DNA from: Chryseobacterium potabilaquae
Lineage (GTDB): Bacteria; Bacteroidota; Bacteroidia; Flavobacteriales; Weeksellaceae
Direction: 5' to 3'
Length of the DNA stretch: 64,000 bases
Assembly: GCF_902728265.1 (NCBI RefSeq)
Contig: NZ_CACVBR010000001.1
Coordinates: 62,001-126,000 of the forward strand
Below are positions 1 through 64,000 of this stretch, in pieces; the stretch's first letter is position 1, and each line of letters starts with the position of its first letter. The notes beneath the pieces are model-generated. The model was not told the DNA's origin. It searched no databases and was given only the letters and a program-made list of their open reading frames with translations. A program made the position numbers and the translations under genes.

Positions 1-2450
1 TCCAGTACATAAGTTGCAGTATTGGTAATAGGTTGACCTATATTAAGAGCATTACCATCCTCATGATAATGATGATAAGTAGCACATACCGTGGACTCGG
101 TAGGACCATACGCATTGATTACATCAACACCTTCTCTTCTATAATATTCCATTACTTCCGGATGAGTAGTATCTCCTGCTACAATAAGGGTATCCAACGG
201 GAGAATTAATTCTGTAGTAAGTAATATAGGAGGAATCGTAGCTATCTGGATCCTATTTTCAACTATATATCTATGTAATAAACTTAAATCTGTTTGGATT
301 TCTTTACTTATTAGATGTAAGATATGACCAAACGAAAGAACGGAATAAACATCCCATACATGAGCATCAAAAACATAGTTGGCATACCATAATGCTCTTT
401 TTTGTGGATCCGAAGAAGAATGAACTGTATTCAAGCTAAATAGAATAGACTGCTGCTCAATTAAATTAACCACATTTCTATGCGCTATCATCACTCCTTT
501 TGGCTTTCCTGTTGTTCCACTGGTATAAATGACATACGATAAAGCTTCCGGACTTACTTCAGTATTTGGATTATCCGTAGAACAAGTACTCAGTTCAGCT
601 TTCATTTCTGAACCATTCAGACTTATAATACTCAGGTTTGAAGATGCTGTTTCTGTAGCTGTTAGTTCCTTGTACTCATATAATCTGTCTTTTGTATTCT
701 CTTCAACGATTACCAATCTAGCCTTGGTATCTCCCAGAATATGTTCTATTCTATCCATAGGATAACTAGAATCCATAGGAACATACGCTCCGCCTGACTT
801 CAAGACTCCTAAGATTCCAATCAGCATCTGCTCGGATCTTTCTAAACATAATGGAATAAGTTCATCAGGCTGGATTTTGTATGTTTCTAAAAGATAATGA
901 GCTAACTGGTTTGATTTCTCATTAAGCTCTCTATAGCTTAACTTTACATCTTCATACACCAAAGCAAGATGATCCGGAGTCTTCTCTACCTGTCTTTCAA
1001 ATAATTCATGAAGGGTAGCACTTGTGTCGTATTCTACTCTAGTTGCATTCCAACTATGGATCAGGTCTTGATATTGAAAAGCTGAAACATATGACAATCT
1101 ATCTGTAGTAATAGTAGGATCTTCCAAAAGCTGATCTAACATCAACTCCATACCTTCTAGTACCTGAGACATCATAGCTTCTTCAAATAACAATCCTTCA
1201 TAGTTTAACGTGAGACTCACTTCCTCTCCTCTCTCATACGCAATTAAACTTAAGGGATAATCTACCTTCTCTATAGAATCCCGGAATCGAATATCTAAAT
1301 CCTCAGAAACATCTCCATCGGATATAGGATAATTCTCATACACAAATAAACTGCTGAATAAACGCTCTCCATTATCTTGAAGACTTGATAAACTCTTATC
1401 ACTGTATGTGTTAAGATCACTTACAGAAGATTGAAGATTTACTATTACATCCATCACCTTACCTTCCTTATGCTCTACAATCAAGGGAAGGGTATTGATA
1501 TAAAGTCCTACAGAACTCTCAATCCCCTCAACAGGTAAACTTCTTCCAGAAACGGTCGTTCCTACTACTGTCGTTCTTTGATTGCTGTAGATACTTAACT
1601 GTTTATGCCATACATACTGTAACACCGCATTAACTGTTAAGCCCTCCTTAGAGATTAAATTCTTTAAAGAAAGATATCTTTCTCTATCAATACTCCAAGT
1701 TAAGGATTGAGGATCCTGAATATGACGATAGCTTGAAAGATTTCTATGCTTCTCTGAGACTGTAAGTAAACTACTCAAATCCTCCCTATCTTCTAATAGC
1801 AACATATACTCCTTCCAGAATGAATCACTCTCTCCCTTATGACTCTGAAGATACTTCTGGGATTCTCCATACGATATATCCACCATAGAAGCTACTACTT
1901 CTCCTTTCAATAATCCAAGGTAGGTGGTATGAATATCATTAAACAGTACAGGCATACTCCACCCATCCAAGATCGCATGATGATTACTGAAGATACATGT
2001 ATAATGAATCTCGGAATGTTGACACACATAGACTCTAAAGAGTCCTGATTTAGAAAGATCATACTCCTCTTCTCTGTCTTTCTGAACAATGGATTTGATC
2101 TTATCTTCTCTTTCCTTTTCATCATACCCACTCAGATCTATACAACGCCACTCCACAGAACCTATCTTATCTATCACCTGAACTATAGACTCTGACCAAT
2201 CAAATCTCGTTCTTAATACAGGATGCTTCTTCTGAACATATTCCCACGACTCCTTTAACTTATCCAAATCAACCCCTCCATGATAATCCCATAAAAGCTG
2301 TACCCGATAAGAATCATCTACATCCCCCTGACTTAAAGCATGGTAGATAAAGCCTTCCTGAAGACTACTGGCCAAATATACAGAGTCAATCTCTATCTCT
2401 TCCTGAATAGAAGCTAGTTGACTGGAACTTATAATATGATCCACATCTGA
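1..2450 (-). other. NRPS module 7: C-A (partial), Phe-type A domain
   Basis: C7 has NHHAILDGWS and follows E6. The A domain is cut by the window edge just after the A5/A6 motif region. Its pocket residues (FDAHVWDVY, IATIPP, LIVAG, NAYGPTESTVCA) give D-A-W-T-I-A-A-V-C plus an unseen Lys. This is the phenylalanine code of gramicidin S/tyrocidine A domains, so Phe at position 7 is the firmest substrate call in the protein. Only the core between about 111 and 480 is distinctive; both flanks are nearly identical to A6. Confidence 0.85.
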
Positions 2451-5400
2451 CACCGTAAGGTAGTTTCTATCTATTCCTGATAACTCATTCACCAGCTTCT
2501 CTAAGTATCCTTTAAACAATACTGATAAACGAATCATCTCTTCTTCACTGAAGTAGCCTCCTAATCCAAAATACAATTCTCCTCCTACCACAGCACCATT
2601 GATAGTAAGAAGATGAGAATCCAAATTATCTATTCCTATAGGTTCTCCACTATTCTCCCCTACGATATACCAACTCTCTGATACAGATTCCTGTTGATCC
2701 AACTGTCCCAAGTAATTAAAACTAATTCTAGGAAGATTTCCATCTGTATAGCCCATAAGACTTCCATAACCTATCCCATTATTAGGAATACCTCTCAAAG
2801 ACTCCTTCGTATGAACTAGTGTAGAGAATACATCTTTACCTCTCTTTAACACTATGGGATACATCGTGGTAAACCAGCCTACTGTTTCAGTAATATCCAT
2901 TCCCCGAAAGATATCCTCTCTTCCATGACCTTCTAATACAATACCATGAGTAGACAACCCAGTGAAATCACAAAGAGCCAAAGAGAAAGCTGATAAAAGA
3001 ACATCATTGATCTGGGTATGATACACACCATGAATATCTCGAAGTAAACGACTCGTGGAGACTTTATCCAATACCAAATCGGAATGATGATAGAGAGAAC
3101 TACTAAGACTCTGGATATGAAGACTGCTATTCTTTGTATTCTCTATAATACTATTCCAATACCTTAGCTCTTCTTCTCGGGAGGTAGCACTATCCTCTTT
3201 ATAAGTCTTAACCACATCAACCCACTGACGGTAACTGCTTCCTTTTACATACAATGGGTTGGTATTTCCTTCCTTAAGAGATCTATACATCAACTCAAGA
3301 TCTTCTGTTAAGATTCGCCAGCTTACCGCATCGATAATAAGGTGATGGAAACAGAAATGAACACGACAACTTCCATCTTCATAACCATGGATATATCCTA
3401 CATGAAGTAAAGGACCTTCAATGATATCAAATCCACTCTGCCAAGAAGTAAAGACTTCTACTAATTCTTCTTCACTTACATCTCTACGATCAAGTATACT
3501 CAAATCAGGAGATATAGCTTCTTTTCTATACTCTTGAAGATAGCCATGCTCTGTCTTAGGATAATATAGCCGTAAGGCATCATGCTTCTCTACTAATTGT
3601 AGGAGACTTTGTTTTAATATATCTATATCCAATTCAGGAACATGAATCATAAAGGACTGATTCCAATGATGGAAAGAGGTAAAATGTTCTCCCAACTCTA
3701 CTTCATGGAAGAACCATTCCTGAATCGGTAATAATGAAACTTCACCTTCTAATATTCCCTGTTCTGTAATAAGAGACAATCCTTCTTCATGCTTTCTACT
3801 TTCTAAGAGCTCAGAAAGATGATACACTGTTCTATAGGTAAAGACTTCTTTGACACTTAAGGATAAGGATAATCTTTTTCGTAAACGACTCACGAGTTGG
3901 ATACTGATGATACTGTCTCCTCCCAAACGGAAAAAATCATCATGTAAACCGATACTTTCTACAGGTAAACCTAAAACTTCTCCATAGATCTCTGCTAATT
4001 GTTTTTCAAGAACTGTTGTTGGTGCTATATATTCTCTATCTCCTGTGAAGTTAGGGTCTGGTAACGCTCTACGATCCAACTTTCCATTAATCGTAAGAGG
4101 AAGTGATTCCAAATGAACATACACAGAAGGGATCATATAATCCGGAAGAAGCCCAGATAAATGCATAGATAAGTCTTCATTATTAACTGAAGCATCCGAT
4201 ACATAATATCCTACCAAATATTTCAAGCCTAAACTATTCTCCTTGGCTAAAACTATAGCCTGACGAACTCCTTCATAGCCCAATAATCCATTCTCTATCT
4301 CTCCCAATTCTATCCTATACCCTCTTATTTTAACCTGGAAGTCATTTCTGCCTATATACTCTATATCCCCACCAGCAAGATAACGTACTAAATCCCCGGT
4401 CTTATACATACGATCATTATAACCTATTGCTTTCTCTTCTTCACTCTGGAAAGGATTCAATAGAAAACGCTCAGCGGTAAGCTCAGGAAGATTTAAATAC
4501 CCTCTTGATAAACCAGCCCCTCCTATATACAATTCTCCTATAGCCCCTACAGGAACAGGTCGCAGAGATTCATCCAAGACATAGGTTGCCGTATTGGCTA
4601 TAGGTTGACCTATATTAAGAGCATTACCATCCTCATGATAATGATGATAAGTTGCACATACCGTAGATTCTGATGGACCATACTCATTAAGTAAAATAAT
4701 ATCTGAATATTCCTTTCTATCGATTTCAGGGAAAGATTCGCCTCCTGCAAATATTAGCTTAAGACTTGTATCCGGTAACATTTCTTTTAATAAGACAGGA
4801 GGAATAAACGATACCTCTATACCATGATCTGTAATATACTCATTAAGTTCTTTTACCGATTTTCTATGTTCATCACTATACAACCACAACGTATTTCCAT
4901 TACACAGAACAGGAAAGGTTTCACATGCAAAAGCATCAAAAACATAATTCGAATAACAACCTACATTCATATATTCGTTAAGTTTGTGAGAGGATATCAT
5001 AAACTCTACAAGATTTACAACTCCTTTATGCTCTATCATGACTCCCTTTGGTTTACCTGTTGTTCCACTCGTGTAAATTACATAAGATAAATCACCTGAA
5101 CTTACTTCTGTATTGGGATTTGCTGGAGAACAAGTACTCAGTTCAGCTTTCATCTCTGAAGAATCCAGACTTATGACACTCAGGTTTGAGGATTCTGTTT
5201 CTATAGCTGTTAGTTCCTTGTACTCATATAATCTGTCTTTTGTATTCTCTTCAACGAGTACAACTCTAGCCTTGGTATCTCCCAGAATATGTTCTATTCG
5301 ATCCATAGGATAATTAGGATCCATAGGAACATATGCTCCTCCTGATTTTAGGACTCCTAAGATTGCTATGAGCATCTGCTCGGATCTTTCCAAACATAGA

Positions 5401-8400
5401 GGGATCAATTCATCAGCCTTAATCTCATAATTTTGTAATAAATAATGAGCCAATTGGTTTGATCTCTCATTAAGCTCTTTATAACTTAACTTTACATCCT
5501 CATACACCAAAGCAATATGATCCGGAGTCTTCTCTACCTGTCTTTCAAATAATTCATGAAGGGTAACACTTGTGTCGTATTCCACTCCCGCTATATTCCA
5601 ATTATGGATCAAGTCTTGATATTGAAGCGCTGATACATACGACAGTCTATCTGTAGTAATGGTAGGATCTTGTAACAGCTGATCCAACATTAATTCCATA
5701 CCTTCTAGTACCTGAGACATCATAGCTCTTTCAAATAATAGTCCCTCATAAGTTAAGGTCATACTTATTTCTTCTCCTCTCTCATACGCAATTAAACTTA
5801 AGGGATAATCCACTTTCTCTATCGATTCACGAGGCTTAATATCTAAACCATTTAAAACAACACCATCAGATATAGGATAATTCTCATACACAAATAAACT
5901 ACTGAATAATCGTTCTCCACTTTGTTGAAGACTCGATAAACTCTTATCACTGTATGTGTTAAGATCACTAACTCCATCTTGAAGTTTTGCGATCCAATCT
6001 AGTACCTTACCTTCCTTATGCTCTACAATCAAGGGAAGGGTATTGATATACAAGCCTACTGAACTCTCAATCCCCTCAACAGGTAGACTTCTTCCAGAAA
6101 CGGTCGTTCCTACTACTGTCGTTCTTTGATTACTGTAGATACTTAACTGTTTATGCCATAAATATTGTAACACCGCATTAACTGTTAAGCCCTCCTTAGA
6201 GATTAAATTCTTTAACAAAGTATACCTCTGCTCTTTGAGATGTAAGGTTAAGGAGTGAGGATCCTGAATATGACGATAGCCTGAAAGATTCGTATGCTTC
6301 TCTGAGACTGTAAGTAAACTACTCAAATCCTCCCTATCTTCCAATAGCAACATATACTCCTTCCAGAATGAATCACTCTCTCCCTTATGACTCTGAAGAT
6401 ACTTCTGGGATTCTCCATACGATATATCCACCATAGAAGCTACTACTTCTCCTTTCAATAATCTAAGGTAGGTGGTATGAATATCATTAAACAGTACAGG
6501 CATACTCCAACCATCCAAGATCGCATGATGATTACTGAAGATACATGTATAATGAATCTCGGAATGTTGACACACATAGACTCTGAAGAGTCCTGATTTG
6601 GAAAGATCATACTCCTCTTCTCTGTCTTTCTGAACAATGGATTTAATCTTATCTTCTCTTTCCTTTTCATCATACCCACTCAGATCTATACAACGCCAGT
6701 CCACAGAGCCTATTTTATCTATCACCTGAACAATAGACTCTGACCAATCAAATCTCGTTCTTAATACAGGATGCTTCTTCTGAACATATTCCCACGACTC
6801 CTTTAACTTATCCAAATCAACCCCTCCATGATAATCCCATAAAAGCTGTACCCGATAAGAGTCATCTACATCTCCCTGACTTAAAGCATGGTAGATAAAA
6901 CCTTCCTGAAGACTACTGGCTAAATATACAGAATCAATCTCTATCTCTTTCTGAATAGAAGCTAGTTGGCTGGAACTCAGAATATGATCCACATCTGATA
7001 ACGTAAGGTAGCTTCTATCTATTCCTGATAACTCATTCACAAGCTGCTCTAAGTATCCTTTAAACAATACTGATAAACGAATCATCTCTTCTTCACTGAA
7101 GTAGCCCCTTAATCCAAAATACAATTCTCCTCCTACCACAGCGCCATTGATAGTAAGAAGATGAGAATCCAAATTATCTCTTCCCACAGATTCTCCACTA
7201 TTCTCCCCTACGATATGCCAACTCTCTGATACAGATTCCTGTTGATCCAACTGGCCCAAGTAATTAAAACTAATTCTAGGAAGATTACCATCTGTATAGC
7301 CGATAAGACTTCCATAACCTATCCCATTATCAGGAACACCTCTCAAAGACTCTTTCGTATGAACTAGTGTAGAGAATAGATCTTTACCCCTCTCTAACAC
7401 TATAGGATACATCGTGGTAAACCAGCCTACTGTTTCAGTAATATCTATTCCCGGAAAGATATCCTCTCTTCCATGACCCTCTAATACAATACCATGAGCT
7501 GATAGACCCGTGAAATCACAAAGAGCCAAAGAGAAAGCTGATAAAAGAACATCATTGATCTGGGTATGATACACTCCATGAATATCTCGAAGTAAACGAC
7601 TCGTGGAGTCTTTATCCAATACCAAATCGGAATGATGATAGAGAGAACTACTAAGACTCTGGATATGAAGACTGCTATTCTTTGTATTCTCTATAATACT
7701 ATTCCAATACCTTAGCTCTTCTTCTCGGGAGGTAGCACTATCCTCTTTATAAGTCTTAACCACATCAACCCACTGGCGGTAACTGCTTCCTTTTACATAC
7801 AATGGGTTGGTATTTCCTTCCTTAAGAGATCTATACATCATCTGAAGATCTTCTGTTAAGATTCGCCAGCTTACCGCATCGATAATAAGATGATGGAAAC
7901 AGAAATGAACACGACAACTTCCATCTTCATAACCATGGATATATCCTACATGAAGTAAAGGACCTTCAGTGATATCAAATCCACTCTGCCAAGAAGTAAA
8001 GACTTCTACTAATTCTTCTTCACTTACATCTCTACGATCAAGTATACTCAAATCAGGAGATATAGCTTCTTTTCTATACTCTTGAAGATAGCCATGCTCT
8101 GTCTTAGGATAATATAGTCGTAAGGCATCATGCTTCTCTACTAATTGTAGGAGACTTTGTTTTAATATATCTATATCCAATTCAGGAACATGAATCATAA
8201 AGGACTGATTCCAATGATGGAAAGAGGTAAAATGTTCTCCCAACTCTACCTCATGGAAGAACCATTCCTGAATCGGTAATAATGAAACTTCACCTTCTAA
8301 TATTCCCTGTTCTGTAATAAGAGACAATCCCTCTTCATGCTTTCTACTTTCTAAGAGCTCAGAAAGATGATACACTGTTCTATAGGTAAAGACTTCTTTG

Positions 8401-11400
8401 ACACTTAAGGATAAGGATAATCTTTTTCGTAAACGACTCACGAGTTGGATACTGATGATACTGTCTCCTCCCAAACGGAAGAAATCATCATGTAAACCGA
8501 TACTTTCTACAGGTAAGCCCAATACTTCACTATAAATTGCTGCCAGATCTCGCTGAAGAGAAGTCTCGGGTGCAATATATTCTCTATCTCCTGTGAAGTT
8601 TGGTTCAGGTAAAGTCTTGCGATCTAATTTTCCATTAATCGTAAGAAGAAGTGATTCCAAATGAACATACACAGAAGGGATCATATACTCAGGAAGTAAT
8701 CCTGATAAATGTACTGACAGCTCTTCATGATTTAATGCTGCATCTGACACATAATAGCCAACCAAATATTTCAAGCCTGAACTATTCTCCTTTGCCAGTA
8801 CAACACTTTGACGAATCCCTTCATAACTCAATAATCCATTCTCTATCTCTCCTAATTCTATCCTGTATCCTCGTATCTTTACCTGGAAGTCATTTCTGCC
8901 TATATATTCCAAATCTCCTCCCGGAAGATAACGACCTAAATCTCCAGTCTTATATATACGATCATTATAACCTCTTGCTTTCTCTTCTTCACTCTGGAAT
9001 GGATTCAATAGAAAACGCTCCTCTGTAAGCTCTACAAGATTTAAATAACCTCTTGATAATCCCGAACCTCCAATATATAATTCTCCTACAGCTCCCACGG
9101 GTACCGGACGTAAGTATTCATCCAACACATAAATCCGTTGATCCGGAATACTTTTTCCTACCATAGACGAATTCCCTAACTCTCCCGAATCAAGCACTCT
9201 ATAACTCGCATGAACTGTAGTCTCAGTTGTACCATACATATTGATTAAACTTGGACTCTCAGGATAGCGACCATACCAAGGTTCCAAAGAAGCAAAATTC
9301 AATGCCTCTCCTGCAAAGATGACATAACGAAGTTTAGAAAGATTCACATCCTTAGATAAACCAACTTCTATAAACTGGTAAAAGGCTGTAGGGGTTTTAC
9401 ATAATACAGTAAGATTATTTTTATAGCATAAATCAAAAAATAAATATAAATCTTTAGTTTGTTCTACACTAGGTATCAATAATTTTCCTCCATGAAGTAA
9501 GGCGCCCCACATCTCCCATACACTCACATCAAAAACATACGAATGGAATAAACTCCATACATCCTTATCCGTAAATCCATACCAATGATTTGTAGCACTG
9601 AATAAACGAACCACATTCTTATGTTCTATCATTACTCCCTTAGGCTTTCCTGTTGTTCCACTGGTATAAATAACATACGATAAATCACCTGAACCTACTT
9701 CTGTATTTGGATTTACTGTGGAACATATATCCAAGCTATCTTTCATATCTGAAGAATCCAGACTTATAATACTCAGGTTTGAGGATGCTGTTTCTGTAGC
9801 TGTTAGTTCCTTGTACTCATATAATCTGTCTTTTGTATTCTCTTCAACGATTACCAATCTAGCCTTGGTATCTCCCAGAATATGTTCTATTCTATCCATA
9901 GGATAATTAGGATCCATCGGAACATACGCTCCTCCTGACTTTAAAACTCCTAGAATTCCGATAAGCATCTGTTCGGATCTTTCTAAACATAATGGAATAA
10001 GTTCATCAGGCTGAATCTGATAAGTATATAAAAGATAATGAGCCAATTGATTAGATCTCTCATTAAGCTCTCTATAGGTTAACTTCACATCCTCATACAC
10101 CAAAGCGATATGATCAGGAGTCTTCTCAACCTGTCTCTCAAATAACTCATGAATCGGAACCGTGGTATCATATTCTGAATAGGAACCCAAAAGATTGGAG
10201 AAGATTCCATCTGCACTATACTCTTCCTTCCTTGTCCAAGATAAATCTCTAAGTTGTAACTCAGAGTGGTTACCTTTCTGATTAGATACGATTTGCTCTA
10301 AGAGATAAACATACGTACGGATCATATGATCAATCGTACTTTCTTTAAAGAGATGGATAGCATAATTAAAACTTCCTGATAAAAAATTTCCATGATCATC
10401 TATCATCAAACTCAAATCAAACTTAGCCACATCATAGGAGACATTTCCTTTGAATTCTTGAAATAATGAATCATCTCCATACCTATCCTTTACTTCACTT
10501 CCAAAACTCTGTAAACCAAACATCACCTGGAATAGAGGATGACGAGATACATCCTGAACTACTCCCAACTCTTCTACCAATTTCTCAAAAGGTACATCCT
10601 GATGCATCTGAGCCTCAGATGCTGAACCTGAAACTTGCAAAATAAAATCTCTTACTGATACTCCATAATCAATCTCTTCTCGAAGGACCAAAGTATTTAC
10701 AAAGAAACCGATCAGATCATCTAAGCCTGCATGATGACGATTCGCTACTACTGTTCCTAGTACTATATCCTTTTGTCCCGAATAAGAGGATAATAGTAAA
10801 TAATATCCTCCCAGCATTACACTGTATAAACTCACTCCTAAGTCTCGAGATAAGAATCGAAGGTCTTCTCCTAATGTGTTAGGAATACTAAAACGTATTG
10901 TATGTCCTTCATAAGAAATAACCGAAGGACGAGCATAATCTAAAGGAAGATTTAGAGGTTCTACTTCCAAAAGTTTAGCCCTCCAATAATCCAATTGTTT
11001 TTCTAATACTTCTCCCTGAAGATACCCCCTTTGCCATAAAGCAAAATCTTTATATTGAATTCGTAACGAGGGTAAAGAAACCGGATTACCCAATAACAAA
11101 TCCCTATAGATAACATGTAGTTCTTCTAAAAAGATATCACTAGACCAACCATCAAAAGAAATGTGATGAATAACTATACTGATATAAGAAGTAATCTCAC
11201 TATTATTTGGGGTATCCTGCTTTTTCTTTGTTTTATTATTTTTAGTTTTTTCTTTCTCATTGAATACACAAACTGAAATAGGAAGTTCTTTGGATAAATT
11301 AAAAACTCTAGTGATTTCTTGAGATAGAAGATCTTCTAATTCTCTAGAGCTAAATACATCAGTCTCTTTAATACTTAATTCCTGATCACTAACATATTGA

Positions 11401-14400
11401 TACCCTACTCCCTCTGAACTGGTTACAATTAAAGTACGTAGAATTTCATGTCTGGACAGAAGAATTCTAAAGGACTCTTTTAAGATTGTAAGGTCAACCC
11501 TGGAAGATAATCCGAAAACCATAGGAATATTATACGCCGAGCTTCCTCCTTCATACTGATCAATAAACCATAAACGCTCCTGAGCAAAAGATAAAAGTTG
11601 CTGCTCAGGATGATGAACCACTATAGGACGGATCATCTCTACAATATCAATTGATAAACCTTCAAGTGCACCTGCTAATCCAAAGATGGTTTTATGGCTA
11701 AACACCATCGCTACACTGGCCTGTAAGCCTAATCCTTGATGAATCTTGCTAATAAGCTTAATAGCCATAATACTATTTCCTCCCAAGCGAAAGAAATCAT
11801 CATGAATACCAATACTTTCTACAGGTAAACCTAAAACTTCTCCATAGATCTCTGCTAATTGTTTTTCAAGGATAGTCGTTGGTGCTATATATTCTCTATC
11901 TCCTGTGAAGTTAGGTTCAGGTAAAGCCCTGCGATCTAACTTTCCATTAATTGTAAGAGGAAGTTCTTCCAAATGAACATATACAGAAGGAACCATATAC
12001 TCCGGAAGAAGCCCTGATAAATACACAGATAAGTCTTCAGGATTAAATGAAGTATCAGACACATAATAACCTACCAAATATTTTAACCCTGAACTATTCT
12101 CCTTGGCTAAAACTACAGCCTGACGAATACCTTCATAACTCAATAAACCATTCTCTATCTCTCCTAATTCTATTCTATAGCCTCGTATTTTTACCTGGAA
12201 GTCATTACGACCTATATATTCCAAATCTCCTCCCGGAAGATAACGTACTATATCTCCAGTCTTATATATACGATCATTATAACTTCTCTCTTTATCTTCT
12301 TTGCTCTGGAAAGGGTTTACTAAAAAACGCTCCGCTGTAAGCTCAGGAAGATTCAGATAGCCTCTTGATAAACCGGCTCCTCCTATATATAATTCTCCTA
12401 CAGCTCCCACGGGTAATAAACGTAAATACTCATCTAAAACATAGGTGGTGGTATTGGAAATAGGTTGACCTATATTAAGAGTATTACCATCCTCATGATA
12501 ATGATGATAAGTAGCACATACCGTAGATTCTGATGGACCATACTCATTAAGTAAAATAATATCTGAATATTCCTTTCTATCGATTTCAGGGAAAGATTCG
12601 CCTCCTGCAAATATTAGCTTAAGACTTGTATCCGGTAACATTTCTTTTAATAAGACAGGAGGAATAAACGATACCTCTATACCATGATCTGTAATATACT
12701 CATTAAGATCTTTTACCGATTTTCTATGTTCATTAGTATACAACCACAACGTATTTCCATGACAAAGAACAGGAAAGGCTTCATACACAAAAGCATCAAA
12801 GACATAATTCGAATAACAACCTACATTTCTATAGTTCGCAAGCCTGTGAGAGGATATCATAAACTCTACAAGATTTACAACCCCTCTATGCTCTATCATT
12901 ACCCCTTTTGGCTTACCGGTTGTTCCACTGGTGTAAATCACATAAGATAAGTTACCTGAACTTACTTCTGTATTCGGATTATCCGCGGAACAAGTACTCA
13001 AAGAGTCTACTATATTTAAAGCATTTAGACTTATGATACTTAGGTTTGAGGATTCTGCTTCTGTAGCTATTAATTTCTTATAATCATATAATCTGTCTTT
13101 TGTATTTTCTTCAACGAGTACCATTCTGGCCTTGGTATCTCCCAGAATATGCTCTATTCTATCCATGGGATAATTAGGATCCATAGGAACAAAGGCTCCT
13201 CCTGATTTTAAAACTCCTAAGATTCCAATCAGCATCTGCTCAGATCTTTCTAAACATAGAGGGATCAATTCATCGGGCTTAATCTCATAATTTTGTAGTA
13301 AATAATGAGCCAATTGGTTTGATCTTTCATTAAGCTCTTTATACGTTAACTTTACATCTTCATACACCAAGGCTATATGATCAGGTGTCTTCTCTACTTG
13401 TCTCTCAAATAACTCATGAAGAGTAGCAGTTGTGTCATATTCTGAATAAGTATCCAAAAGATTGGAGAAGATTCCATCTCCACTATACTCTTCTTCTCTT
13501 ACCCAAGATAAATCTTCAAGCAGTAACTTTGGTCCATCTGCTTTATGATAAAATGCTATTTGCTCTAAAAGATATATATACGTACTAATCATATGATCAA
13601 TCGTACTTTCCTTGAATAATCCTCGAGCATAATTAAAACTTCCTGATAAGCTTTTCCCATCGTCATCTATCATAACACTTAAATCAAACTTCGCTACATC
13701 ATAAGAAACATTTCCTTTAAATTCTTGAAACAAAGAGTCTTCTTCATACATCCTCTTTGCTTCACTTCCAAAACTCTGCAGTCCAAACATCACCTGGAAT
13801 AAAGGATGACGAGATACATCCTGAACTACTCCTAACTCTTCTACCAATTTCTCAAAGGGTACATCCTGATGCATCTGAGCCTCAGATACTGAATCAGAAA
13901 CTTGCAAAATAAAATCTCTTACTGATACTCCATAGTCAATCTCTTCTCGAAGAACCAATGTATTTACAAAAAAGCCGATCAGATCCTCTAAGCCTGCATG
14001 ATGACGATTCGCTACCACAGTACCTAATACTATATCCTTTTGTCCCGAATAAGAAGATAATAACAAATAATATCCTCCCAGCATTACACTGTATAAACTC
14101 ACTCCTAATTCTCGAGACAGGAGTCTAAGTTCCTCTCCTAAAGTATCTGAAATACTAAAATGTACTGTATTTCCTTCATAAGAAATAGCAGAAGGACGAG
14201 CATAATCTAAAGGAAGATTTAAAGGTTCTACTTCCGAAAGCTTGCCTTTCCAATATTCCAACTGCTTCCTTAATACTTCGCCTTGAAGATAATCCCTTTG
14301 CCATAAAGCAAAATCTTTATATTGAATTCGTAACGAGGGTAAAGAAACGGAACTATTCGTTAACAAGTCTTGATATATAGATCGTAGCTCTTCTAAAAAG

Positions 14401-17400
14401 ATATCACTAGACCAGCCATCAAAGGCGATATGATGAATTACTATACTTATGTAAGAGATATACTCACTATTATTTTTAGCCTTCTCTTTTTTATAGAATA
14501 CACAAACTGAAATAGGAAGTTCTTTGGACAAATTAAAAACCCTATTAACTTCTTGATAGACAATACCTTTTAACTCCGTAGAGTTATATACATATGTTTC
14601 TTTAATATTGAACTCTTGATCACTCACATACTGATAACCTATTCCCTCTGAATTGGTCAAAATCAAAGTACGTAGAATCTCATGTCTTGATAGAAGAATT
14701 TTAAAAGATTCTTTTAAAATGCTAAGATCAACCCTGGAAGATAATCCAAATACCATAGGAATATTATACGCAGAGCTTCCCCCTTCATACTGATCAATAA
14801 ACCATAGCCTTTCCTGAGCAAAAGATAAAAGTTGCTGCTCAGGATGATGAACCGCTATAGTACGGATCATATCACCTCCTCCTAAGTCTAAATCTTTCAG
14901 TACTCCTGCTAATCCAAAGACAGTCTTATGGTTAAACACCATTGCTACACTTGCCTGTAAACCTAATCCTTGATGAATCTTACTAATCAGTTTAATAGCC
15001 ATAATACTGTTTCCTCCCAAACGGAAGAAATCATCATGTAAACCTATACTTTCTACTGGTAAACCTAAAACCTCACCATAGATCTCCGCTAATTGTTTTT
15101 CAAGAGCTGTTGTTGGAGCGATATACTCCTTATCTCCTGTGAAGTTAGGTTCAGGTAATGCACGACGATCTAACTTCCCATTAATCGTAAGAGGAAACTC
15201 TTCTAAATGAACATACACAGAAGGAACCATATACTCCGGAAGACGTTCTGATAAATACACAGATAAGTCTTCAGGATTAACTGCATTATCCGATACATAA
15301 TAACCTACCAAATATTTCAATCCTGAACTATTCTCCTTTGCCAGTACAATACTTTGACGAATACCTTCATAACTCAATAAGGCGTTTTCTATCTCTCCTA
15401 ATTCTATCCTAAATCCTCTGATTTTAACCTGGAAGTCATTTCTGCCTATATATTCCAAATCTCCTCCTGGAAGATAACGGCCTAAATCTCCTGTCTTATA
15501 CATACGATCATTATAACCTCTTGCTTTCTCTTCTTCACTCTGGAAAGGATTAACCAGAAAACGTTCCTCTGTAAGCTCTAGAAGATTTAAATAACCTCGC
15601 GATAAACCCGAACCTCCTATATACAATTCTCCTACGGCTCCCACGGGTACAGGACGTAAATACTCATCCAACACATAAATCCGTTGATCCGGAATACTTT
15701 TTCCTACCATAGACGAACTCCCTAACTCTCCCGAATCAAGCACTCTATAACTCGCATGAACTGTAGTCTCAGTTGTACCATACATATTGATTAAACTTGG
15801 ACTCTCAGGATAGCGACCATACCAAGGTTCCAAAGAAGCAAAGTTCAATGCCTCTCCTGCAAAGATGACATAACGAAGTTTAGAAAGATTCACATCCTGA
15901 GATAAAGCGACTTCTATAAACTGGTAAAAGGCTGTAGGGGTTTTACATAATACCGTAAGATTATTTTTATAGCATACATCAAAAAATAAATATAAATCTT
16001 TAGTTTGTTCTAAACTAGGAATCAATAGCTTTCCTCCATGAAGTAAGGCGCCCCACATCTCCCATACACTCACATCAAAAACATACGAATGGAATAAGCT
16101 CCATACATCTTTATCTGTAAATCCATACCAGTGATTTGTAGCACTGAATAAACGAACCACATTCTTATGTTCGATCATTACTCCCTTAGGCTTTCCTGTT
16201 GTTCCACTGGTGTAAATGACATACGATAAATCACCGGAACTTACTTCTGTATTCGGATTGTCCGTAGAGCAAGTACTTACTTCAGCTTTCATCTCTGAAG
16301 AATCCAGACTTATAATACTCAGATTTGAGGATTCTGTTTCTGTATCTACTAATTTCTTGTACTCATATAATCTATCTTTTGTATTCTCTTCAACGATTAC
16401 CAATCTAGCCTTAGTATCTCCCAGAATATGTTCTATTCTATCCATAGGATAATTAGGATCCATCGGAACATACGCTCCGCCTGACTTCAAGACTCCTAAG
16501 ATTCCAACCAGCATCTGCTCAGATCTTTCTAAACATAAGGGAATGAGTTCATCAGGCCTAATCTGATAGTTTTGTAATAAATAATGAGCCAATTGGTTAG
16601 ATCTTTCATTAAGTTCCCTATATGTTAACTTTACATCTTCATACACCAAAGCAATATGATCAGGTGCCTTTTCTACCTGTCTTTCAAATAACTCATGAAT
16701 TGTAACACTTGTGTCGTATTCTGAATAAGTATCCAAAAGATTGGAGAAGATCCCATCTCCACTATACTCTTCTTCTCTTATCCAAGATAGGTTTTCAAGT
16801 TTTAACTCTGAGCTATTATCTTTTGAATGAGACACCATCTGCTCTAAAAGATATACATACGTCTTAATCATATGATCAATTGTACTTTCCTTGAATAATC
16901 CTTGAGCATAATTAAAAGTTCCGGATAAACTTTCTCCATCATCATCTATCATAACACTCAAATCAAACTTGGCTACATCATACGAAACATTTCCTTCAAA
17001 TTCATGAAACAAAGAGCCATCTCCATACATTCTCTTTGCTTCATTTCCAAAACTCTGCAAACCAAACATCACCTGGAATAGAGGATGACGAGATACATCC
17101 TGAACTACTCCCAACTCTTCTACCAATTTCTCAAAGGGTACATCCTGATGCACCTGAGTCTGAGATACTGAATCTGAAACTTGCAAAATAAAATCTCTTA
17201 CTGATACTCCATAGTCAATCTCTTCTCGAAGAACCAATGTATTTACAAAAAAGCCGATCAAATCCTCTAAGCCTGCATGATGACGATTCGCTACCACAGT
17301 GCCTAATACTATATCCTTTTGTCCCGAATAAGAGGATAATAACAAGTAGTAACCTCCCAGCATCACATTGTATAAACTCACTCCTAAGTCTTGAGACAAG

Positions 17401-20400
17401 AATCGAAGGTCTCCAGCTAGAGTATCTGAAATACTAAAATGTATTGTATTTCCTTCATAAGAAATAGCTGAGGGACGAGGATAATCTAAAGGAAGATTTA
17501 ATGGTTCTACTTCTAAAAGCTTACCCTTCCAGTATTCTAACTGCCTATCTAATACTTCACCTTGAAGATAACCCCTTTGCCATAAAGCAAAATCTTTATA
17601 TTGAATTCGTAACGAGCGTAAAGAAACCGGGGTTCCTGATAATAAATCCCTATAGATAACATGTAGTTCTTCTAAAAAGATATCACTAGACCAACCATCA
17701 AAAGCTATATGGTGAATTACTATACTGATATAAGAGCTGAGCTCATGGTTATTATCCTTTTCTTTCTCATGGAATACTTGAACTGAAATAGGAAGTTCTT
17801 GGGACAAATCAAAAACTCTAGTGATTTCTTGAGAGATAAGATTTTCTAATTCTCTAGAGTTAAATACATCAGTCTCTTTAATACTGAACTGCTGATCACT
17901 CACATACTGATACCCGATTCCTTCGGAGCTTGTTACAATCAAAGTACGTAGAATCTCATGTCTTGATAGAAGGACTTTAAAAGATTCTTTTAAAATGCTA
18001 AGATCAACTTGTGATGATAATCCAAAAACCATAGGAATATTATACGCTGAGCTTCCTCCCTCATACTGATCAATAAACCATAAACGCTCCTGAGCAAAAG
18101 ATAAAAGTTGCTGCTCAGGATGATGAACCGCTATAGGATGGATCATTTCACTAACTCCTGATTCTAAACCTTCTAGTACTCCTGCTAACCCAAAGACAGT
18201 TTTATGACTAAACACCATCGCTACACTGGCCTGTAAGTCTAATCCTTGATGAATCTTACTAATCAGTTTAATAGCCATAATACTGTTTCCTCCCAAACGG
18301 AAGAAATCATCGTGTAAACCGATACTTTCTACTGGTAAACCTAAAACTTCTCCATAGATCTCTGCTAATTGTTTTTCAAGAACAGTCATTGGAGCAATAT
18401 ACTCCTTATCTCCTGTGAAGCTAGGTTCTGGTAAGGCTCTTCGGTCCAATTTGCCATTGAGAGTCATGGGGAATAATTCCAAATGAACATAAGCAGAAGG
18501 AACCATATACTCCGGAAGTAATCCTGATAAATACACAGATAAGTCTTCAGGATTAAATGAAATATCAGATACATAATAACCTACCAAATATTTTAACCCT
18601 GAACTATTCTCCTTTGCCAGTACAACACTTTGACGAATCCCTTCATAACTCAATAACCCATTCTCTATCTCTCCAAGCTCGATTCGGTATCCTCGTATTT
18701 TTACCTGGAAGTCATTACGACCTATATATTCCAAATCTCCATTAGCAAGATAGCGAGCCAAATCTCCGGTTTTATACATACGATCATTATAACCTATCTC
18801 TTTTTCATCTTCGCTTTGGAAAGGATTCAATAGAAAACGCTCATCTGTAAGCTCAGCAAGATTCAAATACCCTCTTGATAATCCCAAACCTCCTATATAC
18901 AATTCTCCTATAGCTCCAACTGGTACAGGACGTAAGTATTCATCCAGTACATAAGTTGTGGTATTGGCAATAGATTGACCTATATTAAGAGCATTACCAT
19001 CCTCATGATAATGATGATAAGTAGCGCATACTGTAGTTTCTGTAGGACCATATTCATTAATTAAAATAATATCATCACGGTTTAAATCACTAATATCAGG
19101 GAAAGATTCGCCTCCTGCAAATATTAGCTTAAGACTTGTATCCGATAACATTTCTTTTAATAAGACAGGAGGAATAAACGATACTTCTATACCATGATCT
19201 GTAATATACTCATTAAGATCTTTTACAGATTTTCTATGTTCATTAGTATACAACCACAACGTATTTCCATTACACAGAACAGGAAAGGTTTCACATGCAA
19301 AAGCATCAAAAACATAATTCGAATAACAACCTACATTCGTATATTCGTTAAGTCTGTGAGAGGATATCATAAACTCTACAAGATTTACAACCCCTTTATG
19401 CTCTATCATCACTCCCTTTGGCTTACCTGTTGTTCCACTCGTGTAAATGACATAAGATAAATCTTCTGAACTTATTTCTGTATTGGGATTTGCTGGAGAA
19501 CAAGTACTCACTTCAGCTTTCATCTCTGAAGAATCCAGACTTATGATACTCAGGTTTGAAGATTCTGCTTCTGTATCTATTAATTTCTTATAATCATATA
19601 ATCTGCCTTTTGTATTCTCTTCAACGATTACCAATCTAGCCTTGGTATCTCCCAGAATATATTCTATTCTATCCATAGGATAACTTGGGTCCATGGGAAC
19701 ATAGGCTCCGCCTGATTTCAAGACTCCTAAGATTCCAATCAGCATCTGCTCTGATCTTTCTAAACATAAGGAAATGAGTTCATCAGGCTGGATTTTGTAT
19801 GTTTCTAAAAGATAATGAGCCAATTGGTTAGATCTTTCATTAAGTTCTATATACGTTAGTTTTACATCTTCATACACCAAAGCAATATGATCAGGAGTCT
19901 TCTCTACCTGTCTCTCAAATAATTCATGAAGGGTAGCAGCTGTGTCGTATTCTACTCCCGCTATATTCCAATTATGGATCAGGTCTTGATATTGAAAAGC
20001 TGAAACATACGACAGCCTATCTGTAGTAATAGTAGGATCTTCCAAAAGCTGATCTAACATCAACTCCATTCCTTCTAGTATCTGAGACATCATAGCTCTT
20101 TCAAATAACAATCCTTCATAGTTTAACGTGAGACTCACTTCCTCTCCTCTCTCATACGCAATTAAACTTAAGGGATAATCCACCTTCTCTATAGAATCCC
20201 GGAATCGAATATCTAAATCCTCAGAAACATCTCCATCGGATATAGGATAATTCTCATACACAAATAAACTACTGAATAAACGCTCTCCATTATCTTGAAG
20301 ACTTGATAGACTCTTATCACTGTATGTGTTAAGATCACTTACGGAAGATTGAAGGTTTACTATTACATCCATAACCTTACCTTCCTTATGCTCTACAATC

Positions 20401-23400
20401 AAGGGAAGGGTATTGATATACAAACCTACTGAACTCTCAATCCCCTCAACAGGTAAACTTCTTCCAGAAAGGGTCGTTCCTACTACTGTCGTTCTTTGAT
20501 GACTGTAGATACTTAACTGTTTATGCCATAAATATTGTAACACCGCATTAACTGTTAAGCCCTCCTTAGAGATTAAATTCTTTAACAAAGTATACCTCTG
20601 CTCTTTGATATGTAAGGTTAAAAATTGAGGATCCTGAATATGGCGATAGCTTGAAAGATTCGTATGCTTCTCTGAGACTGTAAGTAAACTACTCAAATCC
20701 TCCCTATCTTCTAATAGCAACATATACTCCTTCCAGAATGAATCACTCTCTCCCTTATGACTCTGAAGATACTTCTGGGATTCTCCATAGGATATATCCA
20801 CCATAGAAGATACTACTTCTCCTTTCAATAATCTAAGGTAGGTGGTATGAATATCATTAAACAGTACAGGCATACTCCAACCATCCAAGATCGCATGATG
20901 ATTACTGAAGATACATGTATAATGAATCTCGGAATGTTGACACACATAGACTCTAAAGAGTCCTGATTTAGAAAGATCATACTGCTCTTCTCTGTCTTTC
21001 TGAACAATGGATTTGATCTTATCTTCTCTTTCCTTTTCATCATATCCACTCAGATCTATACAACGCCAGTCCACAGAACCTATCTTATCTATCACCTGAA
21101 CAATAGACTCTGACCAATCAAATCTCGTTCTTAATACAGGATGCTTCTTCTGAACATATTCCCAAGACTCCTTTAACTTCTCCAAATCAACCCCTCCATG
21201 ATAATCCCATAAAAGCTGTACCCGATAAGAATCATCTACATCTCCCTGACTTAAAGCATGGTAGATAAAACCTTCCTGAAGACTACTGGCTAAATATACA
21301 GAATCAATCTCTATCTCTTCCTGAATAGAAGCTAGTTGACTTGAACTCAGAATATGATCCACATCTGACACCGTAAGGTAGCTTCTCTCTATCCCTGATA
21401 ACTCATTCACAAGCTGCTCTAAGTATCCTTTAAACAATACTGATAAACGAATCATCTCTTCTTCACTGAAGTAGCCTCTTAATCCAAAATACAATTCTCC
21501 TCCTACCACAGCACCATTGATAGTAAGAAGATGAGAATCCAAATTATCTCTTCCCACAGATTCTCCACTATTCTCCCCTACGATATGCCAACTCTCTGAT
21601 ACAGATTCCTGTTGATCCAACTGTCCCAAGTAATTAAAACTAATTCTAGGAAGATTACCATCTGTATAGCCGATAAGACTTCCATAACCTATCCCATTAT
21701 GAGGAACACCTCTCAAAGACTCTTTCGTATGAACTAGTGTAGAGAATACATCTTTACCTCTCTCTAACACTATGGGATACATCGTGGTAAACCAGCCTAC
21801 TGTTTCAGTAATATCCATTCCCGGAAAAATATCCTCTCTTCCATGACCTTCTAATACAATACCATGAGCTGATAGACCTGTGAAATCACAAAGAGCCAAA
21901 GAGAAAGCGGATAAAAGGACATCATTGATCTGAGTATGATAGACACCATGAATATCTCGAAGTAAACGACTCGTGGAGTCTTTATCCAATACCAAATCGG
22001 AATGATGATAGAGAGAACTACTAAGACTCTGGATATGAAGACTACTATTCTTTGTATCCTCTATAATACTATTCCAATACGTTAGTTCTTCTTCTCGGGA
22101 GGTAGCACTATTATCTTTATAAGTCTTAACCACATCAACCCACTGACGGTAACTGCTTCCTTTTACATACAATGGGTTGGTATTTCCTTCCTTAAGAGAT
22201 CTATACATCAACTCAAGATCTTCTGTTAAGATTCGCCAGCTTACCGCATCGATAATAAGGTGATGGAAACAGAAATGAACACGACAACTTCCATCTTCAT
22301 AACCATGGATATACCCTACATGAAGTAAAGGACCTTCAATAATATCAAATCCACTCTGCCAAGAAGTAAAGACTTCTACTAATTCTTCTTCACTTACATC
22401 TCTACGATCAAGTATACTCAAATCAGGAGATATAGCTTCTTTTCTATACTCTTGAAGATAGCCATGATCTGTCTTAGAATAATATAGCCGTAAGGCATCA
22501 TGCTTCTCTACTAATTGTAGGAGACTTTGTTTTAATATATCTATATCCAGTTCAGGAACATGAATCATAAAGGACTGATTCCAATGATGGAAAGAGGTAA
22601 AATGTTCTCCCAACTCTACTTCATGGAAGAACCATTCCTGAATCGGTAATAATGAAACTTCACCTTCTAATATTCCCTGTTCAGTAATAAGAGACAATCC
22701 TTCTTCATGCTTTCTACTTTCTAAGAGCTCAGAAAGATGATACACTGTTCTATAGGTAAAGACTTCTTTAACACTTAAGGATAAGGATAATCGTTTTCGT
22801 AAACGACTCACGAGTTGGATACTGATGATACTGTCTCCTCCCAAGCGAAAGAAATCATCATGTAAACCGATACTTTCTACAGGTAAACCCAATACTTCGC
22901 TATAAATTGCTGCCAGATCTCGCTGAAGAGAAGTCTCTGGTGCAATATATTCTTTATCTCCTGTGAAGTTAGGTTCAGGTAACGCTCTACGATCTAACTT
23001 ACCATTAAGCGTAACAGGAAGTGATTCCAAATGAACATACACAGAAGGAACCATATACTCCGGAAGTAATCCTGATAAATACACAGATAAGTCTTCAGGA
23101 TTAAATGAAATATCAGATACATAATAACCTACCAAATATTTTAACCCTGAACTATTCTCCTTTGCCAGTACAACACTTTGACGAATCCCTTCATAACTCA
23201 ATAACCCATTCTCTATCTCTCCAAGCTCGATTCGGTATCCTCGTATTTTTACCTGGAAGTCATTACGACCTATATATTCCAAATCTCCATTAGCAAGATA
23301 GCGAGCCAAATCTCCGGTTTTATACATACGATCATTATAACCTATCTCTTTTTCATCTTCGCTTTGGAAAGGATTCAATAGAAAACGCTCATCTGTAAGC

Positions 23401-25844
23401 TCAGCAAGATTCAAATACCCTCTTGATAAACCAACTCCTCCTATATACAATTCTCCTATAGCTCCTACGGGTACTGGACGTAAATACTCATCTAAGACAT
23501 AGGTTGTCGTATTTGCTATAGCACGTCCTATGTTATTAAAGCCATTTCCCGTATTAACTATAGAAGTAACTGTTGTTTCTGTTGGGCCATAGGAATTGAC
23601 CAGTCTAAATTGTTTATTCTGTAATCGATTATATAAATCATCAGCTAAATGTTCTCCTCCTGAATTTAATACACGTAAACTCTTAACTTTTGTGACATCA
23701 ATCCCTTTTAATACGGAAGGTGTAAAATGCATATAAGAAACATTATGATCGGAGAGAGTCTTCAGAAATAGCTCTTCATTCAAATAGCTTTTATCTTTGA
23801 TCAAAACTAAAGTATTCCCGTGTAAAAGAGCCAAAAACATTTGTTCAACAGAGGCATCAAAAACATAATTAGCAAACTGGAGAATAACATCTGCGCTATT
23901 TAAGTCATAACGAGAATATAAATCAGAAACCAAGTTCACAACCCCACTATGTTCTATCATTACCCCTTTTGGCTTTCCTGTTGTACCACTCGTGTAAATG
24001 ACATACGATAAATCACCTGAACTTACTTCTGTATTGGGGTTTTCTGTGGAACAGCTATTGAGTGAGTTTTCTATGTCTGGGCTATCTAAACTTATAACAC
24101 TAAGATTAAATTCACCGAGATTTTGAGTAGTATATTCTTCTCCTATTACCAATCTGGCCTTGGTATCTCCCAGAATATGTTCTATACGATCCATGGGATA
24201 ATTAGGATCCATCGGAACATACGCTCCGCCTGACTTCAAAACTCCTAAGATTCCTATGAGCATCTGTTCAGATCTTTCTAAACATAAGGGAATGAGTTCA
24301 TCAGGCCTAACCTTATAATTTTGTAGTAAATAATGAGCTAATTGGTTCGATCTCTCATTAAGCTCTCTATAACTTAACTTTACATCTTCGTACACCAAAG
24401 CAATATGATCAGGAGTCTTCTCTACCTGTCTCTGAAATAACTCATGAATCGTGAGACTTGTGTCGTATTCTAATTCCGTGGCATTACAACCATGAAGGAT
24501 TGTTTGATAACTCTCTTTATCTAATAATTCATAAGAAGATATACGTGTATCTATTTTATGAGACAATATATCATGTAATACTCCAACGAATAACCTTTTG
24601 TAGATTTCTATAAATTGACAAACTAATTCTGAATCTAATTCAAAAGTATCATATTTAACCCTGTAGTTTAAATGATTCTCTTTTATTTCCTGTTCAAATA
24701 TAATTTTCCCTAACAAGTCTATATTCAACTCATTATTAATAACTATATCATACAACCCTTCATAATTAATAGCAATATCTTTAAGATTAGCCTGAACAAA
24801 ACTAAACTCTAATACATCAGAAGTCGGAGCATACCTAATAAGCTCTGCAATGGGTAGGTACTGTCCTTTGGTTTTCTTTAAAGCTGTAACATAATCTAGA
24901 TTTTGATCAATAAGCTCGGAAAGAGTTGTTTCAGAGGTAAAATGATAGCCTTTGATTATCGTATTCACATGGGCTCCAAATATAAAACTTTGACCTTCCT
25001 TTATACCTACCGGATAATTTATCCCTAGTTGGCCTACTCCCGTAATTCGATGAAGAGCTATTGCCAATATTATTTGACCATAAGTATAAGGAGTAAGTTT
25101 ATAACTTCTTGTCAATTGTTTTACTTTTAAAAAAAGATCTTCTTCAAATTCAAATCTAAACTCACTGATCTTATTGATAGCAATAGCATTTGAATATTCC
25201 TTTAATGACCCAGTCTGTAAAAATTTAAATCCGATATTTTCTAAACCCTCCAAATGCTTTTTCCAAAAATTGGTCATCTCCAATTTGCCTTTATTGAAAA
25301 GCTCATCAAATTGATTACTCAATTCTTCATGTAAACGGGCCTGATCAGAAAGACTCACTGAACTTATATAATGGGGATCATTATAATAAATACTGGCCTC
25401 ATCATATAAGGAATGAGTACTTAATCCATCTACTATAATATGGGAGAATACATACACTATTCTATACCTCCCATCATTTAATTGAATAGCATAAAACCTT
25501 ACTAGCTGATCTTTTTCAAGATCAAAGGGCTGTAATACCAAATCTAATAATTCCTCTCGACTTAACTCCTGAGGAAAATACTTGAGAACTTGGGTATCTT
25601 CAGATAATAAAGGCCTATTTTTCCAGTAAAGTTCATCCGATATATCCACAACATTACTATTCATTAATAAATGACTATTTATTAATTTTATTAAGCTTGT
25701 ATTGAGTCTTTCAATATCTAAAACTCCCGACATCGATTGATCAAAGGTCATATTGTAATCACTCCTTAAGGGATTAAGCATCCATTCATGATAAAAAGAT
25801 TCTTGATAAGGAGTGAGCTTTATTAAAAATTGAGGGTTTTTCAT
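1..25844 (-). CDS. Giant multimodular NRPS, 3' end outside window
   Basis: Non-ribosomal peptide synthetase. The ATG at 25844 opens a frame with no stop to the window edge (8614 full codons). Six carrier-protein serine codons and the last codons of the window all lie in this one frame, so I see no net frameshift. Domains in order, by approximate residue: C1 1-455, A1 460-960, T1 (Ser1005), E1 1050-1490; C2 1500-1950, A2 1960-2470, T2 (Ser2521); C3 2570-3035, A3 3045-3560, T3 (Ser3613); C4 3660-4125, A4 4135-4640, T4 (Ser4691); C5 4740-5220, A5 5230-5745, T5 (Ser5795), E5 5840-6275; C6 6285-6750, A6 6755-7260, T6 (Ser7311), E6 7355-7795; C7 7800-8265, A7 8275 onward. T domains before E read LGGDS and those before C read LGGNS, as is usual. 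No thioesterase is visible. It is probably co-transcribed with the PPTase gene 18 bp upstream. The product is unknown to me. Confidence 0.95.
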   Translation of the reverse strand, partial: MKNPQFLIKLTPYQESFYHEWMLNPLRSDYNMTFDQSMSGVLDIERLNTSLIKLINSHLLMNSNVVDISDELYWKNRPLLSEDTQVLKYFPQELSREELLDLVLQPFDLEKDQLVRFYAIQLNDGRYRIVYVFSHIIVDGLSTHSLYDEASIYYNDPHYISSVSLSDQARLHEELSNQFDELFNKGKLEMTNFWKKHLEGLENIGFKFLQTGSLKEYSNAIAINKISEFRFEFEEDLFLKVKQLTRSYKLTPYTYGQIILAIALHRITGVGQLGINYPVGIKEGQSFIFGAHVNTIIKGYHFTSETTLSELIDQNLDYVTALKKTKGQYLPIAELIRYAPTSDVLEFSFVQANLKDIAINYEGLYDIVINNELNIDLLGKIIFEQEIKENHLNYRVKYDTFELDSELVCQFIEIYKRLFVGVLHDILSHKIDTRISSYELLDKESYQTILHGCNATELEYDTSLTIHELFQRQVEKTPDHIALVYEDVKLSYRELNERSNQLAHYLLQNYKVRPDELIPLCLERSEQMLIGILGVLKSGGAYVPMDPNYPMDRIEHILGDTKARLVIGEEYTTQNLGEFNLSVISLDSPDIENSLNSCSTENPNTEVSSGDLSYVIYTSGTTGKPKGVMIEHSGVVNLVSDLYSRYDLNSADVILQFANYVFDASVEQMFLALLHGNTLVLIKDKSYLNEELFLKTLSDHNVSYMHFTPSVLKGIDVTKVKSLRVLNSGGEHLADDLYNRLQNKQFRLVNSYGPTETTVTSIVNTGNGFNNIGRAIANTTTYVLDEYLRPVPVGAIGELYIGGVGLSRGYLNLAELTDERFLLNPFQSEDEKEIGYNDRMYKTGDLARYLANGDLEYIGRNDFQVKIRGYRIELGEIENGLLSYEGIRQSVVLAKENSSGLKYLVGYYVSDISFNPEDLSVYLSGLLPEYMVPSVYVHLESLPVTLNGKLDRRALPEPNFTGDKEYIAPETSLQRDLAAIYSEVLGLPVESIGLHDDFFRLGGDSIISIQLVSRLRKRLSLSLSVKEVFTYRTVYHLSELLESRKHEEGLSLITEQGILEGEVSLLPIQEWFFHEVELGEHFTSFHHWNQSFMIHVPELDIDILKQSLLQLVEKHDALRLYYSKTDHGYLQEYRKEAISPDLSILDRRDVSEEELVEVFTSWQSGFDIIEGPLLHVGYIHGYEDGSCRVHFCFHHLIIDAVSWRILTEDLELMYRSLKEGNTNPLYVKGSSYRQWVDVVKTYKDNSATSREEELTYWNSIIEDTKNSSLHIQSLSSSLYHHSDLVLDKDSTSRLLRDIHGVYHTQINDVLLSAFSLALCDFTGLSAHGIVLEGHGREDIFPGMDITETVGWFTTMYPIVLERGKDVFSTLVHTKESLRGVPHNGIGYGSLIGYTDGNLPRISFNYLGQLDQQESVSESWHIVGENSGESVGRDNLDSHLLTINGAVVGGELYFGLRGYFSEEEMIRLSVLFKGYLEQLVNELSGIERSYLTVSDVDHILSSSQLASIQEEIEIDSVYLASSLQEGFIYHALSQGDVDDSYRVQLLWDYHGGVDLEKLKESWEYVQKKHPVLRTRFDWSESIVQVIDKIGSVDWRCIDLSGYDEKEREDKIKSIVQKDREEQYDLSKSGLFRVYVCQHSEIHYTCIFSNHHAILDGWSMPVLFNDIHTTYLRLLKGEVVSSMVDISYGESQKYLQSHKGESDSFWKEYMLLLEDREDLSSLLTVSEKHTNLSSYRHIQDPQFLTLHIKEQRYTLLKNLISKEGLTVNAVLQYLWHKQLSIYSHQRTTVVGTTLSGRSLPVEGIESSVGLYINTLPLIVEHKEGKVMDVIVNLQSSVSDLNTYSDKSLSSLQDNGERLFSSLFVYENYPISDGDVSEDLDIRFRDSIEKVDYPLSLIAYERGEEVSLTLNYEGLLFERAMMSQILEGMELMLDQLLEDPTITTDRLSYVSAFQYQDLIHNWNIAGVEYDTAATLHELFERQVEKTPDHIALVYEDVKLTYIELNERSNQLAHYLLETYKIQPDELISLCLERSEQMLIGILGVLKSGGAYVPMDPSYPMDRIEYILGDTKARLVIVEENTKGRLYDYKKLIDTEAESSNLSIISLDSSEMKAEVSTCSPANPNTEISSEDLSYVIYTSGTTGKPKGVMIEHKGVVNLVEFMISSHRLNEYTNVGCYSNYVFDAFACETFPVLCNGNTLWLYTNEHRKSVKDLNEYITDHGIEVSFIPPVLLKEMLSDTSLKLIFAGGESFPDISDLNRDDIILINEYGPTETTVCATYHHYHEDGNALNIGQSIANTTTYVLDEYLRPVPVGAIGELYIGGLGLSRGYLNLAELTDERFLLNPFQSEDEKEIGYNDRMYKTGDLARYLANGDLEYIGRNDFQVKIRGYRIELGEIENGLLSYEGIRQSVVLAKENSSGLKYLVGYYVSDISFNPEDLSVYLSGLLPEYMVPSAYVHLELFPMTLNGKLDRRALPEPSFTGDKEYIAPMTVLEKQLAEIYGEVLGLPVESIGLHDDFFRLGGNSIMAIKLISKIHQGLDLQASVAMVFSHKTVFGLAGVLEGLESGVSEMIHPIAVHHPEQQLLSFAQERLWFIDQYEGGSSAYNIPMVFGLSSQVDLSILKESFKVLLSRHEILRTLIVTSSEGIGYQYVSDQQFSIKETDVFNSRELENLISQEITRVFDLSQELPISVQVFHEKEKDNNHELSSYISIVIHHIAFDGWSSDIFLEELHVIYRDLLSGTPVSLRSLRIQYKDFALWQRGYLQGEVLDRQLEYWKGKLLEVEPLNLPLDYPRPSAISYEGNTIHFSISDTLAGDLRFLSQDLGVSLYNVMLGGYYLLLSSYSGQKDIVLGTVVANRHHAGLEDLIGFFVNTLVLREEIDYGVSVRDFILQVSDSVSQTQVHQDVPFEKLVEELGVVQDVSRHPLFQVMFGLQSFGNEAKRMYGDGSLFHEFEGNVSYDVAKFDLSVMIDDDGESLSGTFNYAQGLFKESTIDHMIKTYVYLLEQMVSHSKDNSSELKLENLSWIREEEYSGDGIFSNLLDTYSEYDTSVTIHELFERQVEKAPDHIALVYEDVKLTYRELNERSNQLAHYLLQNYQIRPDELIPLCLERSEQMLVGILGVLKSGGAYVPMDPNYPMDRIEHILGDTKARLVIVEENTKDRLYEYKKLVDTETESSNLSIISLDSSEMKAEVSTCSTDNPNTEVSSGDLSYVIYTSGTTGKPKGVMIEHKNVVRLFSATNHWYGFTDKDVWSLFHSYVFDVSVWEMWGALLHGGKLLIPSLEQTKDLYLFFDVCYKNNLTVLCKTPTAFYQFIEVALSQDVNLSKLRYVIFAGEALNFASLEPWYGRYPESPSLINMYGTTETTVHASYRVLDSGELGSSSMVGKSIPDQRIYVLDEYLRPVPVGAVGELYIGGSGLSRGYLNLLELTEERFLVNPFQSEEEKARGYNDRMYKTGDLGRYLPGGDLEYIGRNDFQVKIRGFRIELGEIENALLSYEGIRQSIVLAKENSSGLKYLVGYYVSDNAVNPEDLSVYLSERLPEYMVPSVYVHLEEFPLTINGKLDRRALPEPNFTGDKEYIAPTTALEKQLAEIYGEVLGLPVESIGLHDDFFRLGGNSIMAIKLISKIHQGLGLQASVAMVFNHKTVFGLAGVLKDLDLGGGDMIRTIAVHHPEQQLLSFAQERLWFIDQYEGGSSAYNIPMVFGLSSRVDLSILKESFKILLSRHEILRTLILTNSEGIGYQYVSDQEFNIKETYVYNSTELKGIVYQEVNRVFNLSKELPISVCVFYKKEKAKNNSEYISYISIVIHHIAFDGWSSDIFLEELRSIYQDLLTNSSVSLPSLRIQYKDFALWQRDYLQGEVLRKQLEYWKGKLSEVEPLNLPLDYARPSAISYEGNTVHFSISDTLGEELRLLSRELGVSLYSVMLGGYYLLLSSYSGQKDIVLGTVVANRHHAGLEDLIGFFVNTLVLREEIDYGVSVRDFILQVSDSVSEAQMHQDVPFEKLVEELGVVQDVSRHPLFQVMFGLQSFGSEAKRMYEEDSLFQEFKGNVSYDVAKFDLSVMIDDDGKSLSGSFNYARGLFKESTIDHMISTYIYLLEQIAFYHKADGPKLLLEDLSWVREEEYSGDGIFSNLLDTYSEYDTTATLHELFERQVEKTPDHIALVYEDVKLTYKELNERSNQLAHYLLQNYEIKPDELIPLCLERSEQMLIGILGVLKSGGAFVPMDPNYPMDRIEHILGDTKARMVLVEENTKDRLYDYKKLIATEAESSNLSIISLNALNIVDSLSTCSADNPNTEVSSGNLSYVIYTSGTTGKPKGVMIEHRGVVNLVEFMISSHRLANYRNVGCYSNYVFDAFVYEAFPVLCHGNTLWLYTNEHRKSVKDLNEYITDHGIEVSFIPPVLLKEMLPDTSLKLIFAGGESFPEIDRKEYSDIILLNEYGPSESTVCATYHHYHEDGNTLNIGQPISNTTTYVLDEYLRLLPVGAVGELYIGGAGLSRGYLNLPELTAERFLVNPFQSKEDKERSYNDRIYKTGDIVRYLPGGDLEYIGRNDFQVKIRGYRIELGEIENGLLSYEGIRQAVVLAKENSSGLKYLVGYYVSDTSFNPEDLSVYLSGLLPEYMVPSVYVHLEELPLTINGKLDRRALPEPNFTGDREYIAPTTILEKQLAEIYGEVLGLPVESIGIHDDFFRLGGNSIMAIKLISKIHQGLGLQASVAMVFSHKTIFGLAGALEGLSIDIVEMIRPIVVHHPEQQLLSFAQERLWFIDQYEGGSSAYNIPMVFGLSSRVDLTILKESFRILLSRHEILRTLIVTSSEGVGYQYVSDQELSIKETDVFSSRELEDLLSQEITRVFNLSKELPISVCVFNEKEKTKNNKTKKKQDTPNNSEITSYISIVIHHISFDGWSSDIFLEELHVIYRDLLLGNPVSLPSLRIQYKDFALWQRGYLQGEVLEKQLDYWRAKLLEVEPLNLPLDYARPSVISYEGHTIRFSIPNTLGEDLRFLSRDLGVSLYSVMLGGYYLLLSSYSGQKDIVLGTVVANRHHAGLDDLIGFFVNTLVLREEIDYGVSVRDFILQVSGSASEAQMHQDVPFEKLVEELGVVQDVSRHPLFQVMFGLQSFGSEVKDRYGDDSLFQEFKGNVSYDVAKFDLSLMIDDHGNFLSGSFNYAIHLFKESTIDHMIRTYVYLLEQIVSNQKGNHSELQLRDLSWTRKEEYSADGIFSNLLGSYSEYDTTVPIHELFERQVEKTPDHIALVYEDVKLTYRELNERSNQLAHYLLYTYQIQPDELIPLCLERSEQMLIGILGVLKSGGAYVPMDPNYPMDRIEHILGDTKARLVIVEENTKDRLYEYKELTATETASSNLSIISLDSSDMKDSLDICSTVNPNTEVGSGDLSYVIYTSGTTGKPKGVMIEHKNVVRLFSATNHWYGFTDKDVWSLFHSYVFDVSVWEMWGALLHGGKLLIPSVEQTKDLYLFFDLCYKNNLTVLCKTPTAFYQFIEVGLSKDVNLSKLRYVIFAGEALNFASLEPWYGRYPESPSLINMYGTTETTVHASYRVLDSGELGNSSMVGKSIPDQRIYVLDEYLRPVPVGAVGELYIGGSGLSRGYLNLVELTEERFLLNPFQSEEEKARGYNDRIYKTGDLGRYLPGGDLEYIGRNDFQVKIRGYRIELGEIENGLLSYEGIRQSVVLAKENSSGLKYLVGYYVSDAALNHEELSVHLSGLLPEYMIPSVYVHLESLLLTINGKLDRKTLPEPNFTGDREYIAPETSLQRDLAAIYSEVLGLPVESIGLHDDFFRLGGDSIISIQLVSRLRKRLSLSLSVKEVFTYRTVYHLSELLESRKHEEGLSLITEQGILEGEVSLLPIQEWFFHEVELGEHFTSFHHWNQSFMIHVPELDIDILKQSLLQLVEKHDALRLYYPKTEHGYLQEYRKEAISPDLSILDRRDVSEEELVEVFTSWQSGFDITEGPLLHVGYIHGYEDGSCRVHFCFHHLIIDAVSWRILTEDLQMMYRSLKEGNTNPLYVKGSSYRQWVDVVKTYKEDSATSREEELRYWNSIIENTKNSSLHIQSLSSSLYHHSDLVLDKDSTSRLLRDIHGVYHTQINDVLLSAFSLALCDFTGLSAHGIVLEGHGREDIFPGIDITETVGWFTTMYPIVLERGKDLFSTLVHTKESLRGVPDNGIGYGSLIGYTDGNLPRISFNYLGQLDQQESVSESWHIVGENSGESVGRDNLDSHLLTINGAVVGGELYFGLRGYFSEEEMIRLSVLFKGYLEQLVNELSGIDRSYLTLSDVDHILSSSQLASIQKEIEIDSVYLASSLQEGFIYHALSQGDVDDSYRVQLLWDYHGGVDLDKLKESWEYVQKKHPVLRTRFDWSESIVQVIDKIGSVDWRCIDLSGYDEKEREDKIKSIVQKDREEEYDLSKSGLFRVYVCQHSEIHYTCIFSNHHAILDGWSMPVLFNDIHTTYLRLLKGEVVASMVDISYGESQKYLQSHKGESDSFWKEYMLLLEDREDLSSLLTVSEKHTNLSGYRHIQDPHSLTLHLKEQRYTLLKNLISKEGLTVNAVLQYLWHKQLSIYSNQRTTVVGTTVSGRSLPVEGIESSVGLYINTLPLIVEHKEGKVLDWIAKLQDGVSDLNTYSDKSLSSLQQSGERLFSSLFVYENYPISDGVVLNGLDIKPRESIEKVDYPLSLIAYERGEEISMTLTYEGLLFERAMMSQVLEGMELMLDQLLQDPTITTDRLSYVSALQYQDLIHNWNIAGVEYDTSVTLHELFERQVEKTPDHIALVYEDVKLSYKELNERSNQLAHYLLQNYEIKADELIPLCLERSEQMLIAILGVLKSGGAYVPMDPNYPMDRIEHILGDTKARVVLVEENTKDRLYEYKELTAIETESSNLSVISLDSSEMKAELSTCSPANPNTEVSSGDLSYVIYTSGTTGKPKGVMIEHKGVVNLVEFMISSHKLNEYMNVGCYSNYVFDAFACETFPVLCNGNTLWLYSDEHRKSVKELNEYITDHGIEVSFIPPVLLKEMLPDTSLKLIFAGGESFPEIDRKEYSDIILLNEYGPSESTVCATYHHYHEDGNALNIGQPIANTATYVLDESLRPVPVGAIGELYIGGAGLSRGYLNLPELTAERFLLNPFQSEEEKAIGYNDRMYKTGDLVRYLAGGDIEYIGRNDFQVKIRGYRIELGEIENGLLGYEGVRQAIVLAKENSLGLKYLVGYYVSDASVNNEDLSMHLSGLLPDYMIPSVYVHLESLPLTINGKLDRRALPDPNFTGDREYIAPTTVLEKQLAEIYGEVLGLPVESIGLHDDFFRLGGDSIISIQLVSRLRKRLSLSLSVKEVFTYRTVYHLSELLESRKHEEGLSLITEQGILEGEVSLLPIQEWFFHEVELGEHFTSFHHWNQSFMIHVPELDIDILKQSLLQLVEKHDALRLYYPKTEHGYLQEYRKEAISPDLSILDRRDVSEEELVEVFTSWQSGFDIIEGPLLHVGYIHGYEDGSCRVHFCFHHLIIDAVSWRILTEDLELMYRSLKEGNTNPLYVKGSSYRQWVDVVKTYKEDSATSREEELRYWNSIIENTKNSSLHIQSLSSSLYHHSDLVLDKVSTSRLLRDIHGVYHTQINDVLLSAFSLALCDFTGLSTHGIVLEGHGREDIFRGMDITETVGWFTTMYPIVLKRGKDVFSTLVHTKESLRGIPNNGIGYGSLMGYTDGNLPRISFNYLGQLDQQESVSESWYIVGENSGEPIGIDNLDSHLLTINGAVVGGELYFGLGGYFSEEEMIRLSVLFKGYLEKLVNELSGIDRNYLTVSDVDHIISSSQLASIQEEIEIDSVYLASSLQEGFIYHALSQGDVDDSYRVQLLWDYHGGVDLDKLKESWEYVQKKHPVLRTRFDWSESIVQVIDKIGSVEWRCIDLSGYDEKEREDKIKSIVQKDREEEYDLSKSGLFRVYVCQHSEIHYTCIFSNHHAILDGWSMPVLFNDIHTTYLGLLKGEVVASMVDISYGESQKYLQSHKGESDSFWKEYMLLLEDREDLSSLLTVSEKHRNLSSYRHIQDPQSLTWSIDRERYLSLKNLISKEGLTVNAVLQYVWHKQLSIYSNQRTTVVGTTVSGRSLPVEGIESSVGLYINTLPLIVEHKEGKVMDVIVNLQSSVSDLNTYSDKSLSSLQDNGERLFSSLFVYENYPISDGDVSEDLDIRFRDSIEKVDYPLSLIAYERGEEVSLTLNYEGLLFEEAMMSQVLEGMELMLDQLLEDPTITTDRLSYVSAFQYQDLIHSWNATRVEYDTSATLHELFERQVEKTPDHLALVYEDVKLSYRELNEKSNQLAHYLLETYKIQPDELIPLCLERSEQMLIGILGVLKSGGAYVPMDSSYPMDRIEHILGDTKARLVIVEENTKDRLYEYKELTATETASSNLSIISLNGSEMKAELSTCSTDNPNTEVSPEALSYVIYTSGTTGKPKGVMIAHRNVVNLIEQQSILFSLNTVHSSSDPQKRALWYANYVFDAHVWDVYSVLSFGHILHLISKEIQTDLSLLHRYIVENRIQIATIPPILLTTELILPLDTLIVAGDTTHPEVMEYYRREGVDVINAYGPTESTVCATYHHYHEDGNALNIGQPITNTATYVL
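2450..7000 (-). other. NRPS module 6: C-A-T-E
   Basis: C6 has NHHAILDGWS and follows E5 (D-donor type). The A6 pocket is identical to A2: D-A-C-F-I-A-E-V-C-K. T6 carries LGGDS with Ser7311, and E6 carries HHLIIDAVSW. Ser-to-Ser spacing from T5 is 1516 residues, exactly the same as T1 to T2. Residue 6 should be the D-form of whatever A2 activates. Confidence 0.8.
4580..5070 (-). repeat. Copy of the A-domain substrate core shared by A2, A4, A6
   Basis: This segment codes for the A6 pocket core. Copies lie at about 12440-12930 (A4, offset 7860 bp) and about 18950-19440 (A2, offset 14370 bp). A7 departs from this sequence sharply at both ends of its own core while matching it in the flanks. Confidence 0.75.
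5578..8538 (-). repeat. Copy of a ~3 kb T-E-C repeat block inside the NRPS
   Basis: This T5-E5-C6 block has near-identical copies at about 1030-3990 (offset 4548 bp) and about 19948-22908 (offset 14370 bp). In all three the distance from the carrier Ser codon to a fixed point in the C domain is 2005 bp, so there are no indels over that stretch. Only scattered substitutions separate the copies. Limits are approximate and judged by eye. Confidence 0.8.
7000..11650 (-). other. NRPS module 5: C-A-T-E
   Basis: C5 has HHISFDGW (L-donor type). A short low-complexity Lys/Asn-rich insert just before it (about 11210-11270) is longer than in C3 and C4. The A5 pocket is the same as A3: D-V-W-C-I-A-M-V-H-K. 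T5 carries LGGDS with Ser5795. E5 carries HHLIIDAVSW, so residue 5 should be epimerised. The T5-E5-C6 stretch is a near copy of T1-E1-C2 and T6-E6-C7. Confidence 0.8.
8620..10140 (-). repeat. A5 block, near copy of A3 (15166-16686)
   Basis: The A5 and A3 adenylation domains match almost base for base at an offset of 6546 bp, including the pocket segment around 9400-9560 / 15946-16106. Confidence 0.75.
11650..14880 (-). other. NRPS module 4: C-A-T
   Basis: C4 is of the L-donor type, like C3 and C5. The A4 pocket reads D-A-Y-F-I-A-E-V-C-K. It differs from A2 and A6 at position 239 (Tyr instead of Cys) because the local sequence is FDAFVYEAF rather than FDAFACETF. The rest of the core is nearly identical to A2/A6, so this may be a point change that alters pocket size. 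T4 carries LGGNS with Ser4691. No epimerase follows. Confidence 0.78.
14880..18160 (-). other. NRPS module 3: C-A-T
   Basis: C3 is a canonical L-donor condensation domain with HHIAFDGWSSD. The A3 pocket reads D-V-W-C-I-A-M-V-H-K, from FDVSVWEMW, the VLCKTP stretch, VIFAG and NMYGTTETTVHA. The last part (M-V-H) is like threonine codes and the first part (D-V-W) like serine codes. A small hydroxylated residue is therefore possible but not established. T3 carries LGGNS with Ser3613. The A domain is almost a copy of A5, offset 6546 bp. Confidence 0.78.
18160..21350 (-). other. NRPS module 2: C-A-T
   Basis: The C2 motif is NHHAILDGWS. It follows an E domain, so it should be a D-donor (DCL) condensation domain. 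The A2 pocket residues read D-A-C-F-I-A-E-V-C-K, from FDAFACETF, the VSFIPP stretch, LIFAGG and NEYGPTETTVCA. The pocket looks hydrophobic and I cannot assign a substrate. T2 carries LGGNS with Ser2521 and no E domain follows, so an L-residue is expected. The A2 core is nearly identical to the A4 and A6 cores. Confidence 0.78.
21350..25844 (-). other. NRPS module 1: C-A-T-E
   Basis: First module. The condensation domain has SHIIVDG where HHxxxDG is usual: the second His, Asp and Gly are kept and the first His is Ser. A C domain at the very N-terminus, with no other NRPS upstream, suggests a starter C domain that N-acylates the first residue, or loading by a separate protein. The A1 pocket read by alignment to GrsA is D-A-E-H-L-S-S-V-T-K. 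The acidic residue at position 239 loosely resembles Lys/Orn-type codes, but this is a weak guess. T1 has LGGDS with Ser1005. E1 has the epimerase motif HHLIIDAVSW with its His pair at residues 1194-1195, so residue 1 should be offered as the D-form. The A1 core (about 23500-23940) is unlike any other A core in the protein. Confidence 0.8.
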
Positions 25845-25862
25845 TTGTGTTGTATATAATTA

Positions 25863-26570
25863 TTAATTTAAATCAGATAATAAAAAGGGAAAGGTTTTTA
25901 GTTTTATAAGAAGTTCTTCTAGAGGAATAAAATGAGAAATATGTTCGGTTGAATTACTAGAAAAATCACTTTCACTCATCACAACCAAATGTCCCATATA
26001 CTCTGAAGAAAAATCAAGCTCTTCAAATAGAAAATGTTGGGAATTAAAATATAACGTATCTTCTAGCGTACTAAAGCTATTCAAAGGAATTCCTAATCCC
26101 TTCCCATCCGCTTTTATGACAGCTTCTTTTCTTGTCCAAAGCTTATAAAAAGTTTGAGTAGGTGACGCAGAATCAACAATATAATCCCACTCGGGAATAG
26201 TAAAATAATCCTGAAAGTCAGTATAACAAATAGGCTTTATAATTTCCAGATCCATTCCAATATTATACTTGCTATTAATCGCACAAGCAACATAATTCCC
26301 CGAATGGCTGATATTAAAAAAAGGCCCCTCTTTAAAATAAGGCTTTTCATGGTTAGTAAAACAAAGGGTCAACGGGGAGCTGCTTCCCAAAAGATCAATC
26401 GTTCCATACCAAAGTAAAAGTCTTCCTAAGAGATAGGATAAAGCCGCTTCTTTATTCTTATACTTCATTTGCTTGTTTACAATTTGGGGCGTAAGGTATG
26501 GATGGCAAACGGAAAAAAATAAATCAATGTCAGACCCACTAAAGTCTGTCCAATATATAAAGGTAATCAT
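25863..26570 (-). CDS. Sfp-type 4'-phosphopantetheinyl transferase
   Basis: 235-residue Sfp/Gsp-type PPTase that moves phosphopantetheine from CoA to the carrier-domain serines, turning the NRPS apo-form into holo-form. Family landmarks visible: KPYF followed by FFNISHSG (about residues 75-90), the Mg-binding GMDLE near residue 108, and LWTRKEAVIKADGKG near residue 148, matching the WxxKEAxxK signature. Length is normal for the family. It is the first gene of an apparent two-gene operon with the NRPS (18 bp gap), so its natural partner is almost certainly the adjacent synthetase. No MbtH-like gene is seen beside it. Confidence 0.95.
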   Translation of the reverse strand: MITFIYWTDFSGSDIDLFFSVCHPYLTPQIVNKQMKYKNKEAALSYLLGRLLLWYGTIDLLGSSSPLTLCFTNHEKPYFKEGPFFNISHSGNYVACAINSKYNIGMDLEIIKPICYTDFQDYFTIPEWDYIVDSASPTQTFYKLWTRKEAVIKADGKGLGIPLNSFSTLEDTLYFNSQHFLFEELDFSSEYMGHLVVMSESDFSSNSTEHISHFIPLEELLIKLKTFPFLLSDLN

Positions 26571-27001
26571 TAAAATATATTCATTTTGGGTTCAAACTTG
26601 ATCTACCCCATTATCAATAGTTCTCTTTACTCTTATACTAGACTATCCTTCGATATTTAATCAAACGAACTTTTAAATTAAGATTCTTAATTTTTTCAAT
26701 ATTTATCTATATCAAAAAATGTAAATAGCGTAAGAATTTTTTATTAAATTGTGAATTATTTATAACAATTATTTTCTTCATATTTACCATTATTTATTTT
26801 ATATTGACTAATTTCTGATATATAAAGCCTCTAGGCCTCTAATCCTATCCGATTATATAATATTTGCCTCATCTTGTCAATAAAAAATTCAGTAAAATTC
26901 AAAATAAAGAAATAAAGAAAGCATATCTCATAATTAGCAAAAGAAGTGCTAATTCAAAATTGAAAAACAATAAATTATGAGTGGTAAATTGGAGTATATT
27001 T
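26571..27001. other. AT-rich intergenic region upstream of the NRPS operon
   Basis: 430 bp with no credible ORF. It must carry the promoter for the PPTase–NRPS operon, but I find no clear TTG-N20-TAnnTTTG on the minus strand. Near the AEC side there is a small perfect inverted repeat (26932-26954). Confidence 0.6.
26932..26954 (-). terminator. Possible terminator hairpin after the AEC gene
   Basis: An 8-bp perfect stem AATTAGCA/TGCTAATT with a 7-nt loop, 48 bp downstream of the AEC stop codon. The stem is AT-rich and lacks a clear T-tract, so this is a weak call. Confidence 0.3.
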
Positions 27002-27910
27002 TTAAAATATAAGATCTATAATAGTATACCATACTGCCGAGGTAAAAAATCCCATGATAATACTAACTCCTATAATTAAATTTGTCAATTTAGTATTTAG
27101 CCGAAATTGTTCTGCTATGATACTAGAGGTAACTACCGTTGGCATCGCCGCTTCAAAAATGGTAATTTTAGCTACATCCCCTTTTACACCCAATATAATA
27201 GCTAATACTAAAACCATTGCCGGAGCTAGGATTAACTTATACACCATCGAGGTCGACATTTGAGGAATCAGTTTTTTCCATCCGTTGAATTTCAATTGTA
27301 ATCCAACTGAAAATAAAGCTAATGGACTTACTGTTGCTGCTAGTTTATCAAAAAAGGGCTCAGCTAAGGTAAAATCAATAAACTGAGATAATATTAATGC
27401 TGCTATACAGCCGACCAATGGCGGAAAGGTAATTAATCTTTTTAAAATAAATTTTGCGCTTACTTTTCCTGATCTGCTTCCCCCTTTCACAGCTGCAATA
27501 ATCCCTAAAGTGGAAAGCGCAAAAAACATGGACTGATCACATATAATGGCAATGCTTAGCAAACTTTCACCATAAAAAGCACTGATTAAGGGAAAACCTA
27601 TAAACGAAGTATTACTATAGCCACTCGTTAACTCCAGAGTACTTCTTGACCTCCTGGTATACCCTTTGCTCTTGCTATAGAACATCATAAAAAAGAAACA
27701 GAAAATGGAAATCAGGAACGTAGCTACAATAGGAAATAGCATCTCCATTGTCCAATGAACCTTAGGTAAGTATTTGAAAGAGACTGCGGGAAGAGCCACA
27801 TATAGAATCCAGGTATTGATTCCCTTGTGTGCATCAGGATGGATCGATTTTGTTGATTTGAATACCATTCCTGCGATAATACATACTGCAATCAAAACAA
27901 AATTTACCAT
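27002..27910 (-). CDS. AEC-family (auxin efflux carrier-like) permease
   Basis: 302-residue integral membrane protein of the AEC/PIN-like transporter family (Mem_trans). About ten hydrophobic segments are visible, beginning at residue 2, in the usual two halves of five around a basic central stretch (about 140-155). Members move carboxylates or other small anionic metabolites, and the substrate cannot be read from sequence. It lies on the same strand as the PPTase–NRPS pair but 430 bp away with a possible hairpin between them, so I do not claim a link to peptide export. Confidence 0.85.
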   Translation of the reverse strand: MVNFVLIAVCIIAGMVFKSTKSIHPDAHKGINTWILYVALPAVSFKYLPKVHWTMEMLFPIVATFLISIFCFFFMMFYSKSKGYTRRSRSTLELTSGYSNTSFIGFPLISAFYGESLLSIAIICDQSMFFALSTLGIIAAVKGGSRSGKVSAKFILKRLITFPPLVGCIAALILSQFIDFTLAEPFFDKLAATVSPLALFSVGLQLKFNGWKKLIPQMSTSMVYKLILAPAMVLVLAIILGVKGDVAKITIFEAAMPTVVTSSIIAEQFRLNTKLTNLIIGVSIIMGFFTSAVWYTIIDLIF

Positions 27911-27931
27911 AATTATAAAGAAATAGGATAC

Positions 27932-27939
27932 AAATTTAC
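27932..27939 (-). promoter_or_regulatory. Candidate -7 element for the AEC gene
   Basis: On the minus strand TAAATTTG matches the Bacteroidota -7 consensus TAnnTTTG, 22 bp upstream of the start codon. No good TTG sits about 20 bp further upstream, so confidence is low. Confidence 0.35.
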
Positions 27940-28019
27940 GGTTGATTTTTTAGTTGAACATAGAAAATAATATTTTTTATCCCGTTTTCACTATTTTATA
28001 AAACCTTTCTATTAAAATT

Positions 28020-30509
28020 TTATAATATCTCATCATGCATCACGTCCCAGAGACTCATTACTTCAATCTTTTCCAACGGTTTAGACAGTAAAATTCTTTT
28101 TGAACTTCCGGGTAATAAATCAAAAAAATTATCACTGAAATGTATATCTCCCATAAGATACACATCTTTTGCTAAAACATCTGTGGAAATTTCAATTTCA
28201 GTGGGGGAAAGTTTTTTGATCTGAATATTGGGTTTTGAAAGGTTTAAATCTTTAGGCTTTACAAAGAAATAATTATTTTTAGCAAGGATATTTCCATTAC
28301 CATATTTTAAGGTTAATTTTAAAAAAGTTTCATTCTTGTTTCCAATTATTTGTTCAAGATTTATGGAATCCATCTTTACAAACTCTTCTAAAATTTTTCC
28401 ATGCGGAACAGAAGAAATGGTTTTTAAAATTTCTCCATTAAACTTATTCTCCTGAATTTCAAGATAAATATTCTCAAACCTTTTCAATTCATCATTAACT
28501 GCATAAAAGTTAAGAATCCCTTCTTTTTCATCGGCTAAAATGACTTGATTTTCAAAACTCCTTTTTATCTGATAATGCAAAGCTTTCCAGTTTCCTAAAT
28601 AATCAATGGATGACCATGATACAACGGGCCAACAATCATTCAGCTGCCAATACAAAGTTCCCATATTGTAAGGTTTTGCACGACGATGAGCTTCAATAGC
28701 AATCTGCATTCCCCGTGCCTGTAACAATTGAGATATGTAATTATATTTGACAAAATCCGTTGGAACTTTATAATCACGTTCCATATATTTATTGATAATT
28801 TCCCAACCTCTAGTATGTTTTTCATGGGCCTTAATTGTTTCATCTTGTAAACTAAGATTAGGCATACCGGAAAACATTGCCTTTGTAGTAGCAAGGCTTG
28901 GCATTCCTTGAAAACCATATTCTGACATAAATCGTCCTACTTTTTCATTATATATTTCAAATGGTTGTTCACCCCACCAAACTCCCCAATAATGAGAATC
29001 TCCTTCTGCTAAACTTTCTTTATGTCCCCAACCAATTGAAGGTGAGCTGGGCCAATAGATTGTTTTATCACTGGTCGCATATCTTTTGATGGCATTGGGA
29101 ATTACTTCATGAAAAATTTTCTTATAATCCTTCCAAACCTGTAAAGAATCTTCTTTTGAATATTTGAATTGCTTCTGATACCCCCAATTAACTATTGCTT
29201 CATCGACTTCATTGTTTCCACACCATAAACCCAATGAAGGGTGATTCTGAAGTCTTTCAATCTGATCTTTCACTTCAAATTCTACATTTTTCTGAAAAGA
29301 TTCATCTGCCGGATAAAAACTTCCTGCAAACATAAAATCCTGCCAAATAAGAATCCCATTTTCATCACAACCTTTATAAAATTCATCATCTTCATAAATC
29401 CCTCCTCCCCAAACGCGAATCATATTCATATGGGCCTCCTTACAATCTTTAATTAATTTTTGATATTTCTCTTTCGTCATTCTTGGCGAAAAACTATCCG
29501 CAGGAATCCAATTGGTCCCTTTTATATAGAGCGGATTTTCATTAACTTTAATATAAAAAGACTTTCCATTGGTATCTTTTTCCTGAATTAATTCAATCGT
29601 TCTTATCCCTATTTTTTCTGTTTGCTCCGTGATTTTTTTTGAATCGTGTTCAAGAGAAATTTTAACCGTATATAAATGAGCCTCTCCCCATCCATTGGGT
29701 TGCCATAATTTTGGATTTTTGATCTGATAAGGGATGGAAATGACATTTACACCGGGTTTTAAAGAAATATTTTGAAAAGTATTATTGATTAGTATTTTAT
29801 ATTTCCCTTCTTTACGAGCAAAAATTTCTGAATGAACCACTAATTCTGCTGTTTTCTTTGTTATTCCTTTTTGTTCAATCTTTATATTTTCAAATGTAGC
29901 CTGATTCCAAAAATGTAATTTTACATCTTTCCAGATTCCTGCTGTAACCAATCTTGGACCCCAATCCCATCCAAACTGATATTGAGCTTTTCTCACAAAA
30001 CTCCTAGGAGATTCAGGCATCGTGAAAGGAACATTCTTCGCCAATTCCTTTCCTTTATTAACTGCAGAGCTAAACCTCACCTTCAGAATATTCTCACCTG
30101 ATTTTAAATATTGTTTTACAGGAATGAGCCATCGTCTGAACATATTGTCCGTAGTTCGTATAAGCGTTCCGTTTACATAAATTTCCGAAAATGTATCCAA
30201 TCCATTAAAAACCAAATCTATATTCTGATTTTCCCATTCTTTTTGAGAAAGATTAAAAGATGTTTGATAATCCCAATTTTCATGTTCTATCCACTGAACT
30301 TTTTTTTCATTCTCATCTTGATAAGGATCTGGGATTATTTTATTATTCATCAAGTCTAAATGCACTGTTCCTGGTATTTTTGCCGGAAGCCATTTCTGAT
30401 CTTTAGAGTTTTTGAACTGCCATTTTTCAGAGGACAAATTACGCTCTGAATGTTGTGCATTCATTAAAACTTGAATAAAAAAGAAAACAAAAAAGATTGA
30501 TTTATCCAT
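28020..30509 (-). CDS. Beta-mannosidase, GH2 family
   Basis: 829-residue GH2 exo-beta-mannosidase with an N-terminal signal peptide (hydrophobic run ending MNAQ, about residue 19). Order: jelly-roll sugar-binding domain (about 25-200), Ig-like domain (about 205-310), then a TIM barrel. The acid/base glutamate is in WCGNNEVDEA and the nucleophile in MSEYGFQGMP, both typical of GH2 mannosidases. It removes the beta-linked mannose from Man-GlcNAc cores. It is the last gene of a run with hexosaminidase, glycosylasparaginase and cutC (15 bp after cutC), which fits N-glycan core breakdown in the periplasm. Confidence 0.93.
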   Translation of the reverse strand: MDKSIFFVFFFIQVLMNAQHSERNLSSEKWQFKNSKDQKWLPAKIPGTVHLDLMNNKIIPDPYQDENEKKVQWIEHENWDYQTSFNLSQKEWENQNIDLVFNGLDTFSEIYVNGTLIRTTDNMFRRWLIPVKQYLKSGENILKVRFSSAVNKGKELAKNVPFTMPESPRSFVRKAQYQFGWDWGPRLVTAGIWKDVKLHFWNQATFENIKIEQKGITKKTAELVVHSEIFARKEGKYKILINNTFQNISLKPGVNVISIPYQIKNPKLWQPNGWGEAHLYTVKISLEHDSKKITEQTEKIGIRTIELIQEKDTNGKSFYIKVNENPLYIKGTNWIPADSFSPRMTKEKYQKLIKDCKEAHMNMIRVWGGGIYEDDEFYKGCDENGILIWQDFMFAGSFYPADESFQKNVEFEVKDQIERLQNHPSLGLWCGNNEVDEAIVNWGYQKQFKYSKEDSLQVWKDYKKIFHEVIPNAIKRYATSDKTIYWPSSPSIGWGHKESLAEGDSHYWGVWWGEQPFEIYNEKVGRFMSEYGFQGMPSLATTKAMFSGMPNLSLQDETIKAHEKHTRGWEIINKYMERDYKVPTDFVKYNYISQLLQARGMQIAIEAHRRAKPYNMGTLYWQLNDCWPVVSWSSIDYLGNWKALHYQIKRSFENQVILADEKEGILNFYAVNDELKRFENIYLEIQENKFNGEILKTISSVPHGKILEEFVKMDSINLEQIIGNKNETFLKLTLKYGNGNILAKNNYFFVKPKDLNLSKPNIQIKKLSPTEIEISTDVLAKDVYLMGDIHFSDNFFDLLPGSSKRILLSKPLEKIEVMSLWDVMHDEIL

Positions 30510-30524
30510 TACTGCTTATTAAAA

Positions 30525-31187
30525 TTACATACTCTTCAAAGCAATAATCTCCTCTGCATTAGCAAAAGCACCACCATCCATAATTGCAGAAGAATGGAAA
30601 TACCCCGCACGGGTAAATTCTCTTAATTCTTTAATATTAGTAGATCGAAGTCCGCCACCCACAAGAATTTCGATTCTTCCATTGGATAGTTCAACTAACT
30701 TTTTCAGATTTTCCTTTCCTTCTGAAACATTCGATTTCTGGCCGGAAGTAAGGATAGTTTTAAAACCGCATTCAATTACCTTTTCTAAAGATTTTTCCAA
30801 ATCTTTGACTCTATCAAATGCGCGGTGAAAAGTACATGGATAAGGTCTTGCCAATTCCACTAGCTCTTTATTTTGTTCCTCATTTACCTCTTCATTTTCA
30901 TTTAAAATTCCGAAAACAAAACCATCAATATTTAAAGTTTTTAATTGAATTAATTCAGATTTCATCTGTTCAAACTCTATATCAGAATAAGTGAAATTAC
31001 CACCACGCGGACGAATCATTACGAAAATCGGAATATTGATTTTTTCACGAAGTTCTTTTACTATTTCAAAATCTGGTGTAGTCCCACCTTCACTCAATCC
31101 ATCACACAACTCTATCCTATCTGCTCCATTTTCGAAGGCTATCATTGCGGACTCCGGATTAAAACATGCTATTTCTATTTTTGACAT
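30525..31187 (-). CDS. cutC: CutC-family protein
   Basis: 220-residue TIM-barrel protein of the CutC family, with the N-terminal IEIACFNPESA, GADRIELC and the internal MIRPRGG motif. CutC was linked to copper tolerance in E. coli, but its biochemical role is unsettled. Homologues in Bacteroidota often sit among glycan-degradation genes, as here between glycosylasparaginase (37 bp upstream) and beta-mannosidase (15 bp downstream). Operon position suggests a role connected with sugar turnover rather than copper; that part is inference. Confidence 0.9.
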   Translation of the reverse strand: MSKIEIACFNPESAMIAFENGADRIELCDGLSEGGTTPDFEIVKELREKINIPIFVMIRPRGGNFTYSDIEFEQMKSELIQLKTLNIDGFVFGILNENEEVNEEQNKELVELARPYPCTFHRAFDRVKDLEKSLEKVIECGFKTILTSGQKSNVSEGKENLKKLVELSNGRIEILVGGGLRSTNIKELREFTRAGYFHSSAIMDGGAFANAEEIIALKSM

Positions 31188-31224
31188 TTATTATTACATT
31201 TAAAATTGGACTGATTCATATAAG

Positions 31225-32217
31225 CTACTTTACAGCAAATCCAGGCTTTTCTAAACGGTTTCCTTTCTGATCATACACCGCAAAGTTAAATCCGTCCTGA
31301 ACACAATATGAACCATACTCTCCTTTTTTATTGAGAGCAATAAAGCCCACTTGGATATCATTTAAATTTTTATTCCTTCTTTTAGTAATGGTCACTATTC
31401 TTTCCACTGCTTCTTTGCAAGCTTGTTGCGGAGTTTTCCCTTGTCTCATAAGCTCAACAACAAGATAGGTTCCCACTGTTCGGATAACTTCTTCTCCATG
31501 CCCAGTAGCCGTTGCTGCACCCACTTCATTATCAACAAATAATCCTGCTCCAATTATAGGAGAATCCCCCACTCGCCCATGCATTTTAAAAGCCATACCA
31601 CTTGTGGTACAAGCTCCTGAAAGGTTACCTTGTGCATCCAATGCGATCATTCCTATCGTATCATGATTTTCTATGTTGACAATAGGTTTATATTGACTCG
31701 TCTTTAGCCATTCTTTCCATTCTCTTTCAGACTCGGCTGTTAACAAATTTTCTTTTTTAAACCCCTGAGAAATAGCAAACTGAAAAGCCCCATCTCCTAC
31801 CAACATTACGTGAGGCGTTTTTTCCATGACAGCTCTCGCTACAGAAATAGGATTTTTTATATTTTCGAGACACGCTACAGATCCTATATTATAATTTTCA
31901 TCCATAATGCAAGCATCTAATGTAACTCTGCCATCTCTATCCGGCCTCCCTCCATATCCAACACTTCTTTCATTAGGGTTGAGCTCAATGATACGTACCC
32001 CATTTTCTACCGCATCCAATGCTTTTCCTCCTTTTCCTAAAATCTTCCAAGCTTCCTCATTAGCTTTTATCCCAAAGCTCCATGTAGATAATACAATAGG
32101 TTGATTAACAATTTTATTAGTTTCAGGCAATTCTTTAGCAATTAAATCCAGAGGATTGAATAATAAAGCTGAAGAGGCCAATGCTGTATTTTTTATAAAT
32201 TTTCTTCTAGAATTCAT
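31225..32217 (-). CDS. N4-(beta-N-acetylglucosaminyl)-L-asparaginase
   Basis: 330 residues from the ATG at 32217. This start is preferred because the protein then begins MNSRRKFIKN, a twin-arginine-like signal, and no longer overlaps the preceding gene. A longer form from 32256 is possible. It is an Ntn-hydrolase of the glycosylasparaginase family, which self-cleaves before the Thr of NHDTIGM and then hydrolyses the GlcNAc–Asn bond. GGRPDRDG and the later GDSPIIGAG and TATGHGE stretches are family landmarks that line the active site. The enzyme from the relative Elizabethkingia meningoseptica is the classical bacterial example. It sits between GH20 hexosaminidase and cutC in one apparent operon. 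Confidence 0.92.
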   Translation of the reverse strand: MNSRRKFIKNTALASSALLFNPLDLIAKELPETNKIVNQPIVLSTWSFGIKANEEAWKILGKGGKALDAVENGVRIIELNPNERSVGYGGRPDRDGRVTLDACIMDENYNIGSVACLENIKNPISVARAVMEKTPHVMLVGDGAFQFAISQGFKKENLLTAESEREWKEWLKTSQYKPIVNIENHDTIGMIALDAQGNLSGACTTSGMAFKMHGRVGDSPIIGAGLFVDNEVGAATATGHGEEVIRTVGTYLVVELMRQGKTPQQACKEAVERIVTITKRRNKNLNDIQVGFIALNKKGEYGSYCVQDGFNFAVYDQKGNRLEKPGFAVK

Positions 32218-32236
32218 AGTTAAGTAGAGTTTAGGA

Positions 32237-34492
32237 TTATAAAGCACCAATTTCATCTATAAAAAGCCAAGCTTTTGAATCAGCACCCGGGTTTCCGGCA
32301 GGAATTATTCCTGCATTTTCAATTTTAATTTTTATATATTTTGAATATTGTTCTCCTATATTTATCTTAATTTTTCCTTTTGCTTTCTGAATTTCATCTT
32401 TACTAATTTCGCTCACTTTTTTAAAATCTTTACCGTTATCGGAAAGGAAAACTGTTGCTGATTTAGCTAAATGAATCCAACTTCCTTTATTCTCTAATAC
32501 GTTAAAATAAATTTCCGAAAATTCAGTTTTAGTTCCCAAATCAATAGTTGCTGTAGCATCTTTTCCTTGAAAACCTAACCAAGTCTTTCCTAATTGTTTC
32601 TGATTTCCAATAATCCCATCCACCAAAGTAAAAGCCCCGCCAAAAGAATAATTTTCACTGGGCTGCTCTTCTAATATAATGGATTTGCCCATCGTTTTTG
32701 AAGTATTAAACTCTTGAGACGAAATAGCACTTTTTAATTCTCCATTTTCAAAATAAGCTGATTTTATTATCAAGGATTTTGAAACAGGAATCGGACTTTG
32801 ATAGACTTGAGAATTAATAGTAGGCTGAGTTCCATCAATCGTATATCGAATTCTCTTGTTTTTTTGCGAAGTTGAAAGTTCATAAGCTACTCCATGGCCA
32901 TTGGGAATTACTTTTCCAGAAATATTATAGATACTTTTGGCATAGTTCACTCCCATTTTATCTAATCTTTTAAATTGATTAATTACTCTTCCTTCAAATT
33001 CTTTATAATCTTTAGCATCTGAAGTTCCCCATCCTACTTCTGAAAGTGCCATCAACCTTGGAAAAATCATATATTGTACGTGTTTAAAATCCAAAATATA
33101 TTCCGTCCATAGATTAGCCTGAACCCCTAGAATATATTTTACTTCTTTTTCATTCAATTCTGTCGGAATCGGGTTGTAAGAATATACTTTTTCCAAAGGG
33201 GTAAAACCACCAAAAGCATTCGGTTCAGTTTGTGGATCTCCTTGATAGTGATCAAAATAACAATAAGAACCAGGCGTCATTACTGCAAAATGTCCCGATT
33301 TTGCTGCTTCGATTCCTCCTTTGATTCCGGTCCAGCTCATTACGGCAGCATTGGGAGCTAATCCTCCCTCAAGAATCTCATCCCAACCTATAATCTTTCT
33401 CCCTTTACTGTTTACATATTTTTCAATTTTTTGAATAAAATAACTTTGCAAACCGTGTTCATCTTTTAGATTATTTTTCTTAATTAATTCTTGACAATGC
33501 GTACACTCTTTCCATCTCGTTTTGGGACATTCATCACCTCCAATATGAATATAGGGTGATGGAAAAAGTACTATTACCTCATCTAAGACATTTTCTAAAA
33601 ATTGAAATGTTTCATCCTTCGGACAAAAAACATCATCGAAAACACCCCATTCCGTAGCAGGTTCAAATGAGCCTTTTGTACAGGCCAGTTCAGGATAAGC
33701 AGATAATGCGGCTAAAGCATGTCCCGGCATTTCAATTTCGGGAACAATGGTGATATGTCTATCTTTAGCATATTCAACAACCTCTTTTATTTGCTCCTGA
33801 GTATAAAAATAAGGTCCATAAGGTTTACCATCAAAAGTATGATCAATATAAGCACCGATCATGGATTCTTTACGTTTTGAACCTACTTGGGTAAGTCTCG
33901 GATATTTTTTTATTTCTATTCGCCATCCTTGATCATCCGTCAAATGCCAATGAAAGGTATTAAGTTTATACATAGCCAAATAATCAATATATTGCTTGAC
34001 TTCATCCACTGTAAAAAAATGCCGACATACATCCAGATGCATTCCACGCCATGAAAACTTTGGATAATCTTCTATCTTTAAAGCAGGAATTTTTTTCTCA
34101 TTTTTAAATTCTTCAAATAATTGAATGACTGTTTGAATCGCTAAAAAATATCCTTGATTGGTATAAGAACTTATTTGGATTTGATACGGTAAAATAGTAA
34201 GCGTATAAAATCCATCATTATTTACGGAAGATTCGGAAGGTTCTAACTTTGAGTATATTATTTGTGCATTTCTATGGTTTGACTCCTGAAATTTAATCTT
34301 TAATTTTGTTTTTAGATACTCTGTTTCTTCCTTAGGAAGATGATTACTTAGAACCAATACATTAGGAATTATAAATTCACCTTTGTTAATTTTTATATTC
34401 TGTGGATAAGGAATTAAGTTCAATTTTGTTTGGGAAAAAACTATATTTGAACACAACAAAATAAAAATAATAGTCGATAAAAGACGTTGCAT
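32237..34492 (-). CDS. Beta-N-acetylhexosaminidase, GH20
   Basis: 751-residue secreted GH20 enzyme with an N-terminal signal peptide ending near VFSQ (about residue 20). An N-terminal GH20b domain (about 25-145) precedes the catalytic barrel. The barrel contains WRGMHLDVCRHF, FHWHLTDDQGWR and the catalytic Asp-Glu pair in HIGGDECPKTRW (about residue 320). The C-terminal part has a chitobiase-like Ig segment and a discoidin/F5-8C-like module (about 615-750) that could bind sugars. It removes terminal beta-GlcNAc/GalNAc. First gene of the N-glycan core operon. Confidence 0.93.
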   Translation of the reverse strand: MQRLLSTIIFILLCSNIVFSQTKLNLIPYPQNIKINKGEFIIPNVLVLSNHLPKEETEYLKTKLKIKFQESNHRNAQIIYSKLEPSESSVNNDGFYTLTILPYQIQISSYTNQGYFLAIQTVIQLFEEFKNEKKIPALKIEDYPKFSWRGMHLDVCRHFFTVDEVKQYIDYLAMYKLNTFHWHLTDDQGWRIEIKKYPRLTQVGSKRKESMIGAYIDHTFDGKPYGPYFYTQEQIKEVVEYAKDRHITIVPEIEMPGHALAALSAYPELACTKGSFEPATEWGVFDDVFCPKDETFQFLENVLDEVIVLFPSPYIHIGGDECPKTRWKECTHCQELIKKNNLKDEHGLQSYFIQKIEKYVNSKGRKIIGWDEILEGGLAPNAAVMSWTGIKGGIEAAKSGHFAVMTPGSYCYFDHYQGDPQTEPNAFGGFTPLEKVYSYNPIPTELNEKEVKYILGVQANLWTEYILDFKHVQYMIFPRLMALSEVGWGTSDAKDYKEFEGRVINQFKRLDKMGVNYAKSIYNISGKVIPNGHGVAYELSTSQKNKRIRYTIDGTQPTINSQVYQSPIPVSKSLIIKSAYFENGELKSAISSQEFNTSKTMGKSIILEEQPSENYSFGGAFTLVDGIIGNQKQLGKTWLGFQGKDATATIDLGTKTEFSEIYFNVLENKGSWIHLAKSATVFLSDNGKDFKKVSEISKDEIQKAKGKIKINIGEQYSKYIKIKIENAGIIPAGNPGADSKAWLFIDEIGAL

Positions 34493-34597
34493 TAGTTTTA
34501 GTTAAAGGTTTAGCGAATATAATTATTTTCTAAAGAATTTTTTCGATGAATTTTAACTTGTTAGAAAATAAAATATCTAACTCTATAAAAATATATA

Positions 34598-35398
34598 ATG
34601 AGAAAAATCATTTTTTTAGTTGCCGGGTTATTTTTTTCAGTGTCAACACAAGCCCAACTTTTAGATGCTTTAAAGTCTACTGTAAAGGATAAAACCGGTA
34701 TTGATCTCAATACTCCTACTACCAAAAACGCCACTACAACTCCTACAAATTCTACCAAGAACCATTCCTCAGCAAATCTGAGTAACCTTTCTTCTTCTCA
34801 GATTTCTTCAGGGTTGAAAGAAGCATTAAATATAGGAGTAACAGAAGGTGTACAGAAGCTTGGTGTAACGGATGGTTTCTACAAAAACGAAATGGTTAAA
34901 ATTTTAATGCCTGAAAAACTAAGAAACATTGATACCAAACTTCGTGCATTTGGATTAGGAAGCTTGGCTGACCAAGGTGTGAAATTATTAAATAGAGCAG
35001 CTGAAGATGCCGTGGTAGAAGCAACTCCTATTTTCACAAGTGCCATTACTTCTATGACTATTACTGATGCTAAAAATATTTTATTAAGCAGTAATAATGC
35101 TGCGACAAATTATCTTCAAGATAAAACTCAAAAGCAATTATTTAGTGCCTTTCAGCCTAAGGTAAAAGCCTCATTAGGAAAAGTAGGAGCTGACACTGTT
35201 TGGACAAATTTAATTTCGAAATATAATACATTAACTGGACAGTCCATTACTACTGATATTAATGAATATGTTACTACAGAAACAATCAATGGAGTTTTTA
35301 AAATGGTAGCGGAAAAAGAGAGCGGAATTCGAAATACTCCCGCTATGAGAACAACAAGTATTCTACAACAAGTTTTTGGGGCACAAGATAAGAAGTAA
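34598..35398 (+). CDS. DUF4197 domain protein, exported
   Basis: 266 residues with a signal peptide (MRKIIFLVAGLFF… cleaved near TQAQ). A Ser/Thr/Asn-rich linker (about 40-65) precedes the DUF4197 domain, with the conserved GLKEALNIGVTEGV, GFYKN and KNILLSSNNAATNYL stretches. The function of this family is not established. It is divergent from the hexosaminidase gene and alone on its strand here. Confidence 0.85.
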   Translation: MRKIIFLVAGLFFSVSTQAQLLDALKSTVKDKTGIDLNTPTTKNATTTPTNSTKNHSSANLSNLSSSQISSGLKEALNIGVTEGVQKLGVTDGFYKNEMVKILMPEKLRNIDTKLRAFGLGSLADQGVKLLNRAAEDAVVEATPIFTSAITSMTITDAKNILLSSNNAATNYLQDKTQKQLFSAFQPKVKASLGKVGADTVWTNLISKYNTLTGQSITTDINEYVTTETINGVFKMVAEKESGIRNTPAMRTTSILQQVFGAQDKK

Positions 35399-35460
35399 TT
35401 TATTTTTACAACAAAAATATAATACTTGGAAATTGAAACTAAAATATTTCCAATAAAAAC

Positions 35461-35492
35461 AACAGGCTATCTCAAAATTGGGATAGCCTGTT
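35461..35492. terminator. Bidirectional terminator
   Basis: An 11-bp perfect stem (AACAGGCTATC / GATAGCCTGTT), extendable by two inner pairs, lies between converging DUF4197 and CoA-transferase genes. It is T-rich on both exits. Confidence 0.85.
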
Positions 35493-35500
35493 TTATTTCA

Positions 35501-36154
35501 TTAGAGCTGCATTTCGGGAATTTCTCCTTCAATGATCAAATCAGCTTCTGTTGCTTTTATAATATCTTCAACTGAAACTCCCGGAGCTCTCTCAATCAGT
35601 TTAAAACCTGCCGGTGTAACATCTAAAACGGCTAATTCAGTCACCACTCTCTTCACACAGTTTACTCCTGTCAAAGGAAGTGTACATTTTTTTAGGATTT
35701 TGCTTTCTCCAGCTTTATTTACATGCATCATTGCAACAATAATATTTTCTGCAGAAGCAACTAAGTCCATTGCCCCACCCATTCCTTTTACCATTTTACC
35801 CGGAATTTTCCAATTGGCAATATCACCATTTTCCGATACTTCCATAGCACCAAGGATAGTAAGATCTACTTTTTGCCCACGAATCATTCCAAAGCTAAAT
35901 GCAGAATCAAAAAATGATCCCCCAGGTAAGATAGTAATGGTTTGTTTCCCTGCATTGATAATATCAGCATCTTCTTCACCTTCATAAGGAAATGGCCCCA
36001 TTCCTAATACTCCATTTTCACTTTGAAATTCTACAGAAATATTTTCAGGGACATAATTAGCAACCAGTGTGGGAATTCCTATTCCCAAATTCACGTAATA
36101 GCCATTTTTAACTTCTTTGGAAATTCGTTTTGCAATATCTTCTTTTGATAACAT
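35501..36154 (-). CDS. scoB: 3-oxoacid CoA-transferase, subunit B
   Basis: 217-residue beta subunit of a succinyl-CoA:3-ketoacid (acetoacetate) CoA-transferase. The active-site Glu is in the SENGVLGMGP motif (about residue 46), and GGSFFDSAFSFGMIRGG-like and GAMEVSENGDIANW stretches are diagnostic. It works with subunit A, encoded 5 bp upstream, to move CoA between succinyl-CoA and acetoacetate in ketone-body or branched-chain amino-acid catabolism. Confidence 0.93.
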   Translation of the reverse strand: MLSKEDIAKRISKEVKNGYYVNLGIGIPTLVANYVPENISVEFQSENGVLGMGPFPYEGEEDADIINAGKQTITILPGGSFFDSAFSFGMIRGQKVDLTILGAMEVSENGDIANWKIPGKMVKGMGGAMDLVASAENIIVAMMHVNKAGESKILKKCTLPLTGVNCVKRVVTELAVLDVTPAGFKLIERAPGVSVEDIIKATEADLIIEGEIPEMQL

Positions 36155-36159
36155 TCTGC

Positions 36160-36858
36160 TTATTTTTTTCTGGTTGTACGTTGCTCTATTCTTTTTTCAA
36201 ATTTTTCACCTTGGAAAATTCTTTGAATCATAATTCCTGGAATATGAATGTTATTAGGATCTAATTCTCCTGGTTCTACCAATTCTTCAACTTCAGCGAT
36301 TGTTATTTTCCCGGCACCAGCCATGGGGTGGTTAAAATTTCTTGCAGAGCCTTTAAAAATAAGATTACCGGCATGATCTCCTTTCCACGCCTTAACAATT
36401 GAAAAATCAGCTTTGTAAGCATGTTCCAAAATATGCGGTTTGCCTTCAAAATCTTTTATTTCTTTTCCTTCTGCAATCTCAGTTCCATATCCAGCGGGAG
36501 TATAGAATGCGGGAATTCCCGCCTGAGCAGCCCTACATTTTTCCGCCAAAGTCCCTTGTGGAGTAAGTTCAACCTCTAATTCTCCTGACAACATTTGTCT
36601 TTCGAATTCTGCATTCTCTCCTACATAGGAAGAAATCATTTTTTTAATTTGCTTTTTGTGAAGCAATAGACCTAATCCGAAATCATCAACTCCTGCATTG
36701 TTTGAAATACAGGTAAGATCCTTAACATCACTTTCTACTAAAGCATTAATTGAATTTTCAGGAATACCGCAAAGACCAAATCCTCCAAGCATTAAAGTCA
36801 TCCCATCTTTAATCCCATCAATGGCCTCCTTTGCATTTTTTACTCTTTTATCTATCAT
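36160..36858 (-). CDS. scoA: 3-oxoacid CoA-transferase, subunit A
   Basis: 232-residue alpha subunit with the oxyanion-hole [10 protein letters not shown] near residue 25 and the [17 protein letters not shown] motif. It forms the CoA-transferase with the following gene. Length is normal for the separate-subunit form. Confidence 0.93.
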
Positions 36859-37056
36859 GAAATATTAGATTTTCTGTTGGCTTAAATTTAATACTTTTTC
36901 CCATACGTATTGTATTTCAGAATTAGATCTCTATTTAAACCCGATTCTAGTGGAGATTTTAAAACTTAAAAGCCATCTTATAAAATCATAATGTATCAAA
37001 ATCTACTATAATTTTGAAATTACCCATTAAAAACAAGCTTTTTTTAATTCATAATA

Positions 37057-37088
37057 TTTGGTACATCAAAATCTATTTTGTATATTTG
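37057..37088 (+). promoter_or_regulatory. rplS promoter
   Basis: TTTG at 37057-37060, a 20-bp spacer and TATATTTG at 37081-37088 match the Bacteroidota sigma consensus fully. The start codon is 71 bp downstream. The rest of the 300-bp gap back to the CoA-transferase gene (36859-37158) shows nothing else recognisable. Confidence 0.8.
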
Positions 37089-37158
37089 CAACCTGTTATT
37101 CAACCTCTGACGATATACGTGTAAGTTGCTTAGCCTTAACATTTTATTTTAAATAATA

Positions 37159-37512
37159 ATGGATTTATTAAAGTACGTACAAGATAAGTACATCGCAAAA
37201 AAAGAATTTCCAAAATTCAAAGCGGGTGATACCATTACAGTGTATTACGAAATTAAAGAAGGACAAAAAACAAGAACTCAGTTCTTCAAAGGAACAGTAA
37301 TCCAATTAAGAGGTACTGGTTCTACAAAAACTTTTACTATCAGAAAAATGAGTGGTGATGTGGGTGTTGAGAGAGTATTCCCAATCAATATGCCAGCCCT
37401 TCAAAAAATTGAAGTTGATAGAAGAGGTAAAGTTAGAAGATCTAGAATTTATTACTTCAGAGACCTTAGAGGTAAAAAAGCTAGAATCAAAGACGCTGCT
37501 TTTAAGAAATAA
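37159..37512 (+). CDS. rplS: 50S ribosomal protein L19
   Basis: 117-residue L19, a 23S rRNA-binding protein at the 30S–50S interface. Recognised by FKAGDTITVYYEI, TQFFKGTVIQLRG, RKMSGDVGVERVFP and RRSRIYYFRDLRGKKARIK. Length is normal. It is transcribed alone from its own promoter and ends at a strong terminator, rather than following rimM/trmD as in many other phyla. Confidence 0.97.
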   Translation: MDLLKYVQDKYIAKKEFPKFKAGDTITVYYEIKEGQKTRTQFFKGTVIQLRGTGSTKTFTIRKMSGDVGVERVFPINMPALQKIEVDRRGKVRRSRIYYFRDLRGKKARIKDAAFKK

Positions 37513-37530
37513 TTCAGACAACAATAATTC

Positions 37531-37565
37531 AAAAAGAGACCATTTATTCATAATGGTCTCTTTTT
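37531..37565. terminator. Terminator after rplS, bidirectional
   Basis: A 14-bp perfect stem (AAAAAGAGACCATT / AATGGTCTCTTTTT) with a 7-nt loop, 18 bp after the rplS stop and 19 bp beyond the converging hydrolase stop. Confidence 0.9.
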
Positions 37566-37584
37566 ATTTATTATGGAAAAAGAC

Positions 37585-38580
37585 TTACATGATAAAATTG
37601 AATAGAGCCTTAAAAAATTGATCATAAACTTCAATATGAGGAAGATGTCCTACATTTTCAATCTCTACTAGTTTCGAACCCAATATTTGTTTTTGTGTTT
37701 TTTTTCCCAGTTCCTGATACTGACCCATTTTTGCCTGTAATTCTTTAGGTGCCCTATCTTTCCCTATTGCCGTCCTATCCCTTGTTCCAATAATCAATAA
37801 TGTAGGTACTTTGATATTTTTAAATTCATAACATACTGGTTGATTATAAATCATATCCGATGTTAGAGCAGCATTCCAAGCCACTTTGGGATAATCTGGG
37901 TGTAAAGTCCATCCCGCAATCATATCCAACCAAGGCTGATATTCATTTTTCCATTTATTATCATAATAAAACTTTAACTGATAGTTTTTATAACTTTCTG
38001 CAGTATTCTTTAGTTCAGATTCGTAAGCCTGATCAATAGTTTGGTAGCTCGCAAAAGTTTTATAATCTTCCAATCCTATAGGATTTTCTAAAATTAATTT
38101 TTCAACCCTATTAGGATATTGAAGTGTAAATCTAGTCGCCACCATTCCCCCCATTGAATGTCCCAATACTATTATTTTATCAATTTTCAATTCATCTAAA
38201 ATAGCTTTCGTATTTTCCGCCAACTGAGAAAAGGAAAATTGATAGCTTTGGGGTTTTGATGATTTTCCAAATCCAATTTGATCCGGGATAATTACCCTGA
38301 AACCTCTTGCTGAAAGATCTTTAGCTGTTTTTTTCCAATAGGCTCCGTTAAAGTTTTTCCCATGAAGAAGCAGTACAACTTTACCATTTGATACTTTTGG
38401 CCATACATCCATATACGCCATTTTTAACTCATTATTTTGAGATTTTATATTCATGAAATGCACATCGAAAGGATATTGATAATCAGAAAGCATAGGATCC
38501 AAGGGTCTCATTTGAGAGAGTAACAGATGAGGAAAAATGGATAACATTACTACAGCCACAATGTTTTTAAAATATTTCAT
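37585..38580 (-). CDS. Alpha/beta-fold hydrolase, exported
   Basis: 331 residues with a signal peptide (cleavage near LLSQ, residue 22). It has the alpha/beta hydrolase core: an HGKNFNGAYW oxyanion strand, nucleophile elbow GHSMGG (Ser about residue 142), an acid in the GTRDRTA strand and His in GHLPHIE. Substrate unknown; esterases and C–C hydrolases of this kind are common in flavobacteria. It is the last gene before the rplS terminator and has no obvious partner. Confidence 0.85.
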   Translation of the reverse strand: MKYFKNIVAVVMLSIFPHLLLSQMRPLDPMLSDYQYPFDVHFMNIKSQNNELKMAYMDVWPKVSNGKVVLLLHGKNFNGAYWKKTAKDLSARGFRVIIPDQIGFGKSSKPQSYQFSFSQLAENTKAILDELKIDKIIVLGHSMGGMVATRFTLQYPNRVEKLILENPIGLEDYKTFASYQTIDQAYESELKNTAESYKNYQLKFYYDNKWKNEYQPWLDMIAGWTLHPDYPKVAWNAALTSDMIYNQPVCYEFKNIKVPTLLIIGTRDRTAIGKDRAPKELQAKMGQYQELGKKTQKQILGSKLVEIENVGHLPHIEVYDQFFKALFNFIM

Positions 38581-38601
38581 GAAATTTTATTTTTAGATGC
38601 T

Positions 38602-38632
38602 AAAATAAAAAAACCGTCTCAAAAGAAACAGT
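38602..38632 (-). terminator. Terminator after the EamA gene
   Basis: On the minus strand ACTGTTTC-TTTT-GAGACGGT forms an 8-bp stem with two G·U pairs, followed by a run of seven Ts. It separates the EamA gene from the hydrolase. Confidence 0.75.
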
Positions 38633-38665
38633 AATACATGATTATTTTAACTTAATTATAAATTT

Positions 38666-39643
38666 CTAAGAAACTTCCGCTAATACATATTCTTTTTTTG
38701 AAGGTAAGTTCATCAAAACAATTGCAAAAAGAATTAATGCAATTCCTAACCATTGTGTAAGAAAAACATTCTCTCCTAATACCATATATGCGATGGTAAC
38801 AGAAACAGGAAGCTCCAAGGATGAAACAATACTGCCTAATCCTAGTCCAGCATTTGGAAATCCTATATTAAATAATATCGGAGGTATGATTGTTCCAAAC
38901 AGAGCAAGTACAAAACCGTACGTCCAAAGAATAGAATAATTAAATGAATGAATATGCGTTGTATTATCTGTAAAATTTAAATAAAAGGATTGTAAATTAT
39001 CAAAATAAAAAGGTCCTATTTGTGCAAAAAATAAGAATATAAATACAATAATTGCTCCTCCCGACAACATCACCAAACTTTTTCTCAAAACAGGTAAATG
39101 ATTAGCTATCGTATTGGAAGTAAACATGGTTAAAGTATAAGACCCAGCTGCCATAAGCCCCCAAAAGACACCATGCCAGTCTATCTCAATCTTCTCATTA
39201 ATAATGTTAGTCGCTAAAATTGTTCCTATTAATACTATAACCACCGAGACTACCTTCCGGCTATTGGGTAATTTCTTAGTGATAAAACTCTCTACTACCA
39301 CACTGAACCAAACAGATTGCATAAGCAATACAATAGCAATGGAAACATTAATATATTGAACAGCCAAATAATAAAACAAACTTGTTCCTCCTAAAGATGT
39401 TCCTGCCAACATAAGCTGCTTTATCTCTTTAGAGCTTGGTGAAGACAAGGCTTTCTTGGAAGTCATCGTTTGGATAAAATTAAGTGTTAAAAGCCCTACT
39501 AGTCCCAATAAAAACTGAGAAGTTGTAACTTCCGAAGTGGTATATCCTTCGTTATAAGCCATCTTAACAAACGTCGCTAGCATCCCGTATATACTTGCTC
39601 CAACACCTACGAATAAAACGCCTTTCAATATATTCTTCTTCAT
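38666..39643 (-). CDS. EamA/DMT-family transporter
   Basis: 325-residue drug/metabolite transporter of the EamA type, with ten predicted hydrophobic helices in two repeated halves. The second half ends in the typical SLELPVSVTIAYMVLGE… stretch and a final helix (about 293-313). EamA exporters move amino acids, nucleosides or small metabolites; the substrate is not readable. It is a single-gene unit flanked by terminators. Confidence 0.88.
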   Translation of the reverse strand: MKKNILKGVLFVGVGASIYGMLATFVKMAYNEGYTTSEVTTSQFLLGLVGLLTLNFIQTMTSKKALSSPSSKEIKQLMLAGTSLGGTSLFYYLAVQYINVSIAIVLLMQSVWFSVVVESFITKKLPNSRKVVSVVIVLIGTILATNIINEKIEIDWHGVFWGLMAAGSYTLTMFTSNTIANHLPVLRKSLVMLSGGAIIVFIFLFFAQIGPFYFDNLQSFYLNFTDNTTHIHSFNYSILWTYGFVLALFGTIIPPILFNIGFPNAGLGLGSIVSSLELPVSVTIAYMVLGENVFLTQWLGIALILFAIVLMNLPSKKEYVLAEVS

Positions 39644-39668
39644 AATGTATGATTTTTTAAAAAGTCAG

Positions 39669-39676
39669 CAAAGTTA
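39669..39676 (-). promoter_or_regulatory. Candidate -7 element for the EamA gene
   Basis: Minus strand TAACTTTG matches TAnnTTTG 26 bp upstream of the ATG. The -33 region is poor. Confidence 0.4.
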
Positions 39677-39723
39677 CATATATTAATTTAAATCTTTTAA
39701 AAGAATACTATTCATAGATTAAT

Positions 39724-39758
39724 AAAAATAGCCGCAAACAAAGTTTACGGCTATTTTT
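39724..39758 (-). terminator. Terminator after the M36 protease gene
   Basis: AAAAATAGCCG / CGGCTATTTTT, an 11-bp stem with an imperfect inner extension, 17 bp past the protease stop codon. Confidence 0.85.
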
Positions 39759-39774
39759 AATCAATTTTTTAGAT

Positions 39775-42375
39775 CTATTTTTTAATAATGACTTTTGAAG
39801 TAGCATCAAAGCCTAGACCTTTTACTCTAATCATATAAGTTCCATTGATTAATTTCTCTGTAGAGATAGCTTTTTTAGTATCAGGAGATATTTTATCCTC
39901 TGAAGAAAGCAATTTTCCTGACATATCATAGATTTCAACACTTACTTTTCCCATAGTATTGCTTGGGAAATTAATATAAAATTCATTCTTGGCAGGATTT
40001 GGATAGATAGAGATTGTGTTTTTCACTCCTTTCACTTCATCTGTCGCTAATTGCGATAAATTACATTCCGCAGGTACTGCAAAGCTTTCTGTTTGATCAT
40101 TAATATTTGTTTTTGATCCAGCAGATGCATTTACCCCTAATCCTCTTTTTGCAAAAGCACTCCAAATCATACATTTATCAACTCCTGATGTTGCCGCTAG
40201 CTCAGCAGCTAAGATTGCATTTCTTCCATCTACAAATGTAGGATTACACGGTTGCAATTTTAATGCATTTGTAACCAACTGAAGAACCCTTGAACTCCCA
40301 CTTGTCGTATTTGCCATTACATCTGATGAATATCCATATTTCTCTACATACTTCCAATGAAGATCCCATAACATGGTAGCCCAAATAAATCCAATAGCAT
40401 GAACATTGGGTACAGTGGAAGATCCACTACTTAATTCTAATCCATTAGTATCTCCATATGTATAATCGTTGACAGAAAAATTAGGAGAATATGCAGCAGG
40501 CCTTATACCTTTACCATTAGTTCCTTGTCCTATAGCATAAGTCCCTACTCCTCTAGGAACCAAAGCATTATCTCCAGGTTTATTCGTAAGCATTATAGCA
40601 AAGAAATCGGACCACCCCTCTCCCATTTGTTCTTTATCTAAGGATGAATTTAAACAACTATATCCATTTCCTGTTAATCTATTGGATATACCGTGTCCAT
40701 ATTCATGAGTAATAATACCATTATCAAAACTTCCATCTGGCGTAACAGCCGTTGAAGGGTCATTTTTTAAAGTAACATTTACGTTCATATTGGCCGCAAT
40801 TTGACTTTTAATATAAACACCTTCATCATTCGTAATAAGTATGGAAGGAATAGTAATTGTGGCATCACTTCCACCCATACTTATTAATGCTGAGCCATTA
40901 GGTGCATTATTATAAATAATTACGGCTGCTGCTCCTGCATTTTGCGCATTTTTTACCTTTACTGTAAAATTGCAATTTCCTCTTTCTACCAAACCTATTT
41001 TACCGGCTAATGAACCTGCAGGCATTGCTGAGCATCCATCAAATATAGCTGGCAAAACAACGTTTGCAGTAACTCCCGTTCCATTAAGAGGGCTTCCAAA
41101 CTCGGCTTGGCCGATATTAGGATTACGTGGTTGTGCCGAACCTGGTGAATTATAGAAAAACTGTTTATTTATTGTTGACCATAGATACATTTGCATATAC
41201 GGATTACTTCCATCTGGCGGTGTCCCAAAATTAGCATTATTCAATCCTCCACCATCTTGTCCTTCTGCTTCCACATGATCATTTCCTGTACCTCCACTTC
41301 CAAAGTTATTTTTTTGAAAATTTCTTGCTGCTTCCGTAAAGCCAAGTTTATAGAATATATCATGAACTCTATTGTTCATGTAAAATAAATTGGTAATAGC
41401 GGCATTTCGATTAGCCAAAGGAGTAGCATTAATACTATAAGAGAAGTTAAAATTCCTAGATGGGCCTCCATCCGGTGAAGATCCTGGTGAATTCTGATTG
41501 CCAGAGTCTTCATATGCAAATACATTATTTCCTCTTGTAATGGTATAATGATTTGTCCCATCTGAATGCCATCCTTCAGGAGATGCAGAAAGTATCCATG
41601 GGTTACTAAGAATTGATCTGGATCCAAATGTAGGCGCTTCTGTAGGTAAAGCAAACACATTATAGGTAGCGTTATCTGGTGCTAAAAAAGGAATATTTTG
41701 TTCACTTACATAAGATTCTGGAATATTATTTTGATGTTCTTCATCCATGTGCTTGTATGCATCACTATGAAAGTTACAAGATAAATTTAAGTTGACTTTA
41801 TCAATAATAGTTCCATCATTGGCATCTAGTAAGATATTCCATAAGTTTGATGATTTAGGCTCACGAACGATAAATTCGTATGCTAATATTAAATTATTAT
41901 TATCATTATAATAAACTAACCGTTGCTTGGCTACTTGAGTATTTTCCGGTGATGCGTCATAAAATCCTAGTACCGGATATGAGGAAATACTTTCTTTTTG
42001 TAGGTGATCAGCAATCTTTTGAATTGCTGCCACTTTATTCACAGATACATTATTTCCTACGACAGCATTATAATCTTTTAAAAAATTATCAGAATAATAT
42101 ATAATCTCATTATCCTTAATCAGAGCGGATCCGGCAGAATTATAAATAGGAATCCCTTTATACATTTGGTGAAACTTCACCACATTTCCATTTAAGAATT
42201 TTGAAGCATCTCTGTTCTCAATTGCAAAATCCATAAGATCATGTTTCTTATATTCATTGATCATATTTTTTGAAATATAATCTTTAATCATAAGATTTTC
42301 TGAATTCTGAGATAATAAATAAGATGGGAAAATTGCATGTAATGCTACGCAAATAGGTAAGATTAGTTTTTTCAT
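39775..42375 (-). CDS. Secreted M36 (fungalysin-type) metalloprotease with T9SS sorting domain
   Basis: 866 residues. Signal peptide to about residue 22 (SYLLSQ), then an FTP-type propeptide (about 50-200), followed by the M36 catalytic domain. The zinc site is HEYGHGISNRL (about residue 560), with the downstream Glu ligand in GEGWSDFFA. A PA (protease-associated) domain is inserted ahead of the zinc site (about 440-545, GKIGLVERGNCNFTVKVKNAQ). The C-terminus (about 785-866, ISIYPNPAKNEFYI…) is a type A T9SS sorting domain, so the enzyme is exported to the outside or cell surface. It is a single gene with its own terminator. Confidence 0.92.
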   Translation of the reverse strand: MKKLILPICVALHAIFPSYLLSQNSENLMIKDYISKNMINEYKKHDLMDFAIENRDASKFLNGNVVKFHQMYKGIPIYNSAGSALIKDNEIIYYSDNFLKDYNAVVGNNVSVNKVAAIQKIADHLQKESISSYPVLGFYDASPENTQVAKQRLVYYNDNNNLILAYEFIVREPKSSNLWNILLDANDGTIIDKVNLNLSCNFHSDAYKHMDEEHQNNIPESYVSEQNIPFLAPDNATYNVFALPTEAPTFGSRSILSNPWILSASPEGWHSDGTNHYTITRGNNVFAYEDSGNQNSPGSSPDGGPSRNFNFSYSINATPLANRNAAITNLFYMNNRVHDIFYKLGFTEAARNFQKNNFGSGGTGNDHVEAEGQDGGGLNNANFGTPPDGSNPYMQMYLWSTINKQFFYNSPGSAQPRNPNIGQAEFGSPLNGTGVTANVVLPAIFDGCSAMPAGSLAGKIGLVERGNCNFTVKVKNAQNAGAAAVIIYNNAPNGSALISMGGSDATITIPSILITNDEGVYIKSQIAANMNVNVTLKNDPSTAVTPDGSFDNGIITHEYGHGISNRLTGNGYSCLNSSLDKEQMGEGWSDFFAIMLTNKPGDNALVPRGVGTYAIGQGTNGKGIRPAAYSPNFSVNDYTYGDTNGLELSSGSSTVPNVHAIGFIWATMLWDLHWKYVEKYGYSSDVMANTTSGSSRVLQLVTNALKLQPCNPTFVDGRNAILAAELAATSGVDKCMIWSAFAKRGLGVNASAGSKTNINDQTESFAVPAECNLSQLATDEVKGVKNTISIYPNPAKNEFYINFPSNTMGKVSVEIYDMSGKLLSSEDKISPDTKKAISTEKLINGTYMIRVKGLGFDATSKVIIKK

Positions 42376-42789
42376 ATATAATATTTTAAGTACTAAAATA
42401 CAAATTATTCACACTAGTTTGATAAATATCCTATCTTTTTTTTACTAAATCTCTTGAATATTTAAGATTCTATTTTTCAAACAAAAATTCTAAAACAGCC
42501 TATATGAAAGCTTATTTTTACTAAACTGCCCCTAAAAATTATAAATATTTTTAGGGGCATTATAAAAAATATGAAGTGTAATTTGGTTTAAAATAAAAAT
42601 ATATTTAATTGAAAATACAGAAAAGATTAAATAAAAACTTCCTATCCGTTATTAATTTCACAATTAATAAATATTTCATAAAAATTTAATCATACAACTA
42701 ATTTTTATTAATTCAAACATTACATTAATCATTATATACTAAATATCACGCAAACAATATAACATTTATCATTAAAATAATTTTATGAT
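42376..42789. other. AT-rich intergenic region between M36 protease and ATP-grasp genes
   Basis: 414 bp with no credible ORF. It holds the strong hairpin at 42527-42559 and must contain the protease promoter, which I cannot place. Confidence 0.7.
42527..42559 (-). terminator. Strong hairpin downstream of the isonitrile cluster
   Basis: A 13-bp perfect stem TGCCCCTAAAAAT / ATTTTTAGGGGCA with a 7-nt loop, 230 bp after the ATP-grasp stop. It is the likely end of the four-gene transcript, although the T-tract on the minus side is weak. Confidence 0.65.
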
Positions 42790-44025
42790 TTAATCTACTT
42801 CAGAGATAACCAATTCGGATTCCATATTTCGTATTTTTTCATAATCTGACAAGATAGAATCACGGTCCCCACACAATGCAACCATCCCAATACTTGTTAG
42901 AAAATCTTCCGTTTTTGGAACCATATCACCATTTTTAAACCATATATGTTTATTAAATAAGGTCGGTAATTGGGATATTTCAGTTAATACTTCAGAGTTT
43001 GAGACAACTCCATTCACTGGTGATTTCAAAAAGACACTCATCATAGGTGTTTTTAGCGTGTACTCTTTTGTCATAACATCTCCATTAACTAATGCCTCTA
43101 CCAGTTTATCTGCCTGGCTGCTACCCGTCGCTTGTCTAGTATAATTTACAGAAGGTCCTCCACACATTCTTGCTGCTGTTTCTATAAGACGAGGTCCTTT
43201 CTCGGTAAGCATAATTTCATTGTGAGCAGCTCCCCAACGAATTCCCATTGCATCTAAACAATTTTTCGTATACTCAAATAATTCTCCATACATTTCTTCA
43301 TCATAAGGAACAAATTCCACATAATCAATAACCGTTTTACGATCATTAAACCACATTTTATTGTATTTAACTAAATGAGCTAAATAATGTTTCCCGTTCG
43401 CAGATACAGTACCCACTGCATATTCAGTCCCTATAGCTTCTTCCTGAACGACAACGGTATCACTAACCACTCCTGTAATTTTAGAAGGTTCTGTTAATAT
43501 ACGGTTGAAAGCTTTTTTCCAATCACCTTTTGCAGGAATGTGAAATACTTTATCACTACCCGCAGAAAGCGGCGGTTTACATATCAATGAAGACTCCTCT
43601 AAATCATTTTCTTTAACCCAATCTAATACTTCATTTTCACATGAAGTATTAATCGTTTTAAGGCATGGAACCCCCGATTCATGTAACGTTTTCTGCATAA
43701 GAGCTTTATGCTTTCTGTTTAATACTTTCCCTGGATCATTAGCAAATTCAGGAGTTAAGATCGAAGCAAGATGCTCAGCTAACGGAACTGCCTTGTCCGT
43801 ACCCGGAAGAATGGCAAGCGGATTATATTCTCTAAGAATATCAACAAGATTGGGCTGATCCATAATAATTTCGGTAAAATCCGAAGTTTGGATTTGCGTC
43901 CCATAACCAATCCTCTCTATAGATCCAATGGTAACAGCTATTGACGGTATTCCCCACTTTTTAAACGTAGGCGCTAATTCTACCCCCGATGAAAGAGGGT
44001 CTATAATAATAACAGGTCTGTTCAT
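42790..44025 (-). CDS. ATP-grasp ligase in isonitrile cluster
   Basis: 411-residue ATP-grasp protein. The N-terminal Rossmann-like pre-grasp domain (VIIIDPLSSG, about residues 4-13) is followed by ATP-binding strands with SLICKPPLSAGSDKV and VVQEEAIGTEYAVG. The Mg-binding segment is HNEIMLTEKGPRLIETAARMCGG (about 278-300). This looks like the L-amino-acid ligase/carnosine-synthase group, which joins a carboxylate to an amine through an acyl phosphate. Last gene of the cluster, 83 bp after the FAD monooxygenase. A likely job is to couple the isonitrile acid or an oxidised product to an amino acid or amine; the actual substrates are unknown. Confidence 0.88.
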   Translation of the reverse strand: MNRPVIIIDPLSSGVELAPTFKKWGIPSIAVTIGSIERIGYGTQIQTSDFTEIIMDQPNLVDILREYNPLAILPGTDKAVPLAEHLASILTPEFANDPGKVLNRKHKALMQKTLHESGVPCLKTINTSCENEVLDWVKENDLEESSLICKPPLSAGSDKVFHIPAKGDWKKAFNRILTEPSKITGVVSDTVVVQEEAIGTEYAVGTVSANGKHYLAHLVKYNKMWFNDRKTVIDYVEFVPYDEEMYGELFEYTKNCLDAMGIRWGAAHNEIMLTEKGPRLIETAARMCGGPSVNYTRQATGSSQADKLVEALVNGDVMTKEYTLKTPMMSVFLKSPVNGVVSNSEVLTEISQLPTLFNKHIWFKNGDMVPKTEDFLTSIGMVALCGDRDSILSDYEKIRNMESELVISEVD

Positions 44026-44108
44026 ATGTTATTTTTTAAATTAAAAAACTCTATTAGTTTAAAGTGACTAAGAAAAAAGAATGTTATTTAGTCTTTTTCT
44101 ATTATTTA

Positions 44109-45566
44109 TTATATGGCATATATTCTAGCTAAATAATCAAATAAGATCGATTCTACATTTTCCAAAGATGTACAAGATTCAATATATGAATCCGGTCTTA
44201 CTAAAATTGCTTTATCTTCATAAGGAGTATTATCTGCCCAAAAGTGTGTGGATTGCTTTTGTGAATAAATCTGAATTATTTTTACAAACTCCGGTATATC
44301 TAAACTCAACTCTATATCTCCAAAAATCAACAACGTGAAATGTGAATAGTTTAAAATCGAATATAATCGTGTTTCAATACTCCCCTTATACATTTTAAAA
44401 TCAAATATCCTAGAACCCGATATTCCCTGATCTCCATAGCGAATTCCCATTCCGGTTATACTTCCAGCATATTTCTGTACTGTTTTTACATAGTCCTCCG
44501 CATGAGTTCCTTTATTCGAATATTTAGTAGAGCGAACAAGATCACCAGAGGCCTTTATAACACTTTGAGCAATTGGCCTACGTTCATCTTCATAAGTTTG
44601 CAAAAGTTCAGTGGGTGCATTAAAGTTAATTACCATATTAAGTTTCCACATAAGATTGAATGCATCCGCAAGGCCTGTATTGAGCCCCTGCCCTCCATTA
44701 ACCGAGTGAATATGACAAGCGTCACCAGCAAGAAATACCTTCTTATTTACATGGAATTTTTCTGCTACAGATTCTTTAACTGAAAATTGCGAAAACCAAA
44801 CAACTTCTTTAAATTTTAGTGTATGAGGTTTGATTGCATGATTAATTTTACCAATAACTTCCTCCATACTAAAATCTTTCTTATCCATTCTTACATAAAA
44901 CCTATCAATTTCTCCTTCACGAGGAATCCAAGCCACGTCTGAAGTATCCGTTTGAAAGGTTATAATTTCTGGTACTTTTGGAAAATCGGTATCTATAATT
45001 CCATCAATTACTGCCCATATGAGTTGGGGACGTATAATATCAAATGGTATATTAAAGAGACTTCGAACTTTTGATCGAGATCCATCCGCACCAATAACAT
45101 AGCTAGACTGAATAATCTCTCCATTTGAAAGACTCGTTACACAACCATCTCTTAAAAACTCAATATTCTCCACTATCGTTAAACGATTAACCCCCGCTTT
45201 TCTCTCTTCAAGAATTTCACTCAACAGCTTTTCAACATAAGATTGGCCAAGCATAAGAAAGTGTTTATGTAAACAGCCTTCCAATTCATTCCACCACGTA
45301 GATTGCCGGGATGTGAATCTTCCATTACTCCATACGGAGCTTGTATTGCAAGGTTTTCCTAAAGGATAAAGTTCTTTAAATAAATTGACCAATTCAAAGA
45401 GTTGCAAAGTACGGGCATTCAAAGCATCAGCCCTACCCACCTCTAAAGGACCTGGAGATTTATCGATAATCATGGTGCGCAAACCACAGATCTGGCCAAG
45501 ATAAGCACACATTAATCCAACAGGTCCGGCTCCAATAATAATTACATCTACTCGTTGAGTACTCAT
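44109..45566 (-). CDS. FAD-dependent monooxygenase (phenol hydroxylase/TfdB-like)
   Basis: 485-residue group A flavoprotein hydroxylase. The N-terminal GAGPVG dinucleotide fold (residue 12), the GADGSRS motif (about residue 159) and GDACHIHSVNGGQGLN (about 282) bind FAD and NAD(P)H. The C-terminal part resembles the thioredoxin-like tail of phenol hydroxylases. Such enzymes hydroxylate aromatic rings. It overlaps the upstream oxygenase gene by 4 bp, a sign of translational coupling, so an aromatic isonitrile intermediate from Tyr or Trp is a reasonable substrate; that is inference. It is not related in sequence type to PvcC, the two-component hydroxylase of the Pseudomonas pathway. Confidence 0.9.
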   Translation of the reverse strand: MSTQRVDVIIIGAGPVGLMCAYLGQICGLRTMIIDKSPGPLEVGRADALNARTLQLFELVNLFKELYPLGKPCNTSSVWSNGRFTSRQSTWWNELEGCLHKHFLMLGQSYVEKLLSEILEERKAGVNRLTIVENIEFLRDGCVTSLSNGEIIQSSYVIGADGSRSKVRSLFNIPFDIIRPQLIWAVIDGIIDTDFPKVPEIITFQTDTSDVAWIPREGEIDRFYVRMDKKDFSMEEVIGKINHAIKPHTLKFKEVVWFSQFSVKESVAEKFHVNKKVFLAGDACHIHSVNGGQGLNTGLADAFNLMWKLNMVINFNAPTELLQTYEDERRPIAQSVIKASGDLVRSTKYSNKGTHAEDYVKTVQKYAGSITGMGIRYGDQGISGSRIFDFKMYKGSIETRLYSILNYSHFTLLIFGDIELSLDIPEFVKIIQIYSQKQSTHFWADNTPYEDKAILVRPDSYIESCTSLENVESILFDYLARIYAI

Positions 45567-46399
45567 TTGTATGATTCTAAACCTGGATTTTTAAAAGCAG
45601 GTGAGCTATTCACATGCACTCTCTGCAAATGACGAGGAGCATCTTTTGCATATACTTCTCGTCCATGCAAAAGAGTAAAATTGTCGGAGATAACAATATC
45701 ATTTTTATGCCATGTATGCGCATAATATGCTTGTGGGCTATATAATGATTCTTTTAACTGGAGTTGAATTTCATCTAATTGATTGTCTTCTACTCCTAAA
45801 AATTCTATAATAGGTGGATTAATAAAATCAGGAATATCTTTTTCCGGCGGCTCATTGTAACGCATAATCAATTGATCTTTATAGGGATGACGGGTAATGA
45901 TCGGTGAAGTTGTAGTACTTTCATAAAATTCCATTTTGCGGGTATAACGCACAGTAATCTTTTTCCATAACTCAATCCATTCTACTGGAGATTGATCAAT
46001 CACTAGAGCTGTATTCGTAAAAGTTGTTCTCCCTCCTTGATCTAAATTCGGAGAGTCTACACAATGAAAAATTTGATATTCCGGAACTTCGGGTCTATAC
46101 ATACCATCCCAATGTAAAGGCACATAATTATTATCAAAAATATGATCTTCAGGATTGTTTTGTCTTACTAGCTCCAGAACTTTTCCAAATGGCCATACAC
46201 TTATTTCTCCCCAACGTTCACAATAGTTTGCAAAATCATGTGCTGAACAAAATGTCCTAAATCCCCGGATGACTACAAGTTTTTCTTCATCTACGTACTT
46301 TTTTAAAAGTTCGGTACTGAGCTTTTCAATATGATAATCTGCATTATCCGCTTCTATTAGGATTCCAAATGGTTTGAGATGGGTAATTTTATATTTCAT
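45563..46399 (-). CDS. Fe(II)/2-oxoglutarate dioxygenase, PvcB/TauD-like
   Basis: 278 residues of the TauD/clavaminate-synthase fold. Iron ligands are visible as HWDG (His and Asp, about residue 97) and the distal His in LLHGRE (about 246). The 2-oxoglutarate-binding Arg follows in RHLQRVHV. Next to an isocyanide synthase it corresponds to PvcB/IsnB, which oxidises isonitrile-Tyr or -Trp, commonly by decarboxylating desaturation to a vinyl isonitrile. It starts 33 bp after the synthase stop and overlaps the FAD monooxygenase by 4 bp. Confidence 0.92.
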   Translation of the reverse strand: MKYKITHLKPFGILIEADNADYHIEKLSTELLKKYVDEEKLVVIRGFRTFCSAHDFANYCERWGEISVWPFGKVLELVRQNNPEDHIFDNNYVPLHWDGMYRPEVPEYQIFHCVDSPNLDQGGRTTFTNTALVIDQSPVEWIELWKKITVRYTRKMEFYESTTTSPIITRHPYKDQLIMRYNEPPEKDIPDFINPPIIEFLGVEDNQLDEIQLQLKESLYSPQAYYAHTWHKNDIVISDNFTLLHGREVYAKDAPRHLQRVHVNSSPAFKNPGLESYK

Positions 46400-46432
46400 T
46401 CTTATTTAAAATTGATCAGGATAAGCATTGAT

Positions 46433-47497
46433 TTACAGTATATAATAATCCGGTTGGGCATTTTCATTATATACTAATTGGGCTTTTAGTTTTTCAGCTT
46501 CAAATCGCTTGACAAACATAATTTTGCCCTTTATATTTAAGGCAACCCCATGCCACGGAGTTATTGAACTTTCATTTGACAATTTTATTCCTATTTTTAC
46601 ATCGCCACATGTTTGAGGATGAATGGAGAGTCGTACATGTTCAGGAAAATTTTGGGCGATAAAATCACTCCAGGCATTACTTAATTGGATTACACTATAC
46701 GCTCTTTTTTTAGCATCTTTTTGAATTTCGGTTCTAGATTTTGGCTGTCCCGGATACAGTGAATCTTCAAATAAAAATTTTGTAATACTCCTATACATAC
46801 GGTTAGCTTCTTTATCTTCTCTAGATCCATATTCATTAATACCACGGGAAACCTTTTCTTTTAATAAAGAAATAGGCTTTCCAAAACTTTTCATTAAATC
46901 ATGCCTCATACTCTCAAAATCATCTCCTCCATACAACTGATCTAAATGAAATGTTGATATATATGTAAGTTCAAGCTTTCTAATTATTGAATCCAACTCC
47001 TTTTGATAGGAGGTAATATCCGAATCTTTCATTCCTATCACATTACTGAATACCCTACCATCTGAGCATATCAATATGCGCGCTCCTGGAGAGTATATTT
47101 TTTGTATGGATTTACATAAATCATTTAGAAATTGTAATGAATATCGTTCTGCCATATCCGGCAATGGTCCTAAGACTTTTTGAGGATTAGGAGATTTACC
47201 CGGAAATGCAGGTAATACAAACAAAATAGGTTCGCTCTTTTCTATCGAATTGATAATCTTGGAAATGTGAGGTTCATAACAACTATTACAGGGTATATTA
47301 CAGTATATGGACTCATCCTCTTTTGTAATACGAAACTGCATAACATTTGCCAGAATATCATATGCTATATCACGCACTAATTTTTTATTTATAGAGCATG
47401 TATTATGTGTTATTTTTTTGTTTAGCATATAAGGGTTTTGATTTTGGGTATTTACAATTCCAAATAGTACATAGAAGTATTGACTATTTACCAACAT
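46433..47497 (-). CDS. Isocyanide synthase, PvcA/IsnA (Dit1) family
   Basis: 354 residues from the first ATG; an internal ATG at 47428 (MLNKKITHN) would give 331 and may be the true start, since the extra 23 residues look unlike the family. These enzymes convert the alpha-amino group of an amino acid to an isonitrile, taking the carbon from ribulose-5-phosphate. Family landmarks: PAFPGKSPNPQKVLGPLPDMAE (about 93-114), ICSDGRVFSNVIG (about 141) and IHPQTCGDVKIGIKL…PWHGVAL near the C-terminus. First gene of the four-gene cluster, so it sets the pathway: isonitrile formation, oxidation, hydroxylation, ligation. The amino-acid substrate is probably Tyr or Trp by family precedent but is not proven. 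Confidence 0.93.
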   Translation of the reverse strand: MLVNSQYFYVLFGIVNTQNQNPYMLNKKITHNTCSINKKLVRDIAYDILANVMQFRITKEDESIYCNIPCNSCYEPHISKIINSIEKSEPILFVLPAFPGKSPNPQKVLGPLPDMAERYSLQFLNDLCKSIQKIYSPGARILICSDGRVFSNVIGMKDSDITSYQKELDSIIRKLELTYISTFHLDQLYGGDDFESMRHDLMKSFGKPISLLKEKVSRGINEYGSREDKEANRMYRSITKFLFEDSLYPGQPKSRTEIQKDAKKRAYSVIQLSNAWSDFIAQNFPEHVRLSIHPQTCGDVKIGIKLSNESSITPWHGVALNIKGKIMFVKRFEAEKLKAQLVYNENAQPDYYIL

Positions 47498-47723
47498 TCT
47501 TCATAGAATGATTTGATAGAAATTAATAGTATATCCATAATTAACTTTCAAAATACTATTATAAACTTTAGCTGATTATTTCTACGTTCCATGGAAACTT
47601 CCCCGTTAGTATATCATGATTTTCTTCTAAATTCAACAGCCAAAAATACATATTTTATATCACTATTTAATGAATTAAAATGCAATAAATAGTATGCAAC
47701 AAGTAACAACTCTTATAAGTGCA

Positions 47724-47753
47724 TAAAAAAAGGCTGTCCTTTTGGGACAGCCT
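47724..47753 (-). terminator. rpsA terminator
   Basis: On the minus strand AGGCTGTCC-CAAAA-GGACAGCCT followed by TTTTTTT, a textbook intrinsic terminator 22 bp after the rpsA stop. It isolates rpsA from the isonitrile cluster downstream. Confidence 0.95.
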
Positions 47754-47774
47754 CGGTTCTTATATAGTTGAAGA

Positions 47775-49562
47775 TTATTTACCTTCTTCCATTTTTCTTT
47801 TCAATTCTGCTAATGCATCGATATCTCCAAGAGTAGATCTTTCTTCATTATTTGATGAAGACCCTACATTTTTAGAAACTTCTCTTGCATTTTTCTTTTC
47901 CTCATCTCTGAAGATTCCAGTGTGAGATACTACTACTCTCTTGAATTCTTTATTGAATTCAATTACTTTAAAGTCAGCTTCTTCACCTTTCTTGATTTTA
48001 GATCCATCTTCTTTCTCTAATAATCTTGAAGGACAGAATGCTTCTACTTCAACATCTTCAAATTGAACAGAAGCTCCTTTATCGTGAACTTCTACTGCTT
48101 TACCAGCGTGTATTGTTCCTTCAGCATATTTAGTTTCAAATGTATCCCATGGATTTTCAGTCAATTGCTTATGACCTAAAGATAATCTTCTTGCTTGAAT
48201 ATCCAATTCAAGAACGGTAACATCCAGTTTATCACCTACTGCACAGAACTCAGACGGGTGCTTGATTTTCTTAGTCCAAGAAAGATCAGAAATGTAGATT
48301 AGACCATCAATTCCCTCTTCTAACTCAACAAATACTCCGAAGTTAGTAAAGTTTCTTACAGTACCTACATGCTTAGATCCTACAGGATATTTAGCTTCAA
48401 TATTTTCCCATGGATCTTTAGATAATTGCTTAATACCAAGAGATATTTTTCTTTCTTCTCTATCTAAAGTTAATACTTCAGCCTCTACTTCATCTCCTAC
48501 TTTTACAAAATCACCAGCAGATCTCAAGTGAGTAGACCAAGACATTTCAGAAACGTGGATTAGACCTTCTACACCTGGAGCAATTTCTACAAATGCACCA
48601 TAATCAGCAAGAACTACTACTTTTCCTTTTACCTTATCTCCTACTTTAAGGTCAGCAGAAAGCGCATCCCATGGATGTGGCTCTAACTGCTTCATACCCA
48701 ATTGGATTCTTGTTTTCTCATCATCAAAATCAAGGATTACAACTTTTACAGTTTGTCCGTCCTCCAGGATTTCAGATGGGTGATTTACTCTAGACCAAGA
48801 AAGATCCGTAATATGGATCAATCCATCTACTCCACCTAAGTCAATGAACACACCGTAAGAAGTAATATTCTTAACAGTACCTTCAAGAACTTGTCCTTTC
48901 TCTAATTGAGAAATGATTTCTTTTTTCTGACCTTCGATATCTGCTTCGATCAATGCTTTGTGAGATACTACTACGTTTTTGAATTCAGGGTTGATTTTCA
49001 CAACTTTGAACTCCATAGTTTTTCCTACGAACTGATCGTAATCTTTGATTGGCTTAACGTCAATTTGAGAACCTGGTAAGAATGCTTCGATTCCATGAAC
49101 GTCAACAATCATACCTCCTTTAGTTCTAGACTTAACAAAACCGTTAACGATTTCACCTGTTTCGTGAAGTTCGTTTACTTTATCCCAAGCTTTAAGTGTT
49201 CTTGCTTTTTTGTGAGATAATTGTAGCTGACCAGTTTTGTCTTCTCTTTTATCAACCATTACTTCTACTTCATCACCTACCTGAAGACCTTGGTTGTAAC
49301 GGAATTCGTTCAAAGAGATTACACCTTCTGATTTGAAGTTGATATCAACGATAGCTTCTTTATCAGTTAATCTTACAACTTTACCAATTAGAACGTCGTT
49401 ATCGTCTAAGTTATTTAAAGAACCATTATAGATTTCTTCTAAATCACTTTTCTCTTTTCTAGCATCAGCATCAAGACCCGATTCGAAAGAATCCCAGTCA
49501 AATTGTTCAGGTGCTACGTTTTGGTTTAATAATAATTCTGCTGAATTTGTCTCTTTTGACAT
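47775..49562 (-). CDS. rpsA: 30S ribosomal protein S1
   Basis: 595-residue S1 with six S1/OB repeats, beginning at about residues 60 (GKVVRLTDKEAIVDI), 140, 225 (GTVKNITSYGVFIDL), 312, 399 (GTVRNFTNFGVFVEL) and 487, plus an acidic N-terminus and a charged tail. It binds mRNA to the small subunit. S1 is prominent in Bacteroidota, where Shine–Dalgarno pairing is little used. It is transcribed alone, from a consensus promoter with a leader of about 115 nt. Confidence 0.96.
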   Translation of the reverse strand: MSKETNSAELLLNQNVAPEQFDWDSFESGLDADARKEKSDLEEIYNGSLNNLDDNDVLIGKVVRLTDKEAIVDINFKSEGVISLNEFRYNQGLQVGDEVEVMVDKREDKTGQLQLSHKKARTLKAWDKVNELHETGEIVNGFVKSRTKGGMIVDVHGIEAFLPGSQIDVKPIKDYDQFVGKTMEFKVVKINPEFKNVVVSHKALIEADIEGQKKEIISQLEKGQVLEGTVKNITSYGVFIDLGGVDGLIHITDLSWSRVNHPSEILEDGQTVKVVILDFDDEKTRIQLGMKQLEPHPWDALSADLKVGDKVKGKVVVLADYGAFVEIAPGVEGLIHVSEMSWSTHLRSAGDFVKVGDEVEAEVLTLDREERKISLGIKQLSKDPWENIEAKYPVGSKHVGTVRNFTNFGVFVELEEGIDGLIYISDLSWTKKIKHPSEFCAVGDKLDVTVLELDIQARRLSLGHKQLTENPWDTFETKYAEGTIHAGKAVEVHDKGASVQFEDVEVEAFCPSRLLEKEDGSKIKKGEEADFKVIEFNKEFKRVVVSHTGIFRDEEKKNAREVSKNVGSSSNNEERSTLGDIDALAELKRKMEEGK

Positions 49563-49667
49563 AATTCTAATAAAATTTGTATTCCTTCTCTTCCAACGGT
49601 TTGAATAAATGTGGATTGAAAAATACGGAAGTTATTAATATTTAATATTTTACTATTTCAAACCTTT

Positions 49668-49682
49668 CCCACAAAAAGTGGG
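49668..49682 (-). promoter_or_regulatory. Hairpin at the start of the rpsA leader
   Basis: CCCAC-AAAAA-GTGGG, a perfect 5-bp GC-rich stem with an A5/T5 loop, lies just downstream of the rpsA -7 element and so at or near the 5' end of the transcript. It could stabilise the mRNA or take part in S1 autoregulation. Confidence 0.5.
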
Positions 49683-49684
49683 TG

Positions 49685-49715
49685 CAAAGATACTGAATTT
49701 ATTTAAGATAAACAA
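49685..49715 (-). promoter_or_regulatory. rpsA promoter
   Basis: Minus strand TTG (49715-49713), a 20-bp spacer and TATCTTTG (49692-49685): a full Bacteroidota sigma consensus, 122 bp upstream of the rpsA ATG. Confidence 0.8.
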
Positions 49716-49823
49716 CAGATTTAAAGCCATTAAGATTCGCTCCTACTCATTAAAAATCAATAATCCCATAAAAATCTGTAATTATTATAATTTGTGTTTT
49801 TAATCCTAAGCCTCTAAATTTAT

Positions 49824-49831
49824 TACCTTTG
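49824..49831 (+). promoter_or_regulatory. Candidate -7 element for the DEAD-box helicase gene
   Basis: TACCTTTG ends 4 bp before the ATG. If real, transcription begins at or near the start codon, giving a leaderless mRNA. No good -33 element was found. Confidence 0.4.
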
Positions 49832-49835
49832 CAGG

Positions 49836-51143
49836 ATGGAATTACAGTCAATCTACAAAAAATTGCAGATTCAGGATATGAATCAGATGCAAAAAACTAC
49901 CTATAAAGCCACTGAAAACCAAAATGACGTTGTTCTACTTTCTCCCACAGGTTCAGGTAAAACATTAGCATTTTTATTTCCTATTCTTAGAAACTTGGAA
50001 AAAAACAGAACAGGAATTCAGACTTTGATTTTAGTTCCAGCAAGAGAATTAGCATTACAAATTGAACAGGTTTTCAAAACCATGGGAACAGAATATAAAG
50101 TTTCTGTTTGCTACGGCGGTCATGATAAAAAAATTGAGATGAATAATCTGATTGAAGCTCCGGCTGTCCTCATTGGAACCCTGGGAAGAATTGTTTATCA
50201 TTTACGTAATAATAATTTCGATCCTACAACAATTCAAACATTAGTTTTGGATGAATTCGATAAAGCTTTAGAGCTTGGATTTCATGATGATATGGAATAT
50301 ATTATTCGTTCTTTAAAAAATATATCGCAAAGAGTTCTTACTTCCGCAACTGCGATGGATAAAATTCCAACATTTACCGGATTAAAAAATGAAAAGACGA
50401 TTGATTTTTTAAAATTAGCTGAAGTGAAGCCTGATATTCAGTTAAAAAAAGTCATCACAACCTCCGAAGAAAAACTGGATACACTCTTTCATTTAATTTG
50501 CAAAATCGGAAATAAAAGAACTTTAATTTTCTGTAATCACCGTGATGCTGTAGATCGCATTTCTGAATTGCTAAGACAAAAAGGAATTGACAGAGAAACA
50601 TTTCACGGAGGAATGGAACAGGATGAAAGGGAACGTGCTCTGTTAAAATTTAGAAATGACTCCGCAAGAGTATTAATAACCACCGATTTGGCAGCAAGGG
50701 GACTAGATATTCCCGAAGTCGAATCGATTGTTCATTACCAATTACCTCCTAAAGAAGATGCTTTTATCCATAGAAACGGTCGTACTGCAAGGATGAATGC
50801 AAAAGGTTTTGTTTATTTAATTATGACCGAAGAAGAAAATTTTCCTTTTATTAAAAATACTATTCCTGAGGAAAACGTTACGGACTTCAATAATGCTCCG
50901 GAAAAAACACCTTTCCAAACCTTATATATTAGTGCCGGAAAAAAAGATAAAGTAAACAAAGTAGATATTGTTGGCTATCTTATTAAAAAAGGAGAGCTTC
51001 AAAAAGAAGACATTGGCTTAATTGAAGTAAAAGATACCAGTTCTTATGTAGCGGTTTCAAGAAAAAAAATAAATCATATCCTTAAAAAATTAAGTAACGA
51101 AAAATTGAAAGGGAAAAAAATAAAAATGGAAGTAGCTTATTAA
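49836..51143 (+). CDS. dbpA: DEAD-box RNA helicase, DbpA-like
   Basis: 435-residue ATP-dependent RNA helicase. Motif I is SPTGSGKT (about residue 36), Ia PARELAL, II DEFD (a variant of DEAD), III TSAT, V TTDLAARGLD and VI HRNGRTAR. The C-terminal ~75 residues (TLYISAGKKDKVNKVDIVGYL onward) match the DbpA RNA-binding domain that targets 23S rRNA hairpin 92 during 50S assembly. Length is close to E. coli DbpA (457). Divergent from rpsA. Confidence 0.9.
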   Translation: MELQSIYKKLQIQDMNQMQKTTYKATENQNDVVLLSPTGSGKTLAFLFPILRNLEKNRTGIQTLILVPARELALQIEQVFKTMGTEYKVSVCYGGHDKKIEMNNLIEAPAVLIGTLGRIVYHLRNNNFDPTTIQTLVLDEFDKALELGFHDDMEYIIRSLKNISQRVLTSATAMDKIPTFTGLKNEKTIDFLKLAEVKPDIQLKKVITTSEEKLDTLFHLICKIGNKRTLIFCNHRDAVDRISELLRQKGIDRETFHGGMEQDERERALLKFRNDSARVLITTDLAARGLDIPEVESIVHYQLPPKEDAFIHRNGRTARMNAKGFVYLIMTEEENFPFIKNTIPEENVTDFNNAPEKTPFQTLYISAGKKDKVNKVDIVGYLIKKGELQKEDIGLIEVKDTSSYVAVSRKKINHILKKLSNEKLKGKKIKMEVAY

Positions 51144-51152
51144 AATTATAAT

Positions 51153-51193
51153 AAATTGAGGATAAGACCTATTAAAAATCTCATCCTCAATTT
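51153..51193. terminator. Bidirectional terminator
   Basis: An 11-bp perfect stem AAATTGAGGAT / ATCCTCAATTT with a further inner AGA/TCT pairing, between the converging helicase and SMP-30 genes. Confidence 0.75.
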
Positions 51194-51198
51194 CCTAT

Positions 51199-52092
51199 TT
51201 ATTTAACACCGCTTACCTTAGTGGGTAACGTATATACTGATTTCGAGGCGGTAATAAATAAAATATCATGATGCTTCCCTCCAAACGTTATATTTGAAGT
51301 CCATTTTTCAGGAATAGGAATATGATAGATTTTTTTACCCTCTCTGTTAAACACATGTACTCCATCACCTGTAAGATATAAATTTCCATGTTTATCCAGG
51401 GCCATTCCATCTGAACCCATTTCACAAAATAGTTTTCTTTCAGATAATTTTCCTTCTCCCAGAATATCATACACATATGTTTTTTTCGCCTCAATATCTG
51501 AAACATACAACTTCCTAAATTTCTCACTTCCAACAATTCCATTGGGCTGAATAAAAGTTTCCAATTTTGTAATTTTCCCTGCCTTATTCATATAATAAAG
51601 ACTTCTATTGGGAATCTCTTGCTTAAAATTAACCCAATACTCTCTTTCATATAAGGGATCTGTAAAATACATTCCTCCCAAAGAATCGTTCCATACATCA
51701 TTAGGTCCGTTCAACCTCTTACCTTCAAAATTATTCAGTACAACCTGAATCTTTTTGTCTTTGGAAATTTTCCAAATTTCACCGTGATCATCAGAACAAG
51801 TTATCAAATTATCATCTTTATCAAAATGAGCCCCATTCGCTCTTCCGGTCTTATCTAAAAACTCAATGATTGTATTGGTTTTCCAATCCCAATAATAAAT
51901 CTTATCATTTGGTTGATCCGTAAAGTAGACATTTCCATCTTCATCCGAAGCTGGACCTTCTGTAAAACTAAATTTATCAGAGATTCTTTCCGGCTGTACA
52001 CCATTATAAAACATATCATTATAATTTATTGATTTGCAATTTAATAATACTAAAATCAAACCAAACCAATTTAGGCTGAAAATATTTTTCAT
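51199..52092 (-). CDS. SMP-30/gluconolactonase-like lipoprotein
   Basis: 297 residues. An N-terminal lipoprotein signal with lipobox LLNC (Cys about residue 19) places it at a membrane surface. Beta-propeller of the SMP-30/Gnl family: FTEGPA carries the metal-binding Glu, GPNDVW the Asn and SDGMALD the Asp. Family members hydrolyse sugar lactones and similar cyclic esters. The substrate here is unknown. Confidence 0.9.
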   Translation of the reverse strand: MKNIFSLNWFGLILVLLNCKSINYNDMFYNGVQPERISDKFSFTEGPASDEDGNVYFTDQPNDKIYYWDWKTNTIIEFLDKTGRANGAHFDKDDNLITCSDDHGEIWKISKDKKIQVVLNNFEGKRLNGPNDVWNDSLGGMYFTDPLYEREYWVNFKQEIPNRSLYYMNKAGKITKLETFIQPNGIVGSEKFRKLYVSDIEAKKTYVYDILGEGKLSERKLFCEMGSDGMALDKHGNLYLTGDGVHVFNREGKKIYHIPIPEKWTSNITFGGKHHDILFITASKSVYTLPTKVSGVK

Positions 52093-52135
52093 ACGATGAA
52101 CTTTTAAGTAAGATATACTCTACAATATATAAAAT

Positions 52136-52169
52136 CAAATATAAAAAGTTGTTCTTACAGAATATGCAA
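52136..52169 (-). promoter_or_regulatory. Promoter for the SMP-30 gene
   Basis: Minus strand TTG at 52169-52167, a 23-bp spacer (slightly long) and TATATTTG at 52143-52136, with the ATG 43 bp downstream. Confidence 0.5.
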
Positions 52170-52296
52170 TAATACTATCAATAAAACAGTAATATTTACG
52201 CATAATGTTATGAATATATGCAAGAAAATCATCTAACATTTTGACTGATTTTCATTCATTTTTATGAGATTGCAAACAAATATTTTACTACCTCTG

Positions 52297-52329
52297 TTTG
52301 TAATAAATTTTAAAAAATCTCTATATTTG
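52297..52329 (+). promoter_or_regulatory. Promoter for the MerR-family gene
   Basis: TTTG at 52297-52300, a 21-bp spacer and TATATTTG at 52322-52329. The expected start of transcription is near 52336, which decides the translation start in favour of the ATG at 52347. Confidence 0.7.
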
Positions 52330-52346
52330 GGTTTTTGATTCGAAAA

Positions 52347-52691
52347 ATGAAGATAAATTTACCCGATAAGCTATATTATTCCATTGGAGAAGTCGCGAGA
52401 GCATTTGACGTAAACACTTCATTAATACGTTATTGGGAACAAGAATTCCCTATTATTAAGCCTAAAAAAAATAAAAAAGGCAATCGATACTTCACCCCTG
52501 AAGACATAAAAAATCTTCAGATAATTTATCATTTAGTTAAAGAAAAGGGATATACTCTTGATGGGGCTCGGATTGCTCTTACGACCAATAATAAAATCTC
52601 TGAGACGGTTACTTTGATTGATAGATTAGAGTTTATAAAAGCTGAACTTTTAAAACTTAAAGAATCCTTGGTAGAAAAGGACAGTGAATAA
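52347..52691 (+). CDS. MerR-family transcriptional regulator
   Basis: 114 residues from the ATG at 52347. A TTG at 52335 in the same frame would fall at the probable transcription start and is rejected. The N-terminal winged helix-turn-helix is clear: LYYSIGEVARAFDVNTSLIRYWEQEFP, then KKNKKGNRYFTPEDIKNLQIIYHLV. A short C-terminal coiled-coil-like tail follows. No effector domain is present, as in many small flavobacterial MerR proteins. Target unknown. Confidence 0.9.
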   Translation: MKINLPDKLYYSIGEVARAFDVNTSLIRYWEQEFPIIKPKKNKKGNRYFTPEDIKNLQIIYHLVKEKGYTLDGARIALTTNNKISETVTLIDRLEFIKAELLKLKESLVEKDSE

Positions 52692-52828
52692 TATAAAAAA
52701 TTATCTGAATCGGTCATTCAAATTTATTTTACCAACTTGATCTCCTTACTTTTTCTGAAGATCATATCAAAATTTAATTTTAGCCATTCATCATTTGAAA
52801 AGCATAATTTTATTATTAAGTTTACCGC

Positions 52829-53866
52829 ATGATGAAAAAGAGCTATTACCAAAAGATAGCCGGATTAGGAATATTGCTCATTATTATATTTGCATTTCAA
52901 AAATATTCGGGTAGAGAAAAAGAGGACTTTTCCAATATAAAATTCATTTCAAAAGAGATCTCATCCCTCCATGTATCGAAATTTAATCCTAATGATTTAG
53001 ATGACGAGCAATGGCAAAAATTAGGCTTTTCTGAAAAACAAGCCGTTACAATTCTCAATTATAAAAAAATAGTGGGAGGAAAATTTGTTTCTAAAGAACA
53101 ACTTAAGAAGTGTTTTGCTATTTCTAATGAAAAATTTTTAGAATTAGAATCTTATATTTTACTTCCTGAAACTCATAAAAAAACAACTCCTGAGACCTCT
53201 TCTAAACAAACAAAGCAGCATATTCAATACTATTACTTTGATCCTAATACATTAGATACCAATGGTTGGGAAAATTTAGGTTTTACTCAGAATCAGGCGA
53301 AAGTGATTATTAATTACCGCGATAAAAATTTACACGGAAGCTTTAAAAATATAGAAGAAATCCAAAAGTGTTTTGTTATTTCTACTGAGAAATTCAACGA
53401 GCTAAAACCCTACATAAAACTAAGCCCATTAAAAATCAATTCTTCTGAGACTCCAAAGGCAGAATTAAAACAAGAAAAAACTGATTTTTCAAAACTTGAC
53501 CTCAATATTGCTACTTTTAGACAGTTACTAGAATTTGGTTTAGATGAAAAAAGCGCAGGTTCTATTATTGGTTTTAGAAAGAAATTAGGGGGATTTATGA
53601 ACAAGCAACAAATATTAGATACTTATAACATAGATAAAGAGCTCGTTCAAAAATTAATTTCTATTGCACAGCTCAACAGTTCGAACATTACAAAATATAC
53701 ATTAGTAGATGCTCCGGAAGAATGGCTTAAAAATCATCCGTATTTTAAATACTCGGCTGATAAGATTATTTTTTATCGAATAAGCAATCCAGACGATGAT
53801 AAAATATGGAAATTACTAAAAATAAAACCCGAATATGAATCAAGGATGAAGCTTTATTTAAAATAG
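52829..53866 (+). CDS. Helix-hairpin-helix (ComEA-like) protein, membrane-anchored
   Basis: 345 residues. One N-terminal membrane helix (about 10-23), then three repeated helix-hairpin-helix units: FNPNDLDDEQWQKLGFSEKQA (about 52-72), FDPNTLDTNGWENLGFTQNQA (about 138-158) and LDLNIATFRQLLEFGLDEKSA (about 223-243), each followed by a GxF-type second helix. Such units bind DNA in ComEA-type proteins, but in Bacteroidota this family has no proven role. It lies 137 bp downstream of the MerR gene on the same strand. Confidence 0.85.
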   Translation: MMKKSYYQKIAGLGILLIIIFAFQKYSGREKEDFSNIKFISKEISSLHVSKFNPNDLDDEQWQKLGFSEKQAVTILNYKKIVGGKFVSKEQLKKCFAISNEKFLELESYILLPETHKKTTPETSSKQTKQHIQYYYFDPNTLDTNGWENLGFTQNQAKVIINYRDKNLHGSFKNIEEIQKCFVISTEKFNELKPYIKLSPLKINSSETPKAELKQEKTDFSKLDLNIATFRQLLEFGLDEKSAGSIIGFRKKLGGFMNKQQILDTYNIDKELVQKLISIAQLNSSNITKYTLVDAPEEWLKNHPYFKYSADKIIFYRISNPDDDKIWKLLKIKPEYESRMKLYLK

Positions 53867-54004
53867 CTTACTTCCTATATATAGCCAAAAGACGAATTAT
53901 TCACGGCAAACTACATACTCCAAGCAGAAAAAATAGTAATCTTAGACATTGAATATAAAAGCACCAAAATTTTTAAATACCCCTGCTGCTTTTTCATCTA
54001 AAAA

Positions 54005-54733
54005 TTAGTCTATTGTTTTGCTAGAATCTTTTAATAATGTATTCAAAGTAGAAATTTCTTCAGTTGTCAAATCCCTCCATTTACCAACAGGCAGATCCAA
54101 TTTAATATTCATAATACGAATTCTTTTCAATTTTTTCACTTCATATCCCAGATACTCACACATTCTTCGGATTTGTCGATTAAGTCCTTGTGTAAGAACA
54201 ATTCTGAAATTCATCTCATCAATTTTTTCAACTTCGCACTTCTTCGTTATTGTATCCAAAATAGGAACTCCATTTCGCATTTTTTCTAAAAACCTTGGAT
54301 TTATAGGTTTATCAACCCTTACCAAATATTCTTTTTCGTGATTGTTTTTTGCTCTTAAAATTTTATTCACAATGTCACCATCGCTCGTTAGGAGGATCAA
54401 TCCTTCGCTAGGCTTATCCAATCTACCAATGGGAAAAATTCTCTTTGGGTGATTAATATAATCTACGATGTTGTTTTTTTCACGTTTAGTATCCGTTGTA
54501 CAAACAATACCTACCGGTTTATTAAAAGCAATATATACGTGACTTTCTTGTGGTTCACGAATAGGCTTACCATCTACTTCAACCTTATCTTCATCCGAAA
54601 CTTTTGTTCCTAATTCCGGAATTTTCCCGTTGATAGTAATTCTACCTTCTTCTAATAATTTATCCGCAGCCCTTCTAGAGCAATAACCTACTTCTGATAA
54701 ATATTTATTAATACGTGTCTTCTCCTGCATCAA
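54005..54733 (-). CDS. rluF: 23S rRNA pseudouridine synthase RluF family
   Basis: 242 residues. N-terminal S4 RNA-binding domain ([21 protein letters not shown]) and an RsuA-type catalytic domain with [14 protein letters not shown], which holds the catalytic Asp, and [20 protein letters not shown]. RluF modifies U2604 of 23S rRNA; assignment within the RsuA/RluB/E/F group is by overall form. Its start overlaps the end of truB by 26 bp. Confidence 0.88.
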
Positions 54734-55439
54734 TACAACTTGTTAAAGTTTCAAATCTAAAATCATTTTCAAGAAAATCAGAAGTTGCATTTTGAATTGT
54801 ATACTCTCCGATCTTTGTGCGTCTTAATTGTGTTAAATAAGCTCCTACATTTAGTTCTTGGCCTATGTCATGGGCTAAGCTCCTAATGTAAGTTCCTTTT
54901 GAGCATCCTACTGTAAAGCTTACCAATGGGAAGTCAATATGTATGTCTTTAATATAGAAAATAGTTGTTTTTCTAGATTTCATTTCAACTTCTTCTCCGG
55001 CTCTGGCTAAATCATAAGCCCTTTTTCCATCAATTTTTATAGCCGAAAATACAGGAGGTTTTTGATCAATTTCTCCGATAAACTTATCTAGGACCTTCAA
55101 CACTTGTTCTTCCGAAACAGTTGATATATCTTGAGGCAATATTTCCGGTTTTTCAGTATCATAAGATTCTGTTTGCACTCCAATTTTAATTTCTGTCCTA
55201 TATTCCTTTGGAGCATCCTGTATCTCCGGAATTTTTTTAGTGAATTTACCACAACAGACAATCAAAAGCCCTGTTGCTCTTGGATCTAAAGTTCCAGCAT
55301 GTCCAATTTTAAATTTCTTAGGAAGATTAAATTCTCTTTTAAGCTTATACTTCATCTTGTTGACTGCCTGAAAAGAAGTCCAGTCCAAAGGTTTATCTAG
55401 TAAAAATATATGCCCTGATTGTAATTCTTCAGCAGTCAT
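54708..55439 (-). CDS. truB: tRNA pseudouridine-55 synthase
   Basis: 243-residue TruB, which makes pseudouridine 55 in the T-loop of tRNAs. Seen in [29 protein letters not shown] (catalytic Asp about residue 52), [21 protein letters not shown] and [15 protein letters not shown]. It lacks the long C-terminal PUA extension, as other flavobacterial forms do. It lies 17 bp after uppP and overlaps rluF. Confidence 0.95.
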
Positions 55440-55456
55440 GAATCAATTATATGTTT

Positions 55457-56275
55457 TTATTTAAAGAAATAAAAATAAATGAGTAAAGCTACTCCAACGA
55501 AAATACGATACCACCCCCAAGGTTTAAAACCATATTTATTTAAGAGTTCAATAAATGCTTTAATAGCTATTAAAGCAACAATAAATGCCACTACATTCCC
55601 AATAATAAAAATCATAATATGATCCTGAGAAGCTAAAATCATTTCATATCCTTTCTGAGGATTTCCTGTTTCTTTACCCCATGTTTTTAAGAACACAGAA
55701 TACACAGTAACGGCTAACATCGTAGGAACGGCTAAAAAGAAAGAAAATTCAGCTGCAGCTTTCCTTGTTAACCCTTGTGCCATCCCTCCAATAATGGAAG
55801 CAGCACTTCGGCTTGTTCCCGGCATCATGGCTAAACATTGCCAAAAACCTATTATAAATGCTTTTTTTATGGTAATTCCTTTCTCATCATCAATTTGTGG
55901 ATTTTTAAACCACTGATCAGCAAAAAGCAAAATAACCCCGCCTACAACCAAAACCGATGAAATAGCGATTTGATTTCCTAAAATAGCCTCTATTTTATCA
56001 TCAAACAAATATCCTAAAACCAATGCTGGTACAACTGCAAAAGCAAGCTTAAAATAAAATTGAAGGTTATTGAGATCAAAGAATTTTTTCCAATAGGCTA
56101 CCACAACTGACAAAATCGCTCCAAACTGAATGGAAACCTGAAACATTTTCAAAAATTCATCTTCTGGTAAGCCTAATAAATTAGCTGTAAAACCCATATG
56201 AGCAGTAGAAGAAATAGGAAGGTATTCTGTTAGCCCTTCTATAATGGCAATAATAATTGCTTTGATTACATCCAT
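55457..56275 (-). CDS. uppP: Undecaprenyl-diphosphatase
   Basis: 272-residue BacA/UppP membrane enzyme that dephosphorylates undecaprenyl pyrophosphate, recycling the lipid carrier for peptidoglycan synthesis. Active-site segments are EGLTEYLPISSTAHM (about residue 14) and PGTSRSAASIIGG (about 155), with about eight hydrophobic helices. It is in the ftsX–DUF3098–uppP–truB–rluF gene run. Confidence 0.96.
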   Translation of the reverse strand: MDVIKAIIIAIIEGLTEYLPISSTAHMGFTANLLGLPEDEFLKMFQVSIQFGAILSVVVAYWKKFFDLNNLQFYFKLAFAVVPALVLGYLFDDKIEAILGNQIAISSVLVVGGVILLFADQWFKNPQIDDEKGITIKKAFIIGFWQCLAMMPGTSRSAASIIGGMAQGLTRKAAAEFSFFLAVPTMLAVTVYSVFLKTWGKETGNPQKGYEMILASQDHIMIFIIGNVVAFIVALIAIKAFIELLNKYGFKPWGWYRIFVGVALLIYFYFFK

Positions 56276-56290
56276 AATATATTAAAATGT

Positions 56291-56346
56291 AAAGATTAAG
56301 AAACTATAAAACTCAGATCCATCTGAATTTCAATTTCTTAATCTTT
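56291..56346 (-). repeat. Long inverted repeat between DUF3098 gene and uppP
   Basis: A 13-bp outer stem AAAGATTAAGAAA / TTTCTTAATCTTT encloses a second inner stem TCAGAT / ATCTGA. It lies just after the DUF3098 stop and before the uppP start, so it may act as a partial terminator or RNA-processing site within the operon. Confidence 0.6.
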
Positions 56347-56361
56347 AAAATAAATTTATTG

Positions 56362-56658
56362 TTATTTTCTTTTTAAAATTGCATATACTTCAATAACAAA
56401 ACCAGTAACGACCAATAATGGTGCTATTCTGATTCTTCGAATAGAAAAAATCCCTTCATTCCAAGAGTTTGGATTAAATTTTCCATCTACTGTATTGGCA
56501 TCAGATCCCATCATTAAAAGAAAACCTAATACGATACATACCAAACCTATCAGCATCCATTTAAAATTTTCACGCCCAAAATAAAAATTATTTACTTCCG
56601 GTGTCGCTGTATCTTTACCAAAATCTGATGCAGAAAATTTATTTGTTTTTTTGTTCAT
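56362..56658 (-). CDS. DUF3098 membrane protein
   Basis: 98 residues with two hydrophobic helices (about 32-48 and 78-92) and a central NPNSWNEGIFSIRRIRIAP stretch typical of DUF3098. It begins 2 bp after the ftsX stop codon, which in flavobacteria is a repeated arrangement and suggests a role near the FtsX division/envelope system. Function unknown. Confidence 0.85.
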   Translation of the reverse strand: MNKKTNKFSASDFGKDTATPEVNNFYFGRENFKWMLIGLVCIVLGFLLMMGSDANTVDGKFNPNSWNEGIFSIRRIRIAPLLVVTGFVIEVYAILKRK

Positions 56659-56660
56659 AT

Positions 56661-57560
56661 TTAAGAGTAATATAAATCATCAACGTTTGTTTTTAAGAAT
56701 CTCCATGTAGCAATTACTGTACTTAAAACTGTAATAAAGATTCCCACACATAATACCAGTAAAACAAGCCAGAAATATTGTTGACTATCCTGAACAAATA
56801 CAGAGCCTATTTGACTAGTGAAATAATACCAAACTCCGAATAAGGTCAAAAGTCCAATAGCAGCTCCAATAGCCCCTAATACTATAGCTTCTATAATAAA
56901 AGGTTTTAGGATAAATCTTCTTTTTGCCCCTACCAATTGCATGGTTTTAATAATAAATCTTTTTGAAAATATTTTAAGACGAATTGAGTTATTAATTAAA
57001 ACTACTGCAAGAATTAAAAATAAAATAGAAAATCCAAGTATCCATTTTAAAATCCGGCTAAGGTTATTATAAACATCAACCATTAAAGTGCTATCATTTT
57101 TCACATCAATAATTCCAGGCACTGATTTAATGATTTTAATTGCTTCATCGATTTTGGTTGGATCTACATACTCGGGTTTCAAGGCAATTTCTATAGAGGA
57201 AGGAAAAATATTTTCTTCAAAAAGAGCATCACTATCAATTCCCATACTTTTTTTAGCTTCTTTAGCCGCCATCTCTCTAGAAATATAAGTCGCTTTCTTT
57301 ACAGGCGCCAAAGTCTGGATTTCTTTAAAAGTTTCTGCTTCCATTTTCGCAATTTTCACAGAATCTTTAGCATCATAATTTTCATCAAAGTAAGCATTTA
57401 CTACCAGCTGTTCTTTGATATAATCAGAATATTTTTGGGCATTAATTAGAATAAGTCCCATTAACCCTAACAAAAATAACACTAAGGCAATACTTATTAC
57501 TACTGTAATATTGCTAGACCGAAGTCTTTTCTTATTAAATTCATCTACAGATTTAGCCAT
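56661..57560 (-). CDS. ftsX: Cell-division ABC-transporter permease FtsX
   Basis: 299 residues with FtsX topology: a cytoplasmic N-terminus, helix 1 (about 18-40), a periplasmic domain (about 45-165) and three further helices (about 172-195, 222-245, 265-288). With FtsE it controls peptidoglycan hydrolases at the septum. No ftsE is nearby. First gene of the minus-strand operon, divergent from rsmA. Confidence 0.93.
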   Translation of the reverse strand: MAKSVDEFNKKRLRSSNITVVISIALVLFLLGLMGLILINAQKYSDYIKEQLVVNAYFDENYDAKDSVKIAKMEAETFKEIQTLAPVKKATYISREMAAKEAKKSMGIDSDALFEENIFPSSIEIALKPEYVDPTKIDEAIKIIKSVPGIIDVKNDSTLMVDVYNNLSRILKWILGFSILFLILAVVLINNSIRLKIFSKRFIIKTMQLVGAKRRFILKPFIIEAIVLGAIGAAIGLLTLFGVWYYFTSQIGSVFVQDSQQYFWLVLLVLCVGIFITVLSTVIATWRFLKTNVDDLYYS

Positions 57561-57651
57561 TAATATTAAAATTTTTGGCTAAAATAGAAAAAAACTTCCG
57601 AAATTTGTGACGTAAAAAAGAAAAATCACTGTTAATAAAATCATAAAAACA

Positions 57652-58422
57652 TTGAGTGTAAAAGCAAAAAAACATCTTGGTCAACATTTTTTGACTGATG
57701 AAAATATCGCAAGGAAAATTGTAGAAGGCTTAAGCTTTGAAGGATACAACGATATAATGGAAGTCGGCCCCGGTATGGGAGTCCTCACTAAATACCTTCT
57801 AGAAAAAGACCACAAAACATATCTTGCAGAAATAGATAACGAGTCGATAGAGTATTTAAAAAATAATTATTCAAAAATTACTCAAGATAATTTTGTTGGA
57901 GATTTTTTGAAACAAGACTTTGGCTTTATTCAACGCGAACAAATAGCTATTATTGGTAACTTTCCCTATAATATATCCTCTCAAATACTATTTAAGATCA
58001 TTGATCACTATGATATAATTCCTGAGATGGTTGGTATGTTTCAAAAAGAAGTTGCCGAGAGAACCGCAGCCGTTCCGAGAACAAAGGACTATGGTATTCT
58101 TTCAGTTTTGGTACAAGCCTATTATGATGTATCATATCTGTTTACAGTTCATGAAAATGTATTCAATCCTCCTCCAAAAGTTAAATCTGGAGTAATTAAA
58201 TTGACCAGAAACCCAAAAGAAGGTTTAGCAGGTAATGAAATACTATTTAAACAAATTGTAAAAACCGGATTTAATCAGAGAAGAAAAAAACTTTCCAACG
58301 CATTGAAACCTTTGAATATTCCCGAAAATTTGAAAGATCATATCTTCTTAGATAAAAGAGCCGAAGAACTGAGTGTCTTAGACTTTATAGCCTTCACCCA
58401 ACTTTGGAAAGAAAGCCTATAA
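57652..58422 (+). CDS. rsmA: 16S rRNA A1518/A1519 dimethyltransferase
   Basis: 256 residues starting at TTG (57652), because the conserved MSVKAKKHLGQHFLTD N-terminus begins exactly there and no ATG/GTG is available. SAM-binding motif EVGPGMGVLT (about residue 38), catalytic GNFPYNIS (about 103), then FNPPPKVKSGVI and FNQRRKKLSNAL. It dimethylates two adenines at the 3' end of 16S rRNA. Confidence 0.95.
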   Translation: MSVKAKKHLGQHFLTDENIARKIVEGLSFEGYNDIMEVGPGMGVLTKYLLEKDHKTYLAEIDNESIEYLKNNYSKITQDNFVGDFLKQDFGFIQREQIAIIGNFPYNISSQILFKIIDHYDIIPEMVGMFQKEVAERTAAVPRTKDYGILSVLVQAYYDVSYLFTVHENVFNPPPKVKSGVIKLTRNPKEGLAGNEILFKQIVKTGFNQRRKKLSNALKPLNIPENLKDHIFLDKRAEELSVLDFIAFTQLWKESL

Positions 58423-58426
58423 CTAT

Positions 58427-58462
58427 CTAAAAAAAGCCTTTCAATTGAAAGGTTTTTTTTAG
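58427..58462. terminator. Bidirectional terminator after rsmA
   Basis: CTAAAAAAA-G-CCTTTC-AATT-GAAAGG-TTTTTTTTAG, a long hairpin with runs of A and T on both sides, between converging rsmA and the surface-protein gene. Confidence 0.9.
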
Positions 58463-58475
58463 ATTAGAATCCATA

Positions 58476-60845
58476 TTATTTTATATTCTTTAACATAATC
58501 CATCCCGTCCAGTTCATTTGAACTTTTGACTTGGGGTATTCAAAATTAAATTTATACCAATAATTACCCGTTGATAATCTTTTACCCCCTAGAGTACCAT
58601 CCCAAATTGGAGTTTGTTTAGAAAATTTATATATCTCTGCTCCATATCGATCAAAGACTGACCCTGTAAAGTTTTTATAATCCACTAATTTGGTAAGATT
58701 CAACACATCATTAATTCCGTCTTGATTAGGAGTAATCACATTGGAAATTTGTAAGGTGAAAAATTCAATAGCTCCTACACAATGAGTTCCTTTTACCCTT
58801 ACTTGAATACTGTATGACGTATTATTTTGTAATCCTGTAAATACATTAGATTCTTGCCAAGTAATGCCATTATCTATAGAATATTCTAAAATTCCTTTAA
58901 TATTATTAATTGGTGGATTCTCAGCAATAATAGTTAGACTGTTGCTTGCGTAATCCAAAGCTGTAATAAAAGGAGTAGCTGCTCCCCTTACCTCTGCTGT
59001 AAAAGTTTTAGTACAATATCCATTATCAATAGTAACACTATAGATCCCCCAATCACTTACATTAATTGTTTGGGTAGTTTCCCCTGTACTCCATAAATAA
59101 GAGTAATTTGGTCCAGTTCCAGCATCTAACGTTACTCTATCTCCAATACACATTTCTACTGTTGCTAGCGAAGAAACAATCTCCGGAACCACTTCTACCG
59201 TAACAGTAGCAGGTTGCAATGATTTACAGCCTTTTTCTCCAATAGCATATACTGTAAATAAGGTAGTCGTATGCAATGTAGCGGTCTGAGTATTTCCTGT
59301 TCCGGAGAAATTACTCCACAGATAAGTAGCTCCTCCGGTTGCCGTTAAGTTCACAGATTCTCCTGGACAAATTTTTAATTTTGATGCTGCTATGTGAGCT
59401 GTTGGAGTGACTTCTTTTAATAGTTTTAATTGAACCATTTTACTACAGAATCCTCCATTAGAAACCACCACATACAAAATCTGATTATTATTTCCATTAT
59501 AATTTGATATATTCTGAATGTAGTTATTATTTTGTGCCTGAGCGTCTGCTAAGGTTTGATAAAAACGAAATACCGCTCCAGTCGTAGTGCTGATTAAGGG
59601 CATCGCATTATTCAGATCAAAAGTTGTAATATCAGGTGTCGTACATAAAAGCAAAGTTGCGTCCTGAACTACAGGAGTAGTGCCTCCGTGGATTTCAATG
59701 GATGCTTTTCCTGGACAAGGGTTACCGGGAAAGCTCACCTCGATAGTATAAGTTCCTGGCTGTGCTGCTGTTACTGTATTACTAGTAGCACCTGTAATTG
59801 GTACACCATTATAGAACCATTGATAAGTCATATTAGGATCACTTACAGAAGCTGTAATGACTTGTGGGACATTATCACATACATTAATCTCTTCCGGTAA
59901 TGTAGTTCCCGAAGGGTCTAATAATTCAACTCCAATATTGAAAGATCCCCCTTCAAGAAAAACTGCCGAGTCATAAATTCTATCTCCGGCATCCGCCAAT
60001 ACCATTTTAAAATGATACTGTTGTCCCGGAACAACAGTTGCTGTTGCCGTAAGGGGAACTGTTCTACCGTTAAAGTTTGTTTCTATATTAGCTGTATTAT
60101 AAGAGTCAAAAAAGTTAGCATTTAAAGCTCCACACTGTAATGAACCTCCATCAAATTCTGTATCGGCGTGAATATTGGTAACACTTACCGGGCCCGCTCC
60201 ATTAGGAAGTACCGCCATATTTTGATATGGTCCTCCTGAAGAAGGTCTAAGCAATAAAGCAAAGGCGTCCGAATAGCTACATGGGAAAGAGCCTGTATAT
60301 TCTTCTGAAGCAAATAAATAATTAAACTTTACTTGAGACGAAGTGGGTACAAAATCAAATTCAAGAATAACGGCATCATTAAGTGGTTTTGAGGGATTCG
60401 TTGCCGCTACAAGATCAGGATCACTTCCAGTACCAACAGCATAGCCTATGGGACTATTTACATCAATATAATCATTCCCTGCTTCACTAGCCTTCCCTGT
60501 TATTAGAACAATCCCATCTTTAAATGGAAAATTAGTTGCTGCTTTATGAAAATACCCCCACGATCTATTAGCATTAGATACGAGCAAATTGGGACTCACT
60601 TGTACATTAGATATATTAGGGGTAACGCATGAATTCGAGCCCGTTGATATTAATACATCTTTTACCAATTGGGTAATATCATATCCCGAAGGTGCATATC
60701 CTGGAGCATTTACATCAATGAAAGCTCCTGCTCTGCTTGCTAAATTAGTTCGGGGTTTTGGAACCTTTCGGGGATAAACAATTTGTGAATAAAAAAAATT
60801 AAATGAGATGAGAAAAAAAGAAAAAAAGAGTAGACACTTCTTCAT
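58476..60845 (-). CDS. Choice-of-anchor L domain surface protein with gliding-motility/T9SS type B C-terminus
   Basis: 789 residues. Signal peptide to about residue 20. The choice-of-anchor L domain (about 50-300) has NVQVSPNLLVSNANRSWGYF and FNYLFASEEYTGSFPCSYSDAFALLL. Three Ig/PKD-like repeats follow, each with a Cys-Pro/Cys-Val-G or CPGESVNLTATGGATYLW pattern. A type B T9SS domain ends the protein (about 700-789, ISNVITPNQDGINDVLN… WDGT…YWYKF). It is probably exported by the type IX system to the cell surface. It is a paralogue of the next gene, 125 bp away. Confidence 0.9.
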   Translation of the reverse strand: MKKCLLFFSFFLISFNFFYSQIVYPRKVPKPRTNLASRAGAFIDVNAPGYAPSGYDITQLVKDVLISTGSNSCVTPNISNVQVSPNLLVSNANRSWGYFHKAATNFPFKDGIVLITGKASEAGNDYIDVNSPIGYAVGTGSDPDLVAATNPSKPLNDAVILEFDFVPTSSQVKFNYLFASEEYTGSFPCSYSDAFALLLRPSSGGPYQNMAVLPNGAGPVSVTNIHADTEFDGGSLQCGALNANFFDSYNTANIETNFNGRTVPLTATATVVPGQQYHFKMVLADAGDRIYDSAVFLEGGSFNIGVELLDPSGTTLPEEINVCDNVPQVITASVSDPNMTYQWFYNGVPITGATSNTVTAAQPGTYTIEVSFPGNPCPGKASIEIHGGTTPVVQDATLLLCTTPDITTFDLNNAMPLISTTTGAVFRFYQTLADAQAQNNNYIQNISNYNGNNNQILYVVVSNGGFCSKMVQLKLLKEVTPTAHIAASKLKICPGESVNLTATGGATYLWSNFSGTGNTQTATLHTTTLFTVYAIGEKGCKSLQPATVTVEVVPEIVSSLATVEMCIGDRVTLDAGTGPNYSYLWSTGETTQTINVSDWGIYSVTIDNGYCTKTFTAEVRGAATPFITALDYASNSLTIIAENPPINNIKGILEYSIDNGITWQESNVFTGLQNNTSYSIQVRVKGTHCVGAIEFFTLQISNVITPNQDGINDVLNLTKLVDYKNFTGSVFDRYGAEIYKFSKQTPIWDGTLGGKRLSTGNYWYKFNFEYPKSKVQMNWTGWIMLKNIK

Positions 60846-60920
60846 AATATTTTTGTTTCAACAAATTTAATTTTTTTTAAACATATCACATAAATATTTA
60901 TTTATTTTACCAATACAATT

Positions 60921-60945
60921 AAAAAACCTTCCAATATTTGGAAGG
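60921..60945 (-). terminator. Terminator after the second surface-protein gene
   Basis: Minus strand CCTTCCAA-ATA-TTGGAAGG followed by TTTTTT, 26 bp past the stop of the partial gene. Confidence 0.85.
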
Positions 60946-60970
60946 CTTAAAAACTTATTTAAAATTATCT

Positions 60971-63900
60971 CTAGTTTCTATTTTTCAATAAAATCCATCC
61001 TGTACGAATTTCTAATTTTTTACTTGCCGGATTTTCCCATTGTACTTGATACCAATAAGTTGCCGTAGAAACACGTTGATTATCTTCTCTTACATCTCCT
61101 TTCCAGATAGAATTATTTGAGGTCGCTTTAAATATCTCCTGACCATATCGAGTAAATATAGAAGCCGCAAAGTTTTTATAGTTACTTATTCCCGAAAAAT
61201 CTATTACATCATTTTTTCCATCTTGGTTTGGAGTGATCACATTACTTATAACTAATGTATAATATTGTAATGATGTACTACATTTAGCATCTTTAACCCT
61301 TACCATCACGTCATAATTTGTATTATTGAGTACATTATTAAAAATATTTGATGTTTGCCAAGTTACCCCACCATTTATAGAATACTCTAAAATGCCTCCC
61401 GTAGGATTAGATGCCGTTAATGTAAGAACATTTTTTTCATAGACTACATTAGTAAACTGAGGCAATTCAGGATTTAGCAACTGAGCCGTAAAAACCCGAG
61501 AACAAACCCCATTACTGATAGTCACACTATATGTACCAGTAACATTCGTCGTAATCGTTTGTGTAGTAGCTCCTGTATTCCAGACATACGTATAATCAGT
61601 TCCTGCTCCCGCATCTAGTGTTCCTGAATCTCCTGAACAAACATATACATCTTTTAATGTTGAAGTAATTGCCGCCACAACCTCAATAGTAACTTCAGCT
61701 GCTTTTACCGAACTACATCCATTTCCTCCTAATGCATATACGGAATAAATCGTTGTAATCGTTGGGGAAACTATCTGAGTGTTTCCGTTTCCGCTAAGAC
61801 CAACCCAATTGTATGTAATCCCCCCTGAAGCTGTTAATGTAACAGTTTCTCCTGCGCAAATTTTAGTTTTTGATGCAGCAACCATAGCTATTGGAGGTCC
61901 TACAACTACAGTAACAGTTGCCGGAGTAGTGGATACACATCCATTGGCTCCCACAGCATATACCGAATAGGTTGTAGTGGTTGATGGAGAAACCACTTGA
62001 GTATTCCCATTTCCTGTAAGGCCGTTCTGCCAATTATATGTTGCCCCACCAGTAGCCGTTAATGTAACGGATTCCCCTACGCAGATTTGTTGATGCGATG
62101 AAGTAACTCCTGCAACAGGAAGTGTTTTATCTTCAATTACATTGATACTTTTTGTGTAGGTGCAATTCAGATTTCCAGGTTGATTTACATTCGTCACAGT
62201 TAGTGTATAGGTTCCTCCTGCATTTACTACAGGATTTAAAGTATTAGCCCCTGATACAATATTACCTCCGGTAGTAGTCCATGTTATTGTTGAGCCACTT
62301 GGTATAATGGATGTCGAGGCATTTAAAGTCACTTGCGAGTTAGTACAGGTAATACTTTGTGGAGCGGCTATATTTAAAGTGGTTTCGGCTGTTTTCAATA
62401 ATTGCAAGGTTACTACATAGCTACAGCCTCCATTTTTAACCAATACATAAATGGTTTGATTTCCTGCACTTGAATATGCAGTAGGATTCGGAATTGTATT
62501 TGTATTTCCAGCATTGGCATCAGCCTGAACCAGATAATAGTCAAAGGTAATCCCTGAAGCTGTTGTTATCTGAGATTCTGCAGATGTAAGATCATATACT
62601 ATATTACCTGGTTCATAACATTTAAGTAATGTTGCATTTTGAACCGTAATAGGTTGAAAAACCTCAATAGTGATACTCGCAGGATTTTGTGAAACACAAC
62701 CTCCAGCTGAAACAGCAGTAACAGTATATGTTGTATTCGCTGTGGGAGTTACTACTTGTGTAGCTCCATTTCCTGTAAGACCATTCTGCCAATTATAGGT
62801 CGCCCCACCAGATGCAGTCAATGTTACAGATTCACCCGCGCAAATCTTAACTTTAGTAGCGGTAAGCCCAGTCGTAGGAGGTGCTGTATCACCACTTACA
62901 GTAACACTTCCAATAGCTGTACAAGTGGCATTTCCTGGCTGATATGTATTTAAGATTGTTAATGTATATGTTCCCGGAGCATTTATTGTTGGCGTTAATG
63001 TATTTCCCCCTGACACTATATTCCCTCCTGTTGTGGTCCAACTAAATGTGGCTCCTGGTGGATACACCGAAGATGTAGCATCTAAGGTCGTTTGCGGATT
63101 GGTGCAAGTTAAGCTTATAGGTGGTACTATTGTAACCGTCATTTGAGGTGCTTTTACCAACTGTAACTGAGCTATGCTGGAACAAGATCCATTTCTTACC
63201 AATACATATATTGTTCCCCCAGCACTTGGATATGCGGTAGGTGTAGGAATTGTATTTGCATTTCCGGCATTAGCATCTGCTTGATTAAGATAATAAGCAA
63301 ATGTAGCTCCCGGATTGGAAGTAATCGCCGATTCTGCTAATGTAAGGTTAAATGTGATATTACCTGCCACATAACATCCCGTTAATGTTGCATTCTGTAC
63401 AACCGGAGGAACTCCTCCCACAATAGTAATCGTCGCTTCTTCCGGACATGGATATCCAGGAATAGTAACTTTCACAGTGTAAGTTCCCGACTGTGTCGCG
63501 GTATAGCTTGCACCGGTTGCTCCCGGAATGGGATTAGTTCCCAAAAACCATTGGTAATTAGCCCCTGTAAAATTGCTAGATGCCACAAGTGTTTGAGATA
63601 TATTTCCACAGATGTTAATTGTTGATGGAAGTGTATTTCCTGAACCATCCTGGATCTTAACTCCTAAATTCAAAGAGCCAGCTTCCAAAAAAACTCCGGA
63701 ATCATAACTCCTATCCTGATAATCTGCCAACACAATTTTAAGATGATATGTTTCTCCAGGAGTTACTGTAGCAGATGCGGTGAGAGGAATTGTACGTCCC
63801 GAAAAGTTAGTTTCAATTTGAGGTGTATTTATCCCTGCGAAATATTGTACATTCTGGGCAGCGCAGAGCGAATAAGCAGGACGAACATTCGTCACACTTA

Positions 63901-64000
63901 CAGGTCCCCCTCCATTAGGAAGCACTGCAAGATTCGTATATGAAGATGGCGGATCACTTGCTTTCTTTAAAAGCAGTGCAAAACCATCTGTCTTATCACA
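60971..64000 (-). CDS. Choice-of-anchor L / Ig-repeat surface protein, T9SS type B (5' end outside window)
   Basis: 1010 codons are visible. The frame stays open to the right edge, where it reads CDKTDGFALLLKKASDPPSS, which matches the choice-of-anchor L domain of the neighbour. A start inside the window (GTG at 63925) is therefore not real. After the anchor domain come many Ig-like units, with near-copies of ASGGATYNWQNGLTGNG at several places and alternating units holding TTGGNIVSG. The C-terminus ends in ISNVITPNQDGKNDVIDF… and GWILLKNRN, a type B T9SS/gliding domain. It is likely a large adhesin or surface fibre. Confidence 0.9.
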   Translation of the reverse strand, partial: CDKTDGFALLLKKASDPPSSYTNLAVLPNGGGPVSVTNVRPAYSLCAAQNVQYFAGINTPQIETNFSGRTIPLTASATVTPGETYHLKIVLADYQDRSYDSGVFLEAGSLNLGVKIQDGSGNTLPSTINICGNISQTLVASSNFTGANYQWFLGTNPIPGATGASYTATQSGTYTVKVTIPGYPCPEEATITIVGGVPPVVQNATLTGCYVAGNITFNLTLAESAITSNPGATFAYYLNQADANAGNANTIPTPTAYPSAGGTIYVLVRNGSCSSIAQLQLVKAPQMTVTIVPPISLTCTNPQTTLDATSSVYPPGATFSWTTTGGNIVSGGNTLTPTINAPGTYTLTILNTYQPGNATCTAIGSVTVSGDTAPPTTGLTATKVKICAGESVTLTASGGATYNWQNGLTGNGATQVVTPTANTTYTVTAVSAGGCVSQNPASITIEVFQPITVQNATLLKCYEPGNIVYDLTSAESQITTASGITFDYYLVQADANAGNTNTIPNPTAYSSAGNQTIYVLVKNGGCSYVVTLQLLKTAETTLNIAAPQSITCTNSQVTLNASTSIIPSGSTITWTTTGGNIVSGANTLNPVVNAGGTYTLTVTNVNQPGNLNCTYTKSINVIEDKTLPVAGVTSSHQQICVGESVTLTATGGATYNWQNGLTGNGNTQVVSPSTTTTYSVYAVGANGCVSTTPATVTVVVGPPIAMVAASKTKICAGETVTLTASGGITYNWVGLSGNGNTQIVSPTITTIYSVYALGGNGCSSVKAAEVTIEVVAAITSTLKDVYVCSGDSGTLDAGAGTDYTYVWNTGATTQTITTNVTGTYSVTISNGVCSRVFTAQLLNPELPQFTNVVYEKNVLTLTASNPTGGILEYSINGGVTWQTSNIFNNVLNNTNYDVMVRVKDAKCSTSLQYYTLVISNVITPNQDGKNDVIDFSGISNYKNFAASIFTRYGQEIFKATSNNSIWKGDVREDNQRVSTATYWYQVQWENPASKKLEIRTGWILLKNRN

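What the first reader, a model, noticed from the sequence alone, without database searches (positions are those of the whole stretch)
42790..47497. Compact isocyanide cluster with an unusual partner set
Four same-strand genes with short gaps or overlaps encode isocyanide synthase, PvcB/TauD-like oxygenase, a phenol-hydroxylase-type FAD monooxygenase and an ATP-grasp ligase. The first two are established isonitrile enzymes. The pairing with an aromatic flavin hydroxylase of the TfdB type and an amino-acid-ligase-type ATP-grasp enzyme does not match the paerucumarin or rhabduscin sets I know. It predicts a hydroxylated aromatic (vinyl) isonitrile conjugated through an amide bond. Isonitriles chelate metals and inhibit copper enzymes such as phenoloxidase, so a role against hosts or competitors is possible.
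Basis: partly seen in the sequence, partly recalled or inferred. Interest (0 to 1): 0.87.

Follow-up and report, generated by a model that had tools for sequence, protein, structure and literature searches.

The report
Four-gene isonitrile cluster in Chryseobacterium
A Chryseobacterium genome carries a compact four-gene set that should turn tyrosine into a metal-binding isonitrile with a catechol ring; the first three genes recur together in many unrelated bacteria and the fourth in a branch of them, but no product has been tested.

Summary
Four minus-strand genes (42790-47497) encode a PvcA isonitrile synthase, a PvcB Fe/2OG oxygenase, a class A FAD phenol-hydroxylase-like enzyme and an L-amino-acid-ligase-type ATP-grasp enzyme, all under purifying selection (dN/dS 0.07-0.11). 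The set is no local oddity: in the best 80 of 428 named PvcA loci, PvcA-PvcB-FAD occur in this order in 60, with a 4-bp PvcB/FAD overlap in 52; 23 of the 60 also have the ATP-grasp gene. FAD and ATP-grasp orthologues track the synthase: the same 2 of 173 Chryseobacterium genomes; 9 of 9 FAD genomes in Legionellaceae have PvcA, and 8 of 8 high-scoring ATP-grasp genomes have FAD, two of them with the gene elsewhere. It is an insertion: 10 of 10 other Chryseobacterium examined lack it at this site. PvcB has the published residues of the decarboxylating type and the FAD enzyme keeps the phenol-hydroxylase triad, so the likely core is a 3,4-dihydroxyphenyl vinyl isonitrile. A new variant of the known pvc/isn clusters; chemistry untested.

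The parts
46433..47428 (-). pvcA/isnA-like isonitrile synthase (ORF runs to 47497; start probably Met24)
   Evidence: PF05141 4e-73; PvcA structure 3E59 1e-66; 73% identical to the C. angstadtii copy, dN/dS 0.08; 6 of 63 strongly conserved positions differ
45563..46399 (-). pvcB/isnB-like Fe/2OG oxygenase; Arg102 and Asn182 as in the vinyl-isonitrile-forming type
   Evidence: 3EAT 4e-85, 7TCL 2e-77; rule from PMC9467999 applied; HWDG in 81 of 81 rows
44109..45566 (-). class A FAD monooxygenase of phenol-hydroxylase type (NF005531), 4-bp overlap with pvcB
   Evidence: 876 bits vs cut-off 530; Asp47, Arg216, Tyr224 invariant in 58 of 58 rows
42790..44025 (-). ATP-grasp ligase (NF005543), L-amino acid ligase / DdaF-like
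   Evidence: 504 bits vs cut-off 302, DdaF model 7e-43; model pLDDT 78.9, best folds include L-amino acid ligases 3VOT, BacD, RizA
47498..47774 (-). upstream intergenic region: terminator-like repeat behind the S1 gene and presumably the cluster promoter; no LysR gene directly upstream here
   Evidence: sequence read; DNA match to relatives ends just past the S1 gene; upstream gene is S1

Best explanation
A horizontally acquired or at least newly inserted pvc-type isonitrile cluster. Inferred steps: PvcA converts the amine of L-tyrosine (with ribulose 5-phosphate) into isocyano-tyrosine; PvcB removes a benzylic hydrogen and CO2 to give 4-(2-isocyanovinyl)phenol; the FAD enzyme ortho-hydroxylates the phenol to the 3,4-dihydroxy (catechol) isonitrile, doing with a class A flavoenzyme what HpaB-type PvcC does in paerucumarin; the ATP-grasp ligase is a late, optional decorating enzyme, most likely attaching an amino acid (through a catechol oxygen, or on a side branch before decarboxylation). 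By analogy the product would bind copper or iron and inhibit copper enzymes such as phenoloxidase. Shown here: gene content, intactness, conservation, linkage, diagnostic residues, insertion. Not shown: any enzyme activity, substrate, order of steps, product or role.
For: PvcA-PvcB-FAD in order in 60 of the 80 loci examined, 4-bp PvcB/FAD overlap in 52 of 60. Joint presence: PvcA, over-cut-off FAD and over-cut-off ATP-grasp in the same 2 of 173 Chryseobacterium genomes; of 102 Legionellaceae, 9 of 9 FAD genomes have PvcA beside it; of 319 Bdellovibrionota, 20 of 21 FAD genomes have PvcA, 18 beside it. In Legionellaceae ATP-grasp at 499 bits or more occurs only in FAD genomes (8 of 8), including unlinked copies in G569 and G672 (probably one event). 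In Uabimicrobium an MFS/ATP-grasp pair lies apart from pvcABF. FAD and ATP-grasp are one 900-aa ORF in L. steigerwaltii. PvcB type residues (rule). Phenol-hydroxylase triad 58 of 58. DOPA-dioxygenase-family gene beside 3 of 60 clusters. Empty site in 10 of 10 relatives.
Against: No biochemical data. The PvcB rule is a correlation: its authors' single mutants did not change the product. Window and C. angstadtii PvcA both differ at Arg57, Asp152, Trp311 and Leu328, each conserved in at least 57 of 58 other FAD-bearing loci, so their substrate may differ. ATP-grasp enzymes of this kind are known for amides, and the predicted core has neither partner group. 37 of 60 loci have no ATP-grasp gene beside the cluster. 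Five Legionellaceae genomes have only lower-scoring homologues (268-363 bits) without FAD, and G679 has a second copy at 384 bits; G587 has one at 230 bits. Of 21 Bdellovibrionota FAD genomes, G847 has no PvcA match (FAD with part of PvcB), and G955 keeps a partial FAD plus the ligase about 2 Mb from a different PvcAB pair. The window has neither the LysR nor the MFS gene seen in part of the relatives.
Confidence: 0.62

Rival explanations
1. One reading: the carboxylate is kept, because PvcB makes isocyanoacrylate or because the ATP-grasp enzyme amidates isocyano-tyrosine first, giving an isocyano-acrylamide or dipeptide conjugate.
For: The ATP-grasp enzyme is of the DdaF / L-amino acid ligase kind, whose characterized members make amides (PMC12568646, passages). 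The PvcB residue rule is not proven by mutation.
Against: All 23 ATP-grasp loci have PvcB with Arg at the first position and 21 have Asn at the second, as in decarboxylating enzymes; the Cys variant (11 loci) never goes with ATP-grasp. The Arg aligned with the PIsnB carboxylate anchor Arg265 is present in at least 69 of 81 PvcB rows (six commonest motif forms listed), the window included.
Confidence: 0.2
2. A paerucumarin-like isocyano-coumarin pathway in which the FAD enzyme simply replaces PvcC.
For: Same gene order as pvcABC; a LysR gene lies directly upstream and divergent in 22 of 60 related loci, and PtxR, the activator of pvc, is LysR (PMC3639982, passages).
Against: PvcB is not of the Leu/Cys type and the gene in the PvcD position is an ATP-grasp ligase. 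Loci with an HpaB gene directly after PvcB exist as a separate kind, for example L024.
Confidence: 0.07
3. The ATP-grasp gene is a neighbour with its own role (for example a dipeptide), not part of the isonitrile pathway.
For: 37 of 60 pvcABF loci lack it beside the cluster; 15 of 28 pvcABF genomes tested have no match at E 1e-40.
Against: In Legionellaceae the high-scoring orthologue follows pvcABF even when unlinked; it is fused to FAD once; remnants in G632 and G955 still show FAD followed by ATP-grasp sequence.
Confidence: 0.08

Closest known systems
Paerucumarin pvcABCD cluster, Pseudomonas aeruginosa
   Same: PvcA and PvcB homologues in the same order followed by an aromatic hydroxylase; part of the relatives have a divergent LysR gene, and pvc has a LysR activator
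   Different: Hydroxylase is class A FAD (PF01494) instead of HpaB-type PvcC (recalled); ATP-grasp in the fourth place; PvcB has decarboxylating-type residues
Rhabduscin isnAB-GT cluster, Xenorhabdus/Photorhabdus
   Same: PvcB type predicted to give the same vinyl isonitrile phenol
   Different: No glycosyltransferase among the genes scanned; extra hydroxylase and ligase
Legionella isnAB cluster of PMC5126622 (passages read)
   Same: isnAB in Legionella
   Different: That cluster is reported with a helix-turn-helix protein and a cytochrome P450; here FAD is in 9 and the high-scoring ligase in 8 of 102 Legionellaceae genomes, against 26 with PvcA
DdaF dapdiamide synthetase / L-amino acid ligases
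   Same: ATP-grasp sequence and fold
   Different: Only 147 bits to the DdaF model (cut-off 840)
Phenol 2-monooxygenase (1PN0) and VibO (7YJ0)
   Same: FAD-binding fold family, conserved Asp/Arg/Tyr set
   Different: 485 aa against about 650-665; falls in its own family NF005531

Membership tests
Isonitrile synthase PvcA/IsnA (PF05141) | Pfam match over cut-off and conserved core | tested here: met
   247 bits vs 26.4; 57 of 63 strongly conserved positions kept
Isonitrile synthase PvcA/IsnA (PF05141) | Makes isonitrile from Tyr or Trp and ribulose 5-phosphate | not testable with these tools
   needs an enzyme assay
L-tyrosine isonitrile synthase equivalog NF045653 | score over curated cut-off | tested here: not met
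   268 of 600 bits
PIsnB-type (vinyl isonitrile) PvcB | Lys/Arg at PIsnB K107 and Asn/His at N188 | tested here: met
   Arg102 and Asn182 (rule read)
PvcB-type (isocyanoacrylate) PvcB | Leu and Cys at those positions | tested here: not met
Class A phenol hydroxylase | GxGxxG, DG, GD motifs and catalytic Asp/Arg/Tyr (roles recalled) | tested here: met
   the six residues tested are invariant in 58 of 58 rows
Class A phenol hydroxylase | Hydroxylates a phenol next to its OH | not testable with these tools
   needs an enzyme assay
NCBIfam NF005531 | score over curated cut-off | tested here: met
   876 vs 530 bits
NCBIfam NF005543 ATP-grasp | score over curated cut-off | tested here: met
   504 vs 302 bits
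Dapdiamide synthase DdaF | score over curated cut-off | tested here: not met
   147 vs 840 bits
Paerucumarin (pvcABCD) cluster | HpaB-type PvcC (recalled) after pvcAB | tested here: not met
   FAD_binding_3 enzyme instead
Rhabduscin cluster | glycosyltransferase beside isnAB | tested here: not met
   none among the eight genes scanned: the four, one upstream, three downstream; elsewhere in the genome not searched

The most novel reading that the evidence does not exclude
pvcA-pvcB-FAD is the core of a widespread, undescribed family of catechol vinyl isonitriles in bacteria of about six phyla, many of them from predatory or amoeba-associated groups (Legionella, Coxiellaceae, Bdellovibrionota, Uabimicrobium). 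One branch adds an ATP-grasp ligase that aminoacylates the catechol, an unusual ester- or conjugate-forming use of an L-amino acid ligase, sometimes with its own exporter.
Probability: 0.3. Interest if true: 0.78.

Novelty: new variant of a known kind. Interest (0 to 1): 0.57.

Why it matters
Isonitriles bind copper and iron and can disarm copper enzymes (general knowledge; rhabduscin in PMC6386379). A conserved three-gene core recurring in distant phyla, with a hydroxylase that should place a metal-binding catechol on the isonitrile, predicts a kind of metal ligand that I did not find described. The optional ATP-grasp step poses a concrete chemical question: what carboxylate does it activate when the core has lost its own? 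Both can be tested in E. coli with Chryseobacterium genes.

Tried and rejected
Amide conjugation as main reading: lowered because PvcB is of the decarboxylating type. Origin of the cluster outside Bacteroidota: the quick tree puts the Chryseobacterium pair in a 30-row group (20 with the ligase) of Legionella-like and other loci (SH-aLRT 92, not starred), but one Bacteroidota clade is not rejected (p-AU 0.125), so I claim insertion and patchiness, not a donor. Base composition: cluster GC 34.9% against window 34.6%, no signal. Plasmid carriage: FAD homologue at E 1e-60 in 1 of 72,556 plasmid records, a 3.2-Mb Burkholderia replicon; PvcA homologues at E 1e-20 in 13; no mobile vehicle for this set was found. 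Neighbours of ATP-grasp homologues: I looked at the lower-scoring copies of G679, G687, G618 and G647 and both Uabimicrobium copies (not those of G599, G666, G587, G581); by eye, without a family scan, the low scorers share no context. Literature: the listings show no paper describing this gene set; the library lacks most subscription journals, including Brady 2007 (seen only in reference lists), so absence from print is not shown. Ecology (predators, amoeba-associated groups): a pattern in the list, by recalled lifestyles and with no sampling control.

The 499-bit line for ATP-grasp in Legionellaceae was drawn after seeing the gap between 499 and 384 bits; with all 13 matched genomes, 8 of 9 FAD genomes and 5 of 93 others have one (Fisher 5e-8; 4e-11 with the line). 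Fisher values ignore the kinship of genomes.
Full report
What is there. The PvcB and FAD genes overlap by 4 bp. The first 23 residues of the PvcA ORF are not conserved in C. angstadtii, so Met24 is the likely start. C. angstadtii has the same four genes in order; dN/dS is 0.08, 0.07, 0.11 and 0.10 (dS 1.4-2.1, near saturation). The genes are kept by selection.

Where it sits. I fetched this site from 10 other Chryseobacterium genomes (chosen from the relatives). All 10 have the S1 gene followed by the EamA and alpha/beta-hydrolase genes, 8 have the M36 protease gene between, and none has the cluster there. One of the ten is C. angstadtii, where the cluster lies on another contig. So it is an insertion. 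PvcA is found in 2 of 173 genomes of the genus and 2 of 395 drawn from the phylum (the window's own genome is one of the two each time). In a quick tree of the three core proteins (57 loci plus the window) the two Chryseobacterium sets fall in a 30-row group of Legionella-like and other loci, 20 of them with the ligase, and away from the Aquimarina-type set, but a single Bacteroidota clade is not rejected (p-AU 0.125). GC gives no hint.

Is the set conserved? One scan of named genomes gave 428 PvcA relatives; the best 80 by similarity to the window were kept and the other 348 were not seen, so the sample leans towards near relatives. In 60 of the 80, PvcA, PvcB and the FAD gene lie on one strand in this order, with a 4-bp PvcB/FAD overlap in 52; in one of them (L060) an opposite-strand gene stands between PvcB and FAD. 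Of the 20 without FAD most are the lower-ranked, mainly actinobacterial loci. The 57 loci with full-length FAD come from Pseudomonadota, Bdellovibrionota, Bacteroidota, Melainabacteria/Cyanobacteriota, Myxococcota and Planctomycetota, two being unassigned. The ATP-grasp gene is present in 23 of the 60; three of the 60 loci end within 1 kb of the FAD gene. In L. steigerwaltii both are one 900-aa ORF, covering residues 1-478 of FAD and 1-408 of the ligase; a sequencing error or recent loss of a stop is not excluded. A LysR gene lies directly upstream and divergent in 22 of 60 (my count; family named from members), and an MFS gene of one family beside the ligase in 6 of 23. The window has neither beside the cluster. 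A DOPA-dioxygenase-family gene is beside 3 of 60 (one member matched in Pfam, none in NCBIfam).

In Chryseobacterium, scores over the curated cut-offs occur in the same 2 of 173 genomes for FAD (876, 891 bits; next 128) and ATP-grasp (503, 501; next 80); weak matches to both big superfamilies are of course common. In 102 Legionellaceae, PvcA is in 26, FAD in 9, all 9 with PvcA beside it. ATP-grasp matches fall in two sets: 8 genomes at 499 bits or more, all with FAD, and five genomes with only 268-363 bits, none with FAD; G679 also has a second copy at 384 (line drawn after seeing the gap). In G569 (L. quinlivanii) and G672 the high-scoring gene is far from the cluster, in the same context in both, so probably one event. 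The ninth FAD genome, G632, keeps a fragment of the ligase behind FAD. In 319 Bdellovibrionota, PvcA is in 35 and FAD in 21; 20 of the 21 have PvcA, 18 beside it; G766 has them on different contigs; G847 keeps FAD with part of PvcB; G955 keeps part of FAD with the ligase, another PvcAB pair being 2 Mb away. So FAD goes with PvcAB, and in Legionellaceae the ligase goes with FAD, but not the reverse: 15 of 28 pvcABF genomes that I tested (28 of the 60 loci's genomes) have no ligase match at E 1e-40. I did not search the ligase over Bdellovibrionota. This asymmetry marks the ligase as an added, late step.

Chemistry. PMC9467999 (abstract, introduction and passages read) gives a sequence rule: Lys/Arg at PIsnB K107 and Asn/His at N188 for enzymes that decarboxylate to vinyl isonitriles, Leu and Cys for enzymes that keep the carboxylate. 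The window has Arg102 and Asn182. Among 23 ligase loci 21 are Arg/Asn and 2 Arg/Gly; among the 37 other FAD loci 26 are Arg/Asn and 11 Arg/Cys. The authors report that single mutants did not change the product, so this is a forecast. In the FAD enzyme, Asp47, Arg216 and Tyr224 align with phenol hydroxylase residues whose catalytic role I recall (Asp54, Arg281, Tyr289) and are invariant in 58 of 58 rows. The forecast core is a 3,4-dihydroxyphenyl vinyl isonitrile. The ligase model (pLDDT 78.9) is nearest in fold to L-amino acid ligases, followed closely by purine-synthesis ATP-grasp enzymes and biotin carboxylases. With carboxylate and amine both gone, a plain amide cannot be formed on this core; aminoacylation at a catechol oxygen, or amidation of isocyano-tyrosine on a side branch, remain. 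I could not decide between them.

Caveats. Window and C. angstadtii PvcA share four changes at positions otherwise near invariant, Trp311 to Ser among them, so their amino-acid substrate may differ from that of the relatives. Activities and product are inferred from families. Biological role rests on analogy: rhabduscin genes are needed for phenoloxidase inhibition yet not for virulence in Spodoptera (PMC6386379, abstract and passages); paerucumarin affects fimbrial genes and biofilm (PMC3639982, passages).

Known or new? PMC5126622 (passages) reports Legionella isnAB with a helix-turn-helix protein and P450, a different set. The searches named in Tried and rejected listed no description of pvcAB with a class A FAD hydroxylase and ATP-grasp. 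I file it as a new variant of the pvc/isn isonitrile clusters.

Noticed in passing
L155 (Hymenobacter swuensis plasmid pHsw1) 4245-9259; L005 7610-9295: PvcA fused behind a TetR DNA-binding domain in both, and on the plasmid a TauD/PvcB-like enzyme fused to a UbiA prenyltransferase with an FAD oxidoreductase next to it; the plasmid is typed mobilizable. A possible prenylated isonitrile pathway in Bacteroidota.
   Followed up: partly
L045 7953-9839 (Uabimicrobium amorphum): PvcA and PvcB in one 628-aa ORF without the FAD gene; the same genome has a separate pvcABF locus (L038).
   Followed up: partly
L157 3212-5604 (Uabimicrobium amorphum): MFS exporter and ATP-grasp orthologue as an unlinked pair in a genome with pvcABF elsewhere; the MFS is 49-51% identical to those of four ligase-bearing clusters.
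   Followed up: partly
L015, L029, L041, L044, L046, L047, L049, L051, L053, L058: Ten of the 11 loci with the Arg/Cys PvcB signature carry a gene of one SnoaL-like family near FAD and no ATP-grasp gene, suggesting a second product branch; these loci are mostly one clade.
   Followed up: partly
L150 3321-5244; L151 3243-5182: The unlinked ligase of L. quinlivanii and of a related genome follows a PdxH/PhzG-like FMN oxidase gene (family scanned for L151).
   Followed up: no
L149 3302-6598: A cluster remnant in a Bdellovibrionota genome: 3' part of FAD plus ligase overlap a gene for an AAA-domain protein and a smaller one (HNH-looking by eye, no Pfam match), possibly an insertion that replaced pvcAB.
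   Followed up: partly
39775-42375: M36 fungalysin-like protease with PA and Por secretion-tail domains next to the cluster; part of the native synteny and duplicated at this site in two of ten relatives.
   Followed up: partly
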